The notes under the pieces: model-generated
The model's database searches: none
The model's input: the letters and a program-made list of their open reading frames with translations, nothing else
Told to the model about the DNA's origin: nothing
Shown here: positions 1-64,000 of the stretch, piece by piece
Layout of the letters: the number at the start of each line of letters is the position of its first letter
Position numbering within the stretch: position 1 is the first letter of the stretch
Assembly: GCA_013388835.1 (NCBI GenBank)
Contig: JACAEL010000014.1
Span: 1 to 64,000 of the forward strand
Source: Candidatus Thorarchaeota archaeon
GTDB taxonomy: Archaea; Asgardarchaeota; Thorarchaeia; Thorarchaeales; Thorarchaeaceae
Direction of reading: 5' to 3'
Length of the DNA stretch: 64,000 nt
Translations under genes and position numbers: made by a program

Positions 1-149
1 AGCATCTGGGCATCTCCCGAGTACACGGTGCCATCGTTGGCTTGGACTCCAGTTGGCTCATGGACTGCAGCAGCAGGCCTGAGAAGGCTCAGTGCTACAG
101 CCACAACTAGCACTACTAGTACCAGTCTCTCTCGATTCAATCTATCCAT
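1..149 (-). CDS. N-terminus of a secreted protein (partial, runs off the window start)
   Basis: Reading the minus strand from an ATG at 149 gives a start MDRLNRERL followed by a hydrophobic run (VLVVLVVAVALSLL) and an AAA-type exit. This is a classic signal peptide or membrane anchor in the first 25 or so residues, followed by a polar region. An in-frame TGA lies 27 bases upstream, so the start is bounded. About 49 codons are visible and the rest lies outside the window. No family can be assigned. It is divergent from the membrane protein gene that starts at 263. Confidence 0.6.
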   Translation of the reverse strand, partial: MDRLNRERLVLVVLVVAVALSLLRPAAAVHEPTGVQANDGTVYSGDAQM

Positions 150-262
150 CCTCCGCCCACTTGCTGGGCCCCTATCTCATCGGGCACCAATCTTATATTT
201 TTTTTTGGTTATTTGACCGTAAGGGTAATATGCCGCTGCAAGATGATTAGTCGGGACATCCT

Positions 263-817
263 ATGGGCGAGAAGAAAGACGAGCCTCGGGGACTGAGGCC
301 ATCTGTGGCCGGAGCAGTAATGCTGATTGTAGTCTATCTGGCTCCTTGGTGGTTTGTGGCTGATAGATTCACCATAACAATCGGGGCCGTTGGATGGGCG
401 TTGATAAGCAGCTCGGCCGGGTCATCGCTCACGATACCGACCATACTTGAGCTGATTCCCACCCTCCCTGTCCAGGGCTTATACCTGCTGATTCCAATAA
501 TGGCAATGCGCTACTACGAAGGCAAGACCACACTAAAGAAGGCGCTACTTGTCGGAGCCCTTGCCTATGCACCGATTCTCTTCATAATACTGATGACCTT
601 CCTGCCCTCCCTCTGGGATCCATACTGGCCCTACAGACAGCTCATAGGTGTCCCTGTGCCCCTGTCCCTGCTTGCGCTCTATCTACTGGCGAGGTTGAAA
701 CCATCGCCTGTTGACTCGTCCGGTGACTGGCTACAATCGAGATCAGTCGCCAACACGGAAGCAGAGTCCGGAATACTTGGTGAATCCGCCGTTGCGGCAA
801 GTGATGAATCCAGCTGA
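263..817 (+). CDS. Hypothetical multi-pass membrane protein
   Basis: This is a 184-residue protein with a short charged N-terminus, about four hydrophobic segments (roughly residues 16-33, 38-55, 68-80, 93-113 and 128-143) and a polar, Ser/Ala-rich C-terminal tail of about 40 residues. I do not recognise a family. It lies alone on the plus strand, convergent with another small membrane protein at 881-1399. That neighbour also has about five hydrophobic segments, so the two may belong together, although they are on opposite strands. It is a real gene by length and by its transmembrane composition; its function is unknown. Confidence 0.6.
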   Translation: MGEKKDEPRGLRPSVAGAVMLIVVYLAPWWFVADRFTITIGAVGWALISSSAGSSLTIPTILELIPTLPVQGLYLLIPIMAMRYYEGKTTLKKALLVGALAYAPILFIILMTFLPSLWDPYWPYRQLIGVPVPLSLLALYLLARLKPSPVDSSGDWLQSRSVANTEAESGILGESAVAASDESS

Positions 818-880
818 GCAACGGGGAACTCTCTACGATTCACCGCCAATCTCGCGGAACGCTACAAGCAAGGTGTCTGC

Positions 881-1399
881 CTACCGGATCTTGTGGTTCA
901 TGTAGCTTGCAACCAGCGCGGTGAGTACTGCCGCGATGTTGACAGCCAGAGGATAGATGAACAGGGAGTCCAAGAAGGAGAGCGTCGCGAGCCAAGAGGG
1001 TTCATTCGACACTGCAGCAATCCCGAACGGCACGAAGTAGAACATGAGGAAGAGACAGGAAAGGAGTGCAACTCCTACGAAGACGGGCATATCCTCAGTT
1101 GACCTTGCGAATGTGGAGAGCCTTGACATGAAGTCAGTGCGGTCCTGCTGCCTTCTTCGGACCTTACGCTTTGATATGATGTTAGCCCAGCGGTACATTG
1201 CCTCAGCCATGAGGACATAGGCGCCTCCAAGAACTGCCATGGCACCAAGCGCAACGATAAGCTGGAGCTCTGCACTCAGGACTCTCACGTACGTCTGAGC
1301 GTGCCACAGTACGGGAACCTGGACGAAACCAGCTATGCCCAAGAGCATAATCACAAGCCCGGGCTTACTGCCACGTCTCCACCAAACTACTAGGCTCAT
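881..1399 (-). CDS. Hypothetical multi-pass membrane protein
   Basis: A 172-residue protein with hydrophobic stretches near residues 14-33, 42-66, 107-128 and 142-165, separated by a basic loop (KRKVRRRQQDR around 76-86). That loop suggests a cytoplasmic segment by the positive-inside rule. No catalytic motif is visible. It ends convergently with the gene at 263-817 and starts just downstream of the methyltransferase at 1431-2039, on the same strand and only 31 bases away, so the two may be co-transcribed. Function unknown. Confidence 0.6.
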   Translation of the reverse strand: MSLVVWWRRGSKPGLVIMLLGIAGFVQVPVLWHAQTYVRVLSAELQLIVALGAMAVLGGAYVLMAEAMYRWANIISKRKVRRRQQDRTDFMSRLSTFARSTEDMPVFVGVALLSCLFLMFYFVPFGIAAVSNEPSWLATLSFLDSLFIYPLAVNIAAVLTALVASYMNHKIR

Positions 1400-1430
1400 C
1401 TTGTTCTACCTGGTTGCGTAGTGTGGTCGC

Positions 1431-2039
1431 TCAGGCATTCCGTGTCTTCTTTAAGGTTTTGGGAGCGCCGAGTTTGACTACCTCCAACCTGAACCAGTGT
1501 TCATGTTCCTCGCTTAGTACGACTGTAAAGCCAGACCTACTCATCATGTCAGTCACAGTAGTGGGATTCTGGTCCTGGTTTCCGTGCACCCCATAGCCGA
1601 CCTGTGAGACCGTGCCATCAGGGAGCGTATAGTGTATGTTGATGACAAAGACATCCTCCGTGCAGTCAATCTTGGATGCAAGTACTGAGACTGTCGCGCC
1701 CTCCTGCAGCACTCTCCACACCTCCTTCAACACTGCGTGTTTCTTGTACCATGAGCGCATATAGCACAGAGAGAACCAGAGTGTCGATATGGCAAAGGAC
1801 TCGTCTTTGAATGGCAGATACTCCGCGTCTGCCACTATCCACTGTGGCTCGGAGCCATGTATTCGTGCTTCGAGTATCTCATCCAGACGTATGTCTACTG
1901 CACAGACTCTCGTGCCCTCGACCCTTGACACGATGCCTTCCCCGCCACCCCCAATGTCTATGATTAGGCCCTGTTTCGAGACTCTCTCCACGGTGACCTC
2001 TTGTAGTGGTGTTTCAAATCTCGACCTCGCTTCGGGCAT
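1431..2039 (-). CDS. Class I SAM-dependent methyltransferase
   Basis: The 202-residue sequence has a Rossmann motif I (LIIDIGGGGEG, about residues 25-35), an acidic end to strand 2 (VCAVDIRLDE) and the post-motif pattern ADAEYLPFKDESF typical of Methyltransf_11 proteins. The strand-4 region (STLWFSLCYM) and a VLKEVWRVLQEGA helix-turn follow. The substrate cannot be told from sequence. It heads a possible two-gene transcript with the membrane protein downstream. A divergent tRNA gene begins 126 bases from its start. Confidence 0.8.
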   Translation of the reverse strand: MPEARSRFETPLQEVTVERVSKQGLIIDIGGGGEGIVSRVEGTRVCAVDIRLDEILEARIHGSEPQWIVADAEYLPFKDESFAISTLWFSLCYMRSWYKKHAVLKEVWRVLQEGATVSVLASKIDCTEDVFVINIHYTLPDGTVSQVGYGVHGNQDQNPTTVTDMMSRSGFTVVLSEEHEHWFRLEVVKLGAPKTLKKTRNA

Positions 2040-2184
2040 GTTATAGTCTCAATCTGTGATTGGCACACCGGCTTTAAACGCAATGAGAAGCGCGAGTCAT
2101 ATGACAATAGAGCGTGTGTTTCCACAATTCTTTTAACCAGTCAGTAAGAGAACGGATTTCGAATGTGCCGGTAGATTAGCCCGG

Positions 2185-2215
2185 CCATGGCCTCAGCAAT
2201 GAGGCTGTGGGGAAA
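2185..2215 (+). other. tRNA intron 1, in the D loop (between positions 19 and 20)
   Basis: These 31 bases form a ten-pair hairpin (2186-2195 with 2200-2209, two G-U pairs) capped by GCAA. They are flanked by a three-base bulge GGC (2183-2185), a short central helix CCC/GGG (2180-2182 with 2210-2212) and a second bulge AAT (2214-2216). This is a bulge-helix-bulge shape, and cutting after the second base of each bulge gives exactly the canonical D loop with G18, G19, U20 and A21. The central helix has one A-G mismatch, so it is a relaxed motif. Confidence 0.75.
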
Positions 2216-2233
2216 TAGATCGCCTCCTTGGCA

Positions 2234-2261
2234 ACAGCAGAACTAGGTCTGTTAACCAAAG
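2234..2261 (+). other. tRNA intron 2, canonical position 37/38
   Basis: The exon bases TTGG (2228-2231) pair with intron bases CCAA (2256-2259), forming the four-pair central helix. The bulges are CAA (2232-2234) and AGT (2260-2262). Cutting after the second base of each removes 28 bases and leaves A37 joined to T38. This is the standard archaeal bulge-helix-bulge splice structure recognised by the tRNA endonuclease. Confidence 0.85.
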
Positions 2262-2468
2262 TGGAGGAGGTCCCGTGTTCAAATCACGGCCGGTCCACCA
2301 TCTCCTCATTCTCGGGCGAGGATCAGTGACTTCATGATGCCACTTGAGCAGTAGTCCTGAGCTCGATTCTGTTACCGAATAAGAGTCCTGAAGATGAGAG
2401 TACTTCTAGGCGAGACTCAAACAATCTGGTTTCGTACGTCGCCCACGGTGACTGAAGAGTTACCGGTC

Positions 2469-2657
2469 CTAGCCTCGAACGCGTGCGCCCCAGACCTTCT
2501 TGTGGGCCCAGTTGTAGCTCCGCAGTCTGCTTGACACACCGTAGCCGCACGCAGCGCACCTCTTGTGCCTGACATGATAGGACCTTCTGCCGCAGCGTCG
2601 GCATCTGATGTGGTGCGGATTGTTCTTCTTACCCTTTGACGGTGTTCCCTTACCCAT
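2469..2657 (-). CDS. rpl37e: 50S ribosomal protein eL37
   Basis: This 62-residue basic protein has the eL37 signature: [12 protein letters not shown] start, then two CxxC pairs (CRRCG about residues 19-23 and CAACG about 34-38) that bind zinc, followed by an Arg-rich tail. Its length matches archaeal eL37. It starts seven bases after the stop of the LSm gene at 2665-2919, reproducing the LSm-eL37 operon known from many archaea. A longer overlapping reading frame in another phase (2417-2665) is a shadow. Confidence 0.95.
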
Positions 2658-2664
2658 TTGTGCA

Positions 2665-2919
2665 CTACTCCTTTGTGGGTTCTTTGGGTGGCGGTGACAC
2701 GAGAATCACGTTGTCACCACGCACAATCACAGTATTGATCGGCTCAGCCTTCTCAGAGGTCTCATCGACTGAGATCTCCTCAGCTGTTTCCAGTATTAGA
2801 TTCAGATGCTGATCGTATCCGCGCAGGCGTCCTTTGAGCTTCTTTCTTCCCTTCAGTTCCACAAGTATCTGAGCACCAATGGACTTCTGGAGGAGCTCCA
2901 TGGGTCTACTTGAGTTCAC
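2665..2919 (-). CDS. LSm (Sm-like archaeal protein, SmAP)
   Basis: The sequence carries both Sm motifs: [26 protein letters not shown] (Sm1; residues about 13-38) and [13 protein letters not shown] (Sm2). Sm-like proteins form heptameric rings that bind U-rich RNA. I place the start at the GTG at 2919 because this gives [11 protein letters not shown], which lines up with the usual short N-terminus before the first strand (as in MNVQRPLDAL-type SmAPs), and because a GGTGG lies five bases upstream. A TTG at 2934 and an ATG at 2901 are alternatives. It is the first gene of the pair with eL37. Confidence 0.93.
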
Positions 2920-2987
2920 TGAAACCACCAACAAAGAACACTCACCATGACACCTGAGTTCATGATTCTCGGGCTCAGGCCAGGGGA

Positions 2988-3000
2988 CTACTTAAAAAGA
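2988..3000. promoter_or_regulatory. Probable shared TATA region of two divergent genes
   Basis: The bases CTACTTAAAAAGA read as an archaeal TATA box on either strand. On the plus strand, transcription would begin near 3024, which excludes the ATG at 3000 and supports the PUA protein start at 3075. On the minus strand it would begin near 2965, upstream of all LSm start candidates. It is inferred from base pattern and spacing only. Confidence 0.45.
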
Positions 3001-3074
3001 TGACGATGAAACGGAGTCTTCAAGCCACATCCAAAAGAGCGGCGGGACACTACTCAATATGGGAGCGTTCCAGT

Positions 3075-3578
3075 ATGCCCAAGATTGAACGCATCAAGAA
3101 GCGCCACCTGATGAAGATCAAGGAACAGAAGGACCTTCTGGACCAACTGAGCCGAGACCTAGACACCCCCATAACCGCCTCAAAAGAGTGGCGGATTGAA
3201 GAAGGTGAGCTTGAAGACGGTTCGAGAGTGTTTCTGTCAGACGGTGTAATCCTGTTCTTTGAGTCCTCGGGACGAATGCTGCCCACACTGAGGGTTCTGC
3301 TTGATGGCGCAGTGCGAATCCCTGAGGTCGCAGTTGACATGGGTGCTGTGCGTTTTGTCACTAACGGTGCAGATGTCATGCGTCCGGGCGTTACCAGAAT
3401 AAGCGATGGTATTGCCCGAGACTCTGCAGTGGCTATTGTCGATGAAAGGCACGGCAAACCGTTGGCAGTCGGTATCTCAATCATGAGTAGCGAAGAGATG
3501 CGCGCGGCCACATCAGGAAAGGTGGTCATCAACAGACACTACGTGGGGGACCCGTATTGGGAATTTGGCAAGGCGTAG
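3075..3578 (+). CDS. PUA-domain RNA-binding protein (MCT-1/Tma20-like)
   Basis: The 167-residue protein has an N-terminal basic pre-PUA part (MPKIERIKKRHLMKIKEQKD) and a C-terminal PUA domain whose core GADVMRPGVTRISDGIARDSAVAIVDERHG (about residues 99-128) is characteristic. Archaeal proteins of this build resemble eukaryotic MCT-1/Tma20, which act on 40S ribosomal subunits; the archaeal role is not settled. The frame is open to an ATG at 3000, but the predicted TATA sits there, so I choose the ATG at 3075, which has GGGAG nine bases upstream. It is divergent from the LSm-eL37 operon. Confidence 0.88.
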   Translation: MPKIERIKKRHLMKIKEQKDLLDQLSRDLDTPITASKEWRIEEGELEDGSRVFLSDGVILFFESSGRMLPTLRVLLDGAVRIPEVAVDMGAVRFVTNGADVMRPGVTRISDGIARDSAVAIVDERHGKPLAVGISIMSSEEMRAATSGKVVINRHYVGDPYWEFGKA

Positions 3579-3622
3579 TAGCTATCAGAACGCCTTGAGC
3601 ACTGTTGCACTATTCTTGTTCA

Positions 3623-6304
3623 TCATCGCCTCTTCCCGGCTCTCGTCCTGACCACGTCCAGAGCTGCTCTATACACTGTCTTTGCCATGACGGAGTCGAG
3701 TCCACAATTACGTGCGAACCTGTCCCGTGCAAGGTCTGATCTTGAGGGGTCTATGTCTCTGTGTACAATCTCGTCAATGGTCTTGTAACCATGTTCGAAT
3801 AGCGTCCTCGCCTCGCTTCTCAACAGTCCCCTTGTTATGCCTCGCTCATCTGATATCCTGAGTTCAAAGAGGTCCGACTCACCCATGTCCTCCTTGCATC
3901 CATACCTGAGTTGTCTGGATAGCGTCTTGAATCTCCGCGCCAGCCGCTCCCTTCTCGTCCTATCAAGAAACTGGGAGATACTAGTGGCCGTATCACTTGC
4001 TAGCTGTACAAGTGTAGAAAGGTCTCCCTCATCTATGTCGCCGATTGTGAGCTTGTCCTCTGCAGAGTCTGCCTTCTGGGTCACTGCTGATGTAATCACT
4101 TCAGCGACTCCCTTCTCCGAAACCCATCCGTGTAGCACCAACTCCTTAAGGGCTGTTCGCTTCTCCACACTGTCCATGTACCACTTCTCAATCTCCTCCA
4201 ATCCCGCCATGTCCATCTCTATCTGAGATGGAATGACGGTTCTGGGTCTTGCAGACTGCACGAGTCGTGTTGCAAGGACCACTTCTAGCATGACCTTTGT
4301 GTCTGGGTTCTCGCCAAGAACCTTAAGCCTGTCCCTTATTCCTATCAGGTCGAACAGACCCAGCCCGGAGTCTATTGCTACACGTTCTTCCTCTGCTAAC
4401 TGGTACTCCGTCTGATCGAGGACTATGTGTCCCTGTTGCTCCAACCACCTGAAGAGCTTGTTGAACTGCTCCCTTGTGCGCTGTGCATGGTCATCAATCA
4501 CAGCAGCAGCGAGAGTGCCAGCCACAATGGTCAGTACCGATTCCTCGAGGCCATCTCGTGTGAACCTCTGCTGTCTTGCGGCCTCCCTCACAACGACACT
4601 GGTAAAGAGTGACGGGTCCATCATCTCCGGTACAATCGGCTCGATAGGCCCGTGCAGGAGCACACTCTGCAGCTTCTCGATGCTGTCAAACTGCCTGATT
4701 GGAGGATGGTAGACGACATATACTGTTCCACCATGCTCGCTCAGATGATACTCGCCTATCCTCCCTGCGATCTGAAGATACCTTGACCTTGTGAGGTTGA
4801 AGCCCACTCCCGACCATGGCGTCAGCATGAGTATCACCGAATCGAATGGGAAACTAGTGCCTGATGTGATTCCAGTTGTTGATGCGACGGTCTTCACAGC
4901 CCCCATTCTGATTGCAGTTTCGAGGCGTCCTCGCAAGTCCGCGTCAAGTCCTGCATGATGGAATGCTACACCTTTCTCAAGCAAGTCCTTCAGACGGCTT
5001 GCAGCAGGTAAGAGGTCACCCTTGCCCATAATCATCTCAATGACCTCTGGTGCAATCTTCAGAGGTCGTCTCTTGGCAAGACTCGCCGCGAGCATCTCTG
5101 CGCCAGCTCTTGACCCTGCGACAAACAGAAGCGACTTCTCGTCATCAGGTCGAATGTGCTCAAGCACTGCATCGGTCAGATTTGTGAACTTGCTCCTGTA
5201 TCTCTGAGTCCCATCACTGCTGAGGATTTCTGTGCCATTCTCGACCACCCTGACTGTAAACTCGTCTGGAGTCAATCGCACACTTGGCCTGAATATACTC
5301 GCATTCAGCCACTCTGCAACCCTCTCTGTCTCTCCGAATCTGGATGACAATGCTATGAGCTGAGCTCTCTGTTTCAGAAACGAGATGACATAGTCGATCT
5401 TAGCACTTCTGTCCGTACCGAGGTTGTAGGCATGGACCTCCTCTGTCTGAGAAGAGAGCTCTGGCAGTTCGTCGATGACCACAAGAGAGAGTCCCTCTGT
5501 CCATCTCTGTCCCTCCAGAATTGAGTTCAGCACAGACTCGTATATTCCAACAACAAGATGCGCGTGCTCCAAGTCCTCCTGAGCCACTTCTGATTGGCCG
5601 TCATATCTGATGTATGTGTAGCCTATCTTGTTCAGTAACTCGCCATACTCATCAATTATCTGTCTGGTCAGGGACAGGTAGGGGCTTACGTAGAGGCAGC
5701 GAAACCCCTTCTCAAGTCGGTTCAGGACGACCATCATCGCTAGAAAGGTCTTTCCTGAGCCGGGCGGCATCTGTATGAGAAGGTTGCCTCTCACCTCCCC
5801 CACCTCTTCGAGGAACCTCTCCTGTGCAGGCAGCAGTCTGATGAAGTTCTTATGTTTCAGAAGCAGGGTTGCAGCCGACCGCATTTCTGTGTCAGTTCTC
5901 ACTTCGCCCTGGAGAGTGCTTATTGCGGCCAGAGCAAGTCGTCCCTCGTAGGTTATTCTGAACCGCCGATTCTTCTTCCCACTCTCTCCAGTCGCTTGTA
6001 TGTAGCCTGCGGCTACCAGCTTCTTCATGCTGTCGTAGAGTGTACCACCGGAAGTTATCCTCTGCTTTGCCTCCTCGAAGTCCGCCTGCTCTCGTGTCTT
6101 GCCGGCAGTCCTTTTCTTTGTCAGTCCCGAGTACCCTGAAAGCCTGAGAACGCCGATGACAACATCTTCCCAGCTCAACTCAGGTATTATGCCACCGGGG
6201 CTCGGACTAAGAGTCCGCAGGATTTCGACAGCATATCTGTTTGCGAGGGCCTTGATGTTCTCACGGAGTCTTGTTGGTCCATCGCAAGCCTTCTTCTCTG
6301 ACAT
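3623..6304 (-). CDS. SF2 (Ski2/Hel308-like) helicase, 893 residues
   Basis: After an N-terminal winged-helix-like region (about residues 20-130) come helicase motif I (MPPGSGKT, 179-186), Ia (YVSPYLSLTRQ), II (VVIDELPEL, 275-283), III (IALSSRFGE), IV/V (VASTTGITSG) and a motif-VI-like IAGRIGEY. The order and DELP box place it near Hel308/Ski2 enzymes. The C-terminal 350 residues probably contain the ratchet and helix-hairpin-helix-like parts (HGYKTIDEIVHRDID near the end). The winged helix in front of, rather than after, the RecA cores is unusual for Hel308. A role in DNA repair or RNA turnover is likely but not shown. Confidence 0.85.
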   Translation of the reverse strand: MSEKKACDGPTRLRENIKALANRYAVEILRTLSPSPGGIIPELSWEDVVIGVLRLSGYSGLTKKRTAGKTREQADFEEAKQRITSGGTLYDSMKKLVAAGYIQATGESGKKNRRFRITYEGRLALAAISTLQGEVRTDTEMRSAATLLLKHKNFIRLLPAQERFLEEVGEVRGNLLIQMPPGSGKTFLAMMVVLNRLEKGFRCLYVSPYLSLTRQIIDEYGELLNKIGYTYIRYDGQSEVAQEDLEHAHLVVGIYESVLNSILEGQRWTEGLSLVVIDELPELSSQTEEVHAYNLGTDRSAKIDYVISFLKQRAQLIALSSRFGETERVAEWLNASIFRPSVRLTPDEFTVRVVENGTEILSSDGTQRYRSKFTNLTDAVLEHIRPDDEKSLLFVAGSRAGAEMLAASLAKRRPLKIAPEVIEMIMGKGDLLPAASRLKDLLEKGVAFHHAGLDADLRGRLETAIRMGAVKTVASTTGITSGTSFPFDSVILMLTPWSGVGFNLTRSRYLQIAGRIGEYHLSEHGGTVYVVYHPPIRQFDSIEKLQSVLLHGPIEPIVPEMMDPSLFTSVVVREAARQQRFTRDGLEESVLTIVAGTLAAAVIDDHAQRTREQFNKLFRWLEQQGHIVLDQTEYQLAEEERVAIDSGLGLFDLIGIRDRLKVLGENPDTKVMLEVVLATRLVQSARPRTVIPSQIEMDMAGLEEIEKWYMDSVEKRTALKELVLHGWVSEKGVAEVITSAVTQKADSAEDKLTIGDIDEGDLSTLVQLASDTATSISQFLDRTRRERLARRFKTLSRQLRYGCKEDMGESDLFELRISDERGITRGLLRSEARTLFEHGYKTIDEIVHRDIDPSRSDLARDRFARNCGLDSVMAKTVYRAALDVVRTRAGKRR

Positions 6305-6416
6305 CTCAATACTCGGATGTGGCGAGCTTCACTATATGTCCTTTTTCAGAGTACGATAATACTCGCACTTTTCTTCATCCATGTGACTGGCCAGCTCATC
6401 CACAGGTGAGCCTAGA

Positions 6417-6812
6417 ATGAGGTATGTCTTCAGACGTAGCAAGGATGCAGCCCGTACAGAAGAGTCCCCAACAGTCCGTTCGACCAGCATGGGACTGTTC
6501 GCCCCTTCGGTGGAGGCCGCCAGGGCAGACCCTATGCGGGAGCAGAAACGGCTGTCCGAACTGGATGCGATATTCATCCGGTCCAAGCGTCTTGAGTCAC
6601 TGGATGATGTTCCATTCGTGGTCAACGAGGTACGTGATGGGAATATCGTTCTGCTTGACATAACTCGCCTGAACAAGGGCGATGCTCAGAGCCATCTTGA
6701 GCTGAAGCGGATAATCGAAAGGATTCGCGGAGCAACACGCGCTTTCAGTGCGGACATTGCATTGGTGAATGACGGCTGTGTGATTGTCACCCCGTCATTT
6801 GTGAAGATGTAG
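6417..6812 (+). CDS. sepF: Archaeal SepF, FtsZ membrane anchor
   Basis: The last 80 residues of this 131-residue protein match the SepF core: NIVLLDITRLNKGDAQSHLE, a long helix LKRIIERIRGATRAF and the ending DIALVNDGCVIVTPSFV. In archaea with FtsZ, SepF binds FtsZ and tethers it to the membrane through an N-terminal amphipathic helix; here the N-terminus (MRYVFRRSKDAA) is short, basic and partly amphipathic. It lies between two minus-strand genes and is transcribed alone. The start is the first ATG in frame, and length agrees with archaeal homologues. Confidence 0.88.
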   Translation: MRYVFRRSKDAARTEESPTVRSTSMGLFAPSVEAARADPMREQKRLSELDAIFIRSKRLESLDDVPFVVNEVRDGNIVLLDITRLNKGDAQSHLELKRIIERIRGATRAFSADIALVNDGCVIVTPSFVKM

Positions 6813-6839
6813 TTCCTGAAGGCGAGTCCTGTTTCTGTT

Positions 6840-8756
6840 CTACCGCAGCTTGATGCTCTCTGTCACCATCAGTGACCTTGTGTCTATGTTGAGTGACTTA
6901 TGGATGGCAGATGCCAGGTTCAGGCACTTGGAGGCCTCCCCATGGCAGGTGAGTATCTTCTCCGGCTGCGGGGTAATCCTCTTTATGAAGTTCAGAATCT
7001 GCTTCCTGTCAGAGTGTCCTGAGAACCCCTCGACGGTCTCCACGGTCATGTTCACAGGAACAACCAAGACCTGGCCGTCGCGAGTACGCATCTGGGCCTC
7101 CTTCCAGCCCTTCTGAATCCTTCGACCAAGCGTGGACTCTCCCTGATATGACACGAAGATTATCGCATTCTTCTCGTCTGGTGCGAGCAGTCTGAAGTAC
7201 TCGACACTTGGTCCTCCCGCAAGCATACCGGATGTCGCCATGATTATGCATGGTTCACCATTCGCTATCGACTCTCTCTGTTCTGCGCTGTCGACTTGAA
7301 CGAATATCTCATTCAGGAAGGGATTCACACCCTGGTGGAATATCATCTCCCGAATTTTCTTGCTGAGCGCCTCCGGGTGAGTGGTGTGAATTGCTGTAGC
7401 ATCAGCTATCATCCCCTCTATGTACACGGGTACCTTCGGTATTCGTTTCTTTGACACCAAGTCCTCAATCACGAGCATGATCTCCTGTGCGCGTCCCACA
7501 GCAAGAACCGGTATCAGTACCTTCCCTCCGCGCTCAATGACTTTCTTGATTATCATCGCGAACTTACGTTCTACTTCCTGCCTTGGCGGCATCTTATCGG
7601 TTGGATGACCATAAGTGCTCTCGACTATGAGTGCTTCGAGTCTTGGAAATGTGAACGTGGCAGGTTCGAGAAGCCGAGTCCGGCCAAACTTGAAGTCGCC
7701 CGTGTAGGCCAAGTTGTACTGCCCGTCGCCGACATGCAGGTGAACGATTGACGAGCCAAGTATGTGGCCAGCATTATGGAGTGTGAGTCGGACATCTGGT
7801 GCTATGTCCGTGACCTCTCCGTAGGACAGAGGCACCGTGTGGATGACCGCCTGCCTGACGTCCCTGTCGCGATAGGGTCTCAGCTTGCCTTCTCTCTCTG
7901 CCACGTCAAGGTAGTCCAGTTGCAGCAACGTGGCCAGATTGAGAGTGGGTGCAGTCATGTAGACAGGTCCTCTGTATCCGTACTTGAATAGGAACGGCAC
8001 CATCCCACAGTGGTCGAGATGTGCGTGGCTGATGATGACTGCGTCAATCTCCTCGAAACTGATCTCTGGCATGTCAAGACGTGGAAATGCTCTTGCTGGT
8101 GCTCCCACGTTGACGCCCATGTCAATTATCACATTGCTCTCAGAGGTCTGAAGCAGCATACACTGGCGACCAACCTCGCGGAAGCCTCCGAGTGCAGTGA
8201 GTCGAATCCAGCCGTTATCTATCAGAGTAGCCCTGTGAATCCTGCGGCCGATATCGCGCATTGCCTTGTTTCTTGCTGCGGCCTCTGCCTGCATGATGAG
8301 CCTGATCTGCTTTATGAGCTTGCTCTCGATTGGCGGTGTCCTCTGCACAGTCGGACGCCAGAATGTCTGACGTGTTATCTCACGGAGCGTGATACCGCTA
8401 CGACCAATCACCAGCCCTGGTTTCTGGGCCTCGATTATCACCTCGCCCCTTGAGTCATCAAAGTCAATTGCAGTTATCTCTGCCTCCGCAGGGACCAGTT
8501 CCCTGACGTTCTTCTCTGCTTCCTCGTGAGGCAGTCTGACTTCTGGTGCAGACCTGACTACAATCCGTTTCCGCATCTTTCGTGCCAGAGCCTTGATTGC
8601 ATCTCCGTCGTCAAGTAGTATCTTCGGTGCCTTGGAGTAGATTGCTATCTCTGGTCCTTCGTACTCCACCGAACTGATTGCTGCCGAACGGGGCAGTGCT
8701 TTCATCAGCGCATCGCGCACATCTGTGTAGACGCTCTCACTCTCTTCAGAACCCAT
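6840..8756 (-). CDS. fttA: aCPSF1 / FttA transcription-termination ribonuclease
   Basis: The 638-residue protein has two N-terminal KH-like segments (residues about 1-140, with GLVIGRSG at 114-121) and then a metallo-beta-lactamase core with HAHLDH (244-249), followed by beta-CASP motifs including GHSDR near the C-terminus. This domain order and length define aCPSF1, the CPSF73-like endonuclease that ends transcription in archaea by cutting U-rich 3' ends. It sits downstream of the proteasome beta gene on the same strand, with 120 bases between them that hold a clear hairpin. An aCPSF2-type paralogue without KH domains lies at 19362. Confidence 0.95.
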   Translation of the reverse strand: MGSEESESVYTDVRDALMKALPRSAAISSVEYEGPEIAIYSKAPKILLDDGDAIKALARKMRKRIVVRSAPEVRLPHEEAEKNVRELVPAEAEITAIDFDDSRGEVIIEAQKPGLVIGRSGITLREITRQTFWRPTVQRTPPIESKLIKQIRLIMQAEAAARNKAMRDIGRRIHRATLIDNGWIRLTALGGFREVGRQCMLLQTSESNVIIDMGVNVGAPARAFPRLDMPEISFEEIDAVIISHAHLDHCGMVPFLFKYGYRGPVYMTAPTLNLATLLQLDYLDVAEREGKLRPYRDRDVRQAVIHTVPLSYGEVTDIAPDVRLTLHNAGHILGSSIVHLHVGDGQYNLAYTGDFKFGRTRLLEPATFTFPRLEALIVESTYGHPTDKMPPRQEVERKFAMIIKKVIERGGKVLIPVLAVGRAQEIMLVIEDLVSKKRIPKVPVYIEGMIADATAIHTTHPEALSKKIREMIFHQGVNPFLNEIFVQVDSAEQRESIANGEPCIIMATSGMLAGGPSVEYFRLLAPDEKNAIIFVSYQGESTLGRRIQKGWKEAQMRTRDGQVLVVPVNMTVETVEGFSGHSDRKQILNFIKRITPQPEKILTCHGEASKCLNLASAIHKSLNIDTRSLMVTESIKLR

Positions 8757-8839
8757 CTAGAATCACATCTCAGCTCTAGGCTTGTTGTCTGCGCCGTTGT
8801 TGTTGTCCTCGTGTCCACGTCTCTGGGACTGGACATTGA

Positions 8840-8857
8840 CCGCAGTCTGAACTGCGG
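8840..8857 (-). promoter_or_regulatory. Short perfect hairpin between psmB and fttA
   Basis: CCGCAGT and ACTGCGG (seven pairs, four-base loop) lie in the spacer between psmB and fttA. No U-tract follows, so a bacterial-style terminator is unlikely. It could act as a processing or stabilising structure between the two messages, or as 5' leader of fttA. Confidence 0.35.
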
Positions 8858-8876
8858 ACTGACACGAAGGCTGTTG

Positions 8877-9515
8877 CTATTCGCCTTTCCAGATCTTGAG
8901 GATAGTGTCCCTGTCGACTTCCTGGTACCCTTCCTTGTCAATCACGCTCACCAAGATTGAGTTGCCCGAAGCCGCGTCTCTCTCGATTGCCGCAGCGACC
9001 GCTCTTACGGCCAGCTCGATGGCCTTCTTCTTTGGAAGGTCATCCTTGTAACCGGACTCGAGTACGCCGAGTGCATATGGCGACCCAGATCCAGTGGCGG
9101 TGAACTTGTCAGGAAGGACAGATCCGATGAAGTCCGTATAGAAGACCTGCGGACCCTCCTCATCAAAGCCTCCTACAAGACACTGCAGCAGGTACATCCC
9201 TCTGCCTTGGAAGAGGATGTTGCTCAGAAGCTTCGTCAGAGCCTTGACCCTGATTGGCTTTCCGCGTTCTATCTCGAACAGCTTGGCCTCGGCCTTGAGC
9301 AGGTCCATCATGGCCTGTGCATCCGCTACAGAACCTGCGATTGTGGCGCCGATTCTGTCAGTGATCTTGTAGATCTTCTTGGCGGTCTTGTTTGCAATCA
9401 GGTATCCCATTGTGGCCCGTTGGTCACTGGCCAACACAACACAGTCCTTTGCAACTAAGCCCACCGTTGTAGTTCCGGTCTTCAACTCTGTTGCCGGTTG
9501 TGTTTGCTGCTCCAA
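8877..9515 (-). CDS. psmB: 20S proteasome beta subunit
   Basis: The mature enzyme begins at Thr in TTTVGLVAKDCVVLASDQRAT, after a Gly at the cleavage site; Asp, Lys (ANKTAKKIYKI) and SGS/GSGSPYA motifs of Ntn-hydrolase beta subunits follow. The open frame extends to 9707, but a TATA-like element at 9587-9594 predicts transcription from about 9562, so the start is most likely the TTG at 9515. That gives a propeptide of about 14 residues and 212 residues in all, normal for archaea. The alpha subunit is not in this window; a PAC2-type assembly-chaperone homologue is at 27545. Confidence 0.93.
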   Translation of the reverse strand: MEQQTQPATELKTGTTTVGLVAKDCVVLASDQRATMGYLIANKTAKKIYKITDRIGATIAGSVADAQAMMDLLKAEAKLFEIERGKPIRVKALTKLLSNILFQGRGMYLLQCLVGGFDEEGPQVFYTDFIGSVLPDKFTATGSGSPYALGVLESGYKDDLPKKKAIELAVRAVAAAIERDAASGNSILVSVIDKEGYQEVDRDTILKIWKGE

Positions 9516-9586
9516 TTTGACTGACTTCCTGCTGATTAGTCGGTGTGTAGGAGAACTAGTGATATGAAACCGCTCTGCAGAGTCGT

Positions 9587-9594
9587 AATAAAGG
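9587..9594 (-). promoter_or_regulatory. psmB: TATA box of psmB
   Basis: On the minus strand the bases read CCTTTATTA. Placed 25 bases before a predicted transcript start near 9562, it leaves a leader of about 45 bases before the TTG at 9515 and rules out the longer open frame as coding. Confidence 0.5.
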
Positions 9595-9737
9595 TTTCTC
9601 AGTGGACGACAATGCGGGACTCGTGCACAGAACGCACAGAGGGCTACCACTTGAACTGCGCGAGTGTCGACTGGGGCAAGTCCGTGTGTCGGCATCAGTG
9701 CTGCCATGAGAGGTCATAGCAACCTCTGCACAGCATC

Positions 9738-10571
9738 TCAGGAGGTCTCTTCAGTCGGATGTGATGTCTTGTTCTCCTCAGGTCTGTCAAATGTGACTAC
9801 GACCTTCACCTGCTTGGCCTTCTCGTGGACTTGAAGGCAGTCCTTTGCAATGCCAATCTCAGCATACTGGACACCATCGATGTAGCGACTCTCCTTCGGT
9901 AGCTCCACAGTGATTGTGTCCCCGTCAAGCGTGACTGAATACTTGTCGTCTGGCAGTATTGGGATGCGCCTCTTGACAATGGCCTTGAGTTTCTCCTGTA
10001 CGTCGCTGACTATCCCTCGCACAGTCACATCAAACACGAGTGTCTGACCGGCAAGAGGACTGTTGAAGTCTACCCGACAAGTCCTGCCCACTGACAGAGT
10101 GATCACTCCCTCTTCTTGACCAAACTTCACTTTCTCTCCGACGTACCCCTTGACGCCGTGCTTGGCGAGTTTCATCTTGGGTATCATCTTGACCTTCTTC
10201 GGGTCCTTGGGTCCAGCTCCTTTCTCTGGAGGAACCTCAATTCTCTTACTCTCGCCAACCTTCATTCCAACAAGCTCATCCTCAATGGCTCCAAGCAGCC
10301 AATTCCAGCCCACCGCTACGAGGATGGGTTCGTACCTGCTGTCCTCCTTGTAGATACCCTCCGCCTTGGCTACATCCTCCAGTGTCAGGTCGAATACCTG
10401 ACCGTCCTCCTTTGTCCTGCCAACATAATCGAGGTAGATTAGACTGCCCTTGGACACGGTGCCCTCGGTCTCTGCCCTTTCCACTGCGCCTTGCGTCTCC
10501 TCCTTTCGAGTTGGCTTCTTGGTCGCAGATTTCTTGGCCTTGGTTTCCTTAGGGGTTTCCTGCTCGGTCAT
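9738..10571 (-). CDS. FKBP-type peptidyl-prolyl isomerase, long archaeal form
   Basis: Residues 1-40 are a Lys/Glu/Thr-rich low-complexity leader. From residue 43 a SlyD-like FKBP domain starts (LIYLDYVGRTKEDGQVFD), with the insert-in-flap domain around GVITLSVGRTCRVDFNSPLAGQTLVFDV. A further C-terminal domain of about 85 residues follows, as in long-type archaeal FKBPs such as MJ0825. These act as chaperones and proline isomerases on nascent proteins. A TATA-like TTTTAAG at about 10617-10624 precedes the start. The charged leader is longer than usual. Confidence 0.92.
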   Translation of the reverse strand: MTEQETPKETKAKKSATKKPTRKEETQGAVERAETEGTVSKGSLIYLDYVGRTKEDGQVFDLTLEDVAKAEGIYKEDSRYEPILVAVGWNWLLGAIEDELVGMKVGESKRIEVPPEKGAGPKDPKKVKMIPKMKLAKHGVKGYVGEKVKFGQEEGVITLSVGRTCRVDFNSPLAGQTLVFDVTVRGIVSDVQEKLKAIVKRRIPILPDDKYSVTLDGDTITVELPKESRYIDGVQYAEIGIAKDCLQVHEKAKQVKVVVTFDRPEENKTSHPTEETS

Positions 10572-10714
10572 CTTGCACTTCTCCAGATGTGCCCTTTTCA
10601 GCCGCCCTCATTACGAGCCTCTTAAAACGATTTGCTTGAGTATGTCCTCGGCGTGGTATGTGACATGCTAGGAGTGGCTCGTGGTCGGCGAGATCATGTT
10701 GCTTCAACACCACT

Positions 10715-11347
10715 CTACGCGTTGACAAGACCTCTCTCCGCACCGAGGGCGGCCTGTGAGAGTCTTCGTCCTCTCAGTACCTGAAGATGCTCGAAGAAGA
10801 GATTGGCCTCTGCCACGACTTCTGGAGCCAGCGACTGCTTTCTCATGTAGTCCATGATGGCGTCAGGACGAGCAAGTGAAGACACCACCACATAGAGGCA
10901 TCCACCATCCGTAAGATGTCCGACCGCCTGATTGATGAGCCGAATCGTTACTTCTGTGCCAGTCTCTCCACCTATCAGGGCACAGTCAAGGGATGATGTC
11001 AGTCCGTCTGCAGGCAGATATGGTGGATTGAAGGCGATTATGGAAAAACGCTGGCTGGACCGGAGTGCCCCGAGTAGGTCCGACTGAACAACCCCGAAAC
11101 AACTGTCAATCCTGTTTGCCCGTGCATTCGAGGAGGTGTTGCGCACGGCTTCAAGGGATATGTCCAGAGCAAGAACGTACCTTGCCACCTTGGTCGCGGA
11201 GAGAGCTATGAGACCGGTCCCACATCCCACGTCGAGTAACGTGTCGCCGGGGGTTGCTTCAATCGAGTCGCACAGGAGATACGAGTCCTCGGAAGGAGGA
11301 TACACATTGGGAAAGGTCACAATCTCGAGGTCATCCGATCTCAACAT
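10715..11347 (-). CDS. HemK/PrmC-family protein glutamine methyltransferase
   Basis: The 210-residue protein has motif I (LLDVGCGTGLIALSA, about residues 36-50) and the diagnostic catalytic tetrapeptide NPPY (in AFNPPYLPADG). That motif marks N5-glutamine methylation of the GGQ loop of release factor aRF1, as done by Mtq2/HemK2. The family's short archaeal form lacks the bacterial N-terminal helical domain, as here. It starts three bases after the ksgA stop and is the last gene of the eL21-rpo4-DUF655-ksgA operon. Confidence 0.9.
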   Translation of the reverse strand: MLRSDDLEIVTFPNVYPPSEDSYLLCDSIEATPGDTLLDVGCGTGLIALSATKVARYVLALDISLEAVRNTSSNARANRIDSCFGVVQSDLLGALRSSQRFSIIAFNPPYLPADGLTSSLDCALIGGETGTEVTIRLINQAVGHLTDGGCLYVVVSSLARPDAIMDYMRKQSLAPEVVAEANLFFEHLQVLRGRRLSQAALGAERGLVNA

Positions 11348-11350
11348 GTC

Positions 11351-12217
11351 TCACTCCAGTTGAGGCAGCAGTCCCTCGTCAATCATTTGGCTGACCTCAT
11401 CTGCAAGAGTCACAAGGTCTTCTAGGGTCAACGTTCTGATTCGTTCCTCCCCATGGAAGCGCTTCTTGCACCTGCTGATTACTGTGTCGGCCAGCTCTCG
11501 GTCTAGTCCCAAGTTGGTGAACCAGATGCCAAGTGACTTTCTGAGCTGCTTGTTGGGATAGGAGTAGATGGCATGCACAAGCTGATAGAATGTTGCCCGG
11601 TTTCGGGCAAGTGGGCCATCCCTCCTCTTGGTCAGTTTCAGCACAGTTGAGTCCACCGCCGGCTTGGGATAGAACTTAGTGGCAGGCACACTCGTGACCG
11701 ACTCTGCCACCGCCAGATACTGCACATCAATCGATAGACGCGAGTACTCCCGGGAACCGGGCTTGGCCAGTATTCTGTCTGCGAACTCACGTTGATACAT
11801 CAGTATTGCCAGTTCAAAGTCAATCTCATTCAGTATTCTGAAGGTGACCTCGGATGATATGCTATATGGGAGGTTGGAGATCACCTTATTGACTTGGGGC
11901 AAATCGACTCTGAGGGCATCTCCAAGTATGATCTCCACTGAGGGTGTGTTTCGAAACCTGTCCTTCAGAGCTCTCACCAGTCCTTCGTCTATCTCCACAA
12001 CATAGAGATGTTCCACTGCAGGTGCAATCTGCTGGGTGAGCATCCCCAGCCCGCCGCCAATCTCAAGCACTCTGTCCTTAGCCGCCAGTGCTGCAGCATC
12101 GACCATCCTCTGTGCCACGGTCACATCGGTCAAGAAACTCTGACCATACTTCTTCCTTGGTGTGACCCCATACTTGCGTAGTGTAGAGGCAATGCTTGCG
12201 CTGTGCAGAAAGCTCAC
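11351..12217 (-). CDS. ksgA: 16S rRNA dimethyladenosine transferase KsgA/Dim1
   Basis: The 288-residue protein begins with the family's KYGVTPRKKYGQSFLTD region. It has motif I (VLEIGGGLGMLTQQIA) and catalytic NLPYSISS, and a C-terminal helical domain. It dimethylates two adjacent adenines in helix 45 of 16S rRNA during 30S assembly. Its start overlaps the stop of the DUF655 gene by four bases (ATGA), which indicates coupled translation. Confidence 0.96.
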   Translation of the reverse strand: MSFLHSASIASTLRKYGVTPRKKYGQSFLTDVTVAQRMVDAAALAAKDRVLEIGGGLGMLTQQIAPAVEHLYVVEIDEGLVRALKDRFRNTPSVEIILGDALRVDLPQVNKVISNLPYSISSEVTFRILNEIDFELAILMYQREFADRILAKPGSREYSRLSIDVQYLAVAESVTSVPATKFYPKPAVDSTVLKLTKRRDGPLARNRATFYQLVHAIYSYPNKQLRKSLGIWFTNLGLDRELADTVISRCKKRFHGEERIRTLTLEDLVTLADEVSQMIDEGLLPQLE

Positions 12218-12810
12218 CTAGACCTTTCTCTATCGTCGTCCTGCGGCGGGGGCCTCACGAATAACCAACGCTTCACATCTTCCTGCAGTTCTTGGATTAT
12301 CCGTGCAGTCACCACCTTCTTGGGGTTTGAAAGCTTGGTTCGCTGAGCGATATCGTCGAAGTTCTTGAAGGGCTCCTTCTTTCTCTCCTCCAATATGGCC
12401 CACATGAGTGTCTGCCCAATTCCCGGTAGCAGCTGGAGCGAGTGCATACGGGTTGTGATTGGTTGAGCCTCATTGAAGAACTGGACGTATTTCATCTCAT
12501 GTTTGGTGACTAACATCTCCACGACGAGAGGTAGTTCTGCCGCAGCCTCAGGTGCCAGATCCTCGTAGCTTATTCTGCGGAGGAATCGTTCAATCTTGTC
12601 CATCGATGCCCTGTCTATGCCAACTCGCTCTTGGGCGTGTATTCGCACACCTCTTTTGGGTAACAGCTCCAGCAAGGTGAGATGTGTTTCGCCAATCGCT
12701 TGAACTACCGTCATACCTCTGGATCGGGAGTCTCTAAGGTATGATTTCGGAGGTACCACTGCCAGGACATATGCGTGTGACTCGTACCGCCTATTCTGAG
12801 CACCTTCCAT
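12214..12810 (-). CDS. DUF655 putative nucleic-acid-binding protein
   Basis: The 198-residue protein has an OB-like N-terminal half (AYVLAVVPPK...VVQAIGETHLTLLELLPKRG) and a helix-hairpin-helix region (MHSLQLLPGIGQTLMWAILEERK, about residues 118-140), the hallmark of DUF655. The family is found across archaea between rpo4 and ksgA, exactly as here. The frame is open to 12849, but the ATG at 12810 (MEGAQNRRYESHAYVLAVV) fits homologues better. Function is unproven; RNA or DNA binding is likely. Confidence 0.88.
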   Translation of the reverse strand: MEGAQNRRYESHAYVLAVVPPKSYLRDSRSRGMTVVQAIGETHLTLLELLPKRGVRIHAQERVGIDRASMDKIERFLRRISYEDLAPEAAAELPLVVEMLVTKHEMKYVQFFNEAQPITTRMHSLQLLPGIGQTLMWAILEERKKEPFKNFDDIAQRTKLSNPKKVVTARIIQELQEDVKRWLFVRPPPQDDDRERSR

Positions 12811-12907
12811 GGTTCCACGCTCCTGACAATCGGTCCGTCCGTTGTGCATGGACTCTCATGAAGAGATATAAATGAGTCGTCCAGCACGAAATGCCTTCCC
12901 AAGTATC

Positions 12908-13243
12908 CTAAGACCTGCTCTTAGTGACCAAATCCACAATCTCCGACATCTGTTCGTCCGTGAGATTTGCAGAACGGGCATCTATCAGAGTGCGCAGCTC
13001 TTCGATTGTTGTCGGTGAGATATTGACAATCTGGACGGCTTGCCCCCGTGTGAGGTTATATGACTTCATCAGCTTCTCTATCACCTTGGTAGCTACAGCT
13101 GGTGTCATCTTGGAGAATGCTGAAGCGTGGTCCAGTGTAATCGTCTGCTGGAAGGACACCTCACCCTCCTTGCTTCTCTTGGCGAGGAGCTTCTTGACGA
13201 TTGGAAGTGGAATCTCCTCCTCTCCGAGTGTCTCCTTGGGCAT
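12908..13243 (-). CDS. rpo4: RNA polymerase subunit Rpo4 (RpoF)
   Basis: This 111-residue protein matches the Rpb4-like stalk subunit: a conserved MTPAVATKVIEKLMKSYNLT core, then TRGQAVQIVNISPTTIEELRTLID and a C-terminal helix. With Rpo7 it forms the polymerase stalk that helps initiation and transcript binding. It lies six bases downstream of eL21 on the minus strand, the usual archaeal arrangement. Confidence 0.95.
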   Translation of the reverse strand: MPKETLGEEEIPLPIVKKLLAKRSKEGEVSFQQTITLDHASAFSKMTPAVATKVIEKLMKSYNLTRGQAVQIVNISPTTIEELRTLIDARSANLTDEQMSEIVDLVTKSRS

Positions 13244-13249
13244 CTGGTC

Positions 13250-13546
13250 TCAGCCTCTGCTGGGGCGAAGGTGTTCAGGGCGAATGATCAAGGTCTTCAT
13301 GGTCTTCCCCACCGCAACGTCAACAAGAACTGCTCGTCCTCTGGTGCCAGTGACCACGCCTGTCCGTCCGTGAAATCTCTTATGGGGCATCCCCTTGTGG
13401 AATCCGGGGTCTATCACGATGTCTACGCGTTGACCTGACTGATAGTCCCGTAGAAGTGAACTGAGGGGGCTCAGTCCCTTCCTCCTAATGTTCTTAGACA
13501 TCAGGCCTCGCGTGCGACAGCGGAATCCGTGGCTGTTCTTGACCAT
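13250..13546 (-). CDS. rpl21e: 50S ribosomal protein eL21
   Basis: From the ATG at 13546 the 98-residue protein starts MVKNSHGFRCRTRGLMSKN and contains the eL21 core YQSGQRVDIVIDPGFHKGMPHKRFHGRTGVVTG. The frame is open 30 codons further, but a TATA-like GCTTAAGTG near 13637-13645 places transcription from about 13612, and homologues begin at this Met. It is the first gene of the operon leading to rpo4, DUF655, ksgA and hemK. Confidence 0.95.
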   Translation of the reverse strand: MVKNSHGFRCRTRGLMSKNIRRKGLSPLSSLLRDYQSGQRVDIVIDPGFHKGMPHKRFHGRTGVVTGTRGRAVLVDVAVGKTMKTLIIRPEHLRPSRG

Positions 13547-13774
13547 GAGCTTTCCATCCCCTTTGGCAGTAGGGTCTTCCTGACGGCCTCTATGACTCGG
13601 CAGTCGGATTTCCAGCATGACCAAGTCGGTTGTCACTTAAGCATTATGGTCGGTTTCAGGTAGCGCAGACTGCTCTGGGAGAGGACAGATTTGCTCAGTA
13701 TGTCCTCTGACAGACTGTTGTGAGGTGCTGACACTGTCGGTGGTGAGGTGATCTATCGCCTGTCACCGCCCTCA

Positions 13775-15163
13775 CTATGGAATGGCACCCATGCTGGTGT
13801 TGCTGGTTTCAGTGTGCACTGCCACAACATTCAATTCCACGCACTCTGCCACTGCCCCCAGCAGGCCTGCAATCGATGGCTGTGTTCTCTGTTCATCGCC
13901 AGAGATTAGCTCCTTCACGTAGGTGCCGCCCTGTACTCTGAGACGCACTTCGATTAGGCCATCGGTTCGAGGTTTCAGTGATATGTCATGAACACGCTTC
14001 CTCCTCACCAAGTCACTTCGACGATGGGCAACCCTTGTCGGAGTTCTCTGGTCGATGTCCACACCCTGTAATGCCTTCTCGACTGCCCTGAGTTCCTCTT
14101 CTGTCACAGCCCTATCTACGCGCATCAAGGCGAAGTACTCCTTGACAGTCACTGATGCATCTCTCTTCAGAGCCTGCCCCATTTCTCGGCGCGTGACTGA
14201 GAGTCCGCTCACTTCAATCCTTCCCTCTGACCTTGACACAATCTCTCTCGCGAGGGATTCCAAGTCAATGTTCCGTATCCTAGGACGTTTGAGTTCAAGG
14301 ACAAATGGTCGTCCGGAGCCCAGCATTAGAACGTCTATGTCCTCCCGTCCTGCCGCATGGAACTTGAAATCCACGGCTCTTGCAGCCTCTCTTGCGGGTA
14401 TTCCAATGTACTCTGATATCGAGTCCGGATACCTCCGGCCCGTACCTTTGCACTCGTCGCAGCCCGCCCCACCACATACGGTACAGTCCCATCTGGACTG
14501 GGGGATGCCTCTGACTAGTTTTCGGTATCTGCCGTAGATGAATAGGGGCTTCACCTGAAAGCGGACCAGATTCTGTGTCATGTCGAACACGACAACGATG
14601 TCGGGACTCTCAAACTCAACTGGTTTCCTCAGGGCTTCCTGCAGGTGTTTTCCCAGTTCACGATTGAAGTGTGATTTGAGGTTCTCACCGTGAAGAAGTC
14701 CGTGCACCGACCTGAGTTCGTCTTCTCTTTCTGATAGAACCGGTGCTGGAATGCTCCCGACCAGGAAGCTGTCGTATTCAATCCTTGCGAGTCTCTCGAC
14801 ACAGTACTGGACAATCTCCGGGATTCGCTTGAATACGCTCTGACCATCTAGCGTACAGAGGTGACAGTATGCTGACTCCTTGTAGTCCACACCGTTCTTC
14901 GCCGCCAGCTTCTTGGCAGACTCGAACATTCCATTCCCGGCCAGGATAGAGATGATGTTCTTCCCCTTCTCCTTCAAGTCCGTCCGAATCAGCCTATCTG
15001 CTGTCATCGTCAGGACAAGCTTGAGCGACCTTCCTCGCTCCTCATTAGATGTACCTGTACCAAGCCAAGCGAATTGCCTACCCATGCAGCCGTCACAGAG
15101 TGGATGTCCCTCAAGGAGCCTGAGCGATGCGGTCAGCATGGTTTCGATTGGAATGTCTTCCAT
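13775..15163 (-). CDS. pus10: tRNA pseudouridine synthase Pus10
   Basis: The 462-residue protein carries the N-terminal zinc cysteines (CDGCMGRQF near residue 19 and CHLC near 99), a THUMP-like middle, an inserted CTVCGGAGCDECKGTG region and the catalytic motif GREDIDVLMLGSGRPFVLE, whose Asp is the nucleophile. Pus10 makes pseudouridine 54 and 55 in archaeal tRNA T arms. The four extra cysteines before the catalytic part belong to the family's second metal site. It is transcribed alone on the minus strand between the eL21 operon and the reductase gene. Confidence 0.95.
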   Translation of the reverse strand: MEDIPIETMLTASLRLLEGHPLCDGCMGRQFAWLGTGTSNEERGRSLKLVLTMTADRLIRTDLKEKGKNIISILAGNGMFESAKKLAAKNGVDYKESAYCHLCTLDGQSVFKRIPEIVQYCVERLARIEYDSFLVGSIPAPVLSEREDELRSVHGLLHGENLKSHFNRELGKHLQEALRKPVEFESPDIVVVFDMTQNLVRFQVKPLFIYGRYRKLVRGIPQSRWDCTVCGGAGCDECKGTGRRYPDSISEYIGIPAREAARAVDFKFHAAGREDIDVLMLGSGRPFVLELKRPRIRNIDLESLAREIVSRSEGRIEVSGLSVTRREMGQALKRDASVTVKEYFALMRVDRAVTEEELRAVEKALQGVDIDQRTPTRVAHRRSDLVRRKRVHDISLKPRTDGLIEVRLRVQGGTYVKELISGDEQRTQPSIAGLLGAVAECVELNVVAVHTETSNTSMGAIP

Positions 15164-15222
15164 ACATCAGAGGCTCCAGATGCTCACTGAAGTGAGAGGT
15201 TGATAAAGCTGTTCAAGCAGGC

Positions 15223-16422
15223 TCAGCCCAGCGGCAACAGATACCTGGTTACCGAGACCCCCGTCAGAAGCATCTTGGGTTTCTTCATCAGACCCACTAT
15301 TACTCTTCGTTGCCGGTCCATGTCCCCCTCCCTCTTCACAATCTCCATCAGACCGTGTTCGCTTATGCCTGATACCAAGGCGTCCAGACCCTTATCCGAT
15401 AGTGAGGAAAGCAGTTTCTGAGCGACGTACATACTTCGAAGGTCGCTCATGATGGCTCCTCTCCAGCGGTCCTCGTATCGCACGAGGTCTCTCGACGAGA
15501 CGCAGTCCGCAGACATGGCTTCAGATGCGGTTCGACCTGCGAGAAGTGCCGCCGTACCTCCCATCACTATACCGCCGCCGGTGGTTGCCTTGACCATCCC
15601 TGCGGCATCACCAACGACTAGAAGTCCGTCCATGTGTGTGCGTTTCACTGGCATTCCAGAGATGACAACGCCACCCAGCCCTCGCTCTATTGTCATTCCC
15701 TTCAGTCTCTCTCTCATTACCGGATGGTGTCTAATGGCAGCATCGAGCCTAGCCCTTGTCATGTTTCGTGCTGCGAGCCCAACTCTCGCGCGGCCGTCGC
15801 CACGTGGGATTATCCATGCGAAAAAGCCAGGGGCAATTCTGCGCCCGTAGAACAGCTCTACGATGTTCTCCTCAATGTCAACACTCCTGACCTCGTACTG
15901 ATATGCGGGCAGCTTCGCCTGGTTCTTCACGGTGGGCATTCCTACATCGTGGATTAGTCGCCCTCTGAATCCCTCTGCGTCGATTACCAATCCTGCCTCT
16001 CTCTCCAGTCTATCCTTGCCCACGTAGACTCCAGACACCGCCCCCCTCTTCACTATCAGTCCTCTTATGGGACTGGAGACCTCTACCCCTGCTCCAGCCG
16101 TAATAGCTCTTGTTGCAAGCCAGCAGTCGAACGCCTGCCGGCAGAGGACCACCGCTTCATTTCGTCCTCTTTCTATCATGAACGAGCTGCCAGAGGGCGA
16201 GTGAATTCTGGCTCCGACTATCTTGTTATCTATGACCTCACTCGGCGGTCTGAGGCCCAGCGAAGCCAACCCTGTAAGGCTCACCAGACCCGCACAGTGA
16301 TCTGGCTTACCGACTACACCATGCTCTTCGAAGACGGTGACATCATGACCACCTCTGGCAGCTGCGTGGGCTGCAATCAACCCTGTTGGTCCTGCTCCAA
16401 TCACAACGATGCGTCCGTTCAA
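15223..16422 (-). CDS. Geranylgeranyl reductase family FAD enzyme
   Basis: The 399-residue flavoprotein begins with a dinucleotide-binding VVIGAGPTGLIAAHAAARGG and continues with HCAGLVS (the family's Cys-containing motif) and a C-terminal GDAAGMVKATTGGGIVMGG that holds FAD. In archaea such enzymes saturate the geranylgeranyl chains of membrane lipids. The family also includes other isoprenoid and electron-transfer reductases, so the substrate is not certain. It is divergent from pth2, and the two share the short spacer near 16423-16508. Confidence 0.88.
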   Translation of the reverse strand: MNGRIVVIGAGPTGLIAAHAAARGGHDVTVFEEHGVVGKPDHCAGLVSLTGLASLGLRPPSEVIDNKIVGARIHSPSGSSFMIERGRNEAVVLCRQAFDCWLATRAITAGAGVEVSSPIRGLIVKRGAVSGVYVGKDRLEREAGLVIDAEGFRGRLIHDVGMPTVKNQAKLPAYQYEVRSVDIEENIVELFYGRRIAPGFFAWIIPRGDGRARVGLAARNMTRARLDAAIRHHPVMRERLKGMTIERGLGGVVISGMPVKRTHMDGLLVVGDAAGMVKATTGGGIVMGGTAALLAGRTASEAMSADCVSSRDLVRYEDRWRGAIMSDLRSMYVAQKLLSSLSDKGLDALVSGISEHGLMEIVKREGDMDRQRRVIVGLMKKPKMLLTGVSVTRYLLPLG

Positions 16423-16458
16423 CTCTGCAGCCTCACAGTACAGGTCCCGAACTACAGG

Positions 16459-16468
16459 CTTTTTATCT
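16459..16468 (+). promoter_or_regulatory. TATA box of the pth2-truD transcript
   Basis: CTTTTTATCT lies about 41-50 bases before the ATG at 16509. A transcript start near 16492 would exclude the upstream extension of the pth2 reading frame. Confidence 0.4.
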
Positions 16469-16508
16469 CTCCGTGCTGTTCAGGCTTTCGACTCTCGGTG
16501 GCACACCT

Positions 16509-16874
16509 ATGACTGAACGGTTCAAGTACAAGCAGGTAATTGCCGTCCGCACGGATCTAGACATGAGCAAGGGCAAGATTGCTGTTCAAGTCGCCCACGG
16601 AGCGGTCAGCGCAGCAGAACGTGCCAGGATTACACATCAGGATGTATGGAAGGCTTGGCTCCATGAGGGTCAGAAGAAGGTGGCAGTGAAAGTACACTCT
16701 GCAGATGAACTGCTGGAGATTCAGCGTCTGGCGGTCGTCCATCGCCTCCCCAGCGCGCTGATACAAGATGCAGGGATGACCGAGCTCGAGCCGGGAACCA
16801 TGACTGTCGTGGCTGTTGGCCCGGGCACATCTGAGATCGTAGACAAGGTCACTGGAGACCTCAAGCTTCTCTAA
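16509..16874 (+). CDS. pth2: Peptidyl-tRNA hydrolase, Pth2 type
   Basis: The 121-residue protein matches Pth2 along its whole length: YKQVIAVRTDLDMSKGKIAVQVAHGA at the N-terminus, KVAVKVHSADELLEIQ in the middle and LIQDAGMTELEPGTMTVVAVGP at the end. It releases tRNA from prematurely ended peptides. The start is the ATG just after the predicted TATA and transcript start. truD begins 11 bases downstream on the same strand. Confidence 0.95.
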   Translation: MTERFKYKQVIAVRTDLDMSKGKIAVQVAHGAVSAAERARITHQDVWKAWLHEGQKKVAVKVHSADELLEIQRLAVVHRLPSALIQDAGMTELEPGTMTVVAVGPGTSEIVDKVTGDLKLL

Positions 16875-16885
16875 GAGGGAATACC

Positions 16886-18238
16886 TTGCGACCGGCTCAT
16901 CCTCTTGAGCAACAGATAGGGATGGAGTTCTATTCCACTGACTTTGAAGGCATTGGCGGCAGGGTCAAGGCGCGGTATGAGGACTTCCTAGTAGAGGAGA
17001 TAACACCCGACGGGAACATCCTCTCGTTACAGCCTTGGCCGAATGAGTCTCTGAGGGACCTGCCTGTCCCCTCAGAGGTCCACGGCATCAAGTCAAGATA
17101 CGTCACCCTCGCAGTGCAGAAGATGGGTCTAAGTACAATCGATGTGGCGAGTATTCTTGCGGCTGAGTTGAGACTGCCATCGAACTCAGTGACCTATGCT
17201 GGACTGAAAGACAGACGCGCAATAACCGTTCAGGCCATGTCTATCCCTGCAAACGCGACTGAACGGCTTGCATCGGCGAAGCTGAGTCGGATCCTCGTCT
17301 ATGATGCAGCCTACACACGCAAGCCGGTTCAGGTTGGTGACCTGTGGGGCAATCGATTCACCATTGCCCTGCGCGATGTTGAGGTGCCGCTAGACACTGC
17401 TCTCGACTGTGCTCAGTCACTGCTACAGCATCAACTGCTCAACTACTTTGATGTTCAGCGATTCGGTGTTTCGAGACCATATACTCACGTTGTAGGCCGT
17501 TTTCTTGTGAGAGGGGACTTTGAGAGTGCTGTACGGCAGATGCTGGTCACTCAGGACGAGCACGGGTCCACAGCTCTTGCGGAAGCCAGACAGCGTCAGT
17601 CTGAGGAGCTCGCACCCGACAAGGCACTCTTGGATGAGCTGCCTGAGGAACTCAGGTATGAGCGAGCAGTTGTTCAACATCTGATCAAACGACCCGGTGA
17701 CTACGCTGGTGCAATTCGTAGGATTCCTCCTCGTGTACTGACGATATTCGTTCACGCATACCAGTCTTTCCTCTTCAACAGACTGATTAGCGGGCGTATG
17801 CGCAGAGGGATGTCCATCGAGCAGCCCGAGGCTGGTGACTTCATCATACAGCGCAGCAGCTCACACTCTGGCCGCGACTCTTGGATCTTCGTCAGTGAAC
17901 GGCGTATCGATGAGTGTCAGGAGCTTGTGAAGAAGGGGGACTATGTCTTGGCATCTCCCGTCCCCGGTTACTCAACGAAGATGCCTCCCAGCCCGCAGAC
18001 AGACCTACTGCGCGAGCTTCTAGCTCAGGAGGGGACAGATCTGCTTGACTTCAGGAATCCCGAAATGCGCCCCCTCGACTCCCCAGGAGGACTGCATCCA
18101 GTCTCATTACGGGCAGTCAACGCGTCTGCAGTCATCAATGGCTCCAACATCACACTGAGTTTCAGTCTTCAGAAGGGTTCGTATGCAACTGTGGTCTTGC
18201 GAGAACTCATGAAGAACCATCCTCTGAACAGAGTGTGA
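16886..18238 (+). CDS. truD: tRNA pseudouridine synthase TruD
   Basis: A 450-residue TruD with the N-terminal FLVEEI motif, the catalytic VTYAGLKDRRAITVQAMSI (Asp nucleophile) and the YFDVQRFGVSRP motif, then the TruD-specific inserted domain with LRYERAVVQHLIKRPGDYAGA. It forms pseudouridine 13 in tRNA. It is the second gene after pth2, a common archaeal pair, and converges with the gene at 18241 with only two bases between stops. Confidence 0.95.
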   Translation: MRPAHPLEQQIGMEFYSTDFEGIGGRVKARYEDFLVEEITPDGNILSLQPWPNESLRDLPVPSEVHGIKSRYVTLAVQKMGLSTIDVASILAAELRLPSNSVTYAGLKDRRAITVQAMSIPANATERLASAKLSRILVYDAAYTRKPVQVGDLWGNRFTIALRDVEVPLDTALDCAQSLLQHQLLNYFDVQRFGVSRPYTHVVGRFLVRGDFESAVRQMLVTQDEHGSTALAEARQRQSEELAPDKALLDELPEELRYERAVVQHLIKRPGDYAGAIRRIPPRVLTIFVHAYQSFLFNRLISGRMRRGMSIEQPEAGDFIIQRSSSHSGRDSWIFVSERRIDECQELVKKGDYVLASPVPGYSTKMPPSPQTDLLRELLAQEGTDLLDFRNPEMRPLDSPGGLHPVSLRAVNASAVINGSNITLSFSLQKGSYATVVLRELMKNHPLNRV

Positions 18239-18240
18239 TT

Positions 18241-18825
18241 CTACTGAGCACGTTTCTGGCTGAACTCCTTCATCTTTTCGCCGAAGGCATCTATCTCTGT
18301 GTCAGTGCCATGTGTCTTTCTCTCTTCTTGGAACTCAAAGAGGACCTGCTCTCCGACAACTGCTGAGACTATCGTCCTCAGTTCACTCTTTGTGAAGGGG
18401 ATTCTCGGTTCATCTTCGGCCTTGAGCATGACGATACTCTCGCGGTGACCATCTGGAAGGTACAGGCTATTGACACCCACCTCTACTGCGGGGTAGATCA
18501 TTGTTCTTACTGCAGTCCTGAGCTTCATCGGCCCCTCAAGAATCAGTGGCTCACCGTAGGTGTCTCTGATTTCTGTCAGGAGTTCCTTAGCAGACTCCAT
18601 TAACTCCTTATTCTTCTTCTTGACCAGTAGAACGATTCGTCGTCCCGCCTTCACTGCCCGTAGAAGTGTGACATCATCCAGCTCAGGGTATCCTTTCATG
18701 CGTTCTAGCATCCATCTGCTGAACTCAACGTCGAACTCGGAAATCTCTCCGGAGTCCAGCTTGCTCTGGCAGCTGGGACACAGCATGTCCGATTCGAGGT
18801 CAAAGACACACACAGGCAGTTTCAT
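18241..18825 (-). CDS. NusA-like / zinc-finger protein of archaeal transcription-translation clusters
   Basis: The 194-residue protein starts MKLPVCVFDLESDMLCPSCQSKLDSGEISEFDVEFSR, a cysteine motif seen in archaeal proteins annotated as NusA-like elongation factors. The middle (ILEGPMKLRTAVRTMIYPAVEVGVNSLYLPDGHRESIVML) is likely a KH-like or nucleic-acid-binding fold. The tail is charged. I am confident it is a conserved archaeal gene, less so of the exact name. Confidence 0.65.
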   Translation of the reverse strand: MKLPVCVFDLESDMLCPSCQSKLDSGEISEFDVEFSRWMLERMKGYPELDDVTLLRAVKAGRRIVLLVKKKNKELMESAKELLTEIRDTYGEPLILEGPMKLRTAVRTMIYPAVEVGVNSLYLPDGHRESIVMLKAEDEPRIPFTKSELRTIVSAVVGEQVLFEFQEERKTHGTDTEIDAFGEKMKEFSQKRAQ

Positions 18826-18899
18826 TGTAAGTCCTCGCGTTCCGTGAGACCCGTACCTTCAGGGCTCCGGGCGACGAACATATCAAATTTGTGTTGCAT

Positions 18900-19211
18900 C
18901 TATATAGCAAGCACAATATCAATCGTAGACACATTCAGGTCGCTGCCTTTCTCGGTCTGTACGGTCGTTGTGTCTATGATGATTGACTTGACTTTGGCGC
19001 TAGTTATGAATCTGTGACGCACTATCTCCGCAACGTCTACCGCTCGACTGATCAGTCGACCTCGGGCCTTTATGACGACTTCTTTCGCACCTTTGTCGAA
19101 AAGAGTCTTGCATGCAAGCACATAAGACATGACGTTCTTGGAGCCTACTAGGACTGTGGATCCCTCCACGTTCTTCTCTCTTGACTCTCTCCCGGTGTTC
19201 TCCACCGTCAC
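18900..19211 (-). CDS. albA: Alba DNA/RNA-binding chromatin protein
   Basis: The 103-residue protein has the Alba core: [49 protein letters not shown], followed by beta strands ending STIDIVLAI. Alba dimers coat DNA or RNA in archaea; the Lys targeted by acetylation in Sulfolobus would be near the N-terminus of the core (SKNV). The start is a GTG at 19211 with GGAGAG about nine bases upstream. It is divergent from the aCPSF2 gene. Confidence 0.94.
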
Positions 19212-19361
19212 CCGAAGTCTCTCCGGTACGATTCCTCTTGCAATAGATGCTGTGTCATTGCGTGTCTAATATTGCTTTCGATTACCTTTGTTTTCACAGG
19301 TCCCGCCATCGAGTAAAGCTTTTCTTGACAATGAATGCCGTGGCTTTGGATGTTTCACTAG

Positions 19362-20627
19362 ATGACACAGTTGACCTTTCTGGGATCCTGCAGGGAGATT
19401 GGCCGTTCGGGTTTTCTTGTTGAACAGGGAAATGAAAGCCTTCTCGTTGACTACGGTGTGAAGCTCCTAGACCCCCCCGTGTTTCCTCAGCTGGTCCCTA
19501 CTGATACGCTTCAGGGAGTGATTGTCACACACGCGCATCTTGATCATTCTGGGGCTGTTCCCCGTCTGTTGTCGGATGAAGAACTCTTCATGTACTGCAC
19601 TCCTGCGACGAGGGACCTGACTCAGCTACTGGTGCGCGATATGGACAAGCTGGCAAGAGGTCGCCTTCCGTTCACGACTAGGGACATTGCACGTCTGCGG
19701 AGTCAGTGTCAACCAGTCAGGTACGAAGAAACCCTCCCACTGGGCCATGAGTTTGAGTTCACTCTTTTCAATGCTGGTCATATACCGGGCAGTTCCATGG
19801 TCTCACTCCGAGTCAATGACAAGCGCGTGCTCTTCACTGGGGACTTCAATGCCATAGCGTCACAATTGAACCATGGTGCTCGGAAGAACTTGCCCAGACA
19901 CGACATCGTGGTCACTGAGAGTACCTATGCTAAGCGCATCAATCCCAACAGGGAGGAGATTGAAGAGGCTCTTGTTCAGACAGTGATGGAGACTCTTGAA
20001 CGCGGAGGCAGTGCCCTCATCCCCGCCTTTGCCGTGGGCAGAAGCCAAGAGATAATGTGCATTCTGGCAAAGCACAACCTCCCTGCAAAGTATCCCATCT
20101 ACGTCGATGGTCTGGCACGGAGCGTAAACGAGATTGTTGCCAAACACCCAGAATACATCGCCTCTCCCAAGGCATTTGAGATGGCTGTGAGTCACACACG
20201 TGTCATTGAGGACAACCGTGACCGAATTCAGGCAGCTAACGAGGGCAGCGTAATCATCACACCCGCTGGGATGCTCAAGGGTGGAGCATCGCAGCTATAC
20301 CTTAAGATGCTGCATGATAACCCACGACACAGTCTGATTCTCGTCAGTTTTCAGATTCCCGGCACTCCTGGCGCAGAACTCCTCGCCAAGAAGAAGGTCA
20401 CAATAGGTGGCAAGGTGTTTGAAGTCGCCGCGGATGTCAGATACCATCATCTGAGCAGTCACTCAGACTCTCGTGGTCTCATGGACGTTCTGATGAACAT
20501 TCCCGGAGACCCCGTGTTCTATGTTGTCCATGGGGAATCAGACTCTTGTGATGCGCTTGCCGAGAAGCTTGAAAAGAAGGGGCGAAAGGCCATCGTGCCC
20601 TCTGTCAACGACAGAGTGGAGTTCTAG
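19362..20627 (+). CDS. Metallo-beta-lactamase/beta-CASP ribonuclease (aCPSF2 type)
   Basis: The 421-residue protein has the MBL core from residue 1 (MTQLTFLGSCREIGRSGFLV), HAHLDHSGAVP (about 56-66), GHIPGSSM, the beta-CASP motifs TESTYA and PAFAVGRSQEIM, and a late HSDSRGL. It lacks the KH domains of the paralogue at 6840, which makes it aCPSF2-like rather than aCPSF1; archaeal RNase J is the other option. Such enzymes trim RNA as 5' exo- and/or endonucleases. Its stop overlaps the end of the convergent eL38 gene by four bases. Confidence 0.88.
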   Translation: MTQLTFLGSCREIGRSGFLVEQGNESLLVDYGVKLLDPPVFPQLVPTDTLQGVIVTHAHLDHSGAVPRLLSDEELFMYCTPATRDLTQLLVRDMDKLARGRLPFTTRDIARLRSQCQPVRYEETLPLGHEFEFTLFNAGHIPGSSMVSLRVNDKRVLFTGDFNAIASQLNHGARKNLPRHDIVVTESTYAKRINPNREEIEEALVQTVMETLERGGSALIPAFAVGRSQEIMCILAKHNLPAKYPIYVDGLARSVNEIVAKHPEYIASPKAFEMAVSHTRVIEDNRDRIQAANEGSVIITPAGMLKGGASQLYLKMLHDNPRHSLILVSFQIPGTPGAELLAKKKVTIGGKVFEVAADVRYHHLSSHSDSRGLMDVLMNIPGDPVFYVVHGESDSCDALAEKLEKKGRKAIVPSVNDRVEF

Positions 20628-20842
20628 ACCTGCTCCTCTTTCTCGGGCCTCGCCTCAACGATCTGACACTTCACCTGTTGAATGACCGACTCGGCTTTCT
20701 GGGGCTCCAAGACTAGTGTGTAGAGGTACTTGCCAGTCCGGAGCTTCAGTTTCACGCTGTCACGACCTCTCTTCACACGACACTCGGCTGCGTCCTCGGT
20801 CATCTTGAGGAACTTTTCCACATCATCAATCTGCTTTGGCAT
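20624..20842 (-). CDS. rpl38e: 50S ribosomal protein eL38
   Basis: From MPKQIDDVEKFLKMTEDAAECRVKR to LKLRTGKYLYTLVLEPQKAE the 72-residue protein follows the eL38 consensus closely. eL38 is known from eukaryotes and from TACK and Asgard archaea but is missing in most Euryarchaeota, so it is useful for placing the organism. Start is the ATG at 20842; an upstream ATG at 20860 in frame is possible but lacks homology. Confidence 0.88.
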   Translation of the reverse strand: MPKQIDDVEKFLKMTEDAAECRVKRGRDSVKLKLRTGKYLYTLVLEPQKAESVIQQVKCQIVEARPEKEEQV

Positions 20843-21284
20843 TTGTGAGCCCCTTTCCATACTGTGGTTTTCGCTTGTGGACCATTCATGCGGCTAACTT
20901 CAGCATAGCATTGTCTTCTACCGACTTCCAGACCGCGGTAGGAGAAATGACTCTGATGGTCCCGTCGGCTGATTCGTCCTGCCCCACGGCCTTTACGTTA
21001 TAAGAATGTCGGAGTGTTGACAACTGTCACAAGTCGAATTTCCCTGTCCACCAGACGCCTGACTGCTACTCCGTTGCAGAAGTCACGTCCGAAGCTACAA
21101 GGGGGTCGTCGCGCCGCCTGATTTGTACGAGCATGGCACACAGAGTCTCCCATGTGCCATTCTCAGCCGTGAGGCACTAGGTCGAAGCCACTTGTGCAAC
21201 AGAGTTGCATCTCGTCTATTGCGTTCGCAGGTCTGTACTGACGAAATGGATCAGAGCTACCAGAAGAAGAGCCGATGGAGCTGC

Positions 21285-21326
21285 AAGCATCCAGATTAGG
21301 GCGTTGAAAGCATCCAGATTAGGGCG
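21285..21326. repeat. Two direct copies of a 19-base sequence
   Basis: AAGCATCCAGATTAGGGCG occurs at 21285-21303 and again at 21308-21326, a period of 23 bases. It lies in the transposase fragment and has introduced a stop. It looks like a local tandem duplication during decay. Confidence 0.8.
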
Positions 21327-21367
21327 GCCGCCATGGTGTTCGGCGTGTCCCGCTCCACGGTCTACAG

Positions 21368-21410
21368 TGTGGTGTTACAGTGTCCTACATCTCCTGTGAT
21401 TTCACAACAG
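21368..21410. repeat. IS right-end sequence, solitary copy
   Basis: These 43 bases match 59334-59376 with a single C/T difference, and match the left end at 58754-58790 imperfectly in inverted orientation. The core reads CCTACATCTCCTGTGATTTC. It is best explained as the end of the same insertion-sequence family at a second site. Confidence 0.75.
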
Positions 21411-21686
21411 GGCCCCTGACTGCACAACGTTTTTAATCGCTACCACGCAGTTTCAATCAGACAGAGTTTGACACGATAGTCCTGTCCGCCCACATGCAGT
21501 ACCGGGATGACTTCCCGTGGCCGCAAGGGTGTCAGACCACCGTAGTCTGTGTGTCTACAACAGGGGACAGAGCCTACCATCTTACAGGTTGTTGCTGGAT
21601 GATTGCCGTGTTCCGGCAATCCTCTGTGCGACGTGTCCAACTCTGAGGCTGCTCTTGCGTGCCCATCAAGGGCAATCGCTTGACTT

Positions 21687-21764
21687 GGGTCGGTAGTTTA
21701 GCTCGGTTATGACACCGCATTCACACTGCGGAAGTCGGGAGTTCGAGTCTCCCCCGACCCACCA
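21687..21764 (+). tRNA. tRNA-Val (CAC), intronless, CCA encoded
   Basis: The acceptor stem is GGGTCGG/CCGACCC, the D arm starts at 21696, the anticodon stem is CCGCA/TGCGG (21714-21718, 21726-21730) with loop TTCACAC, the T arm is GGGAG-TTCGAGT-CTCCC, A73 is at 21761 and CCA at 21762-21764. Anticodon CAC reads GUG. All stems pair apart from a relaxed D stem, and no intron is present, in contrast to the tRNA-Ala at 2165. Confidence 0.95.
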
Positions 21765-21967
21765 TCTTGCTCCTTGATTCCTTCTGTTCATGAGTGACCA
21801 GTGTCCTGCCTGTCATGATAGTCAAAGTGTATCGCAAGGCTTCAGTACCTGCCTGACTTGCACCAGACACCAGACTTGCAATGACCATGAGCCACTCTAC
21901 TCACCTCTGTCTGATAGTGATTGGTGGTTCTCGGTCTGCAAGACCGACTGCAAAAGACTGAGAACGA

Positions 21968-22126
21968 CTACTTCTTGCCCCGTTTCTTGGGTCTTAGGTC
22001 GCTTCTCTTGCACTTTCTACACTTCTTCGCGCCTAGTGGATTGGTCGCTCCGCAGTCGCGGCAAACTGACTTGTATAGTAAGTAGTGCTGTGCAAGCTTG
22101 CGTTTCTCGATGTCAGCGACTGGCAT
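21968..22126 (-). CDS. rpl40e: 50S ribosomal protein eL40
   Basis: Reading the minus strand from the ATG at 22126 gives 52 residues: [20 protein letters not shown], then [19 protein letters not shown] (four zinc cysteines) and a basic end [11 protein letters not shown]. This is the stand-alone eL40, the partner fused to ubiquitin in eukaryotes. GAGGT sits seven bases before the start. The longer plus-strand frame over it (21790-22131) is a shadow. Confidence 0.95.
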
Positions 22127-22266
22127 TCTGATGACCTCAATCCTGTGGAACGGACATCCTACGGAACGAGCCCGCTCAGGGTCCTCATTGGTGTCGTATT
22201 AAAAGGCTATCGCTCTAGCTTCGAAGGACTCCTAGGCGAGAGAGACCCTGCAGCCTCTCTACACTC

Positions 22267-23136
22267 CTAGAGCACTTCTTTGAGAATCCTTGCAACATCA
22301 CTTGGCCGCTCTGCGACCCTGACTCCGGCCGCAGTCAGTGCCTTGATCTTTGCCTCAGCTGTCCCGCTGCTCCCGCTGATTATTGCTCCTGCATGTCCCA
22401 TCTTCTTTCCTGGTGGGGCAGTCCTACCAGCGATGAAGCCGACGACAGGAATGTCCAGATGTTCCTTGACATAAGCAGCTGCACGCTCTTCAGCGTCGCC
22501 ACCTATCTCTCCTACGATGACTATGGCCTTGGTCCTCTTGTCCTTCTGGAAGAGCTGCACACCCTCGACCGTTGTGAGACCCACACACGGGTCGCCGCCC
22601 ATGCCTATAGCAGTGGTGGTCCCAATCTTGGCGCTGGTCATGCCTGCTGCTATCTCGTATGTGAGGGTCCCACTTCTCGACATGAGTCCCACGGGGCCAT
22701 CCATGAAGACATGTCCGGGCATTATCCCCAGTTTCTGTTTGGCCCCCGGTGTGATTATTCCCGGTGTATTGGGACCTATGACTGTTATGCCCTTCATTCT
22801 CGCAGCATGAATCATCCTGATCTCGTCTCTCACGGGGACATGTTCTGTAATGACCACAACAGGATTCAGATCAAGTGATATGGCCTCCAGAGCAGCATCA
22901 GCTGCAAAGGGCGCAGGCACGAAGATTACAGATGCTGTAGCGTCGTGTGCGGCCTTGGCCTCCTTCACACTGTCGTAGACTGGCACACCACTGACATCCG
23001 TACCACCTTTGCCGGGTGTCACTCCTGCTACGACTTTTGTCCCATACTTCAGCATAGCACTAGTATGGAATGTCCCCTGTGCTCCTGTTATTCCTTGAAC
23101 TACTACACGAGTCTTACTGTCGACAAGTACCGCCAT
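22267..23136 (-). CDS. sucD: Succinyl-CoA synthetase alpha subunit
   Basis: The 289-residue protein has the CoA-binding [12 protein letters not shown] region, [11 protein letters not shown], and the phosphohistidine loop [16 protein letters not shown] whose His carries the phosphate. With SucC it makes ATP or GTP from succinyl-CoA. The sucC stop (TAA) shares its last base with the sucD start (TAATG), so translation is coupled. The enzyme could also serve related acyl-CoA esters; the pair is complete and normal in length. Confidence 0.95.
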
Positions 23137-24281
23137 TAGGACACCTCCCTGACTATCTCTACAACCTTCGCGGCTGCCTCTTCCATCGTGTTGAGAAACG
23201 GTATACCCGCATCACGGAGTATTCTCTGACCCTCTGCCTCATTCGTACCGACCATCCTTATGACCATCGGTACCCTGATTCCCTTTCTCTCCCGTGCAGC
23301 AACGATGCCCCTTGCAACATCATCACATCTAGTGATGCCCCCCATGATGTTGACAAGTATTGCTTTCACCTTGGGATACATCAGAGCAATGTCTATGCCC
23401 TTTTCTACCCGCTCCGCGTCAGAACCGCCGCCCAAGTCTAGGAACGTTGACGCTCTGCCTCCTTGAAGGGCAACTGCGTCAAGGGTGGCCATCGTAAGAC
23501 CTGCACCATTGCAGATGCAGGCCACATCGCCATCCAGCTCGACATATGCCATCCCGTGTTCCGATGCGGCTCTCTCACGCTCGTTCTGTTCGACTGGTTG
23601 CCGGTTGAGTTCTTCAACAGTCTTCTTGTGTCGGTAGAGCGCGCTGTCATCTATGTTTAGTCTTGCATCTGCAGCAAGTAGCCTGCCGTCTTTGGTGAGT
23701 ATGAGTGGGTTGATCTCCGTCAACTCTACGTCATAGGCCTCTACAACACTCCACAGTCTGAGAAACATGTCTGCGACCTGGTTGATCAGCTTCCCCCTGA
23801 AGCCCATAGCGATAGCCATGTTCCGGGCCTCATAGCCTCCAAACCCAAGAAACGGGTCCACATGTGCCTTGATGATTTTCTCTGGGCTCTCGACTGCAAG
23901 CTCCTCTATTGACATCCCGCCAGCGGCGCTTCCAATGACGACGTACTTGCGTTCGTTTCTATCAATAGTGATGCCTGCATAGATCTCTTGGGCAATGTCC
24001 AGCTTCTCCTCGACGAGGACGGATTCGACTGGAAGGTCACTGATTCTCATTGCAAGAATCTCCTTAGCTACGCTTCCAGCCTCTTCGGGAGTATTGGCGA
24101 ACTTCACTCCTCCCGCCTTGCCCCTCTTGCCCGCAAGAACTTGGGCCTTGACGACTACAGGCTTTCCCACTCTCTTGGCCACTTCACTTGCCTCTGCGGG
24201 AGTCCTAGCTAAGCCGCCAGGAGGCATTGGTATGTTGAAGGTCCGGAAGACATCCTTGGCCTCATGCTCGAACAGCTTCAT
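23136..24281 (-). CDS. sucC: Succinyl-CoA synthetase beta subunit
   Basis: The 381-residue protein starts MKLFEHEAKDVFRTFNIPMP, with the ATP-grasp domain (VVVKAQVLAGKRGKAGGVKF) and C-terminal CoA-ligase domain (VNIMGGITRCDDVARGI). It binds nucleotide and pairs with SucD, whose start overlaps its stop. Length and all visible motifs fit the ADP-forming family. Confidence 0.95.
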   Translation of the reverse strand: MKLFEHEAKDVFRTFNIPMPPGGLARTPAEASEVAKRVGKPVVVKAQVLAGKRGKAGGVKFANTPEEAGSVAKEILAMRISDLPVESVLVEEKLDIAQEIYAGITIDRNERKYVVIGSAAGGMSIEELAVESPEKIIKAHVDPFLGFGGYEARNMAIAMGFRGKLINQVADMFLRLWSVVEAYDVELTEINPLILTKDGRLLAADARLNIDDSALYRHKKTVEELNRQPVEQNERERAASEHGMAYVELDGDVACICNGAGLTMATLDAVALQGGRASTFLDLGGGSDAERVEKGIDIALMYPKVKAILVNIMGGITRCDDVARGIVAARERKGIRVPMVIRMVGTNEAEGQRILRDAGIPFLNTMEEAAAKVVEIVREVS

Positions 24282-24359
24282 AATTGATCACCAAAGCAAG
24301 GGTCTCTTGTCACTCGCCCTAGGCTCATCCGGGTCCCGTTCTGTTCACCTAAATAAGCT

Positions 24360-26567
24360 TCACTCCGGCTCTTCGATGAGTGAAACAAGTGTCTTCTGGA
24401 GTTCAAAGCTCTCCCTGTTGAGCCCTAATCTGTCGTCGCCCGTCATCAGTTTCAGGAGGATTGCGTTCGTGTAGTGAAGCTCCTCGATGATGTTCTCCAG
24501 AACTCCTGCCATGTCCTCCTCGCAGGCCAGTTTCTGTATGTTTCCCAGCTGTACGCCATCAAGGACGCGTCTTACCAGTGCCTTTGAGTGCCCAGTCCTT
24601 GTCGCAACGACTCCTGTGAGGATGTCCTTGAGGTCACCGGAACCTGCCTTCGTGGCTCGCATGACCTTCTGGGCGTCCTTCACAGGTACACCGAGAACCG
24701 TGACGTTCGCGCCAAGAGTCGTGCATTTGACACTCTTCCCGCTTCTTGTCACGAGTCCGTCCTGCTCAAGTTCACTTAGCACACTCATGCCTCGCAGCGA
24801 CTGAAGCACGACAGAGGTAGCGTATGGCTTGGTCTCAGGGTTGCGCATCGCAAAGCCAGCGAATTTGACTATGTGTTTGCATAGCCTGTGTCGGCTTGCT
24901 CCTTGGTACTTCCATGACTCACAGGAACAGGACACGCCCTCAGCAGCCTTCAATGCTACGTAGTGCCAGATCTCTCTTGTGCCACTGTGGATCAGTCCCT
25001 CTATCTTGACTGGTGTGACCGAGACCAGCTTCACGCTGGAGTCGGGAATCTCCTCGGCCCTCCTTGTGATTGACGCAGTGGCCCTGAGAGCAAGAAGAGA
25101 CTGTGCGTCCCCCTCTCCGTCCAACAACAGCCCCGCCTGTGTCATCCCCAAGAAACGGTTCTTTGCGGCCCAGTAGGTCCTGCTCAGGACTACGAATGGG
25201 TTCTCGTTCTCAACACCAGTCCTGCAGACCTCACTGAGCACAAGGTCCTCTAGGTTCTCCGGTTGGTCCATAGTGCTGTCCACTTCTCCAACCCTTGGGA
25301 CTATGGTCCCATCCTCCTCGGTGACAAAGTACTTGTCTACAACTCTCCGTTTCTCTGCGTCGCTGTCAACAATGACCATCCCGAATGCCTCGTTGTCCTT
25401 TCCTGTTCTGCCAGCCGAATAGAGAAGGTCCGTCACCTCCCACTCGGGCAGCATCATGGGTTCACGTTGGTCTGACGACGTTTCTGTGTCATGCCCAGCA
25501 TAGACCCCTAGGAGAAAGACGACAGTCGCCTGCAGGCCGCTCGCAATTGCAAAGCCTGCTGGCATCATGATGACTGGTATCTTTCCTGCCTCCCATGCCT
25601 CTGAAACAACCCTCCTCTGCGATCTGGGTAGGCCTTCATGAAGTATGGCAACACCCTTTCTCAGTACCCCAACTAGGTCCCTCGTCTGTCTACATTCAGG
25701 AAAGAAGCGTCCTATGCTCCTAGCGAGGTCCAGTAGCACATCCTTGGTCTCTGGACGCATTCTCAGGTCTAACCGGTCAGAGTCCGACATATCCTCGCCA
25801 GTCACCAGCTGCTTTGCCAAGTTCTCAGCAGCATGAACTCCCGATGTCAGAATCATGACCTGACCGTTCCTGTGGTAGACGAACTCGATGAGGCTGACAA
25901 GTGACCTGTGCAGACTTTCAAAGACCTTTACGCTGAAAATCCTCTTCACTTCGGGTCTGGGGTCCTTCACAACCTCTGCAGACAGCCACTGGCGCACGGT
26001 CTCAATGTCGGCTATCGGCCTGGTGACTGCAACAATCTGTGGTTGTGTCGCGACTCCCTTCAGCGCCACCAGTATCGACTCGAGAGGTGCACCTGCGGTC
26101 TCATGCCCAATGAGGTCCACACGCTCTACGAGGACTATCGCTACTCCCTCTAGTAGCTCAGGGTGTGCTCTGAGAGCAATACTGAATGACTGATATGTAC
26201 CAACTGTGATTCTCCCATGCCTAATCTCCAGTCCAGTCGCACTCTTCCTCCGGATGATTGACTTGACCTCTATACCCAGTCGTCCACATCTAGCTCCGAT
26301 GGACCTCAGGCGCTTCTCTGCCTGATGTGGGTTTGGACAGAGGACAACTGCTCTGGCTCTGAAGTCCGATGCCACACGATTGATCACTGCTATCTCAGCA
26401 ACGTCGTAGGCCTCATCGAAGTCATGTGTGACCAGTATCTGGTTCTCTCCCCTCATGAGTCCCGCATGCAAGGCGCTCTGTTGGAATTCGGTCAGTCTGA
26501 CAAGTCCTTGACGCCTCAGTATCTCCAACAGACCGGGGTTTATACGCTCGAGCTCGAGTTCCATCAA
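24360..26567 (-). CDS. Ski2/Hel308-like helicase with lost ATPase motifs and a SWIM zinc finger
   Basis: The 735-residue protein keeps the helicase layout: Q-motif-like LTEFQQSALHAGLMRGEN (25-42), the Ia-like VLCPNPHQAEK, VGTYQSFSIAL and a motif-VI-like LLYSAGRTGK. But the P-loop position reads ILVTHDFDEAYDV (44-56) with no GKT, and the DExH position reads VLVERVDLI (145-153). ATP hydrolysis is therefore unlikely. A SWIM finger CxC-x13-CxH lies near residues 543-562, and a helical C-terminus follows. It may be a scaffold or regulator that binds nucleic acid. It is divergent from the PRC-barrel gene and shares a TATA-rich spacer with it. Confidence 0.75.
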   Translation of the reverse strand: MMELELERINPGLLEILRRQGLVRLTEFQQSALHAGLMRGENQILVTHDFDEAYDVAEIAVINRVASDFRARAVVLCPNPHQAEKRLRSIGARCGRLGIEVKSIIRRKSATGLEIRHGRITVGTYQSFSIALRAHPELLEGVAIVLVERVDLIGHETAGAPLESILVALKGVATQPQIVAVTRPIADIETVRQWLSAEVVKDPRPEVKRIFSVKVFESLHRSLVSLIEFVYHRNGQVMILTSGVHAAENLAKQLVTGEDMSDSDRLDLRMRPETKDVLLDLARSIGRFFPECRQTRDLVGVLRKGVAILHEGLPRSQRRVVSEAWEAGKIPVIMMPAGFAIASGLQATVVFLLGVYAGHDTETSSDQREPMMLPEWEVTDLLYSAGRTGKDNEAFGMVIVDSDAEKRRVVDKYFVTEEDGTIVPRVGEVDSTMDQPENLEDLVLSEVCRTGVENENPFVVLSRTYWAAKNRFLGMTQAGLLLDGEGDAQSLLALRATASITRRAEEIPDSSVKLVSVTPVKIEGLIHSGTREIWHYVALKAAEGVSCSCESWKYQGASRHRLCKHIVKFAGFAMRNPETKPYATSVVLQSLRGMSVLSELEQDGLVTRSGKSVKCTTLGANVTVLGVPVKDAQKVMRATKAGSGDLKDILTGVVATRTGHSKALVRRVLDGVQLGNIQKLACEEDMAGVLENIIEELHYTNAILLKLMTGDDRLGLNRESFELQKTLVSLIEEPE

Positions 26568-26726
26568 AGTGCTCGTTGTTCTATCACCCCTGTGGTATTG
26601 CTTCTGAGGATTGGTTCATTGTTGTCTTCATCAACTATTATATCTTCTCAGGCTCTAATCATTAGGCTGCAGGACTGTGGAGAAAGGTTTATTCCTCGCC
26701 CCTCGGTCATCTCTGCAGGTTTTCAT

Positions 26727-27395
26727 ATGGAGATTGCGTCTGCGATTAAGACCTGTGAGATAACGAAGGCGGCGGTTGTTGACACATCTGGACGGAAGAT
26801 TGGACACATCTCAGACCTCACATTCAAGTTCGACGGCCGGTTGAAGCTCTCTCAGTTCATACTAGCTGGTTCACGTATAGAGGAGTTCCTAGAGAGAGCG
26901 CGACTGCGGCCCGACAGAGACCCCGTGTTCGATGCATCGTTCATCAAGCGCATTGACTCAAAGAAGGTGTACCTAGGGACCAGCGTGGACGAGATGAAGA
27001 CCACCCTTGACTCGGATGCGATCCCTCAAGGTGAGATACGCTTCTCTCGCTTTGAGAAGCTGGATGTCGTGGACAAGGCCGGAGTCAAGGTTGGTAGACC
27101 AATTGATGTTCACTTCGATACAGATGGCACCACATCCATAATTGTCGGTGGTCCCTTCCTGGAAGAGAAGCTTGAAGCCATTGGCATCAAGAAGGACATT
27201 GACATCATTGTGCCCGACGTTGTGATTCAGTCAGTCTCAGATTGCATTAAGCTGTCAGTTTCGAAAGAGGAGCTGGCAACAACAATGGAGTCTGCTCTGA
27301 AGGATTTGGTGTCAGAGGTCAGACGCGCGCGTGATTCAAAGGCCACACAGAGGTCCATTGCGAAGGTGCATCTCTTCACTCAGAGGCCACTCTAG
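26727..27395 (+). CDS. Tandem PRC-barrel domain protein
   Basis: From the ATG at 26727 the 222-residue protein has two PRC-barrel-like units: AAVVDTSGRKIGHISDLTFKFDG (about 13-35) and KLDVVDKAGVKVGRPIDVHFDTDGT (about 111-135). PRC barrels are small beta domains that bind proteins or RNA; archaeal ones include CdpB-type division proteins. The open frame extends upstream to 26325, but that part overlaps the divergent gene. A TATA-like GGTTTATTCC around 26685 precedes the chosen start. The exact role is unknown; a division role is possible, given SepF in the same window. Confidence 0.7.
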   Translation: MEIASAIKTCEITKAAVVDTSGRKIGHISDLTFKFDGRLKLSQFILAGSRIEEFLERARLRPDRDPVFDASFIKRIDSKKVYLGTSVDEMKTTLDSDAIPQGEIRFSRFEKLDVVDKAGVKVGRPIDVHFDTDGTTSIIVGGPFLEEKLEAIGIKKDIDIIVPDVVIQSVSDCIKLSVSKEELATTMESALKDLVSEVRRARDSKATQRSIAKVHLFTQRPL

Positions 27396-27544
27396 ACTCA
27401 ATCGGAGAGATTCAACTCTGTATAGACTGAGAACTGTCGCAGCTGAGCTGAATACAAGAGTACAAAAGGCAGTTCTCGGGTGTCGCTAGAAACCAGTTAT
27501 GGCCGAGGGTTGTATCGGTCACTGTGCCCTGAGGACTGAAGAAA

Positions 27545-28279
27545 ATGGCCTTTGTAGCTACGAGAGACTCGAGCTTCCGAATACTACTGAAAGATGGTTT
27601 CAAGGTCCGACCTGGATCTGCCTTCTTCTGTGGCTTCCACGGACTCGGCGAAGTGGGCTTCCTAAGTACTGCACATCTGACTCGTGCACTGAATGCTGAG
27701 AGGGTGGGTTTCATCAAGAGCGATATGCTCCCGTTGTTTGTTTCGATGGAGAATGGGCGTCTGGCTCTCCCATTTGAGATATACTCACACGAGAAGATGG
27801 TCTTTCTCGTTCCGAGATTTCAGCCCCACCAGTCTGAACAGTGGCAGTTCATAGACCAGCTGGCAAAATGGATTGTCGAGCAGGATTTCTCGGAGGTGGT
27901 ACTCCTTGGAGGACTCGACGCAAGCTTCAAGGAAGACGAGGAGGATATGCGATGCGTGCCGACGACTGCCTATCTCCCCCTTATGCAGAAATGGTCCATT
28001 CCACTGCTCGAAGAAGGCCTCTTCGTTGCAGGTCCACTGGCTCTCCTACTTGCCGAGCTCGAGATGCGTGACTATCCTGCGATAGGTCTGCTCACGTATG
28101 CTACAAGAGGTCGTCCTGACCCGGGCTCAGCAGCGAAGATGCTGGAGAAGATAAACGAGATCTATGACATCAATGCCAATGTTGACCAGCTTCTAGAGGA
28201 AAGCAAAGAGATTGAACGACTCGAGAAGATGAGGAAGTCCATCGAGTCTGACGATAGAACGACTGACATGTTCGTCTAG
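27545..28279 (+). CDS. PAC2-family proteasome-assembly chaperone homologue
   Basis: The 244-residue protein follows the archaeal PAC2 pattern: an early FCGFHGLGEVGFLSTAHLTR, a central FSEVVLLGGLDASF and a later PLALLLAELEMRDYPAIGLLTYA. The C-terminal 45 residues form a coiled-coil-like charged helix. Relatives (PbaB) help assemble the 20S core in archaea. Its stop overlaps the convergent NIP7-like gene by four bases. Spacer 27396-27544 upstream shows nothing clear. Confidence 0.85.
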   Translation: MAFVATRDSSFRILLKDGFKVRPGSAFFCGFHGLGEVGFLSTAHLTRALNAERVGFIKSDMLPLFVSMENGRLALPFEIYSHEKMVFLVPRFQPHQSEQWQFIDQLAKWIVEQDFSEVVLLGGLDASFKEDEEDMRCVPTTAYLPLMQKWSIPLLEEGLFVAGPLALLLAELEMRDYPAIGLLTYATRGRPDPGSAAKMLEKINEIYDINANVDQLLEESKEIERLEKMRKSIESDDRTTDMFV

Positions 28280-28812
28280 GCTCTGACGTACCATCCAATG
28301 TCGATGAGATTCCTTGCGACCAAGTCCTCTCTGGAGAGTCTGTCCAGTCTTGCGATGTCAACGGAGAGGGCTGCGACTCCAAGGCAGACGCCGTCCTCGT
28401 CCTCGACAATCACCCTCTGGTCCCTCACTAGACCCGGTGCCGCTCTCACGACTGATTCTCGCAGAATGCCTCTGCCGTAAGTGAATGCCTCCGCGCCCCT
28501 CTTGGAAACCACTATCTTACTCTTGGTGGACGTGGCAATCCGTTCAGCAGCACAAATGCTGAGTTTCAATTGACCGTCAGCGAGGTCTCCCAACCAGACC
28601 CCCATTGAGTTGATTGTGAACGCGTTCCCGTCAATTGAAAAGTACCTCTCCCAGTCTGGTGGGATTGCGAATATGGAGTCCTTCCTCTCACTTGACACGA
28701 CAACTATCATCAGACCTGCACACAGATGTGCCGCGGACCCCCTTCCGAAGTCCCTGTCAATCTGTTCTTCAACTACACTCCAGAGTTCAGGGTCGATTGG
28801 TTTTACTGTCAT
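28276..28812 (-). CDS. NIP7-like ribosome-biogenesis PUA protein
   Basis: The 178-residue protein has an N-terminal alpha/beta domain and a C-terminal PUA domain (KIVVSKRGAEAFTYGRGILRESVVRAAPGLVRDQRVIVEDEDG, about 96-138). Build and length agree with archaeal homologues of eukaryotic NIP7, which joins 60S assembly. It follows the NSUN gene on the minus strand with 37 bases between, so co-transcription is likely. Confidence 0.75.
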   Translation of the reverse strand: MTVKPIDPELWSVVEEQIDRDFGRGSAAHLCAGLMIVVVSSERKDSIFAIPPDWERYFSIDGNAFTINSMGVWLGDLADGQLKLSICAAERIATSTKSKIVVSKRGAEAFTYGRGILRESVVRAAPGLVRDQRVIVEDEDGVCLGVAALSVDIARLDRLSREDLVARNLIDIGWYVRA

Positions 28813-28849
28813 GCTTCATGCATTACCTCTGTGGTCTCACTCTTTCTTC

Positions 28850-29821
28850 TCAACCATCCTTGGTCAGTTTGCAGATGAAGAAGCCCTCAGTTCCGTGTCT
28901 GTGCGGGAGAAACCTGCGGGCCTGAACAAGGCGCCCATCCAATTCCACTCCGTAGGGTGAAGAGTATCCCGGGTCACCAAACTCCATAGTGATGGGTGCG
29001 ACAGACAAGTCGGAGTGGCGCCTGAGGACTCCATCGACCACATACTCTCCCTCCTCGGGTGCAATGGAGCATGTGGAATACACCAATACGCCGCCGGGTG
29101 CTAGAGCAGCGACTGCCAAGTCCAGCATCTCTTCCTCCCGAGTTGCGCAATACCTCAGATCCGCCATTGTCTTACTAGTCTTCCTCGTAGGATCAATTGG
29201 TATCAACCCCTCTCCTGAACAGGGCGCATCGAGGAGTATGCGGTCCGGGTCTAGTCCAAGAGCAAGCACCTTCTTCGCATCCCCTCTCAGTACTATCGCA
29301 TTGGTCACGCCACAGCGTTGCAGGTTCATCTCGAGTGCTCTTATTCGCAGCCTGTCTTGCTCCACAGTGAAGATTGTGCCGGTGTTGTCCATCAACTGAG
29401 CCAGATGAGTTGTCTTTCCACCTGGTGCTGAGGCAAGGTCAACCACCACCTCTCCCGCCTGAGGTTCCAGTACTCTTGCCACAGTCATCGAGGGCACTCC
29501 CTGCACATAGTAGAACCCGCGCATGTGCTCAAGAAGCGACCCGGGTGAAGTCCCATCGAAATCAGCCCAAAGCCCTTCTGGCAGCCAGTTGACGGGCTCT
29601 GTAATCACATCCTTTGTTCGCAGTATCTCCCGGAGAGTGGCCGCATCCGTCTTGAGTGTGTTGACTCTGATGGAACTCCTGACTGGTCGCTCACATGCCT
29701 CTATGAACTGGAGGGTTTCGTCCTCTCCCCAGAGCGCAAGATACCGTTCAATCATGTATTCAAGATACCCATGCTTGATGGCGAGTTCTCTTGCCTTCTC
29801 TCTGTTTGGCCTCCTAGACAT
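28850..29821 (-). CDS. RNA m5C methyltransferase (NSUN/Nop2/RsmB family)
   Basis: The protein of about 323 residues has the family N-terminus (YLEYMIERYLALWGEDETLQFIEACERPV), the SAM site SAPGGKTTHLAQLM, the DAPCSGEG motif with one catalytic Cys and VYSTCSIAPEEGE with the other. These two cysteines are diagnostic for C5-cytosine methylation of rRNA or tRNA. The exact target is not readable. I choose the ATG at 29821 (MSRRPNREKARELA); the frame extends four codons further. Confidence 0.92.
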   Translation of the reverse strand: MSRRPNREKARELAIKHGYLEYMIERYLALWGEDETLQFIEACERPVRSSIRVNTLKTDAATLREILRTKDVITEPVNWLPEGLWADFDGTSPGSLLEHMRGFYYVQGVPSMTVARVLEPQAGEVVVDLASAPGGKTTHLAQLMDNTGTIFTVEQDRLRIRALEMNLQRCGVTNAIVLRGDAKKVLALGLDPDRILLDAPCSGEGLIPIDPTRKTSKTMADLRYCATREEEMLDLAVAALAPGGVLVYSTCSIAPEEGEYVVDGVLRRHSDLSVAPITMEFGDPGYSSPYGVELDGRLVQARRFLPHRHGTEGFFICKLTKDG

Positions 29822-29877
29822 CTGTTGCTCCACTCCATGGCATTTCGGCCTTGTGTGTCATGCTCTGTTCACTCATA

Positions 29878-31143
29878 CTATGGTCTACTGTTGAGCTGCG
29901 CGGCAAGCTGATTCACATCTGGCGGAATCACCGGCACCTCTCCAGCTAGTCTTGCGGCCGTTTCCAAGTCCTTGAAGCCAGAACCCGTTATTGGGACCAG
30001 AACCGTATCGGTCGCATCAATCACACCGTCTCCCAAGAGCATCTCCAACCCCGGAAGGGCGGCCACCCCGCTGGGTTCTGCAAAGATTCCTTCAGTCTTT
30101 GCAAGACGCGTGACGTATTGCTCAATCATCTCATCCTTTACTGCGACTGCAGTCCCCCCTGTGGCTTTCAAGTACTTTATTGCTGCGTCCCAGTCCCAGG
30201 GATATGGGTCTGCCAGTCCTCCTGCAACTGTCATCGGTTCACCCCACCGTTCTATGGTTTCAGAGTGTCCTTCTCTTCTTGCCGCCCGGACGATTGGTGC
30301 ACACCCTTCTGGTTGAACCACCACCGGTCTGGGCACATCATCAATGAGCCCCATGTCTCTGAACTCCAACAGCCCCTTCATTGTGCCAGCCATCAGACCC
30401 CCGCTGCCAGTCGGAAAGAGTATCCAGTCCGGCGGGTCCAGTCGCATTTCGCAGGCCACCTCATACCCCAGCGTCTTCGTGCCCTCGAACTGAAAGCAGT
30501 TGAACGGCCCGAACGACGGGACAGGTGTCCATCCGAATCTGTTGCAGGCCTGTTCTAGCAGGTCTGTTGTCGGGTCAACACCCTCTCCAGATGAGCGGAC
30601 TCTAAAGACATCCGCGCCTAGTGTCTTGAGGTGGACCAGCTTGGCCCTTGGGGCAGCTTCGGGCACTAGTACGACCGCCTTGAGTCCTGCGCTGGCCGCA
30701 TAGGCTGACATTGCAGCAGCCGCATTCCCTGAGGATGCGGCCACGACGCACCTCGCGCCGTCCTCGACCGCCCTACTCACACCCACAGATACAGGCCTGT
30801 CCTTGAATGAGCCCGTCGGGTTCAGAGTCTCATTCTTCAGGAAGAGTCTATTCAGACTCATCAACTCGGCGAGTCTCCTGCTCTTTATGAGGGGCGTGTC
30901 GCCTTCTCCCAAGTATACATGACTCTTCGCACTCCTCAACGGCATCAAGTCGATGAATCGTCGTACCCCTCCAGACCTCTTCTCAATCACCTTCCACGAG
31001 ATGACCTCCTTGAGTCCCTCGATATCCAATGTGATGTCTATACGTCCTCCGCACCCATCATTACATGGTACGGTGTCCAAGTCATAGGTCTTCCCGCACT
31101 TTGCACACTTAAAGTCCCTGAACCGGGAAATGCGAGAGCTCAT
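29878..31143 (-). CDS. thrC: Threonine synthase
   Basis: The 421-residue PLP enzyme has an N-terminal zinc-ribbon-like part (FKCAKCGKTYDLDTVPCNDGCGG), the PLP lysine motif LNPTGSFKDRP, SSGNAAAAMSAYAA and a glycine-rich phosphate loop (PTGSGGLMAGT). It converts O-phosphohomoserine to threonine. The zinc-ribbon form is typical of archaea. The start is set at the ATG at 31143; a GTG at 31164 is possible. The rest of the threonine pathway is not in this window. Confidence 0.92.
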   Translation of the reverse strand: MSSRISRFRDFKCAKCGKTYDLDTVPCNDGCGGRIDITLDIEGLKEVISWKVIEKRSGGVRRFIDLMPLRSAKSHVYLGEGDTPLIKSRRLAELMSLNRLFLKNETLNPTGSFKDRPVSVGVSRAVEDGARCVVAASSGNAAAAMSAYAASAGLKAVVLVPEAAPRAKLVHLKTLGADVFRVRSSGEGVDPTTDLLEQACNRFGWTPVPSFGPFNCFQFEGTKTLGYEVACEMRLDPPDWILFPTGSGGLMAGTMKGLLEFRDMGLIDDVPRPVVVQPEGCAPIVRAARREGHSETIERWGEPMTVAGGLADPYPWDWDAAIKYLKATGGTAVAVKDEMIEQYVTRLAKTEGIFAEPSGVAALPGLEMLLGDGVIDATDTVLVPITGSGFKDLETAARLAGEVPVIPPDVNQLAAQLNSRP

Positions 31144-31227
31144 GTGATGGTCAGTCTGAATCACACGTTATCTTAGTTGTGTTTCACCAGCAGACCTATC
31201 AGTCTGTACTCATGACTCGTGAGGAGT

Positions 31228-31812
31228 ATGGTTTCAACCAGACCCATCGAGGTCGAGGTCAAGCTTCCAGTCCAGGCTGACAGGGTTGCTGGACTGTGTG
31301 CAAGACTTGAGGCTCTCGCCGCGCGCCGGCTCAACGAAGAGGATCACGAGGACATCTACTTCGCACACCCTACAAGGTCATTTGCACAGACAGATGAAGC
31401 TCTGCGGTTGCGGAAGCGAATCCCAGTTGATGCAACAGTCCCTGTACCCCTCCCACAACTGACATACAAGGGACCCAAGCTAGACAAGACGACGAAGACC
31501 CGGCAGGAGTCCACAGTTGAGGTCAGCAACTCTGAGTCGCTCCTCGAGATTCTTGAGAGCTTGGGCTTTAGGAGGATGGGAACTGTACGGAAACATCGGG
31601 TGTTCTATGATTTGGATGGGACCGTGGTCAGTCTGGACCGAGTGGACCAGGTCGGTACATTTGTGGAGGTTGAGATGATTGCCCGTGATGAGTCCGAAGT
31701 CCCCAGAGCGAGGGAGCGCGTGTTCACTGTCATCAAGAGTCTCAACCTGAATCCCGCAGACTCCGTGAGAGAGTCGTACCTTGAGCTGCTGTTGGCCCGT
31801 ATGGGCGAGTAG
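31228..31812 (+). CDS. CYTH-domain phosphatase/cyclase (CyaB/ThTPase-like)
   Basis: The 194-residue protein begins with IEVEVKLPV, the ExExK signature of CYTH enzymes, and carries charged strands for a triphosphate tunnel (EALRLRKR, LTYKGPKLD, TRQESTVEV, VSLDRVDQVGTFVEVE). Members act on triphosphates such as ThTP, tripolyphosphate or ATP. Archaeal cellular substrates are uncertain. Its 3' end overlaps the HD gene on the other strand by about 70 bases. A GTG at 31219 is an alternative start. Confidence 0.88.
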   Translation: MVSTRPIEVEVKLPVQADRVAGLCARLEALAARRLNEEDHEDIYFAHPTRSFAQTDEALRLRKRIPVDATVPVPLPQLTYKGPKLDKTTKTRQESTVEVSNSESLLEILESLGFRRMGTVRKHRVFYDLDGTVVSLDRVDQVGTFVEVEMIARDESEVPRARERVFTVIKSLNLNPADSVRESYLELLLARMGE

Positions 31813-32416
31813 ACTGGTCATATTCGGCTTTCAGCTGGTTGACAAAGGATACAAGTAGCCCATGGCGTTCCGCTGCCATCCTCTTCCCTGTGTCGGTGTA
31901 CATATGCTCCTGAAGCCTGAGCAGTTTCTCCTCTGCATGCGCCAGAAATCCTTCAATGCCTCTTCCTGAAGCCACCGCTTCTGCAATTGCTCTGTAGATG
32001 CCAATAGCCCCCATCGCATCTAGTCTGTCCGCATCGCTGAGAATCTCCCCCTCACGCGTGACTGGTCTAAGTCCTTCGCTGAACCGATGGGTCCTAATTG
32101 CATCCACGACCTGCTCGACTTCTGTGTCCGAGTATCCTATTCGCGACAATATCCCCCTGCTCATCTCTCCGGAGACTATCGAGTGGGAAACTCCGGTGGT
32201 CTTCTCCTGCGGCCTGCCGATGTCATGAAGCAGAGCAGCGGCAGCAAGTACCCGAGAGTTCACGGCCATCTCTTTGCCTATGGTCATGGCGATTGAATAC
32301 ACACGGTGTACGTGATCGATGGTATGTGCGCCATGCTCTGAGTCACAGAGTACACGCTCGACAATGGAACTGAGTTCCTCAAGTTGCAATCTATCCATCT
32401 TCGATTCTCCATTCAA
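31742..32416 (-). CDS. HD-domain phosphohydrolase
   Basis: The 224-residue protein has the HD signature: HTIDHVHRVYSIA (first His), LLHDIGRP (HD), and DADRLDAMGAIGI (last Asp). It binds two metals and likely cleaves a nucleotide or other phosphate ester. The final 24 residues are encoded opposite the 3' end of the CYTH gene. Convergent overlap with a triphosphate-hydrolase-like gene suggests no shared transcript. Confidence 0.88.
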   Translation of the reverse strand: MNGESKMDRLQLEELSSIVERVLCDSEHGAHTIDHVHRVYSIAMTIGKEMAVNSRVLAAAALLHDIGRPQEKTTGVSHSIVSGEMSRGILSRIGYSDTEVEQVVDAIRTHRFSEGLRPVTREGEILSDADRLDAMGAIGIYRAIAEAVASGRGIEGFLAHAEEKLLRLQEHMYTDTGKRMAAERHGLLVSFVNQLKAEYDQSTRPYGPTAAQGTTLSRSLRDSG

Positions 32417-32590
32417 TCCAGCAATGCGCTCTTGTGTTCTATTGCAGGGACAGAACGAGCAGCGGTCTAGGAGTATGCCTCACAAGAAAGCCTTTAATGG
32501 TTCAGGTCGGAATAGCTAGAGGTAGTGTGCCTCTGCCCACCTTTGAGGCCGCAAGAGCCGCTGCTCACGCCCAAACGAGAGTGATACCCG

Positions 32591-35500
32591 TTGATTTCAA
32601 CTGTTACCGCAGACAGAAGAAAGGCTGGCATCACAACAGTAATCAGCTCCCTTATCCTTCTCATGACAGTGGTATGGGCCACGACTTCGTTTGTGCTAGT
32701 GCAGTTCACTCAGCCGCGCACTGAGACGCCCCACGAACCTCTCTCGGATATGATGCCATGGCCATATGACATACCTTGGGCCGGTGGGCGCTCAAACTGG
32801 TTTGAGAATGTGAACTACACAGACCTTCCCTTGGATCAGCAACTGCCTGAGGACCTCCTTCAACAGCTTGAGAACATAGTCTTCTATGTTGCGCCTCAGG
32901 ACCCTCCCCAACTGTGGCGTACTGGTGCATACGACGCATATGATGGGTCACGATGGACCAAGACCTTGGAGAGCAGAAGAGACCTGAACTCTGCCGAGCT
33001 CGTGTCTAGATCCTACGCGGAGTCTCTCGGCAACCAGATTTACACTGTCATAGTCAATGTGACAGCGGGCCCAGTAGTGGGCGACATCGAGCTACCTGTT
33101 CTCTTTCCACAGACCCTGATTGTTGAGGACTCTTTCCGTACAGGCTCCATAGTCGGTGGTTCGTTCCAATATGACAGCGAGAGTCGACTGATCAACTATG
33201 GTCTGAAATCAGACGAGTATGGAACGGTCCTATTCAGCCCACTTCTACAGGCTCCAACGGGCTCGAGTGTCTTGGTCAGCTATGAGGTCACGTATGTCAA
33301 CCAGGACCTCTCTAGTGTGGCTGCCTCTGCTCTGCCAGGTTCTAATGCACCATCCGAGATTCGTGACATGTATGGTCTTCCTGCTCTGAGTGGGGTCTCA
33401 CTCACCCCTGCGGTGATTGGTAACATAACTCAGTTCCAAGGCAGCGGAAGCAATGCTTATGAAACCGCGATGATTGTGAGTAACCATTTCCAGACTGCTT
33501 ATGATCTCATTCTCAGTGATCCGGAAGTCTTCGAGCGTCCTTCTAGTGGCCAAGAGGTGACAGACTGGTTCCTTGCACGGAATGGTGGGTTACCAATGGA
33601 CTTTGCCACGGCCTATTGCGTCTTCATGAGGTACTTGGGCATACCTGCGCGACTGGCTATGGGATATGCCATTGGAGACCCTGAGGGAGAGTACAGGACC
33701 GTCCGAGTCAGACACATGATGTTTTGGGCGGAGGTCTACATTCCAATGAGTGGATCCGAGGCAGGCACATGGATACAAGTCCTGCCAATGGCTCTTCCCG
33801 ATGACATGGGCGGATCTGAGATTCCTGAGAACACTGACCCCGGAAGCGTGCAGCTATGGGTCTGGCATAGCGAGGTAGGTACAGGATGGATCCGAGTAGG
33901 GGATCAGTTCGAGGTGTACGCATCCATCATCTTCAATGGTATGCCTGTGGCGACGGGCGACACACTCATCTTCCGAGACGTGACCGACAACCGATTGATG
34001 GGGTCTGCAGAAATCAACCCGACGACACGTGTTGCAACGCTGTACTACTCCTTCCCCTCCAGTGCCAGTGCTGGGTTGCATAACCTTAGTTGTGTCTACC
34101 ATGCAGCCAGCTTCGATGTGTACAACTTCACCCTGATTTATGCGGTTGCAAGCCCCGACCCACTTGCTATGCCAGCAGAGACTATCAGCTTTGCACCAAG
34201 TGAAGTCGTCGACATGAACCTCAAGCTCGGTTTGGACGACTACATCGCATATTGGGATGACATAATCCACGTTCATGGGCTGATGACTGTCGGTGGCAAC
34301 CCAGTTGACGGTTCAACCCTCGTCAACAATCAGATGCAGATAATGTGGGACGAGAGCTGGATTGGCAATGCCACGATTCTTAGCGACGGGACCTATGAGT
34401 TTGATATCTCTGTCAACCCCGTTAGCTCCAGAATGACACTGGGATACCACTTGGTATGGTCCAGTTATGCTGGGGAGTACCAAGGTTCTATCCCTGTGCT
34501 GCTACCTGCCCGGTCCGCAGACAACTCAACGGTCGAGGTCTGGGGCAAGGCTCGGGTCCAGCTGTGGGTCGCCCCCACAGAGGCCTCCCGCGGCTCCACC
34601 CTTCACTATCAGGGGCGTTTGCGTCTGCTCAACGGAACCTATCTGGCCTCGCAGCCGATTGGGCTGTTCTTCGATGAGACCAAGTTTGATACCGTGCTGA
34701 CCAACTCAACAGGCGGCTTTGTAACTGACTATGTTGTACCCACCTCAACGACAATTGGTTTCCATACTGCAATCGCCAATTGGACTCCTTTTTTCATTCA
34801 GCGAGTAATAGGTAACTGGAGCAACTCCGTCGATGTAGAGATTGTGATGCAGTCCGCTCAGCTCTCAATCAACTCCACGCCCTCCAGTCCTGAGGTTGTT
34901 CACTTCCTGGAGGACATCGTGATTGAAGGTCGGCTCACAGACGAGCTCAACGGGTCTGGAATAAGTGCGAAGACGGTCCACATATGGTGGAATGAGGGCG
35001 GCAACTTGACATACCTCGGGAACACTACGACGAATGCATATGGCGACTACCAGTTTGTATACACTGTTCCCATTGGGTACATCGGTTCAGTTTCCTATTG
35101 GTCTGAGTGGATCTCTGATGTGCCTAATTATGATGGCGCAACATCACCGGTCCTGTCCATCTTTGTGACAAACTACATGACCAACCTGACCATCTTCTCC
35201 GACTCCTCCTACTATCATCTAAACGAGACCGCCCATATCTGGGGCTTCTTGACCTTCGAGAATGGGACACCGATTTCAAGCCGGAATGTCTCCGTCTACT
35301 GGCTCAACTCGACCACTCTGCTCTCCTTCAATACAACGACCAATGGCCTTGGCCGGTACGACTTGTTCTATCCACTGTCTCTGAGTGATGGTCCTGACAC
35401 CGTCCAGGTCGCTGCCCATTTTGTGTCATGGACCCCGCTGTACAACGACTCCAGTGCATTGCTTGCTCCCCCTCTCACACTCCAGTTGTACCAGATGGAC

Positions 35501-38500
35501 CTCACAGCTTCACTGGACAACACTCTCTATCATCTTGACGAGGTCATCCATGTCTCAGGAACACTGTCCTTTGTTCAGAACGGGGCACCGATTGCAGGGG
35601 CGACAGTGTGGGTTCATTATCAAGACAGTGCGCTGAATCTTCAGGTGTTTCAGAGGACTACAAACGGACTGGGTCAGTACTCTCTCTACTACAACTGCAC
35701 GACTGCTGACCCCCTTGGAACGGTCCGCATCTGGGTCACATACTCTGCTACGAACCCGCTCTGGGACAATGGTCAATCTGACAATCAGACTGCCACCCTG
35801 ATACTGTACGCTCTGACGCTCACGACGTCAACGAACTCGACTTCCTACCATCTTAATGAGACCGTATTGGTCTACGGAGTACTGACATTCACACACAACA
35901 GCACACCCATTCAAGGAGCAGTCGTCACGGTCTATTGGAGATGGGACAACGGGACTGTGCACAGCTATCTTACAAACCCGACCAATGCCACCGGACACTT
36001 CACATTCTACTACAACCTGTCCGTGTCCAGCGACCGAGCAGGCACTGTCACAATATGGGCAGCATACAACTCCACAGCCCCTCTCTGGGCAGACGCGGAC
36101 TCCTATCCGGGGGTCACAGTGAGCCTCGTTCTCTATGCGGTCGAGCTGAGTGTTGTGTCACCCGGGTCTGTCTACTTGGACGAGAGCCTAGTGATTGAGG
36201 GCACCCTGACGTATCAGGGTGGTCAACCTCCCATCGTGGCTGAGCTTGTCAGGCTGTTCTTGCTTGAAGGTCCTGACTGGGTATTGATTCACCAGATGCC
36301 GACAAATGCCACAGGGGGATTCAGGTATGTATACACTTTCACGCCAACTACACAAGGACCGGGCATGTACCAGTTCAAGTGGAACTACTCATCTAGCGAT
36401 CCCCTGAGAAGCAGTGCAGAGACTCCCTTTTCGGTCAATGCCCTCAGACATGATGTGAACATGGAGTTCTCGGTATATCCTCTTACCACATACCTGAACC
36501 AGTCACTCCTACTCTATGTCCGCCTGTACTTTGACAACGGCTCTGCGTTGAGTGATGCCAACTTCTCTGTATTCTGGAGCAATCATACTCATGACTTGGT
36601 CATTCTGGTCGGGACTACGAACTCGACTGGTGAGTGGGAGTATCTGTACACGGGGTTCCGGCTCCACACTGACCTATCGCCGAGTCTGTATGTGGAGTTC
36701 GATGGCTCCCCAATCCTTGAGAACAACCGGTCAGACGACATTGGAGTGAGCTTGGAGCGTTGGCAGACGCTGATAACAGGACTTGATACAGGTGGCGTCA
36801 CCAGCATCTATGTCACCCAGACACTATACATCAGCGGTGTTCTGTGGTATGACCTGCCTATCACGGATATCCCCTACGGAGATGCACAGGTGGTCATACT
36901 ACTTGATGGGTCTCCTATTGGCATCACATCCTCTCTAGGTGACGGTTCATTCGAGTACGCTTGGCTTGTGCCACAGAACCTCTCCACCCTAGGAGTTCAC
37001 CAGATCTCGGCAGCCTATGTTTCATCATTCAACTGGATTGCCAGTTACACAAGCAGTTCAATCGGCGTGAACATCACGGCATACGTGCTGACCTGGGTTG
37101 TCAACAGTCCTTCAATTGTCTATCGTGGCGAAGACTTGGTTGTGACGGGCACATTATCTCTTGACAATGGGACCTCTCTAGTCGGCTATACCGTCTGGCT
37201 TGTTCTCGCTGGAGAATACGTGACGGGCAATGTGACTGGCGGCGGAGGCGCATTCTTGCTCTCATACATTGTGCCTTGGAATCGGGTTGTCGGCCCTGCC
37301 TCACTCTTTGTCGAGTTCGATGACCCGGGTGGTGTTCCATTCTGGAACATGGCATCTGACGAGCAGTCCGTGACCTTGAGAGACCTGATCAATATCGACT
37401 TGGACCCTCAGAGCGTATATGTCGTCAACCATGGCAGCTCCCTGACTGTCAGCGGCCGGGTCACGAATGGAGGCGGCAATGTCGCCGGAGTACCTCTGGT
37501 GGTCTTTGTCGATGTTGCCCCCGGCAGTACGACATTCTACAGTCAATCGGATGGCACCTTCTCTATTGACCTCTACGTCGAGTACGGTTTGCCAGTCGGT
37601 ACATACACATTGAGCGTCACCGTGGACAGTCCCTATTACGATATCCTAGGAGAGAACGAGACATGGTCTGTCCGTCTTCATCTGACCACGGTGATTACGA
37701 TCTCTATTACTATCCCTCAAGACGTCATGCCCGGTGAGGAGATAGTAGTCCTTGTGAGTCTTGTTGATGAGTATGGCGCTCCTGTCAATGGAGCGGTCGA
37801 ATTCTCAGTCGGCAGTGTCGTGATTAACACTTCCAGCATCTTTGCGGCAGTACCTACTGCCGTGAGACTGACCATTCCCGTGTCATGGTCTGGGGGTAGC
37901 GGCCACTTTGCAGTGGCTGTGACATACAATGGCAGTGACTACATTGATGGAGACAGCGCTCAGACTGTATCGACCTTTCACATATTTGCGGATGCGGTCT
38001 TCACGGTGACCAGCCCAGCAGCAGTTCAACTCACAACACAACCTCTGGTCGTCAACGGCATCCTGAAGGATGATCTTGGCAATCCGATAGTTGGTCGTCG
38101 CGTATACGTCCGTGTGGGTGAAACGGATGTGTACAGTGCCCTGACGGACCTGTCTGGTCGCTTCTCATGTGTCATCGATGCGAGCCCGGCAGCAGGTACG
38201 TACACTTATACGCTCTCGATTGCTGGAGCGAACGAGCATCAAGCTGGCCCGTTCACAGTCATGATTCAGACAAACACAGGTGGTAACATGCAACTCCAAG
38301 AACTTCTCATACCGCTGATAGCAGTGGCTGCTGCTGCGGTATCTGTACTTCTTTACTTGTACTATGTCCGTGGTCTGGGCAGAAGAGCCACTCGGACCAC
38401 AGGTGTTGACATCAGGGACAAGCTCAGAAACATCAGAAAACTCGCAGACTCCGGAAAATACTCTGCAGCAATCACTCTTGCCTACCGGACCTTCGAACAG

Positions 38501-38734
38501 ATGTGCGGGATGAAGATGGGGTCCGAACGCCTCAGTTCTGAGACATCGCGCGAGTATGTCGAGCGCGTCCTCAAAGCCATCCCACTCGACGGGGCTGCTG
38601 TGGAGGAGTTCATGCAGAGCTATGAGGAAGCACGCTTCTCACGCCACGAGATACCGCGAGAGCAGTGTGAGCGGGCCATCAAGACCTTCACAGACCTGTA
38701 CCCTCGCGTCGATACTGGTGTGATGACCAAGTAG
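32591..38734 (+). CDS. Giant membrane-anchored protein: degenerate transglutaminase-like domain, about 14 Ig-like repeats, DUF4129
   Basis: The 2047-residue protein has an N-terminal membrane segment (about 13-38), a transglutaminase-like domain (about 260-395), then roughly 14 beta-rich repeats of 95-110 residues. Each repeat begins near a YHLNETVxVxGxL pattern and carries TTNxxGxYxxxY later (about 410-1890). A membrane helix (about 1906-1927) and a cytoplasmic DUF4129-type helical tail (GKYSAAITLAYRTFEQMCG) end it. In the transglutaminase core GLPMDFATAYCVFMRYLGIPAR, Pro335 replaces the catalytic Cys and HMMFWAEV puts Met377 at the His site. Many NxS/T sites suggest glycosylation outside the cell. 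The start is a TTG. First gene of a five-gene operon. Confidence 0.85.
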   Translation: MISTVTADRRKAGITTVISSLILLMTVVWATTSFVLVQFTQPRTETPHEPLSDMMPWPYDIPWAGGRSNWFENVNYTDLPLDQQLPEDLLQQLENIVFYVAPQDPPQLWRTGAYDAYDGSRWTKTLESRRDLNSAELVSRSYAESLGNQIYTVIVNVTAGPVVGDIELPVLFPQTLIVEDSFRTGSIVGGSFQYDSESRLINYGLKSDEYGTVLFSPLLQAPTGSSVLVSYEVTYVNQDLSSVAASALPGSNAPSEIRDMYGLPALSGVSLTPAVIGNITQFQGSGSNAYETAMIVSNHFQTAYDLILSDPEVFERPSSGQEVTDWFLARNGGLPMDFATAYCVFMRYLGIPARLAMGYAIGDPEGEYRTVRVRHMMFWAEVYIPMSGSEAGTWIQVLPMALPDDMGGSEIPENTDPGSVQLWVWHSEVGTGWIRVGDQFEVYASIIFNGMPVATGDTLIFRDVTDNRLMGSAEINPTTRVATLYYSFPSSASAGLHNLSCVYHAASFDVYNFTLIYAVASPDPLAMPAETISFAPSEVVDMNLKLGLDDYIAYWDDIIHVHGLMTVGGNPVDGSTLVNNQMQIMWDESWIGNATILSDGTYEFDISVNPVSSRMTLGYHLVWSSYAGEYQGSIPVLLPARSADNSTVEVWGKARVQLWVAPTEASRGSTLHYQGRLRLLNGTYLASQPIGLFFDETKFDTVLTNSTGGFVTDYVVPTSTTIGFHTAIANWTPFFIQRVIGNWSNSVDVEIVMQSAQLSINSTPSSPEVVHFLEDIVIEGRLTDELNGSGISAKTVHIWWNEGGNLTYLGNTTTNAYGDYQFVYTVPIGYIGSVSYWSEWISDVPNYDGATSPVLSIFVTNYMTNLTIFSDSSYYHLNETAHIWGFLTFENGTPISSRNVSVYWLNSTTLLSFNTTTNGLGRYDLFYPLSLSDGPDTVQVAAHFVSWTPLYNDSSALLAPPLTLQLYQMDLTASLDNTLYHLDEVIHVSGTLSFVQNGAPIAGATVWVHYQDSALNLQVFQRTTNGLGQYSLYYNCTTADPLGTVRIWVTYSATNPLWDNGQSDNQTATLILYALTLTTSTNSTSYHLNETVLVYGVLTFTHNSTPIQGAVVTVYWRWDNGTVHSYLTNPTNATGHFTFYYNLSVSSDRAGTVTIWAAYNSTAPLWADADSYPGVTVSLVLYAVELSVVSPGSVYLDESLVIEGTLTYQGGQPPIVAELVRLFLLEGPDWVLIHQMPTNATGGFRYVYTFTPTTQGPGMYQFKWNYSSSDPLRSSAETPFSVNALRHDVNMEFSVYPLTTYLNQSLLLYVRLYFDNGSALSDANFSVFWSNHTHDLVILVGTTNSTGEWEYLYTGFRLHTDLSPSLYVEFDGSPILENNRSDDIGVSLERWQTLITGLDTGGVTSIYVTQTLYISGVLWYDLPITDIPYGDAQVVILLDGSPIGITSSLGDGSFEYAWLVPQNLSTLGVHQISAAYVSSFNWIASYTSSSIGVNITAYVLTWVVNSPSIVYRGEDLVVTGTLSLDNGTSLVGYTVWLVLAGEYVTGNVTGGGGAFLLSYIVPWNRVVGPASLFVEFDDPGGVPFWNMASDEQSVTLRDLINIDLDPQSVYVVNHGSSLTVSGRVTNGGGNVAGVPLVVFVDVAPGSTTFYSQSDGTFSIDLYVEYGLPVGTYTLSVTVDSPYYDILGENETWSVRLHLTTVITISITIPQDVMPGEEIVVLVSLVDEYGAPVNGAVEFSVGSVVINTSSIFAAVPTAVRLTIPVSWSGGSGHFAVAVTYNGSDYIDGDSAQTVSTFHIFADAVFTVTSPAAVQLTTQPLVVNGILKDDLGNPIVGRRVYVRVGETDVYSALTDLSGRFSCVIDASPAAGTYTYTLSIAGANEHQAGPFTVMIQTNTGGNMQLQELLIPLIAVAAAAVSVLLYLYYVRGLGRRATRTTGVDIRDKLRNIRKLADSGKYSAAITLAYRTFEQMCGMKMGSERLSSETSREYVERVLKAIPLDGAAVEEFMQSYEEARFSRHEIPREQCERAIKTFTDLYPRVDTGVMTK

Positions 38735-38768
38735 TGAGTGGTGGTTCGAGACGGCGGCCAAACAAGCG

Positions 38769-40148
38769 ATGTGGATTATACTGTTTGTCTTGACATGGCT
38801 ACCAGTTGGTATCCTAGTCCTTGAGAGCGCCGGCGGAGTGCAGGAGTCCTACAGTTATGACTTCAGTATCTACAATGAAGAATGGAATGGGCTCAGCGAC
38901 TTTCGAGTACAGATTGAGTCGACAGGACGCGAAACGATGTCCATACAGTCTGTCGTCAGCGTCGTGACTCGCCTGAGAGGTCAAGCCATACTTGTAATTA
39001 TGGGCCCTGTAAAGGACTTCAGCGCTGAAGCCGCCTTTGTCTTCTGGGATCACCTATCTCAAGGCGGAGGCCTATTGATAGCAGATGACTTTGGAACCGC
39101 AAACTCCTCTTTGGCCATCTTGAACCTTCTACTTGCAGGTTCTCTTGGTGGCTCTGGTCTACCTATCGAGAGCTTGGTTTCCTTTACGGGTGGCGTGCTT
39201 CTAGACTTAGACTCCTACGATACGAGTCCAAAGCTACCTGTGATTACCCGTTTCACACCCGGTCTGGACGGAGGCGCACTCACCCAGGGCGTCACCAGTC
39301 TGCATCTGAACTGGGCAACCGCACTCAGTCCCAGGTCTGCTATGGGTTTCGCAGGAGTTGCATGGACGACCCAGAGGGCATGGTGCGATACTAACATCAG
39401 TGACCCCTCTCCCTATCCGGATGAGAACGAGTGGAGTGGTTCACTGCCGGTCGCCGGTGCAATCGACCTCGACCTCCTCCTCCAGGGTGAAGAGACACTT
39501 GGAAGAATGGTTGCAGTCAGTGACCCGAGTCTCTTCATCAATGATATGCTGGGTCGGGGCAGCAACAGTGTGTTCGCTGCAAATGTCGTGAACTGGCTCA
39601 GCAGAGGTAACTCCTCATTGCCAGTGGTGTTCTGTGAGACGCTTCTGCCTGTGCCCTTTACTTCGGCTGAGTTCATGTATGGAGTCTATCTCGGCCGAGT
39701 CCTGTTCTTCGCCACACTTCCATTCTTCTATGTCGTTGCTCCACTCTTTACAGTTGTTGGACTACGGCGGTACATTCCTGACCCGAAGAAGCCTGAGGTA
39801 AAGTCGATGTCAGAGGTCTTCCTCAGGAAGGGACAGACTTACTTCAGCGAGAGAATGGCATACTATCGTAGCGTCGGCAACTACGCCCGAGTCGTCAAGA
39901 TGCTGTATCGGAAGCTTGTACGGGACTTGAAGAAGACATATGGCTGGGCCGACTACGACCCAAGAAGGCTGTGGTCAATCCTCTCGTCCAGAGAACGTAC
40001 ACTCAGAGAAGACGACTTCCACAGAACAATCAAGAGAATCGAAGAGATATCAGCCCGTCCCTTCATGAAAATCAAGGAGAATGAGATGATGAATCTCTTC
40101 TTCTTCATACGAAACATCCAATCACTCCTAGTCGAATCAAAAACGTGA
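38769..40148 (+). CDS. DUF4350-like membrane protein
   Basis: The 459-residue protein has an N-terminal membrane segment and an extracellular domain of about 270 residues. A DUF4350-type fold is suggested by ILVIMGPVKDFSAEAAFVFWDHLSQGGGLLIADDFG. A second membrane segment follows (about 310-330), with a charged cytoplasmic tail that includes KTYGWADYDPRRLW. Such proteins sit with MoxR and DUF58 genes in archaea and bacteria. It lies 34 bases after the giant protein and 15 bases before moxR, clearly in the same operon. The molecular role is unknown. Confidence 0.8.
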   Translation: MWIILFVLTWLPVGILVLESAGGVQESYSYDFSIYNEEWNGLSDFRVQIESTGRETMSIQSVVSVVTRLRGQAILVIMGPVKDFSAEAAFVFWDHLSQGGGLLIADDFGTANSSLAILNLLLAGSLGGSGLPIESLVSFTGGVLLDLDSYDTSPKLPVITRFTPGLDGGALTQGVTSLHLNWATALSPRSAMGFAGVAWTTQRAWCDTNISDPSPYPDENEWSGSLPVAGAIDLDLLLQGEETLGRMVAVSDPSLFINDMLGRGSNSVFAANVVNWLSRGNSSLPVVFCETLLPVPFTSAEFMYGVYLGRVLFFATLPFFYVVAPLFTVVGLRRYIPDPKKPEVKSMSEVFLRKGQTYFSERMAYYRSVGNYARVVKMLYRKLVRDLKKTYGWADYDPRRLWSILSSRERTLREDDFHRTIKRIEEISARPFMKIKENEMMNLFFFIRNIQSLLVESKT

Positions 40149-40163
40149 GGTAGACATGAGAAA

Positions 40164-41150
40164 ATGAGCACTGAGGAAATTGAAAGCACCGGCCTGGCCT
40201 CGTCAGGCCCCATGAGCATCCCTGAGGTGCACGAACTGACCTCGGAAATAGTGCGCGAGTGTCAGCGAGTCATCGTCGGCAAGACTGATGCGCTGAGGGA
40301 CACGCTCATTGCATTCCTGTCAAACGGACATGTGGTACTAGAGGGAGTGCCAGGCCTTGCTAAGACCTACATGGCACGCACCTTTGCTTCTATTCTGGGC
40401 TGCGCATTCAAGCGAATTCAGCTCACTGTCGACACCCTGCCAGGTGACATACTTGGAGGAAACGTCTTCAACCAAGCGAGTGGCGAGTTTTACTTCCGCA
40501 AGGGTCCCGTATTCGCCAATCTTGTACTTGCTGACGAGATCAACCGTTGTCCGCCGAAGTCACAGAGTGCTCTCCTTGAGGTAATGGAGGAGCGCCAAGT
40601 GTCTATTGAAGGTGTGACCCGGAAGCTGCCTAACCCGTTCCTGATCATTGCCACCCAGAATCCAATAGAACAGGAGGGCACATATCCTCTTCCGGAGGCA
40701 CAGCTCGACCGTTTCATGTTCAGACTGATACTGGACTATCCTACTGACAGTGAGGAGTCCGAGGTCATACGTCGTAAACACCTTGGGGAGGCAACGGACC
40801 TCAGAGTGTTGGCCAACCCCGAGACGATAGTGCGAATGCAGGATGCATGTAAGACGGTATACTTGGATGAGGACGTCATAAACTACATTCGGGACATAAT
40901 AGTCCGCACGAGAAACGATCCTCAGATTCTCTTGGGTGGCTCGCCACGAGCTTCTCTGGTCCTGATGAGCGCTTCAAAGACGCGGGCTGCAATGCATGGT
41001 CGCGACTACGTGATTCCAGAGGATGTCCGCAGACTGACTGTCCAGACCCTGAACCACAGGCTCATGCTAAAACCAGAGGCCGAGCTCGAAGGACTGTCAA
41101 TCGAACGGGTCATCTCAAAGATCCTAGGAGAGGTTGATTGCCCCAAGTAG
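40164..41150 (+). CDS. MoxR-family AAA+ ATPase
   Basis: The 328-residue protein has Walker A VLEGVPGLAKTYMART (about 57-72), Walker B LVLADEINR (about 119-127), the PKSQSALLEVMEERQVSIEG stretch of MoxR ATPases, sensor 1 LIIATQNPIEQEGTYPLPEAQLDRF and a C-terminal lid. MoxR proteins act as chaperones that mature or activate partner proteins, usually with a DUF58/von Willebrand-type partner, which here follows 30 bases later. Confidence 0.95.
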   Translation: MSTEEIESTGLASSGPMSIPEVHELTSEIVRECQRVIVGKTDALRDTLIAFLSNGHVVLEGVPGLAKTYMARTFASILGCAFKRIQLTVDTLPGDILGGNVFNQASGEFYFRKGPVFANLVLADEINRCPPKSQSALLEVMEERQVSIEGVTRKLPNPFLIIATQNPIEQEGTYPLPEAQLDRFMFRLILDYPTDSEESEVIRRKHLGEATDLRVLANPETIVRMQDACKTVYLDEDVINYIRDIIVRTRNDPQILLGGSPRASLVLMSASKTRAAMHGRDYVIPEDVRRLTVQTLNHRLMLKPEAELEGLSIERVISKILGEVDCPK

Positions 41151-41180
41151 GCTCATTTGCCATGCCAGAGGGAAGAGGAC

Positions 41181-42503
41181 GTGATCACACAGAGAGGCTT
41201 TGCAATGGCCTTCGCAGGGATATTCCTGCTCACCAGTGGGTTTGCCTACACCAACTTCTACCTCACGACACTGGGTGTCTATCTCATCGTTGGCCTTGTA
41301 GTCACACTGCCTCTCTTTGCTCTGACCGCGAACATCTCCGGAATTGAGGTTCAGCGTCGGGTTGACAAGACAAAGGTCTTCTCAGGGGACTTTCTGCGGG
41401 TACAGGTGAGGGTGAAGAACACCTCTCGTCGTCACTTTGACTTCATAGAGGTCTGGGATCAGTTCCCAGAAACCTGGGTCCTGGCAATCGGCGAGAACTC
41501 TATCGCCTCAAGGATTGAGCCGGGCGGCAGCATCACTTTCTCCTACATAGTGCAGGTGCGTATGAGGGGGCGCTACTACCTAGGTCCGACGGAAGTCATC
41601 ATGCGTGACAGAGTGGGCCTCCATTACTATAAGCGTGAGGTCGAGGCGAAGACCGAGATCTTGGTCTATCCCACATGGAAGGACGTTCGAAGAATGGAGT
41701 CACTTGGGAAGCAGCGCCAGCTGGGACTGATGTATGGTGCTCATCGGGCCAAGGTCGTCGGAATGGGTACCGACTTTGCAGGGTTCAGAGACTACATCCC
41801 AGGCGATGCCTTTCGACTCATAGACTGGAAGGCCACTGCTAAGCATGGGGACATGATGGTTCGGCAATTCGAGATGGAAAAGAACATCCAGATTGTCTGT
41901 ATGGTGGACACGTCCGGCAGCATGGGGAACGGTTATCCAGAGAACACTAAGCTGGAGTACGCAATCAGAGCTGCAGTCCTCCTGTCGTACATGGGGCTTG
42001 AGAGAAAAGACCTACTGGGCACATGTGTGTTCTCTGACTTTGTGCACTCCTTCGTTCCACCGGGTTCAAACCCAAGTCACATGTATGACATCCTCGAGTC
42101 TCTTGCAATGGCATCACCGGGTGGCTGGAGCGATTATGAGACCGCAGTCAGTCATGTCGTCCGCCAGCTGACGAAACGTACTCTGTTCATATTCCTCACT
42201 GACCTTGAGGAGAGTCCAGCTCCGTTGATCAACGCAATGAAGACAGTCGTGGCAAATGGTCACCGGGCCCAGATCATAAGTCCCTTCGGACCTTGGTTCG
42301 AAGCACCCGTGGGTCAGTTTGGTCCTGTCGAGAAAGTGCTAGCCGAAGCGGTTTCGGAGGAGCTCTGGGAACGACGAGCGAAGATAGCTCGTGCCCTTGC
42401 AAGGTTCAACATTCCCGTGGTCAATGTGGGTCCTGAAGACTTCCTGCCAACGATAATCCGCCAGTACAATCTTGCGAAACAGAAAGGAGTGGCGATGCAA
42501 TGA
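41181..42503 (+). CDS. DUF58 protein with von Willebrand A-like domain
   Basis: The 440-residue protein has two N-terminal membrane helices, a beta-rich middle (VQRRVDKTKVFSGDFLRVQVRVKN) and the DUF58 motif RDYIPGDAFRLIDWKATAKHGDMMVRQFE. A vWA-like part with the metal-site pattern VDTSGSMGNG comes next. DUF58 proteins pair with MoxR ATPases. I choose the GTG at 41181, preceded by GGAAGAGG; a TTG at 41157 is possible. The next gene begins inside its stop (ATGA overlap), so translation is coupled. Confidence 0.88.
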   Translation: MITQRGFAMAFAGIFLLTSGFAYTNFYLTTLGVYLIVGLVVTLPLFALTANISGIEVQRRVDKTKVFSGDFLRVQVRVKNTSRRHFDFIEVWDQFPETWVLAIGENSIASRIEPGGSITFSYIVQVRMRGRYYLGPTEVIMRDRVGLHYYKREVEAKTEILVYPTWKDVRRMESLGKQRQLGLMYGAHRAKVVGMGTDFAGFRDYIPGDAFRLIDWKATAKHGDMMVRQFEMEKNIQIVCMVDTSGSMGNGYPENTKLEYAIRAAVLLSYMGLERKDLLGTCVFSDFVHSFVPPGSNPSHMYDILESLAMASPGGWSDYETAVSHVVRQLTKRTLFIFLTDLEESPAPLINAMKTVVANGHRAQIISPFGPWFEAPVGQFGPVEKVLAEAVSEELWERRAKIARALARFNIPVVNVGPEDFLPTIIRQYNLAKQKGVAMQ

Positions 42504-43882
42504 AGCCGGTCACAGTCGTCCTCCAGTTGCTGTTTACGGTCGTATTCGTCGTCATGTGCTGGCTGGTCTACAATCAGCTCTCCGGTCAGTGGCGATGGGA
42601 CGTCCCGTACACCTTCATCGCGACGGTCTTCAGACTCCTGTCACTCTTGTTCTTCGTCCTAGTGTTTGTGCTCGTGAGCGGTCTGGCCGCATTCTTCGCA
42701 AGCGGCACTGCTCTTGACAACATTGTGGTGGGCTTGTACAACGTCCTAGTGCTGCGCATGTGGTATATGCAGCCGTACGGCCTTGACGGCCCGTTGACGA
42801 ATGTGTATCAAGTCTTTGGACAGCTCGCCCAGAACTTCTCGGTCTTGGGAGCTAGTCTCTACGATCAGTCCTTCACATTCATGTACTTTCTCTTTGCAGG
42901 CATCGGGGTCGCAATGTTCCTGCAATCGGTCTTCCGGATGCAACACAAGTTTGTGGTCGGCTCCTTCGTTTCAATTCAGCTAATCATGGTAGTTGCAGCC
43001 TTTCGCGAGATTGCAATATACGACTATGCAGTGTTTCCAGGTAGCTTTGCCGAGTTCATAACCAGCGGCCTGCAGATACTTGTACTGCTCTCTTGGGCCT
43101 ACCTTGAGATAGGATATCAGATGATCTACAGTCATTCAGTTGCCAAGCCCGTTGAGGAGCGAGAGAACACGCTAAAGAAGCAACTATTGGCTCTGCGAAA
43201 CGCGACTCGCAAGCAGGATGCCATTGAGCGAGGAGAGGCCGCTGCCAGTTCTGCCATGAGTAGAGCAACGGGTGCCACTGCATTCTCATTCCTGCGGGAG
43301 GCCATAGAACGACGGATACTCGGTAGCAAGGACGGACTCGAGAAACTTGATGCAGTGAGTGATGTGCGGCGTCTCCAGATATTTGTCGACGAACTGCTCT
43401 CAATGGACCCGAAAGCCAAGGATGAGCTGACTGCCCGGGCTGCCGCCCCCTCCAGCAAGTATGTCTTGGTGTCCACGGTGTTAGGCTCAAGCATTCGTTT
43501 CCTTGCGGTAGTTTCTCTCTCGTTTCTCTTGATGAGTCCCGGCCTGCTGGTATCGGTTCTGTCACTTCCGCCCGGAATCGCACAGAGTCTAGAGCTAGTC
43601 CAGCCTGAGTTTGTCATGTTACTCCTTGTGCCTGTTGTCCTCATGTTCCCGTTCACTGCTATGCTGATTTCCATGCTCAGCAACAGAAACATGGAGGAGA
43701 AACCAAAGCTCACAAAGGAAGAGAAAGAGCTGGAGCGGCGCAGGAAGAAAGAACTTGCGGAGCGGAAGAGAGCGGCCGCAAGGGCTAGGCGAGAGCGCGA
43801 ACGAGCACGTAGGAAAAAGGCCGCTGGGGCTGAGGAGAAGGATGAGTGGGACCGGGCTCTGGAGGAAACCTTCCGCAGATGA
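42500..43882 (+). CDS. Operon membrane protein with highly charged C-terminal tail
   Basis: The 460-residue protein has six or seven predicted membrane segments in two blocks (about residues 7-30, 41-66, 137-155, 163-180, 188-205; then 312-345 and 362-390). A cytoplasmic middle (about 210-310) lies between them, and the last 65 residues are almost entirely Lys/Arg/Glu (EEKELERRRKKELAERKRAA). I do not recognise a family. It overlaps the DUF58 gene by four bases and ends the MoxR operon. The tail may bind a membrane surface, nucleic acid or the MoxR ring. Confidence 0.7.
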   Translation: MKPVTVVLQLLFTVVFVVMCWLVYNQLSGQWRWDVPYTFIATVFRLLSLLFFVLVFVLVSGLAAFFASGTALDNIVVGLYNVLVLRMWYMQPYGLDGPLTNVYQVFGQLAQNFSVLGASLYDQSFTFMYFLFAGIGVAMFLQSVFRMQHKFVVGSFVSIQLIMVVAAFREIAIYDYAVFPGSFAEFITSGLQILVLLSWAYLEIGYQMIYSHSVAKPVEERENTLKKQLLALRNATRKQDAIERGEAAASSAMSRATGATAFSFLREAIERRILGSKDGLEKLDAVSDVRRLQIFVDELLSMDPKAKDELTARAAAPSSKYVLVSTVLGSSIRFLAVVSLSFLLMSPGLLVSVLSLPPGIAQSLELVQPEFVMLLLVPVVLMFPFTAMLISMLSNRNMEEKPKLTKEEKELERRRKKELAERKRAAARARRERERARRKKAAGAEEKDEWDRALEETFRR

Positions 43883-43895
43883 AGGGGGACTGGGC

Positions 43896-44882
43896 ATGAC
43901 ATCTGTTGTGCTGTCGCACGGAGACCTTGATGGTATCACATCAGGTGCGATTGCCCTTCTTGCCTTTCCCGGCTCGACCTTCCAGTTCACCCGCCCCGCC
44001 ACAATTCATCAGGACCTGCACAGGCTGTCGAAGTCACCGCCGTCAGTCATCTCCATAAGTGACATTGCGGTCAACGTGCAGACATTCGATAGGATTGTTC
44101 AAGCAGTTGAGTCGTTTCCAGAGACGACGATAATCCACTGGACTGACCATCATCCGCTTGCCGAACGAAATCGTCGTCTCTTGTCTCAGAAGGTCGAGTT
44201 GTTTCACGAGACAGGTCCCTGTGCTGCAGAACTTGTCTTTCGGAAGTTCGGAAGGAATCTGCCAGACCATGCAGTGAGGCTGGCACTATATGGAGCAATT
44301 GGGGACTATTGCGATCAGACTGCTTTTGCATCGGCGCGGTTCGAGGACTTCGACAAGCGGACGCTATACTTCGAGGCGGGCATACTGGTCCAAGCACTTC
44401 AAGAGATGGAGAGTACAAAGAGTCTCAGGGACTTGGTCTTCCAACTCGCGATGGGGGTAGAACCAAGTTCGATGAACGAACTGGTATCACTGGCTGTGAA
44501 GGCTACACGAATTGAGCATGATCTATTTGCATTTGTCCGCAACAACGCTCGCAAGATGGGGAACGTGGGTTTTGTTCTGGACGTGCCAATCAATGGCTAT
44601 CGAGCCAAGTGCGCGAAGTTCGCAGCATATTGCACCGACTCCATAATAGGTGTCAGTGCTCGAAGCAATGCAGACGAGGTGGATCTGTCCATCAGACGTA
44701 GAAACACCGACCTTGACCTCAATATGGCTCTACAGACCATCATGCCAGAGTTCCCCGGCGCCCAAGGCGGGGGACATCCCGCTGCCGCCGGCGGCAGTAT
44801 TGGAAAGACCGAATTTCCCGCATTCATTCAGAGGCTGGCGGAGTACGCACAGCAATCACATCCACAGTTTGTAGCGGACTAG
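43896..44882 (+). CDS. DHH/DHHA1-family phosphoesterase
   Basis: The 328-residue protein starts MTSVVLSHGDLDGITSGAIAL (metal-binding HxDxDG), contains HWTDHHPLAERN (the DHH motif) and ends with GGGHPAAAGG (DHHA1 substrate loop). The family includes RecJ-like exonucleases, nanoRNases and cyclic dinucleotide phosphodiesterases. The size and layout fit a short archaeal RecJ/NrnA-type enzyme. The ATG at 43896, 13 bases after the membrane-protein stop, is the start; longer frames overlap that gene. Confidence 0.9.
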   Translation: MTSVVLSHGDLDGITSGAIALLAFPGSTFQFTRPATIHQDLHRLSKSPPSVISISDIAVNVQTFDRIVQAVESFPETTIIHWTDHHPLAERNRRLLSQKVELFHETGPCAAELVFRKFGRNLPDHAVRLALYGAIGDYCDQTAFASARFEDFDKRTLYFEAGILVQALQEMESTKSLRDLVFQLAMGVEPSSMNELVSLAVKATRIEHDLFAFVRNNARKMGNVGFVLDVPINGYRAKCAKFAAYCTDSIIGVSARSNADEVDLSIRRRNTDLDLNMALQTIMPEFPGAQGGGHPAAAGGSIGKTEFPAFIQRLAEYAQQSHPQFVAD

Positions 44883-47056
44883 ACCACGAACAACGTGGCC
44901 AAGACCCATATGACAACTACAATCGCCTCGCCTGCGACGACTCCGCTGAGTACTCTGCTAGCTCCAGTCGCGACTGTGCTGTCAGTGTCCGTGGAACGCA
45001 CGTTGGCTTCTTGTGTGGTCATCTCTCCCTTTCTCGCTCTGTAGTCTACTGCTGCTCCGAACAGCATCACCAGCGATGTGGCAGGTGGCACCAGCAGTCC
45101 GACTGCAAGGCTCATGGCGCTCAGACCACGTCTGTTGACCTCGCGAGCCACAATGTAGCCCGCAACACCGTACGAAAGCAGGTAAAGAAATGCGAGGACC
45201 GGGTGTAGTCCCTCAAAGAAGTCCATACCCGGAAGTCTAAGCTGCCCCAGACTCTGGAGACTCTTAACTAGAAACCCAAAGAGCTGCGCTGCAGGGCTGG
45301 GAAAATCAGTGCCACCGAAGCCGTATTGCCTGTAGATGGCGTATATCATCATTGAGCCTCCGAATGTGGCAAGTGTAAGGCCGATGACCACTGCTTTGAA
45401 TATGTCCCTTCCTCGAACTCCTGTCAGAGACCCAAGCTTGAGATGTACGAGGAGCGCCAGTGCTGCGTCCTGCAGCACACCAAGCATGGTCATGAAGGAC
45501 GTAATCGCTTGGAACGTGACACGGAAGAACAGTATCGCTGGTATGGCCACAATGTCTGAGACATATCCTGCCAGCATTCCTGTCTCGCTGACCGCTCGGG
45601 CAGTAAAGTATGCGGAGATCAGTGCGAGAGGGGACCCAATGACGAACAGAAGCCATGGGAGTTGTAGCCCGGGGAATGGTGCCAGAATGGAGAAGATCAC
45701 TATGCCAAATGCCATGAAGATTGCCATTGAGACTGCTGCCAGCCATGGGGGAAGGTTTCCCCTTGTGCTTCGCAAGTAATCTCCCGGGTTTGACACCATT
45801 CTCCTGAACTCCAACTTGAACTCCTCGAGAGAGAAGAGCTCATGCTGAACCCGAAGCAGTGACGGCAGCTCCGCCGACTTGTGTGGCGTATCAATCACTG
45901 CAATGTTGTCTGATCTCTTGCGACGATTGACCTCCTCTTCAAACTGCTCTGGAGTCATCTCGCCCTTCTTCCCTGCGAGTACATCTGCAGAGATAATGAG
46001 TGCAAACACACCAAGTACCATGTAGAGTATCTCCGGCCTGCGAAGGTGGTCCGCATACGTGATGGGACTTGCCCCTTCGAGGACCACCCAGACCGTGAGT
46101 GAGAGGGCACTGCCGAGGAGAAGTGTCATGACGCGTTTCCATCCAACAAAGTAGCCGATTGCAGCTATCAGAGGCGAGTTCGTCAGCCCTATCCAGTCCG
46201 GAATCGCATGCGTAAACGCGTTAGGAAAGGCAGCCAGCCTGATGCCCGCTGCTGCCTCGGTCACCTTCGTGGCACCCACATATCCCGCGGATGCCGCGAT
46301 ACCAACCCCAACCTTCTTCCTTGCCTCAGCATCCGCGCCTATGCATATGATGCACTCTGCCTGGGGGCGCACTTGGGGCCACGGCTCTCGCTCAAATCTT
46401 GTCCTGAACGGGAGTAACAGTAGGACTCCGAAGACCGCGCTCAGCCCCGTTACGGTGACAATGAACTCAAAGGTGATCAGCGTCTGCGCGACCGCCGGCT
46501 CGAATATCGCAATCGCAGGAAATGCGATGAGGACCCCCACCACAATCATCGACGATGTGTTCGAGATTGCAACCACAATGGTGTTCTCTTCCTTTGTGTA
46601 CCTTCCATTGAAAGTGAGTATCAGGGCTCCAAGCATCTCCGCACCGACGAAGTATATCACTCCAAGCTTCAGTGCGAGATAGATGCCGAGAAACGTCATT
46701 ACCACACCCACGCCAACACCAGTGGCCATGGCCCTCTTTGTGAGCGGGAACGTGGGGTTGCTCATTAGAGCCAAGTACAGCCCAAGGCCTCCTGCCACCA
46801 TAATGACCATGTCATTCAACAGTCCCAGAAGCATGGCAGATGACACGTATGTTCCAGCCACTGCACCTATGACGGCTGACCAAGTCTTAGTTGGGGGCTC
46901 CTGTGTAAGTGAGGCATAAACCATCAAGAGTTCTGCGGCCAGTGCAATGTATACAGTCGGGTCATAGTACCGCCCTTCAAAAAGAACTACAGATGCATAG
47001 AACAGACCTGCACCGAAGATGCCTGCCGACAACATCCTCGTTGTTCTACGGTCCAC
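44879..47056 (-). CDS. OPT-family oligopeptide/metal-chelate transporter
   Basis: The 725-residue protein has about 14-16 membrane segments and OPT-like patterns: GVGVGVVMTFLGIYLALKLGV (about 111-131) and GSPLALISAYFTARAVSETGMLAGYVSDI later. A cytoplasmic loop around 375-440 is charged. OPT carriers take up small peptides or metal chelates driven by protons. It overlaps the end of the DHH gene by four bases, convergently. Substrate unknown. Confidence 0.75.
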   Translation of the reverse strand: MDRRTTRMLSAGIFGAGLFYASVVLFEGRYYDPTVYIALAAELLMVYASLTQEPPTKTWSAVIGAVAGTYVSSAMLLGLLNDMVIMVAGGLGLYLALMSNPTFPLTKRAMATGVGVGVVMTFLGIYLALKLGVIYFVGAEMLGALILTFNGRYTKEENTIVVAISNTSSMIVVGVLIAFPAIAIFEPAVAQTLITFEFIVTVTGLSAVFGVLLLLPFRTRFEREPWPQVRPQAECIICIGADAEARKKVGVGIAASAGYVGATKVTEAAAGIRLAAFPNAFTHAIPDWIGLTNSPLIAAIGYFVGWKRVMTLLLGSALSLTVWVVLEGASPITYADHLRRPEILYMVLGVFALIISADVLAGKKGEMTPEQFEEEVNRRKRSDNIAVIDTPHKSAELPSLLRVQHELFSLEEFKLEFRRMVSNPGDYLRSTRGNLPPWLAAVSMAIFMAFGIVIFSILAPFPGLQLPWLLFVIGSPLALISAYFTARAVSETGMLAGYVSDIVAIPAILFFRVTFQAITSFMTMLGVLQDAALALLVHLKLGSLTGVRGRDIFKAVVIGLTLATFGGSMMIYAIYRQYGFGGTDFPSPAAQLFGFLVKSLQSLGQLRLPGMDFFEGLHPVLAFLYLLSYGVAGYIVAREVNRRGLSAMSLAVGLLVPPATSLVMLFGAAVDYRARKGEMTTQEANVRSTDTDSTVATGASRVLSGVVAGEAIVVVIWVLATLFVV

Positions 47057-47138
47057 GACTGGTTGGCCTCCGCGTCTTGAAATCTATGGTGACATCGGCA
47101 GATGCTGGGATACGAAAAGCCCCCTCTTCCTCCGCTAT

Positions 47139-47447
47139 TTATACGTTTACGGCACTCCTCAGTGCGGACAAGGCCTCCGCACTAGCGACGCCCGATATGA
47201 ACAGGGTCTTGTCTCTCGACTTGTGGCCCGTCAGTATTGTTATTCTGCTGGATTGCACTCCCAGAGTCTTGGCGAGGCGCTTGACTAGCTCTGCGTTGGC
47301 CTTGCCGTCTTTGGCCTGCGCCTGCAGGTTGATGTGTATTGCCTCGTCGTTCACCTCAGCAATGAGTGTTCTCGCTTTTGAGCCCGGCCTGACAACAACG
47401 TTGATTACGCACCCCTTCTCTCTGTCTTCAACCGCCTTCGGTGTCAT
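47139..47447 (-). CDS. DUF167 (YggU, UPF0235) family protein
   Basis: The 102-residue protein has the DUF167 pattern VRPGSKARTLIAEVNDEAIHINLQAQAKDGKANAELVKRLAKTLGV and ends with the ITILTGHKSRDKTLFI strand pair. The family is widespread and small; its role is not known, though an RNA-linked fold has been proposed. It lies 82 bases upstream of the OPT gene on the same strand. Confidence 0.9.
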   Translation of the reverse strand: MTPKAVEDREKGCVINVVVRPGSKARTLIAEVNDEAIHINLQAQAKDGKANAELVKRLAKTLGVQSSRITILTGHKSRDKTLFISGVASAEALSALRSAVNV

Positions 47448-47567
47448 TCGTACAGCTCTCCCCGGTTACAAATGATGGATTGTTAGGTCGTCCCGATTAA
47501 GTTAAAATGCAGAGTCGTCAGTTCTCTCAGTAGATTATCATACAACTCACAGTGTGGTGAAATCAGA

Positions 47568-47948
47568 TTGTCAGATCCTGTCATGGACGCTTATACCAAG
47601 GCCTACAATGACTCGGGCCAGATGATTCAAGCTTTTGGTGTGATTACGACCAGAGGTCAGGTGCTCTGGCAGAGCAACAACTGGGACCTCACTGCAGATG
47701 CCCCTGCCTTGGGTGCAGCTGTGGCTAGCAGGGCCCCATCGATTGTACAGAACCAGGTTAAGTACAGCACCATCAGGTCCACACCAGAGAGCCTCGTCGC
47801 CAGGAGCGTGTCCGGTAGCGGTATCCTTGTCCTTGCGAAGATTGAGGGGGACAAATTTGTCGTGGCTTGGGCCGATCCGAAGGCCGCCCCTGACGGTATA
47901 TATGTCGATGTAGACCGTGCTGCAAAGATGCTTAAGGGAAAGGTCTGA
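47568..47948 (+). CDS. Small alpha/beta protein, profilin- or roadblock-like (paralogue 1)
   Basis: The 126-residue protein has a predicted order helix (VMDAYTKAYND), two strands (QAFGVITTRGQVLWQS), helix (DAPALGAAVASRA), three strands (VKYSTIRST, GILVLAKIEG, KFVVAWADP) and a C-terminal helix (DVDRAAKMLKG). This order fits roadblock/longin-like and, less exactly, profilin folds, both known in Asgard archaea. The start is a TTG with GGTGA seven bases upstream. A paralogue sharing VLWQ-S/T-NWD and the same end layout follows 79 bases later. Identity needs a profile search; I have no name for it. Confidence 0.5.
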   Translation: MSDPVMDAYTKAYNDSGQMIQAFGVITTRGQVLWQSNNWDLTADAPALGAAVASRAPSIVQNQVKYSTIRSTPESLVARSVSGSGILVLAKIEGDKFVVAWADPKAAPDGIYVDVDRAAKMLKGKV

Positions 47949-48027
47949 TCACTCTGTACTAGACCGGGGACTCAGATGCAACATTCCGAGGCCCCATTGT
48001 CTGCTCTCTCGGAGGTCCTCCTATACT

Positions 48028-48402
48028 ATGGAGTCAACGATTGGCGCCACCTGGGAAGCCCTGTACTCCAACAACCCCAAGATTCAGGCCTTTGCAGTCT
48101 GTAGGGGTTCGGAGGTCCTCTGGCAGACTTCTAACTGGGACGTGGTGGCTGACGCAGCTAGTCTTGCTCGCGCTCAGGAAGAGGATCCCTCTGAGATCTC
48201 AGTCAGCGGGATTCGGTACAAGAAGGTCTCCTCGGGGATAGACTTCTCGGTCTTCACTTCGGACAAGGGGCAAGGACACCTCCTCATGTCCATGGTGGAA
48301 GGTGACCTCTGGCTTGTTGCTTGGGCCTCTGCAGACTCGATACCAGACCTTGCAGTCATTGATCTGTCTCGCTGTGCAGTCAGTCTGATAGGTAAGCTGT
48401 GA
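48028..48402 (+). CDS. Small alpha/beta protein, profilin- or roadblock-like (paralogue 2)
   Basis: This 124-residue protein aligns with the gene just upstream over its full length: AFAVCRGSEVLWQTSNWDVVADAASL against AFGVITTRGQVLWQSNNWDLTADAPAL, then IRYKKVSSGIDFSVF, GHLLMSMVEGDLWLVAWASAD and DLSRCAVSLIGKL. The pair arose by tandem duplication and has since diverged strongly, so both are probably under selection. GGAGG lies about ten bases before the ATG. Function is inferred only from fold-like patterns. Confidence 0.5.
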   Translation: MESTIGATWEALYSNNPKIQAFAVCRGSEVLWQTSNWDVVADAASLARAQEEDPSEISVSGIRYKKVSSGIDFSVFTSDKGQGHLLMSMVEGDLWLVAWASADSIPDLAVIDLSRCAVSLIGKL

Positions 48403-48583
48403 CAAGTCCAAACAGGTCTGGTCATCACATGGCATCACCATGTACAACACGCGTCAGCCGCTTCCTTGCATGGTTCAGTTCAGACCTACAGGCGGACTGT
48501 CTCCCTTGAGGCCTGTAGCACGGTCGAGAGGCAGAACCGATTGGAATGCCGAGGGGAGTGGTTCACCTCAGAGAGATGTGCTT

Positions 48584-49309
48584 CTATTTGAAGAGCAGCT
48601 CGTGAAGTCGTCGTTTCGCCTTGACGTACTCCTCGTTGCCAAATGAGTACAGGTCAACCAGTTCCTCGTACATGTCAAGCATGTCCTGATCGACAACATC
48701 CCCCTTTATCATCTTGGCAATGGTGGCTATGCCTTGTTGAGATATGCGTTTCACTTCTCCAATGAGCTTCAGCGCCTCTTCCATCTTCTCTGGAGTGATT
48801 CTGAGGTCGATGTTCTTGGTGACTCCATCAAGAAACCTCCTCACTTCATTCTGCAATTCCTTCTGCGTCGACGGAAGTTCGGGCGTGATGATGAATCCCT
48901 TTGCGGTCCTGGAATAGTAGTCAGTAGTTCTCTTGCCTGTGGTCACTGTACCATACTTCACGATATAGCCGCTTTTGATGAGCGTCGGCAGATGATGGTA
49001 GACCTGGTTCTTTGTTATCTCGCCATTCCCCTCGGTTTCACACGACAGCTTTACTATCTCTACTACTGAGAGCGCATGGCGTTGAACCTCTCTCTGTCTT
49101 ATGATCCTGTCACCCGTCGTCGCATCCCGTGTCTCGACGGTTATGATGTCGGGTACTCCCTTCCTGAGTAGCTTGACTATACTTAGTCTAACCGGGTCAT
49201 CAAGTATACGCGCCTGTTCCTCATCAGTGATGAACACAAGGTCTCTCTGGGGCACTCTCCCCTCTTCCGTGAGCTCGATGCCCCTGAGTGTGTCCGGAAC
49301 CTCTTCCAT
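48584..49309 (-). CDS. Winged-helix transcriptional regulator (ArsR-like)
   Basis: The 241-residue protein has a helix-turn-helix start DDPVRLSIVKLLRKG (about 37-51) interrupted by an insert (ETRDATTGDRIIRQREVQRH). It is then completed by KNQVYHHLPTLIKSGYIVKYG and the wing VTTGKRTTDYYSRTAKGF. A long helical C-terminal part (about 145-241) likely mediates dimerisation or sensing. Its TATA-like CTTAAATAC lies near 49368-49376. It is divergent from the 30-codon gene at 49501, and the repeats between them could be its binding sites. Confidence 0.85.
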   Translation of the reverse strand: MEEVPDTLRGIELTEEGRVPQRDLVFITDEEQARILDDPVRLSIVKLLRKGVPDIITVETRDATTGDRIIRQREVQRHALSVVEIVKLSCETEGNGEITKNQVYHHLPTLIKSGYIVKYGTVTTGKRTTDYYSRTAKGFIITPELPSTQKELQNEVRRFLDGVTKNIDLRITPEKMEEALKLIGEVKRISQQGIATIAKMIKGDVVDQDMLDMYEELVDLYSFGNEEYVKAKRRLHELLFK

Positions 49310-49365
49310 GTTTGAATGCCGTCCTATGTATTGTACCGTATGCTCATGGTATACTCAAAGCTGCT

Positions 49366-49376
49366 GTATTTAAGAT
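49366..49376 (-). promoter_or_regulatory. TATA box of the ArsR-like regulator
   Basis: On the minus strand the bases read AATCTTAAATA, followed by the regulator start about 57 bases downstream. Predicted transcript start is near 49340. Confidence 0.4.
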
Positions 49377-49402
49377 TTGTCTTGCCATCCATAATGGCCT
49401 AG

Positions 49403-49429
49403 AATGGTGTCGTCCACCAATGGTGTCGT
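49403..49429. promoter_or_regulatory. Tandem operator-like repeat upstream of the 30-codon gene
   Basis: AATGGTGTCGT occurs twice (49403-49413 and 49419-49429), a 16-base period, just upstream of a strong TATA box. The position suits an activator or repressor site shared by the divergent regulator gene. Confidence 0.6.
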
Positions 49430-49437
49430 AGACAAAC

Positions 49438-49445
49438 CTTTATAT
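49438..49445 (+). promoter_or_regulatory. TATA box of the 30-codon gene
   Basis: CTTTATAT matches the archaeal TATA consensus well. A transcript would start near 49468, giving a leader of about 33 bases to the ATG at 49501. Confidence 0.6.
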
Positions 49446-49500
49446 GCGTATAAGTACACTCCATACACGTCGACAAACACTGAGTCGGCAGGTGTACGAA

Positions 49501-49593
49501 ATGGCTAGTGCAAAGAACCAGGACCAGAGGACGAAGCATGTGAAGCGGGTAACTTCGACAAGAGCAATTGCGTACAGTTACCTGTACAGGTAG
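49501..49593 (+). CDS. 30-residue basic peptide gene with its own promoter
   Basis: ATG to TAG encodes 30 residues: MASAKNQDQRTKHVKRVTST and then RAIAYSYLYR. It has seven Lys/Arg and one His, no acid except one Asp, and a Tyr-rich end. AGGTG lies seven bases before the ATG. It is preceded by a good TATA box and tandem 11-base repeats, and followed by a structured 3' region with a nine-pair hairpin. These together make a real small gene likely. No family is known to me; it could be a regulatory peptide or nucleic-acid-binding micropeptide. Confidence 0.5.
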   Translation: MASAKNQDQRTKHVKRVTSTRAIAYSYLYR

Positions 49594-49637
49594 TCTCCCC
49601 TGAGCATAACTCATCTGACCCCACCCAAGGCCACTGT

Positions 49638-49668
49638 GGGACTGAAGCATATGTCCGCTTTCAGTCCC
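49638..49668 (+). terminator. Nine-pair hairpin after the 30-codon gene
   Basis: GGGACTGAA (49638-49646) pairs with TTCAGTCCC (49660-49668) around a 13-base loop; CCCAC/GTGGG pairs just upstream could form an alternative structure. No long U-tract follows, so it may be a stability element or 3' processing signal instead of a classical terminator. Confidence 0.4.
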
Positions 49669-49729
49669 CCACTGGCTCGTTTGAATCTAATCACCTCCTC
49701 GGTGACACTGAGGAAATCACGTTTTCCGG

Positions 49730-50539
49730 CTACTTCTTGAAGACCATCTGATAACAAGTCCCATTCATTATGTGAGTTAGCCGGAGGTCTCTTGCCTTGT
49801 CTGGTACGTATTGGATTGGAGGCCTGCAGCCGAATCTGCTGTTGACCGAGAGGAGTTCCTTCCCTCTTGGTGTCTTGCGTACCTCAGGTGACAGTCCCTC
49901 ATCTGTGACAATGACAACTCCTTCGGGGATGACTACTCGTAGCATCTCCTCCAACGCCTTGGATATGTCCGAGAACGCGTTTATTCCCCCTGTGTGCAGT
50001 ACGACATGGAATGAATCGTTCTCATATGGTAGATTAAACACACTACCATGAGTGAGAGTTGCTGGGAGCCCTTTCTCCTTTATCCTGTCCCTTGCGACTG
50101 CAAGCATTCGTGTCGAGACATCGAGACCGTAGAGGCTGATTCTGTCCATTCGATCGCCCATCACTCTAGACAACGCAATGAGGTCTGTGCCAGCGCCAAC
50201 TAGGACGTTCAGAATGCGCCCGTGTGCATCGCCAGGCACGTAGGATGGAAGTCTCTCCCTCTCCTCCATCGTGTCAACACCAATGGCAATGTCGGAGTCA
50301 CTCGTGTTCTCGCCATGCCTCTCCGCAGTCATCTCATAGGCGAGCACCCACTTCTGGTCATGTTCCCCAAGAGGGGGGTGCAACAGTGAAGGTGTGCCAT
50401 TGGAGACCGCCCATGAATGGCCCTTCAGGCACGTCAGTCTTCCCTCTATCAGCTCCTCTTCCAACTCTATCACTTCCGTAATGCGCAGTCTCGCTCTGCA
50501 ATTCGGACACCTCAGGATTCTGAGATCAGCATCAAACAT
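49730..50539 (-). CDS. SAM-dependent methyltransferase with N-terminal Trm112-like zinc domain
   Basis: The 269-residue protein starts with LRCPNCRARLRI and later LTCLKGHSW, a Trm112-like zinc-ribbon. The methyltransferase domain has ILNVLVGAGTDLIAL (motif I variant), LYGLDVSTRMLAVAR and NLPYENDSFHVVLHTGG. The built-in Trm112-like part replaces the separate activator protein seen in other systems. The substrate is unknown; the layout resembles bacterial RlmA-type and archaeal tRNA/rRNA methylases. Confidence 0.82.
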   Translation of the reverse strand: MFDADLRILRCPNCRARLRITEVIELEEELIEGRLTCLKGHSWAVSNGTPSLLHPPLGEHDQKWVLAYEMTAERHGENTSDSDIAIGVDTMEERERLPSYVPGDAHGRILNVLVGAGTDLIALSRVMGDRMDRISLYGLDVSTRMLAVARDRIKEKGLPATLTHGSVFNLPYENDSFHVVLHTGGINAFSDISKALEEMLRVVIPEGVVIVTDEGLSPEVRKTPRGKELLSVNSRFGCRPPIQYVPDKARDLRLTHIMNGTCYQMVFKK

Positions 50540-50772
50540 GGACCTGAAGGAGTCCGTCCATCGCTTTTGTCTTTACGCCCTAGGATGTGTTGACCTACGA
50601 CGTCGCAGCGGTCAGCAGGTGTGTGAACGGTCGGCAGGTCTGTCCTAATCCGCGTGCCGTACAAGGTCGCTCTTCAGGCCCGGCATCAATCAATGCGAGC
50701 AGCTGTAGCCTGACTCGGCTGACATCGGCCGGCGCATGAACCCCTGAGACAGTGGCCTGCGGACGGTGATGC

Positions 50773-50799
50773 TATTATAGGGGTTGTGTACTCGTACAC
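50773..50799 (+). promoter_or_regulatory. Promoter and palindromic operator-like site of the MFS gene
   Basis: A TATA-like TATTATAGG (50773-50781) is followed directly by the perfect palindrome GTGTAC-TC-GTACAC (50786-50799), which would span the region just before the transcript start. A repressor dimer there would block transcription of the transporter. Confidence 0.5.
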
Positions 50800-50822
50800 T
50801 CAACCAAAAGGGGCTCTTTCAA

Positions 50823-52172
50823 ATGACTGAGGATGCTTCAGTTTCTAGTGGTGGACAGTCAACGACTCCACCGAGAATGCGCTGGCTCTACGTGTTTGCG
50901 ATAGGCCTTGGTTTCTTCACAACCGGTGTCAGCTGGGGCGTATACAACTCGTATTTGCCGGCTCGATTTCTGCCAGACTTCATCACTGGTGACCTTCAGA
51001 ACACCATAATCGGACTGATCATGGTCCTAGACAACATAGCGGCACTGATACTGCAACCTTACATCGGTGCCAAGAGCGACAAGGTCCGAACAAGATTCGG
51101 GCGCAGAATGCCATTCATAATGATTGGAACACCCATTGCCGCCGTGTTCTTCGTGCTAATTGCCTATGGATGGGCGTTGTTTGGCTTTTGGTTCATGTTC
51201 GCCGCTCTCACAGTCTTCAATGTGTCCATGGCCTTCTACAGAGCACCTGTAGTCGCTCTCATGCCTGACCTTGTCCCCTCTGAACTCCGTTCAAAGGCCA
51301 ACGGTGTCATCAACATGATGGGCGGACTGGGCGCGATCTATGCCTTCTTCATTGCGTCCCGGATATACGGAATACAAGACGCAGGAGTTGGTGCCCTATT
51401 AGGTGTCACTGCTGAGCAGTCCGGGAAGATTCTTGCATTTCTCACAACATCAATCATCATGATTGCTGCTGTGGTGCTCCTCTTCGTGGTGATAAAGGAG
51501 CCCAAGGTGCCTCCAACAGATGTGCAGAAGGAGATGGGTGTTGTCCAGGCGTTCAAGTCCGTCTCTCTCAGTTCGGACAAGTCTGTCCTCATGCTCATGG
51601 GCGCCATCTTCTTCTGGTTCTTCTCCTACAACTCGATTGAGACATGGTTCACTAAGTACGGCGTTGAGATACTGAGTATCCCCGAGAACAACGCATCATT
51701 CCTACTTGGTGGCATTGCTGTCTCTTTCGTTGTATTTGCCATCCCCGCAGGAATTGTCGCAGGGAAGCTGGGGCGAAAGAACACGATCATGGTCGGGATT
51801 ATCATAATGACCTCTGTTCTTGCTATGCTGTACTTTATCCACGACCCTATTGTCATCCTCATTGTCTTTGTTGTCGGAGGGATTGGCTGGGCATTCATTA
51901 ATGTGAACTCGATTGTGATGATCTGGCAACTGCTGGGTCGCGCACGACTGGGGGCAGGGACAGGTATATACTATTCAGCCAGCATGTCGGCTGCCATCCT
52001 TGGCCCGTTCCTCTCAGGGTTCATCTTTGACATGACCAGCATTGGTATGCTCTTCCCGACTTCGGTAGTGTTCATGATAGTGGCCCTGCTGTTCATGTCC
52101 ATGGTGCGATCAGGCGAGGTCGGTGATGTGGAGGTCGACGCCCCTCACAGTGCCTTGCCAGCAGGGGAGTAG
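50823..52172 (+). CDS. MFS transporter (GPH/SLC45-like)
   Basis: The 449-residue protein has 12 predicted membrane segments and the loop 2-3 motif GAKSDKVRTRFGRRMPFI (about 73-90), characteristic of MFS carriers and close to the glycoside-pentoside-hexuronide and SLC45 groups (RxRxGRRxP). This favours sugar or glycoside transport, but substrate is not certain. The ATG at 50823 is chosen; the frame extends 13 codons upstream through the palindromic operator. The ClC gene follows 124 bases later on the same strand. Confidence 0.85.
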   Translation: MTEDASVSSGGQSTTPPRMRWLYVFAIGLGFFTTGVSWGVYNSYLPARFLPDFITGDLQNTIIGLIMVLDNIAALILQPYIGAKSDKVRTRFGRRMPFIMIGTPIAAVFFVLIAYGWALFGFWFMFAALTVFNVSMAFYRAPVVALMPDLVPSELRSKANGVINMMGGLGAIYAFFIASRIYGIQDAGVGALLGVTAEQSGKILAFLTTSIIMIAAVVLLFVVIKEPKVPPTDVQKEMGVVQAFKSVSLSSDKSVLMLMGAIFFWFFSYNSIETWFTKYGVEILSIPENNASFLLGGIAVSFVVFAIPAGIVAGKLGRKNTIMVGIIIMTSVLAMLYFIHDPIVILIVFVVGGIGWAFINVNSIVMIWQLLGRARLGAGTGIYYSASMSAAILGPFLSGFIFDMTSIGMLFPTSVVFMIVALLFMSMVRSGEVGDVEVDAPHSALPAGE

Positions 52173-52296
52173 TAGTCTGTAGAACCGACTGCCGTTGACC
52201 GTGCTCATTGATGAGTACGGTCAACTCCTCTACACTAGCCTTAAGACCAGTACTGGTACGCTCACCTCGATGCAAGAATAAGGCGGCTCAGGTGAA

Positions 52297-54105
52297 GTGA
52301 ATCGCACGAAGGCCATACTGAACTCATTCATCAGACAACAACAGATGGTCATTCTCGCCCTTGCCTCTCTGACAGGCGCGTTGTCCGGATTGGCCGCGGC
52401 TGTGCTGAGAATCGCCATAGCTCAGCTCAATATGCTGTCCTCGTCACTGTCCACCCAGATTGGACTGATTGCATGGGTAGTGACGCCAGCTGCGGGAGCT
52501 CTGCTTAGTGGCCTGATTGTCTCACGATTCGCACATGAAACTGGCGGCCATGGGGTCCCCGAGGTCATGGAGTCCTATGTCCTTCGCGACGGACGAATTC
52601 GCCCGCGTGTGCCACTTGTCAAGACAATCACCGCCGCCCTCACTATCGGTTCTGGTGGCTCCGCTGGGCAAGAGGGGCCAATCTCGCAGATTGGCTCCGG
52701 TGTCGGATCCGCTCTTGCGCAGAGGTTCCGACTGGACAAGAAGGCGACGCGGACACTGGTGGTCTGTGGGACCTCCTCAGGGATTGCGGCGATATTTGGT
52801 GCACCTCTGGGTGGTACTATCTTTGGGATTGAGATTCTCGTGGGTGAACTGACTGCGATATCTGCTGTGCCGGTAATCCTTGCCTCCGTGGTGAGCGTTG
52901 CAGTCATGACGACAATCATCGGTGATTCCTCTAGCCCTTTTGTCACACCTCCATTCGTCTTCACAAACGTGTTGGAGCTACTGTTCTATCTAGTGCTTGG
53001 CATTGCGTCCGGGGTGCTGAGCAAGGGCTGGGTGCGCCTGTTCTACCTCTTCGAGGGGCTGTTCTCCAAGGCCAAGTTCCCCACAGTTCTCAAGCCATGC
53101 CTTGGTGCAGCACTGACAGGCGTGCTAGGGGTCATCGCCGTCATCCTTGGGGGTGTGCTCAATTATGAGGCTGACCCGCTTGAATCAGTCAGTCTGCCTG
53201 CTGTGATGGGCGACGGCTATGCCTTCATCAATTCTGCTCTGTTGGGAAAGGCCACTCTTGTCGCGCTCGTCGTGTTCGCGGTCATGAAGATGTTCGCCAC
53301 ATCCTTCTCTGTTGGGTCTGGCGGCTCCGGGGGCATATTTGCTCCTACTCTCTTCATTGGCGCAGGTCTAGGAGGCGCATTCGGCATGGTTTTTCACTGG
53401 GCCGCACCTTGGGCTGTAGAGAATCCCATGGCGTATGCACTCGTAGGAATGGCGGCGGTCTTTGCTGGTGCAGCGCACGTTCCAGTGACATGTATTGTCT
53501 TGATCATGGAGGTGACCGGGGGATATCACCTGATTCTACCACTTATGGTGGCGGTCTCCAGCTCATTCGTTGTGTCTTCTGCCATCAGCACTGACAGCAT
53601 TTACACAGTGAAGCTGCGCAGACGCGGCATTCTTCTCAGACGCGGAGTATACATCGACGCTCTAAGAAGCGTACGGGCTTCTGCTGTGATGACCGTGAAG
53701 CCTGTGGTCCTGCGTCCCGAGATGACCACATCCGAAGCACTTCGGGTTGTCAGAGACACGCACCACACCAAGTTCCCGGTTGTTGATGACAGAGGTACCC
53801 TTGTCGGCACTGTGATTACTGAGGTACTTGAGAACCGCTGTGATGCATCAGGATGTGAATACAGAGTCTCCGACCTGATGACGAGGGACTATCTCGTTGT
53901 GCCTCCATCAGCCTCGATTGATGAAGTACTTCACCTCATGATGCAGAAGCAGGAGGGACATGCAGTCGTCATGGACCCGGCGGAACCGGGGCGGATGGTC
54001 GGTTTTCTCACGAAGACCGACGTCTTTCGCGCTTACGAGTCTGCAGTCACACTACTGAAGATGAAGGGTGCCTTCCTTGAGGACTATCTTGGCGACACGA
54101 CCTAG
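52297..54105 (+). CDS. ClC-family chloride channel/antiporter with CBS pair
   Basis: The 602-residue protein has ClC signatures: GGHGVPE (83-89), GSGGSAGQEGP (118-128) with gating Glu126, and GSGGSGGIFAPTLFIGAGLGG in the second half. Two CBS domains fill about residues 460-590 (VMTVKPVVLRP and DLMTRDYLVVPPSASIDEV). In the second motif Gln replaces the usual Arg/Lys before Glu. The start is a GTG. It could be a channel or Cl-/H+ exchanger. The convergent MFS gene overlaps its stop by four bases. Confidence 0.93.
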   Translation: MNRTKAILNSFIRQQQMVILALASLTGALSGLAAAVLRIAIAQLNMLSSSLSTQIGLIAWVVTPAAGALLSGLIVSRFAHETGGHGVPEVMESYVLRDGRIRPRVPLVKTITAALTIGSGGSAGQEGPISQIGSGVGSALAQRFRLDKKATRTLVVCGTSSGIAAIFGAPLGGTIFGIEILVGELTAISAVPVILASVVSVAVMTTIIGDSSSPFVTPPFVFTNVLELLFYLVLGIASGVLSKGWVRLFYLFEGLFSKAKFPTVLKPCLGAALTGVLGVIAVILGGVLNYEADPLESVSLPAVMGDGYAFINSALLGKATLVALVVFAVMKMFATSFSVGSGGSGGIFAPTLFIGAGLGGAFGMVFHWAAPWAVENPMAYALVGMAAVFAGAAHVPVTCIVLIMEVTGGYHLILPLMVAVSSSFVVSSAISTDSIYTVKLRRRGILLRRGVYIDALRSVRASAVMTVKPVVLRPEMTTSEALRVVRDTHHTKFPVVDDRGTLVGTVITEVLENRCDASGCEYRVSDLMTRDYLVVPPSASIDEVLHLMMQKQEGHAVVMDPAEPGRMVGFLTKTDVFRAYESAVTLLKMKGAFLEDYLGDTT

Positions 54106-55307
54106 TACTCGGTGCTGGTCTTGGTTGTGATACTTGGTTGAGTCTGTATGCTTGGTATCGCCGCCTCCCTGTATGTCAGCATGAAGAGTGCGAGGGCGAG
54201 GATTGACATGACTGCCCCGAACGACATGATGGCTGTATAGGCCAGACTGCCCTGCCAGATGGTGATGAGCCCGCTTGCAATGAGAGGGCCAAGCACCCCC
54301 GATATTGCGAGCATTGACTGGAGGAGCCCAGTGGCAGTGGCACGCTCCTCGTTTCGCTCGGTGACATACTTCAGGGCTCCTACATAGAGACACGACCACG
54401 AGAGACCGAGCAGTACTTGAGCCGGCAGTATTTCGACTATGTTAGAGGCAAGAGTGAACCAGTAGAAGGTGAGCGAGGAGAATGCAAGGCCCAAGATGAT
54501 GAGGTTCCTGCTACGGAACCGGTCTGCAAGCCCTAACATGAACACGACCTGCGATAGTGAGTTGGTTGCCTGCACGATGCCAATCGTCAGCGTGTCACCC
54601 CCGATGTAGACAAGGAACAGTGGCCAGAGTGTCCAGATGGCAGATGCGCTGCTGTGACGGACGAGGACTGCGCAATACACCGACATATTGCGTCTGAAGG
54701 TCTCTACGGGAAAGAGTGGTACTCTCATGTGGGTTCTTTGGGTTGTGGGCAGAGTCATTGCGCTCAAGAACGCTACAAGAAAGAACAGAGTTGCAACCAA
54801 GAACGCAAGTCGGACCTCGAAGCCTGCGGCATAACCTGCAAGTATTGTGCCAAATCCCCATCCCACCGCGCCAAACGAGGCAAATCGCCCCATCCTCATC
54901 TTCGAGTCATAGGCGTAGGCGGCCAGCGCCCCGGGATACATGCCAACCGAGAAGCCATTGAACAGCCTTATCACGAGCAGCATTTCAGGTGTGTATGCAA
55001 ACCATATCAATCCGAAGCTCACTAGCGCCGTCAGAAGGCCCACACGCAGGATCAGTCTTCTCCCGTAGATGTCGCCTGCGCGGCCGAAGAGATAAGACGC
55101 GAAGAACGATGCGGCTGCGTATGAGGCAACCAGCATTGTGATGTAGAAGTCATCTGCACCCAGCTCACTACGAGCCATGATTGGAATGTACGTGACGGCT
55201 GACAGAGTGGCAGCCCCTGCCGTGGCTTGGATGATCTCAGTCTTCACATAGTCCCCTGTCGCATTGCCGAGCAGACGCTCGATATTAAGCGCGCGGTGCG
55301 TATCCAA
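54102..55307 (-). CDS. MFS transporter
   Basis: The 401-residue protein has about 12 membrane segments and the MFS loop 2-3 motif FGRAGDIYGRRLILRVG (about 74-90). It resembles drug-efflux or solute MFS carriers with no diagnostic substrate motif. It shares the four-base end overlap with the ClC gene and is divergent from the NfeD-like gene at 55378. Confidence 0.87.
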   Translation of the reverse strand: MDTHRALNIERLLGNATGDYVKTEIIQATAGAATLSAVTYIPIMARSELGADDFYITMLVASYAAASFFASYLFGRAGDIYGRRLILRVGLLTALVSFGLIWFAYTPEMLLVIRLFNGFSVGMYPGALAAYAYDSKMRMGRFASFGAVGWGFGTILAGYAAGFEVRLAFLVATLFFLVAFLSAMTLPTTQRTHMRVPLFPVETFRRNMSVYCAVLVRHSSASAIWTLWPLFLVYIGGDTLTIGIVQATNSLSQVVFMLGLADRFRSRNLIILGLAFSSLTFYWFTLASNIVEILPAQVLLGLSWSCLYVGALKYVTERNEERATATGLLQSMLAISGVLGPLIASGLITIWQGSLAYTAIMSFGAVMSILALALFMLTYREAAIPSIQTQPSITTKTSTEY

Positions 55308-55377
55308 CTACATCGAGCACAAAACCTTTGTTCAGTAGTCACATATTCGGACTTGAGTGGCAGTCCGGTGAGCTGAA

Positions 55378-55764
55378 ATGACGAAACTCTCAAAGAGAGC
55401 TAAGTTCCTTGTCATAACCATTGACGAGTTATTGCTAATCCCTATCGTGTTGGCGCTCTTGTTGGTTTTAGTTCCCGAGTATTTCCTGCCTGCCGTGCTG
55501 ATTGCACTGGTTGGTACACCCCTGTTCCTAGCTGTGAAGTACTATGTCATCTACCCAGTTCTCGGTGACGAATCATATGCGAACTACGACCTGAGTGGTC
55601 AGAGTGGCAGGGTCTACGAGACGGTCACTCCCACCGGAGGAAAGGTAAAGGTCGGGGCAGAGATATGGGAAGCTCGATGTGAAACAGGTTCCATCCCCTG
55701 TGGAATGGACGTCATGATTGTGGTACGTGAAGGTCTGAGACTAGTTGTCCGGCCTCAGAAATGA
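55378..55764 (+). CDS. NfeD-like membrane protein with OB-fold tail
   Basis: The 128-residue protein has two membrane segments (about 12-32 and 38-58) and a C-terminal OB-fold with the NfeD pattern GRVYETVTPTGGKVKVGAEIWEARCETGSIPCGMDVMIVVREGLRLVVRP. NfeD proteins usually pair with SPFH/stomatin or membrane proteases; neither is adjacent here, so it is a stand-alone copy. It begins soon after a divergent spacer with the MFS gene. Confidence 0.8.
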   Translation: MTKLSKRAKFLVITIDELLLIPIVLALLLVLVPEYFLPAVLIALVGTPLFLAVKYYVIYPVLGDESYANYDLSGQSGRVYETVTPTGGKVKVGAEIWEARCETGSIPCGMDVMIVVREGLRLVVRPQK

Positions 55765-55932
55765 CGATGCTGTGTTCTTGGCAGCACGTATCATTGGTGT
55801 TGATTGTGCACACTTCTCCCTGATGTCCGCTCGCCATGCTGTTCCAACAGATCACTACTTGATACTCTACTGAATCGTGATGTACTCCAGCTATTACTAC
55901 GGGATATATTCCGGAGTGTTCTCCTTCCTCAT

Positions 55933-56388
55933 ATGCCCCTAGAGGATGCCATACTAGGTCTGGGAGTGGGCCTTCTCATCGCTCTGACTGTGTACCTGAT
56001 CATGACTCTTAGACTCAAACATCGGATTTCCCTTGTGGAAGCGGAGTTCAGACGGCTATGGGCAGAACAGGAGTCAAGAGTAAGGGAGGATGCTGCGACG
56101 AGAAGCAGGTACGTGTTGAAAGGCAAGATAACTGAGCAAATTGTACCTCTCCTGCGTCACGTATTCAGATACGAGCCCTCAGATGCGCGCTTCATCGGTT
56201 CTCCGGTGGATTATGTGATATTTGATGGGTACTCGTCAGTGAAAGATGAGGGTTCGGACAGACCAATCACGGTTGTACTTGCGGATGTCAAGACTGGCGG
56301 CGCAGCTCTTAACAAGACCGAACAGAGGATAAAGGAGGCTGTAGAGGCTGGCCGTGTCAGATGGGAAACCATCCGGGTAGACCTTTGA
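55933..56388 (+). CDS. Membrane-anchored Holliday-junction-resolvase-related protein
   Basis: From the ATG at 55933 the 151-residue protein has one membrane helix (about 5-22), a charged coiled-coil-like stretch (about 27-60) and the endonuclease-like domain RFIGSPVDYVIFDGY, VVLADVKTGGAALNKTEQRIKEAV. The D-x-K (ADVKTG) and Gln/Arg region match the PF10107 Holliday-junction resolvase-related family. Function at a membrane is unexplained. The open frame reaches to 55804, but that part looks non-coding. Confidence 0.78.
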   Translation: MPLEDAILGLGVGLLIALTVYLIMTLRLKHRISLVEAEFRRLWAEQESRVREDAATRSRYVLKGKITEQIVPLLRHVFRYEPSDARFIGSPVDYVIFDGYSSVKDEGSDRPITVVLADVKTGGAALNKTEQRIKEAVEAGRVRWETIRVDL

Positions 56389-56400
56389 CGACTCAGTCTA

Positions 56401-56751
56401 TCACTCGTTGCGTGAGTCCTGAAAGCAGCTCTTCATCATGGCTTGCATCAGTGAGTCACGAAGATGGTCTTCTTGAGGGACACCATGTATCAGCTCTCTG
56501 CAGATTCTGATTGCCGGAATGCCGGCAATGTCAACATCGCATCCACACTCACAGCCATCCTCTATACTCACCTCGGATACGATGGACTCGTCAAGCCCAT
56601 ATTCAGCGAGTGCATTCTTCAGAAGCTCGAATGCGGGTGTGCAGAAGACGCAGTGATTTCCCTTATAGATTATCACGCAACTGCATTGACCACAACTGCT
56701 CTTCTCAGCACTCCTTATGGCTAGGTCTGTCTCAAGTTGCACTGCCAACAC
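56401..56751 (-). CDS. Thioredoxin/glutaredoxin-like protein, cysteine-rich
   Basis: The 116-residue protein has VIIYKGNHCVFCTPAFELLKNAL (CxxC at about 34-37), SEVSIEDG, and GIPAIRIC with the cis-Pro position of the thioredoxin fold. Extra cysteines occur as CGQCSC before the fold and CECGC inside it, so it may bind metal. It is convergent with the nuclease gene. A short AT-rich stretch near 56815-56840 may hold its promoter. Confidence 0.72.
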   Translation of the reverse strand: MLAVQLETDLAIRSAEKSSCGQCSCVIIYKGNHCVFCTPAFELLKNALAEYGLDESIVSEVSIEDGCECGCDVDIAGIPAIRICRELIHGVPQEDHLRDSLMQAMMKSCFQDSRNE

Positions 56752-57119
56752 TCCCGGCCTTGCTGTGACCCGTGTACTATCTCGTCAGTTCTCGTGTAGA
56801 ACCAGCGACGCAGATAAAATACGCATCAATATGATATAAGATAAGCTGGGATGGGTCCTCTGCCCCGGATGCGATTGCGCTACCATGCGGAGCCTCTGAG
56901 GCCTCTCTTCTAGTTCGCTAGTAGTGACAGGTGCAGTATGGAAGAACAGAATCTGGATGCGCTCTCCTTCATTGTTGCATACATACCACTTGTGTCCTCA
57001 GTGTGTGTGCTCCTTGACCTCGTCGATAGGATGACATGTTACGCAAATGGCATACACTATGTCCTTGAGGACCATGACCGGACCAGGTGTTTCAGCGCAC
57101 CTGCCACACTGTCGGCAAC
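56752..57119. other. Spacer with a possible cysteine-rich mini-ORF
   Basis: Between the thioredoxin-like gene and the flavodoxin gene, the minus-strand frame ending at 56998 reads LSCRQCGRCAETPGPVMVLK followed by DIVYAICVTCHPIDEVKEHTH. This is a C-x2-C-x2-C and C-x2-C-H zinc-finger-like pattern that runs directly on from the flavodoxin stop in another phase. The only ATG gives 25 residues (57075-56998) without the first cysteines. It might be a tiny gene with an unusual start or a frameshifted tail. The remaining bases show AT-rich promoter-like sequence only. Confidence 0.3.
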
Positions 57120-57584
57120 TCAGAGTTTCATCAGTGTCTGCACTATGCGTACACCAAATTCGCTCGCTCTATTGATCTCACCACTGACAAGAGGACCCGT
57201 CCTACTCTCCACCTTTGCAGAGAAGCCCTCAACCAGAAGTCGGATACCCGGCAGTCTCTGCCTGATCATGTTTTCTAGCTTCTTCACGGCTATCCCCATG
57301 TTATGACCTTGATACGTGTCGAAGGCCGCTCCCGTCTTGCCACTCAGACCAACAGTTGCGACACGTTCTATGTGCTTCTGCATAGTGAGGGATGGCCCCT
57401 GGTTGTGATTCGGACAACCAAAGATGACCACATCATAGCGGGCAAGGTCGCCTGTGTGAGTTCCTTCTATTGATGTGACGAGTACATCTGAAAGCCCTGC
57501 ACTCTCCATGCCCTGCTTGATGGCCTCAGCAATGAGTTTCGTATTGCCATACTTGGTATCGTATACGATGACCGCCTTCACCAT
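57120..57584 (-). CDS. Flavodoxin
   Basis: From the ATG at 57584 the 154-residue protein starts MVKAVIVYDTKYGNTKLIAEAI (FMN phosphate loop) and continues with DVVIFGCPNHNQGPSLTMQKHI and GKTGAAFDTYQGHNMGIAVKKL. It is a normal short flavodoxin-fold electron carrier. A plus-strand frame across it (56938-57306) is a shadow. The TPR gene is divergent from it. Confidence 0.9.
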   Translation of the reverse strand: MVKAVIVYDTKYGNTKLIAEAIKQGMESAGLSDVLVTSIEGTHTGDLARYDVVIFGCPNHNQGPSLTMQKHIERVATVGLSGKTGAAFDTYQGHNMGIAVKKLENMIRQRLPGIRLLVEGFSAKVESRTGPLVSGEINRASEFGVRIVQTLMKL

Positions 57585-57752
57585 AATGTGTGGCATGGCC
57601 AGTGTGTCTTATGTGCATTTGGCTGTGGGCGACTGGACAGTGCGATATGTCAGCACGAGTACGAGCGCACAAAGGTCTTCTACTGGTTGTTTCATCGGCT
57701 TCCATGTCTTTGCTCAGCAAGACTACACGGTGATTCAAAGGGAGACTGTCCG

Positions 57753-58646
57753 ATGGAGCAAGACTCGTCAGATGTGCTGGAAGCCCTGTACACTCGGGGT
57801 GAGCGTTTCTATAGTTTCGGTGAGATGTACGCTGCTAAGGAGTCTTTGAACTCCGCCCTCATGATCAATCGTCAGCATGCACCGACTTGGAATCTTCTGG
57901 GTCTCGTACACCAAGCGCTGAAAGAGTATGAGGAAGCGTGCAAATGCTTCAGAGAGGCCATGAGTATTGACTCGAGCTGGACTGACCCCGCCAAGCACCT
58001 CGGGATGCTGCTGCTGGAGATGAACAAGTCCAAAGAGGCAGTGGAGGCACTCAGTCTCTACCATCGACTGGGTGGCCGAGAACTCGAGCCTCTACTCTCT
58101 CTGGTCAGGACGGCATTCGAAACCGGGGTCTGCGAGACCGTGATTGCCGTCACATCGGACATCATAGACCTGTACGAAGAGAGCTATGAGGTCTGGGAGC
58201 TGCGAGGACTCTGCCAAGCACGACTAGGCAAGTTCAATGCAGCAAGTGTGAGCCTCAACATGGCTATTGACCTGAACCCCTCCTCAATCAAAGCACTGAA
58301 CATGGCTGGTCACATCTGCTACGAGTCCGGCAACTACACACGAGCCTCCGAGTTCTATGCCACCAGCCTCTCTCTAGACTCAGCTCAACCGCAAATACTG
58401 TTCAGACAGGGGACCTCACTCTGGTTCATCGAGCGATGGCCAGAAGCCATCCCTCTGTTGGAGCGGTACGTTGAGATTGTTCCCGATGACGCGAAGGGGT
58501 GGAACAACTTGGGTGTGGTTCTCAGAGAGAAGGGTCTGGTGAAACGTGCCATCGAGTGTTTTAACCGGGCCCTGAGGATTGACCCGCATTTTGAGGCCGC
58601 GCGGGCGAACATTGCGACTGCTATGAAAAAACAGGCCGTGCCGTGA
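57753..58646 (+). CDS. TPR-repeat protein
   Basis: The 297-residue protein has about seven TPR units, e.g. APTWNLLGLVHQALKEYEEACKCFREAMSID (about 39-69) and GWNNLGVVLREKGLVKRAIECFNRALRID (near the end). TPRs form a helical scaffold that binds other proteins. The chosen ATG (57753, MEQDSSDVLEALY) follows GGGAG; the upstream frame extension overlaps the flavodoxin start and has no TPR. A partner cannot be named. Confidence 0.85.
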   Translation: MEQDSSDVLEALYTRGERFYSFGEMYAAKESLNSALMINRQHAPTWNLLGLVHQALKEYEEACKCFREAMSIDSSWTDPAKHLGMLLLEMNKSKEAVEALSLYHRLGGRELEPLLSLVRTAFETGVCETVIAVTSDIIDLYEESYEVWELRGLCQARLGKFNAASVSLNMAIDLNPSSIKALNMAGHICYESGNYTRASEFYATSLSLDSAQPQILFRQGTSLWFIERWPEAIPLLERYVEIVPDDAKGWNNLGVVLREKGLVKRAIECFNRALRIDPHFEAARANIATAMKKQAVP

Positions 58647-58753
58647 TGGATATGGCTAAAGTTCTTTATTCACTCCTGACTATCCCTTGGGTAAGACTGC
58701 AAAGCGTCTGAAGTCCAGCTCAGCACTTGAAGAGTAGAGCAATCTGCACATTG

Positions 58754-58790
58754 TGTTCTGTGAATTCACACTGGAGATGTAGATGTCAAG
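58754..58790. repeat. IS left inverted end
   Basis: Contains TGTGAATTCACA, itself a palindrome, then CTGGAGATGTAGATGTC. Compared with the inverted right end it has one inserted base pair and a few mismatches, as expected for a decayed terminal repeat. Confidence 0.6.
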
Positions 58791-58796
58791 TTAAGG

Positions 58797-59283
58797 ATGA
58801 CCGAAGGGAAGAAGAGGGTCCACTGTCCCTCAGGAACACATGTTAGACTCAATACTTACTGCCCTGAGGGGCAGTGGTGTGTTCAAACGATGCCAGCCGT
58901 TGGGTACCTCATCTCAAGCGTGGAGTGCGAGAGCCCGTCCTCAAAGGTGGTCCTTGAAACACTCCGGGACTCTGCGAAGAGGCACGGACACCCATTGCAG
59001 GTGCTGACGGACAACGGGTCGGTGTTCGTGCCCGTCATTCAGAGGCAGAGGGGTCAGTCAGTGTGTTCCAGACAGAAGTGGTGCATCAAGAACAGAGTGC
59101 AGTATGCGCGTGCGAGGAGGAAGGAACCATCCTCAGACCATCGGGAAGGTGGAGCGGTTGCATCGCACGATTGACCAGGAGTGCGGTCGCATGGGACTGG
59201 AACTGGACGCGTACATGGAGTACTACAACCACACACACGCATGCTTCGCTTGGAAACAGGACAGGACTCCTGCACATCTGTAA
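58797..59283 (+). pseudogene. Transposase (DDE, IS481/rve type) with frameshifts and lost N-terminus
   Basis: In one frame the piece HPLQVLTDNGSVFVPV holds the second catalytic Asp (DNGS). In another frame IGKVERLHRTIDQECGRM and LDAYMEYYNHTHACFAWKQD hold the Glu and the usual C-terminal integrase-core end, with the stop at 59281-59283. At least one frameshift lies between them (about 59040-59140), and the helix-turn-helix domain is missing. Confidence 0.75.
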
Positions 59284-59333
59284 CTGGCCCCTCGAACACT
59301 CAGAGAGGTCTAGGTGACAGGTGGTGTCCCAAA

Positions 59334-59376
59334 TGTGGTGTTATAGTGTCCTACATCTCCTGTGATTTCACAACAG
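59334..59376. repeat. IS right end, copy of 21368-21410
   Basis: This 43-base stretch is identical to 21368-21410 except for one base. It lies at the right border of the decayed element, just before the promoter of the secreted Tyr/Trp-rich protein. Confidence 0.8.
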
Positions 59377-59459
59377 ACTCACTCCGGGCGTAACGCTTAA
59401 CTGTATCATTCTCGGTTTCTTCCCACATTCTTGGAGATCTCAAGAGGGGTGCGTATACT

Positions 59460-59903
59460 ATGAGAGAAGTGAATCCTCTTGTTCTAGCTGTGGTGGCAGT
59501 TGCCGTTTTGGGAATCGCAATGATTCCGACAGTCGCAGCTACACACACGCAAGGTGTCATCCACCATACAATGGTGGACGCATTAGTCCCGTCGTGGGTC
59601 GTTGGCGAGCTCTACTACCGTCTTGACGTCGATTCTCACTACGGCAGTGGGAGATACATAATCGACCAGGCATGGGACACTGTATCCTATTCCTGCTACT
59701 GGCCTGGTGTCGTGTATACCAACGTTGTCCACAGCTATACTACCTACACAGGAATATACAACGAGTACGTTTGGGGAACCTGTTCGTGGGAGAACGGTCT
59801 TTCCATCCCGACTCCGTGGGGCTATGTTTGGATTAATCACTACTACCACACTGCCTACCTCTGGGTCTATGCCAGTGGGTATTGGACTGGGGTTTTGTAT
59901 TAG
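59460..59903 (+). CDS. Secreted Tyr/Trp-rich small protein
   Basis: The 147-residue protein has a signal peptide (MREVNPLVLAVVAVAVLGIAMIPTVAA, 1-27) and a mature part of about 120 residues unusually rich in Tyr, Trp, Val and His, with two cysteines (SCYW, GTCSW) that could form one disulfide. No family is recognised; the look is that of a beta-rich secreted peptide. A TATA-like CGCTTAACT near 59391 and AGGGGTG before the ATG support expression. It is the first gene before a secreted/ABC transporter set. Confidence 0.6.
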   Translation: MREVNPLVLAVVAVAVLGIAMIPTVAATHTQGVIHHTMVDALVPSWVVGELYYRLDVDSHYGSGRYIIDQAWDTVSYSCYWPGVVYTNVVHSYTTYTGIYNEYVWGTCSWENGLSIPTPWGYVWINHYYHTAYLWVYASGYWTGVLY

Positions 59904-60073
59904 CTTAGGTACCAAAGGAGAGGGCCGAGACGAAGACCAACATGGGTTGGCAGCAGCTGCAGCGAAGTTGGGCCGTCTTGGAAATACGCAGGGTGGTGCG
60001 TACATGCCTCTGTGCAGTCACACAACTCCTGAGGTCGGTCCGACACTTCACGAGACCTCAAGGAGTGACCCCA

Positions 60074-61042
60074 GTGCCGTTTCCTAGGATTGACAAGACT
60101 CCTGTGTCCAACTCTGTCCACCCAAAAAAGAACGGTTTCTCGGCGAGTGCTGTCACAATCTTGATGCTGACAGCATCCCTCTCCATCTTACAGGCACCCA
60201 TACCTGTCTACGCAATCAATGATGCTCCATCATTTGCTCCGGGACAATACCTGATGTATCGGTTATTCTTCAGACATCTGCTCTTCTTCAATGGCACCCG
60301 CATTGACACCCCTGCGGAAGTGCCTGGAGTCCAGAATGGAACCCTTCGTCTATCTTCGCTCTCCCTAGACAATGGCTTCATTCTTATGGAGTCCGCTCTT
60401 TCCATCCAAGACATACACCAATCAACCAAGAGAGTCCAGTTCAGTACTTCCACCATGTCGGTCATGTCCGAAGATGGCGCGGTAGAGGTTGGCTTCATGC
60501 GTCTTTGGCTAGACATTTCCGAGGTTCAGCCCGTCAACAGCTTCACAATATCCAGGTTGAACGCCATTGGACCAGCTGCCACTGGAGTGTTGGGTGGTAT
60601 GGTGTTTCTTGATATGGGTCCACTGGGTGTGCATGAAGTCAGGTCTGTTCTCTCATCTGTCACACTTATGGGCGCCCAACAGAATTGGACGAGTTTCTAC
60701 GATCGAGACTCGGGACTTCTTCTCAGGGAGGACAGGGGACCGGCCGACCCCTTCCTCCTCGGTCTGCATGGGATTGAAAGGATTGATGTGATGTTGACTC
60801 TAGCCCAAACCAACTGCAACATTGGACCCCCACTCACCGTGCCTGATCCGACTGGTCAATCTAATACCTTTGGAGGCGTACTCGATATGCCTGCAGTCGT
60901 AGGTTCTCTTCTGGTTGCGATTGGCACTGTTTCTGCTGCAAGTCTAGTCAGAATCAGACACAATAGGCGGAGAATGAGGAAGAGGCTGCTCAAGGAAGAG
61001 CGGAAGAAGCGTCAAAAAGGCAGTCTAAGAGGAATGCACTGA
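60074..61042 (+). CDS. Secreted, C-terminally membrane-anchored protein of the ABC cluster
   Basis: The GTG at 60074 is chosen because GGAG sits eight bases upstream. The 322-residue protein then has an N-terminal membrane/signal segment (about 19-40), a beta-rich external domain (about 45-265), a membrane helix near 275-295 (VVGSLLVAIGTVSAASLV) and a very basic tail (RIRHNRRRMRKRLLKEERKKR). No family is recognised. The frame is open to 59942. The ABC ATPase starts one base after its stop, so it is part of that operon. Confidence 0.6.
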   Translation: MPFPRIDKTPVSNSVHPKKNGFSASAVTILMLTASLSILQAPIPVYAINDAPSFAPGQYLMYRLFFRHLLFFNGTRIDTPAEVPGVQNGTLRLSSLSLDNGFILMESALSIQDIHQSTKRVQFSTSTMSVMSEDGAVEVGFMRLWLDISEVQPVNSFTISRLNAIGPAATGVLGGMVFLDMGPLGVHEVRSVLSSVTLMGAQQNWTSFYDRDSGLLLREDRGPADPFLLGLHGIERIDVMLTLAQTNCNIGPPLTVPDPTGQSNTFGGVLDMPAVVGSLLVAIGTVSAASLVRIRHNRRRMRKRLLKEERKKRQKGSLRGMH

Positions 61043-61043
61043 A

Positions 61044-61961
61044 ATGGCAGACTACATCATCCAAACAAAGAATCTCAGCAAATCCTTTGTGGACGTCTTA
61101 GCTCTGGACAATATGACTCTTGTTGTAAAACCCGGAGTGTTTGGCCTTGTTGGACCCAACGGCGCAGGCAAGACAACACTAATCCGGATTCTCTTGGGTC
61201 TGGCGAAACCCACGAGCGGCGAGGCCAGCGTATTGGGTCAGGATGTAGTGCACAACTCCTACGAGATTAGAGAGAGGATTGGCGTGCTTCACGAGCGAGC
61301 AACATTCCCGAAGGCGATGAAGGTGCGTGCATACCTCGACAGGGTGTGCAGGATGTACGAAGATAGGCGGACTTCGGAAGAGCTCCTTGAAATGGTGGGG
61401 TTGGCGTACGCAGGAGAGCGACCTATCGGTAAGCTTTCAGCCGGCATGCACCAACGACTCGGACTTGCTCAAGCGTTTGCAGGTAACCCTGAGCTTGTGA
61501 TTCTTGATGAACCAACCGTCAACCTCGATGTGAAAGGAAGACGCGAGACGATTGACCTAGTCGTCGAGATGTATCGCAGTACCGGTGTTTCGTTTTTCAT
61601 CTCGTCCCATATTCTATCGGAACTAGAACGTGCCTGTGACTCGATTGCATTCATGAAGAATGGGAGAGTACTCGACTCTGGCTCCATAGCGGACATCCTG
61701 TCCAGATACGCTCAGGGTGTCTGGAGGGTCCGGACATCCATGCCCGAGGCATTCGCATCAAGAGCAGGGGCAATCAAGGGCGTCAGATCCGCCAGAGTAA
61801 CCGGTAGCACACTGGTCACAGTCACTGCGGAGAGGGAATGGACAGAAGACCTGCAGGACCACCTGCGGAACTTGAGTATGACTGAGAATCTCGGAGTTCA
61901 CGCAATTGAACCATCTATGTCGCTCGAAGATGCATATGAAGTGGTGATGGATAATGAGTAG
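61044..61961 (+). CDS. ABC transporter ATP-binding protein
   Basis: The 305-residue protein has Walker A GLVGPNGAGKTTLIRILLGL (33-52), the signature IGKLSAGMHQRLGLAQAFAG, Walker B LVILDEPTVNLD and an H-loop SSHILSELE. The signature reads LSAGM instead of LSGGQ, tolerated in many ABC-2 exporters. A C-terminal 80-residue regulatory part follows. It overlaps the permease start by eight bases. Confidence 0.93.
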   Translation: MADYIIQTKNLSKSFVDVLALDNMTLVVKPGVFGLVGPNGAGKTTLIRILLGLAKPTSGEASVLGQDVVHNSYEIRERIGVLHERATFPKAMKVRAYLDRVCRMYEDRRTSEELLEMVGLAYAGERPIGKLSAGMHQRLGLAQAFAGNPELVILDEPTVNLDVKGRRETIDLVVEMYRSTGVSFFISSHILSELERACDSIAFMKNGRVLDSGSIADILSRYAQGVWRVRTSMPEAFASRAGAIKGVRSARVTGSTLVTVTAEREWTEDLQDHLRNLSMTENLGVHAIEPSMSLEDAYEVVMDNE

Positions 61962-62766
61962 AGTGTTTAGACGATTCATGAACCTCGTACAGATGGAGAG
62001 CGAGTATACGTACCGCTTTCCCATCATGGAGTTGCTGCTTGCGCTAATCCTACTTATGACCTTCCTTACATCATTTGTTCCTGCTACTTCATCCATCAAT
62101 ATCGGACGTTCACCAAGCTGGAACGGAACGCTGCCGGCACAGCAGTACTCCGACATCTTCAACAACACCCTTCGTTGGTCGACAATCTCCTGCTTCGCTG
62201 GACTCATGCATCCCCTGGCATTCATCGTGCCGATACTCACTTCGATATCTGTAGCTGGCTGCATTGAGGATGGCACTCTGAAGACACTCTTGTCATATCC
62301 AACGAAAAGAGAATGGCTTTTGGAGTCCAAAGTCCTGCTGATTACCGTGGTGACTGCACTCACCTCGATTCTAGGCATCACATTCGCCGTAGTCTTTCTG
62401 CTACCTTCAGGCCTAGCACTGGGCGACTTGTCCCTTCTGATGAGCGCGACTGTGGTACACATCATCTTGTTGGTTGCATTTGGAACTCTGGTTTCAGTGG
62501 TTTTCAAGCGTGTGTCGGTGGCGGCTCTGGGAGGAGTTGCTTTCTGGTACGTCCTCCAGTACCTATTCTCGATGGGACTCAAAGATATCAGAGCGCTATC
62601 AGTCTTCCTCCCGCTTCCTGCCGCTATCCTCGCAATTGGGGGACAAGACGGCACAAGCTCGGCACTTCTCGCAACGGAGATTCCCATCTATCTTGTGCTT
62701 TCAGTTGGAGTCGCAGCCGCATTGTTCGCTATATGCTTCATGTTGTTCAGGAGACTAGAGGTGTGA
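61954..62766 (+). CDS. ABC-2 type transporter permease
   Basis: The 270-residue protein has six predicted membrane segments (about 22-45, 88-108, 127-150, 158-180, 186-207 and 238-262). It carries an ABC-2 pattern early in the second half (IEDGTLKTLLSYPTKREWLLESKVLL), the coupling region that contacts the ATPase. It is translationally coupled to the ATPase gene. Substrate unknown; the adjacent secreted proteins are candidates for cargo or accessory parts. Confidence 0.88.
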   Translation: MSRVFRRFMNLVQMESEYTYRFPIMELLLALILLMTFLTSFVPATSSINIGRSPSWNGTLPAQQYSDIFNNTLRWSTISCFAGLMHPLAFIVPILTSISVAGCIEDGTLKTLLSYPTKREWLLESKVLLITVVTALTSILGITFAVVFLLPSGLALGDLSLLMSATVVHIILLVAFGTLVSVVFKRVSVAALGGVAFWYVLQYLFSMGLKDIRALSVFLPLPAAILAIGGQDGTSSALLATEIPIYLVLSVGVAAALFAICFMLFRRLEV

Positions 62767-62770
62767 TAGG

Positions 62771-63301
62771 TTGCGAACTGTCAGACTGTTTCTTGTGGTT
62801 TCCCTCGTCATGCTGCTGGGGTCTACTATTAGCTACGTACCTGTCAGCCAGCAGCTCCAGATTTCGAATCAATCGTACGGTGCTCTGTCTTTCAAGGCGA
62901 TATCATATACTGAGATTCACGCACGAGTCATAGACCCTGAAGTTGTGACACTCAGCGTATTCGTCCTGACCGAAGAGGATTATCTGACGAGCATCAGGGA
63001 AGGCAGTCTTGTCAATACGACACCCTTGGCAAATGCAGCTGGAGCTTCCGAGATTTCACTGCTTCTTCACTTCCCAGTACCCGACATCTACGGCGTACTT
63101 GTGGAAACAAACGAGAGTCGTACGGTCAGCGTATACGTCACTGTGTCTTCAATACCGCCACAGTTGGCCCCACTAGTGACTGGACTAATACTCCTGACCT
63201 TCACGGTTCTCTTTGTGTTCATCCAGAAGCATACCAGGCAGACCGTGCCCTTGAAACCTGCGCCTCCCATGCCTCTCAATCCCCAAAAACACAACGATTA
63301 G
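62771..63301 (+). CDS. Membrane-anchored secreted protein of the ABC cluster
   Basis: The 176-residue protein has an N-terminal signal/anchor (about 4-22), an external domain of about 110 residues and a C-terminal membrane helix (about 134-154) with a short tail ending PPMPLNPQKHND. The two-anchor layout mirrors the gene at 60074. The start is a TTG with GATAGG just before it. It is four bases after the permease stop. No family known. Confidence 0.6.
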   Translation: MRTVRLFLVVSLVMLLGSTISYVPVSQQLQISNQSYGALSFKAISYTEIHARVIDPEVVTLSVFVLTEEDYLTSIREGSLVNTTPLANAAGASEISLLLHFPVPDIYGVLVETNESRTVSVYVTVSSIPPQLAPLVTGLILLTFTVLFVFIQKHTRQTVPLKPAPPMPLNPQKHND

Positions 63302-63414
63302 GCTCTTGTTTCTGCGCGATCCTACTGCAAGACTGAGTTTCCTTGACTTGAGTCCCCGAATTGATGTCAGTGTGGTATGGCCAATGCGTCAGATTGGAAA
63401 ACGGAGTGAGAAGG

Positions 63415-64000
63415 ATGAGGCTGTACCGGACCCGCTACTACAACGGTCCGTCGGTCTTCTCGACGAGGAAGACGATTCTGAAGCTTGAGGTGGACATCTC
63501 AGACAGGGACTGACTGACTGAAACCGGCCTCAAGAGGCTGCTCGATGCGCTTCAAGATGTTCCGAGTCTAGAGGAGTATGCCAGTGCGCGTTTCATGGGC
63601 TCTCACGAGTCCTAGAGATACCTGCCACTCCTCCCATTGGCTCTTGAGCGGAGGTCGGGCTCTGAAACCCTCACGGTCGTGAAAGACATCGGCATAGTCG
63701 ACGGCTGCTACGAGTTCACAGTCGAGTTCGAGTATGAGCAGGTCGGAGACAAAGCCGCGGCATTGGCAATCGATGTCATCTACGATGCAGTGGTTGGACT
63801 AGAAAGTTCGCCGTACCTCTACTACCATACGCACAGGGACAACCCCGAGTGGGTATCTGGGAAGATGATGCTGAAGCATACTGTGATTGCAGGCACATTC
63901 GTCCAGCTGCCTAGCTCCTTTGACAATGAGAGCATCCCGTGGCTAGTGGGCACCATAATCCCCAAGTGGTTTACGCGGCTGGACGAGATCCGCCACGACG
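63415..64000 (+). pseudogene. Cyanophycin-synthetase-like N-terminal region with two in-frame stops (continues past the window)
   Basis: A single frame from the ATG at 63415 to the window end encodes MRLYRTRYYNGPSVFSTRKT, then ILKLEVDISDRD, a TGA (63511-63513), 33 codons, a TAG (63613-63615), and an open run of about 128 codons starting RYLPLLPLALE and including YEFTVEFEYEQVGDKAAAL. This order resembles the N-terminal domain of cyanophycin synthetase-type amide ligases (RGPNxWS, then PGxYNVVFxY-type strand). The constant frame across two different stops points to recent decay. Resemblance is by eye and moderate. Confidence 0.45.

Follow-up and report, generated by a model that had tools for sequence, protein, structure and literature searches.

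We report here that a five-gene operon of a Candidatus Thorarchaeota archaeon is, judged from sequence comparison, an old gene set common to Asgard archaea, which couples a protein remodeller powered by ATP to a long surface protein. By alignment, this giant surface protein is a TgpA-type transglutaminase that lacks all three catalytic residues in Thorarchaeia, and its head has probably ceased to be an enzyme and serves for binding or as a scaffold at the cell surface. The distinctions of the Asgard operon are a head without the triad in most lineages examined, the very long thorarchaeal stalk and a conserved C-terminal peptide.

Several known systems resemble this operon. The TgpA operon, in which the neighbours are MoxR and DUF58, is built around a transglutaminase that is closer to the head than any other solved structure. 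TgpA of Pseudomonas aeruginosa (operon PA2875-PA2872) is an active transglutaminase (PMC3507681); it keeps the triad, its activity has been measured and it has no Ig stalk, whereas the thorarchaeal head is without the triad. According to the original prediction, the enzyme stays active in known MoxR-DUF58-transglutaminase sets. This is true of TgpA, but for some MoxR-DUF58 sets no transglutaminase gene is listed, the mycobacterial MoxR-DUF58-DUF4350 cluster being an example (PMC8191103). It also held that the present system would be new. In that form the claim is not supported, since a 2015 study had already predicted an archaeal surface complex of DUF4350, MoxR, vWA and Ig-domain proteins (Makarova et al., PMC5898192) and the bifidobacterial PFNA operon offers a parallel, with MoxR, DUF58 and a transglutaminase alongside a large FN3 (Ig-like) surface protein (PMC8430577). 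The archaeal complex (arCOG01314/DUF4350, with predicted secretion or membrane remodelling) has a predicted operon that unites DUF4350, a MoxR/GvpN AAA+ protein, an Ig+vWA protein, Ig surface proteins and proteins with several TM segments; DUF4350, MoxR and vWA likewise share one predicted operon here, together with Ig-domain membrane or surface proteins. The text of the 2015 paper names no transglutaminase (PMC5898192), whereas the Asgard form regularly has a transglutaminase head, DUF4129 and the tail protein. The PFNA operon differs in that the FN3 protein and the transglutaminase are separate, a Ser/Thr kinase is present and DUF4350 is not listed. Here, instead of the pkb2 kinase and separate fn3 and tgm genes, head and stalk form one protein, and no kinase was found among the operon and neighbouring proteins scanned. 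In NorQ/NorD and related MoxR-vWA pairs, a MoxR ring and a vWA adaptor act on a membrane protein via the MIDAS (PMC9976466), but NorQ/NorD inserts a metal cofactor into an enzyme and has no surface giant. Our search of the literature turned up no relevant work on Asgard MoxR or on Ig surface proteins of Thorarchaeia.

Organization of the operon

The window is the whole stretch of DNA that was analysed (64 kb). All five open reading frames lie at the positions given by the original prediction, and the claimed order and spacings from the giant gene to the last gene (34, 15, 30 and -4 bp) agree with them, the value of 30 requiring a DUF58 start at 41181; the longest DUF58 frame leaves a MoxR-DUF58 gap of 6 instead.

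32486..32498, + strand: BRE/TATA-like promoter element GAAAGCCTTTAAT, upstream of the giant gene
32591..38734, + strand: giant surface protein of 2047 aa, with N-terminal TM anchor, transglutaminase-like head, ~14 Ig-like repeats, TM segment and cytosolic DUF4129
38769..40148, + strand: DUF4350 protein (Pfam, E = 5.7e-9)
40164..41150, + strand: MoxR AAA+ ATPase (Pfam AAA_3, E = 4.5e-62)
41181..42503 (longest ORF from 41157), + strand: DUF58 protein (Pfam; start set by the 440 aa of its relatives)
42500..43882, + strand: polytopic membrane protein, last of the five, of a family without a Pfam model
43896..44882, + strand: DHH-family protein (Pfam), possible sixth gene, with its likely start 13 bp past the fifth gene

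Pfam matched Transglut_core, CarboxypepD_reg and DUF4129 in the giant, and DUF4350, AAA_3 (MoxR) and DUF58 in genes 2-4, respectively. The MoxR protein has both Walker A (GVPGLAKT) and Walker B (LADEIN) in its AAA_3 core, and the DUF58 protein consists of an N-terminal TM pair, a beta domain and a vWA domain that carries the MIDAS residues (DTSGS and D349).

The only exact match of GAAANNCTTTAAT within the window stands ahead of the giant gene, and most thorarchaeal loci carry this motif or a close variant ~85-125 bp ahead of the start of the giant gene. Gaps within the operon are mostly <50 bp in Thorarchaeia. The promoter motif and short gaps together support a single predicted transcript, which may comprise six genes with the DHH gene included; a scan for sigma-70 promoters and intrinsic terminators is uninformative for archaea. 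Beyond the DHH gene lies a convergent OPT transporter. The DHH gene adjoins the operon in about half of the thorarchaeal loci and is absent there in the rest.

Conservation among Asgard archaea

The order giant, DUF4350, MoxR, DUF58 and membrane protein is found in nearly all thorarchaeal loci with enough contig and, with the surface genes shorter or split, in Jord, Frey, Odin, Baldr, Hermod, Loki, Hel, Heimdall and Wukong. Because it recurs in dozens of Asgard genomes, this order is far beyond chance. A search of gene order across relatives had been proposed, with lack of conservation as the refuting outcome; the order proved to be kept across Asgard archaea, so that this refutation fails. 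A DUF58 relative is present in 58 of 59 related genomes, and the family of the last protein in 132 of 145 Asgard genomes with completeness of at least 85%, mostly with one match each. Within the operon, the cytosolic parts are conserved while the stalk diverges, identity among Thorarchaeia being 83% (79-87%) for MoxR, 78% for DUF58 and 39% for the stalk.

The arrangement varies in places: DUF58 lies ahead of MoxR in one Asgard family (loci L064 and L175), the transglutaminase head is unrecognisable in some loci (for example L166-L168) and frames are broken in a few genomes. One Hermod locus (L140 243-9877) has ~4.4 kb between DUF4350 and MoxR, with MoxR in two frames. In Heimdall/Loki relatives (L123, L128, L130, L145, L151 and related loci) the surface part is divided among three proteins, one with the transglutaminase head and two with DUF4129, of which one is large and the other small. 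Two loci titled Lokiarchaeota (L077 and L109) fall within Thorarchaeia on the MoxR+DUF58 tree and are probably mislabelled. An assembly or frameshift artefact was considered and ruled out, since identical order and identical replacements recur in many separate genomes.

The transglutaminase head

The nearest PDB entry to the head is TgpA, both by sequence profile (periplasmic domain, 6g49, E = 4.9e-18) and by fold (E = 2.8e-13, with an AlphaFold model of mean pLDDT 84). A TgpA-like transglutaminase domain stands beside MoxR and DUF58. When the head was searched against viral folds, most matches were to Ig-like tail and fibre proteins and had low TM-scores.

33455..33781, + strand: Transglut_core domain (head, residues 289-397), lacking the catalytic residues (Pfam, E = 5.5e-11)
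33593..33595, + strand: former catalytic Cys column, Pro335 (Pro in 25 of 25 thorarchaeal heads)
33719..33721, + strand: former catalytic His column, Met377 (M/T/A/V/I/Q in relatives)
33782..33784, + strand: former catalytic Asp column, Leu398 (I/V/L in relatives)

The Cys-His-Asp triad of a TgpA-type operon is missing from the 25 thorarchaeal heads; the head had originally been called inactive, and the alignment bears this out with replacements at all three catalytic positions. The alignment criterion works, because Cys-His-Asp is intact in another protein of this genome that has a transglutaminase fold (L154 1114-1971). No invariant Cys or Ser occurs in the pocket segment among the thorarchaeal heads compared. 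Around the His column of the 25 heads, H375 and M376 are invariant and F378 and W379 near-invariant, and the column itself is the freest position of its conserved segment. Conservation in thorarchaeal heads is 0.72 for the transglutaminase core versus 0.59-0.61 for the flanking domains, and the former active-site segments, at 0.82-0.89, rank with its most conserved stretches. Since the core is best conserved yet the His column is free, selection acts on the fold and not on catalysis.

Elsewhere in Asgard archaea, intact C-H-D was seen only in Jord/Frey loci, one of which has His replaced by Tyr. Odin, Baldr and one further lineage carry S-H-D in register, possibly an active serine version; Hermod has G-H-D, Loki relatives have Phe or Trp for Cys and Tyr for His, and the Heimdall loci have no triad. 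The Cys replacements vary by lineage (P, S, G, F, W and I). In loci L126, L149 and L177, Ser occupies the catalytic Cys position, with His and Asp retained in register. Each catalytic state forms its own clade on the MoxR+DUF58 tree, an unrooted tree with a weak backbone that would fit one or several losses of the Cys. As far as alignment can tell, the active site is lost in most Asgard lineages examined, and completely in Thorarchaea.

Erythrocyte protein 4.2, a membrane scaffold with an inactive transglutaminase fold, is among the fold matches of the head. It is, however, cytosolic and eukaryotic, and the likeness is an analogy only.

Stalk and membrane-proximal region of the giant

33866..38269, + strand: stalk of ~14 Ig-like repeats, each roughly 100-110 residues (14 hits of a repeat profile made from segments of the same giant protein)
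38303..38359, + strand: C-terminal TM segment, residues 1905-1923 (hydropathy)
38480..38680, + strand: cytosolic DUF4129 domain (Pfam)

The stalk contains 43 N-glycosylation sequons versus 15.6 in shuffles, and none of 500 shuffles reached as high a count; this excess supports a predicted location of the stalk outside the cell. Unbroken giants measure 1939-2377 aa in Thorarchaeia versus 1144-1575 aa in Jord, Odin, Baldr and Hermod loci; the stalk, described as enormous in the original prediction, is exceptionally long in Thorarchaeia. That account did not include the C-terminal TM segment and the cytosolic DUF4129 domain, which is the sole DUF4129 match in this genome. Of 37 thorarchaeal loci, 22 have DUF4129 as part of the giant, 13 have it as a separate protein of ~150 aa and 2 have both forms, a distribution that links DUF4129 to the giant. 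On the tree, the fused and separate states have changed at least twice. Several fused forms, including the present giant, still contain the start-like Met-Gln with which the separate form begins. The C-terminal region of DUF4350 is distantly similar to DUF4129, a weak match (hhalign probability 83%, E = 9e-6). Five more DUF4350-like stretches lie outside the operon in the same genome (contigs C38, C7, C14, C71 and C52; L156-L160), some of them in open frames of 700-1466 aa.

The last membrane protein and its tail

The fifth protein matched no family in a search of Pfam and NCBIfam, a fold search of its model gave nothing below E = 1.9, and profiles of DUF4129 and the DUF4350 C-terminal region showed no similarity to it.

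43682..43879, + strand: Lys/Arg/Glu-rich tail, terminating in DEWDRALEETFRR (motif at 43841-43879)

The tail had been described as 65 residues of almost pure Lys/Arg/Glu. It is indeed charged, but a K/R/D/E content of 68% over the last 62 residues falls short of almost pure. Its final peptide is DEWDRALEE; in the aligned thorarchaeal proteins a basic/acidic linker is followed by DEWD[KR]ALEE or a close variant, with the W-D core in all. Heimdall homologues (L127-L143) have a conserved EEDxFYEQLxxEF ending, which is acidic-aromatic and unlike the thorarchaeal DEWDxALEE. In NorQ/NorD, action on the membrane target depends on the vWA MIDAS, and acidic residues of the target are important (PMC9976466). 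By analogy, the tail peptide would be well suited to dock at the MIDAS of a vWA domain, which accepts an acidic target residue.

Discussion

We consider it fairly probable that the operon represents, in Asgard archaea, the envelope-complex operon of archaeal DUF4350, MoxR and DUF58, in which MoxR-DUF58 assembles or switches a membrane complex bearing the giant. The non-catalytic binding or scaffold head of the giant would be held out from the cell on its long glycosylated Ig stalk, and a cytosolic MoxR ring would use the vWA domain of DUF58 as target adaptor. The MIDAS metal site of DUF58 would dock on acidic cytosolic parts of the membrane partners, namely DUF4129, the C-terminal region of DUF4350 or the DEWDxALEE of the last protein, and ATP hydrolysis would lead to assembly or switching of the complex. 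In this scheme we infer the topology of DUF58, the docking partners and the remodelling step of MoxR; if the vWA protein is secreted, as read by Makarova et al. (PMC5898192), docking by a cytosolic MoxR is impossible.

After the same authors, the operon could instead be a secretion or export machine that moves other surface proteins out, with the giant as a structural part. The gene families are those of the 2015 prediction, and DUF4350 is related to GldG of gliding and secretion systems (PMC5898192), but we saw no pore-like component or variable cargo gene in the operon, whose most elaborate part is the giant, and regard this as unlikely. A conflict (defence) system akin to the MoxR-vWA ternary systems, which have a MoxR-vWA pair and an inactivated enzyme part in common with the operon (PMC7159879), is highly improbable. 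Those systems combine VMAP, iSTAND, FtsH or beta-propeller proteins with variable effectors; Pfam found none of these four among the operon proteins, there are no variable effectors, and gene content is constant across the phylum, where the operon is nearly universal, mostly with one match per genome, and its lineages separate on the MoxR+DUF58 tree.

The remaining explanations concern the head. That it retains some enzyme activity through other residues gains from the in-register Ser-His-Asp of Odin, Baldr and one further lineage, and yet it is very unlikely given the replacement of all three positions, the free His column and the lack of an invariant pocket Cys or Ser in Thorarchaeia. We find it quite improbable, too, that the dead head is a mere structural cap or spacer with no ligand: the variety of Cys replacements between lineages would fit this, but not the strong conservation of the former active-site segments. 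A dead head that, at the tip of the long Ig stalk, binds a ligand on the surface or on a neighbouring cell, as in an integrin-like receptor switched from the cytosol by MoxR-DUF58 via DUF4129 and the DEWDxALEE tail of its partner, is an unlikely but conceivable reading.

Asgard archaea are the closest known prokaryotic relatives of eukaryotes, and little is known of how their cell surface is built. The operon is near-universal and mostly single-copy and joins an ATP-driven remodeller to a long surface protein, which makes it a good candidate for a core part of Asgard surface building. Furthermore, the graded loss of residues, from C-H-D in Jord/Frey through S-H-D in Odin/Baldr and G-H-D in Hermod to none in Thor, provides a natural comparison set for the passage from an enzyme to a binding part.
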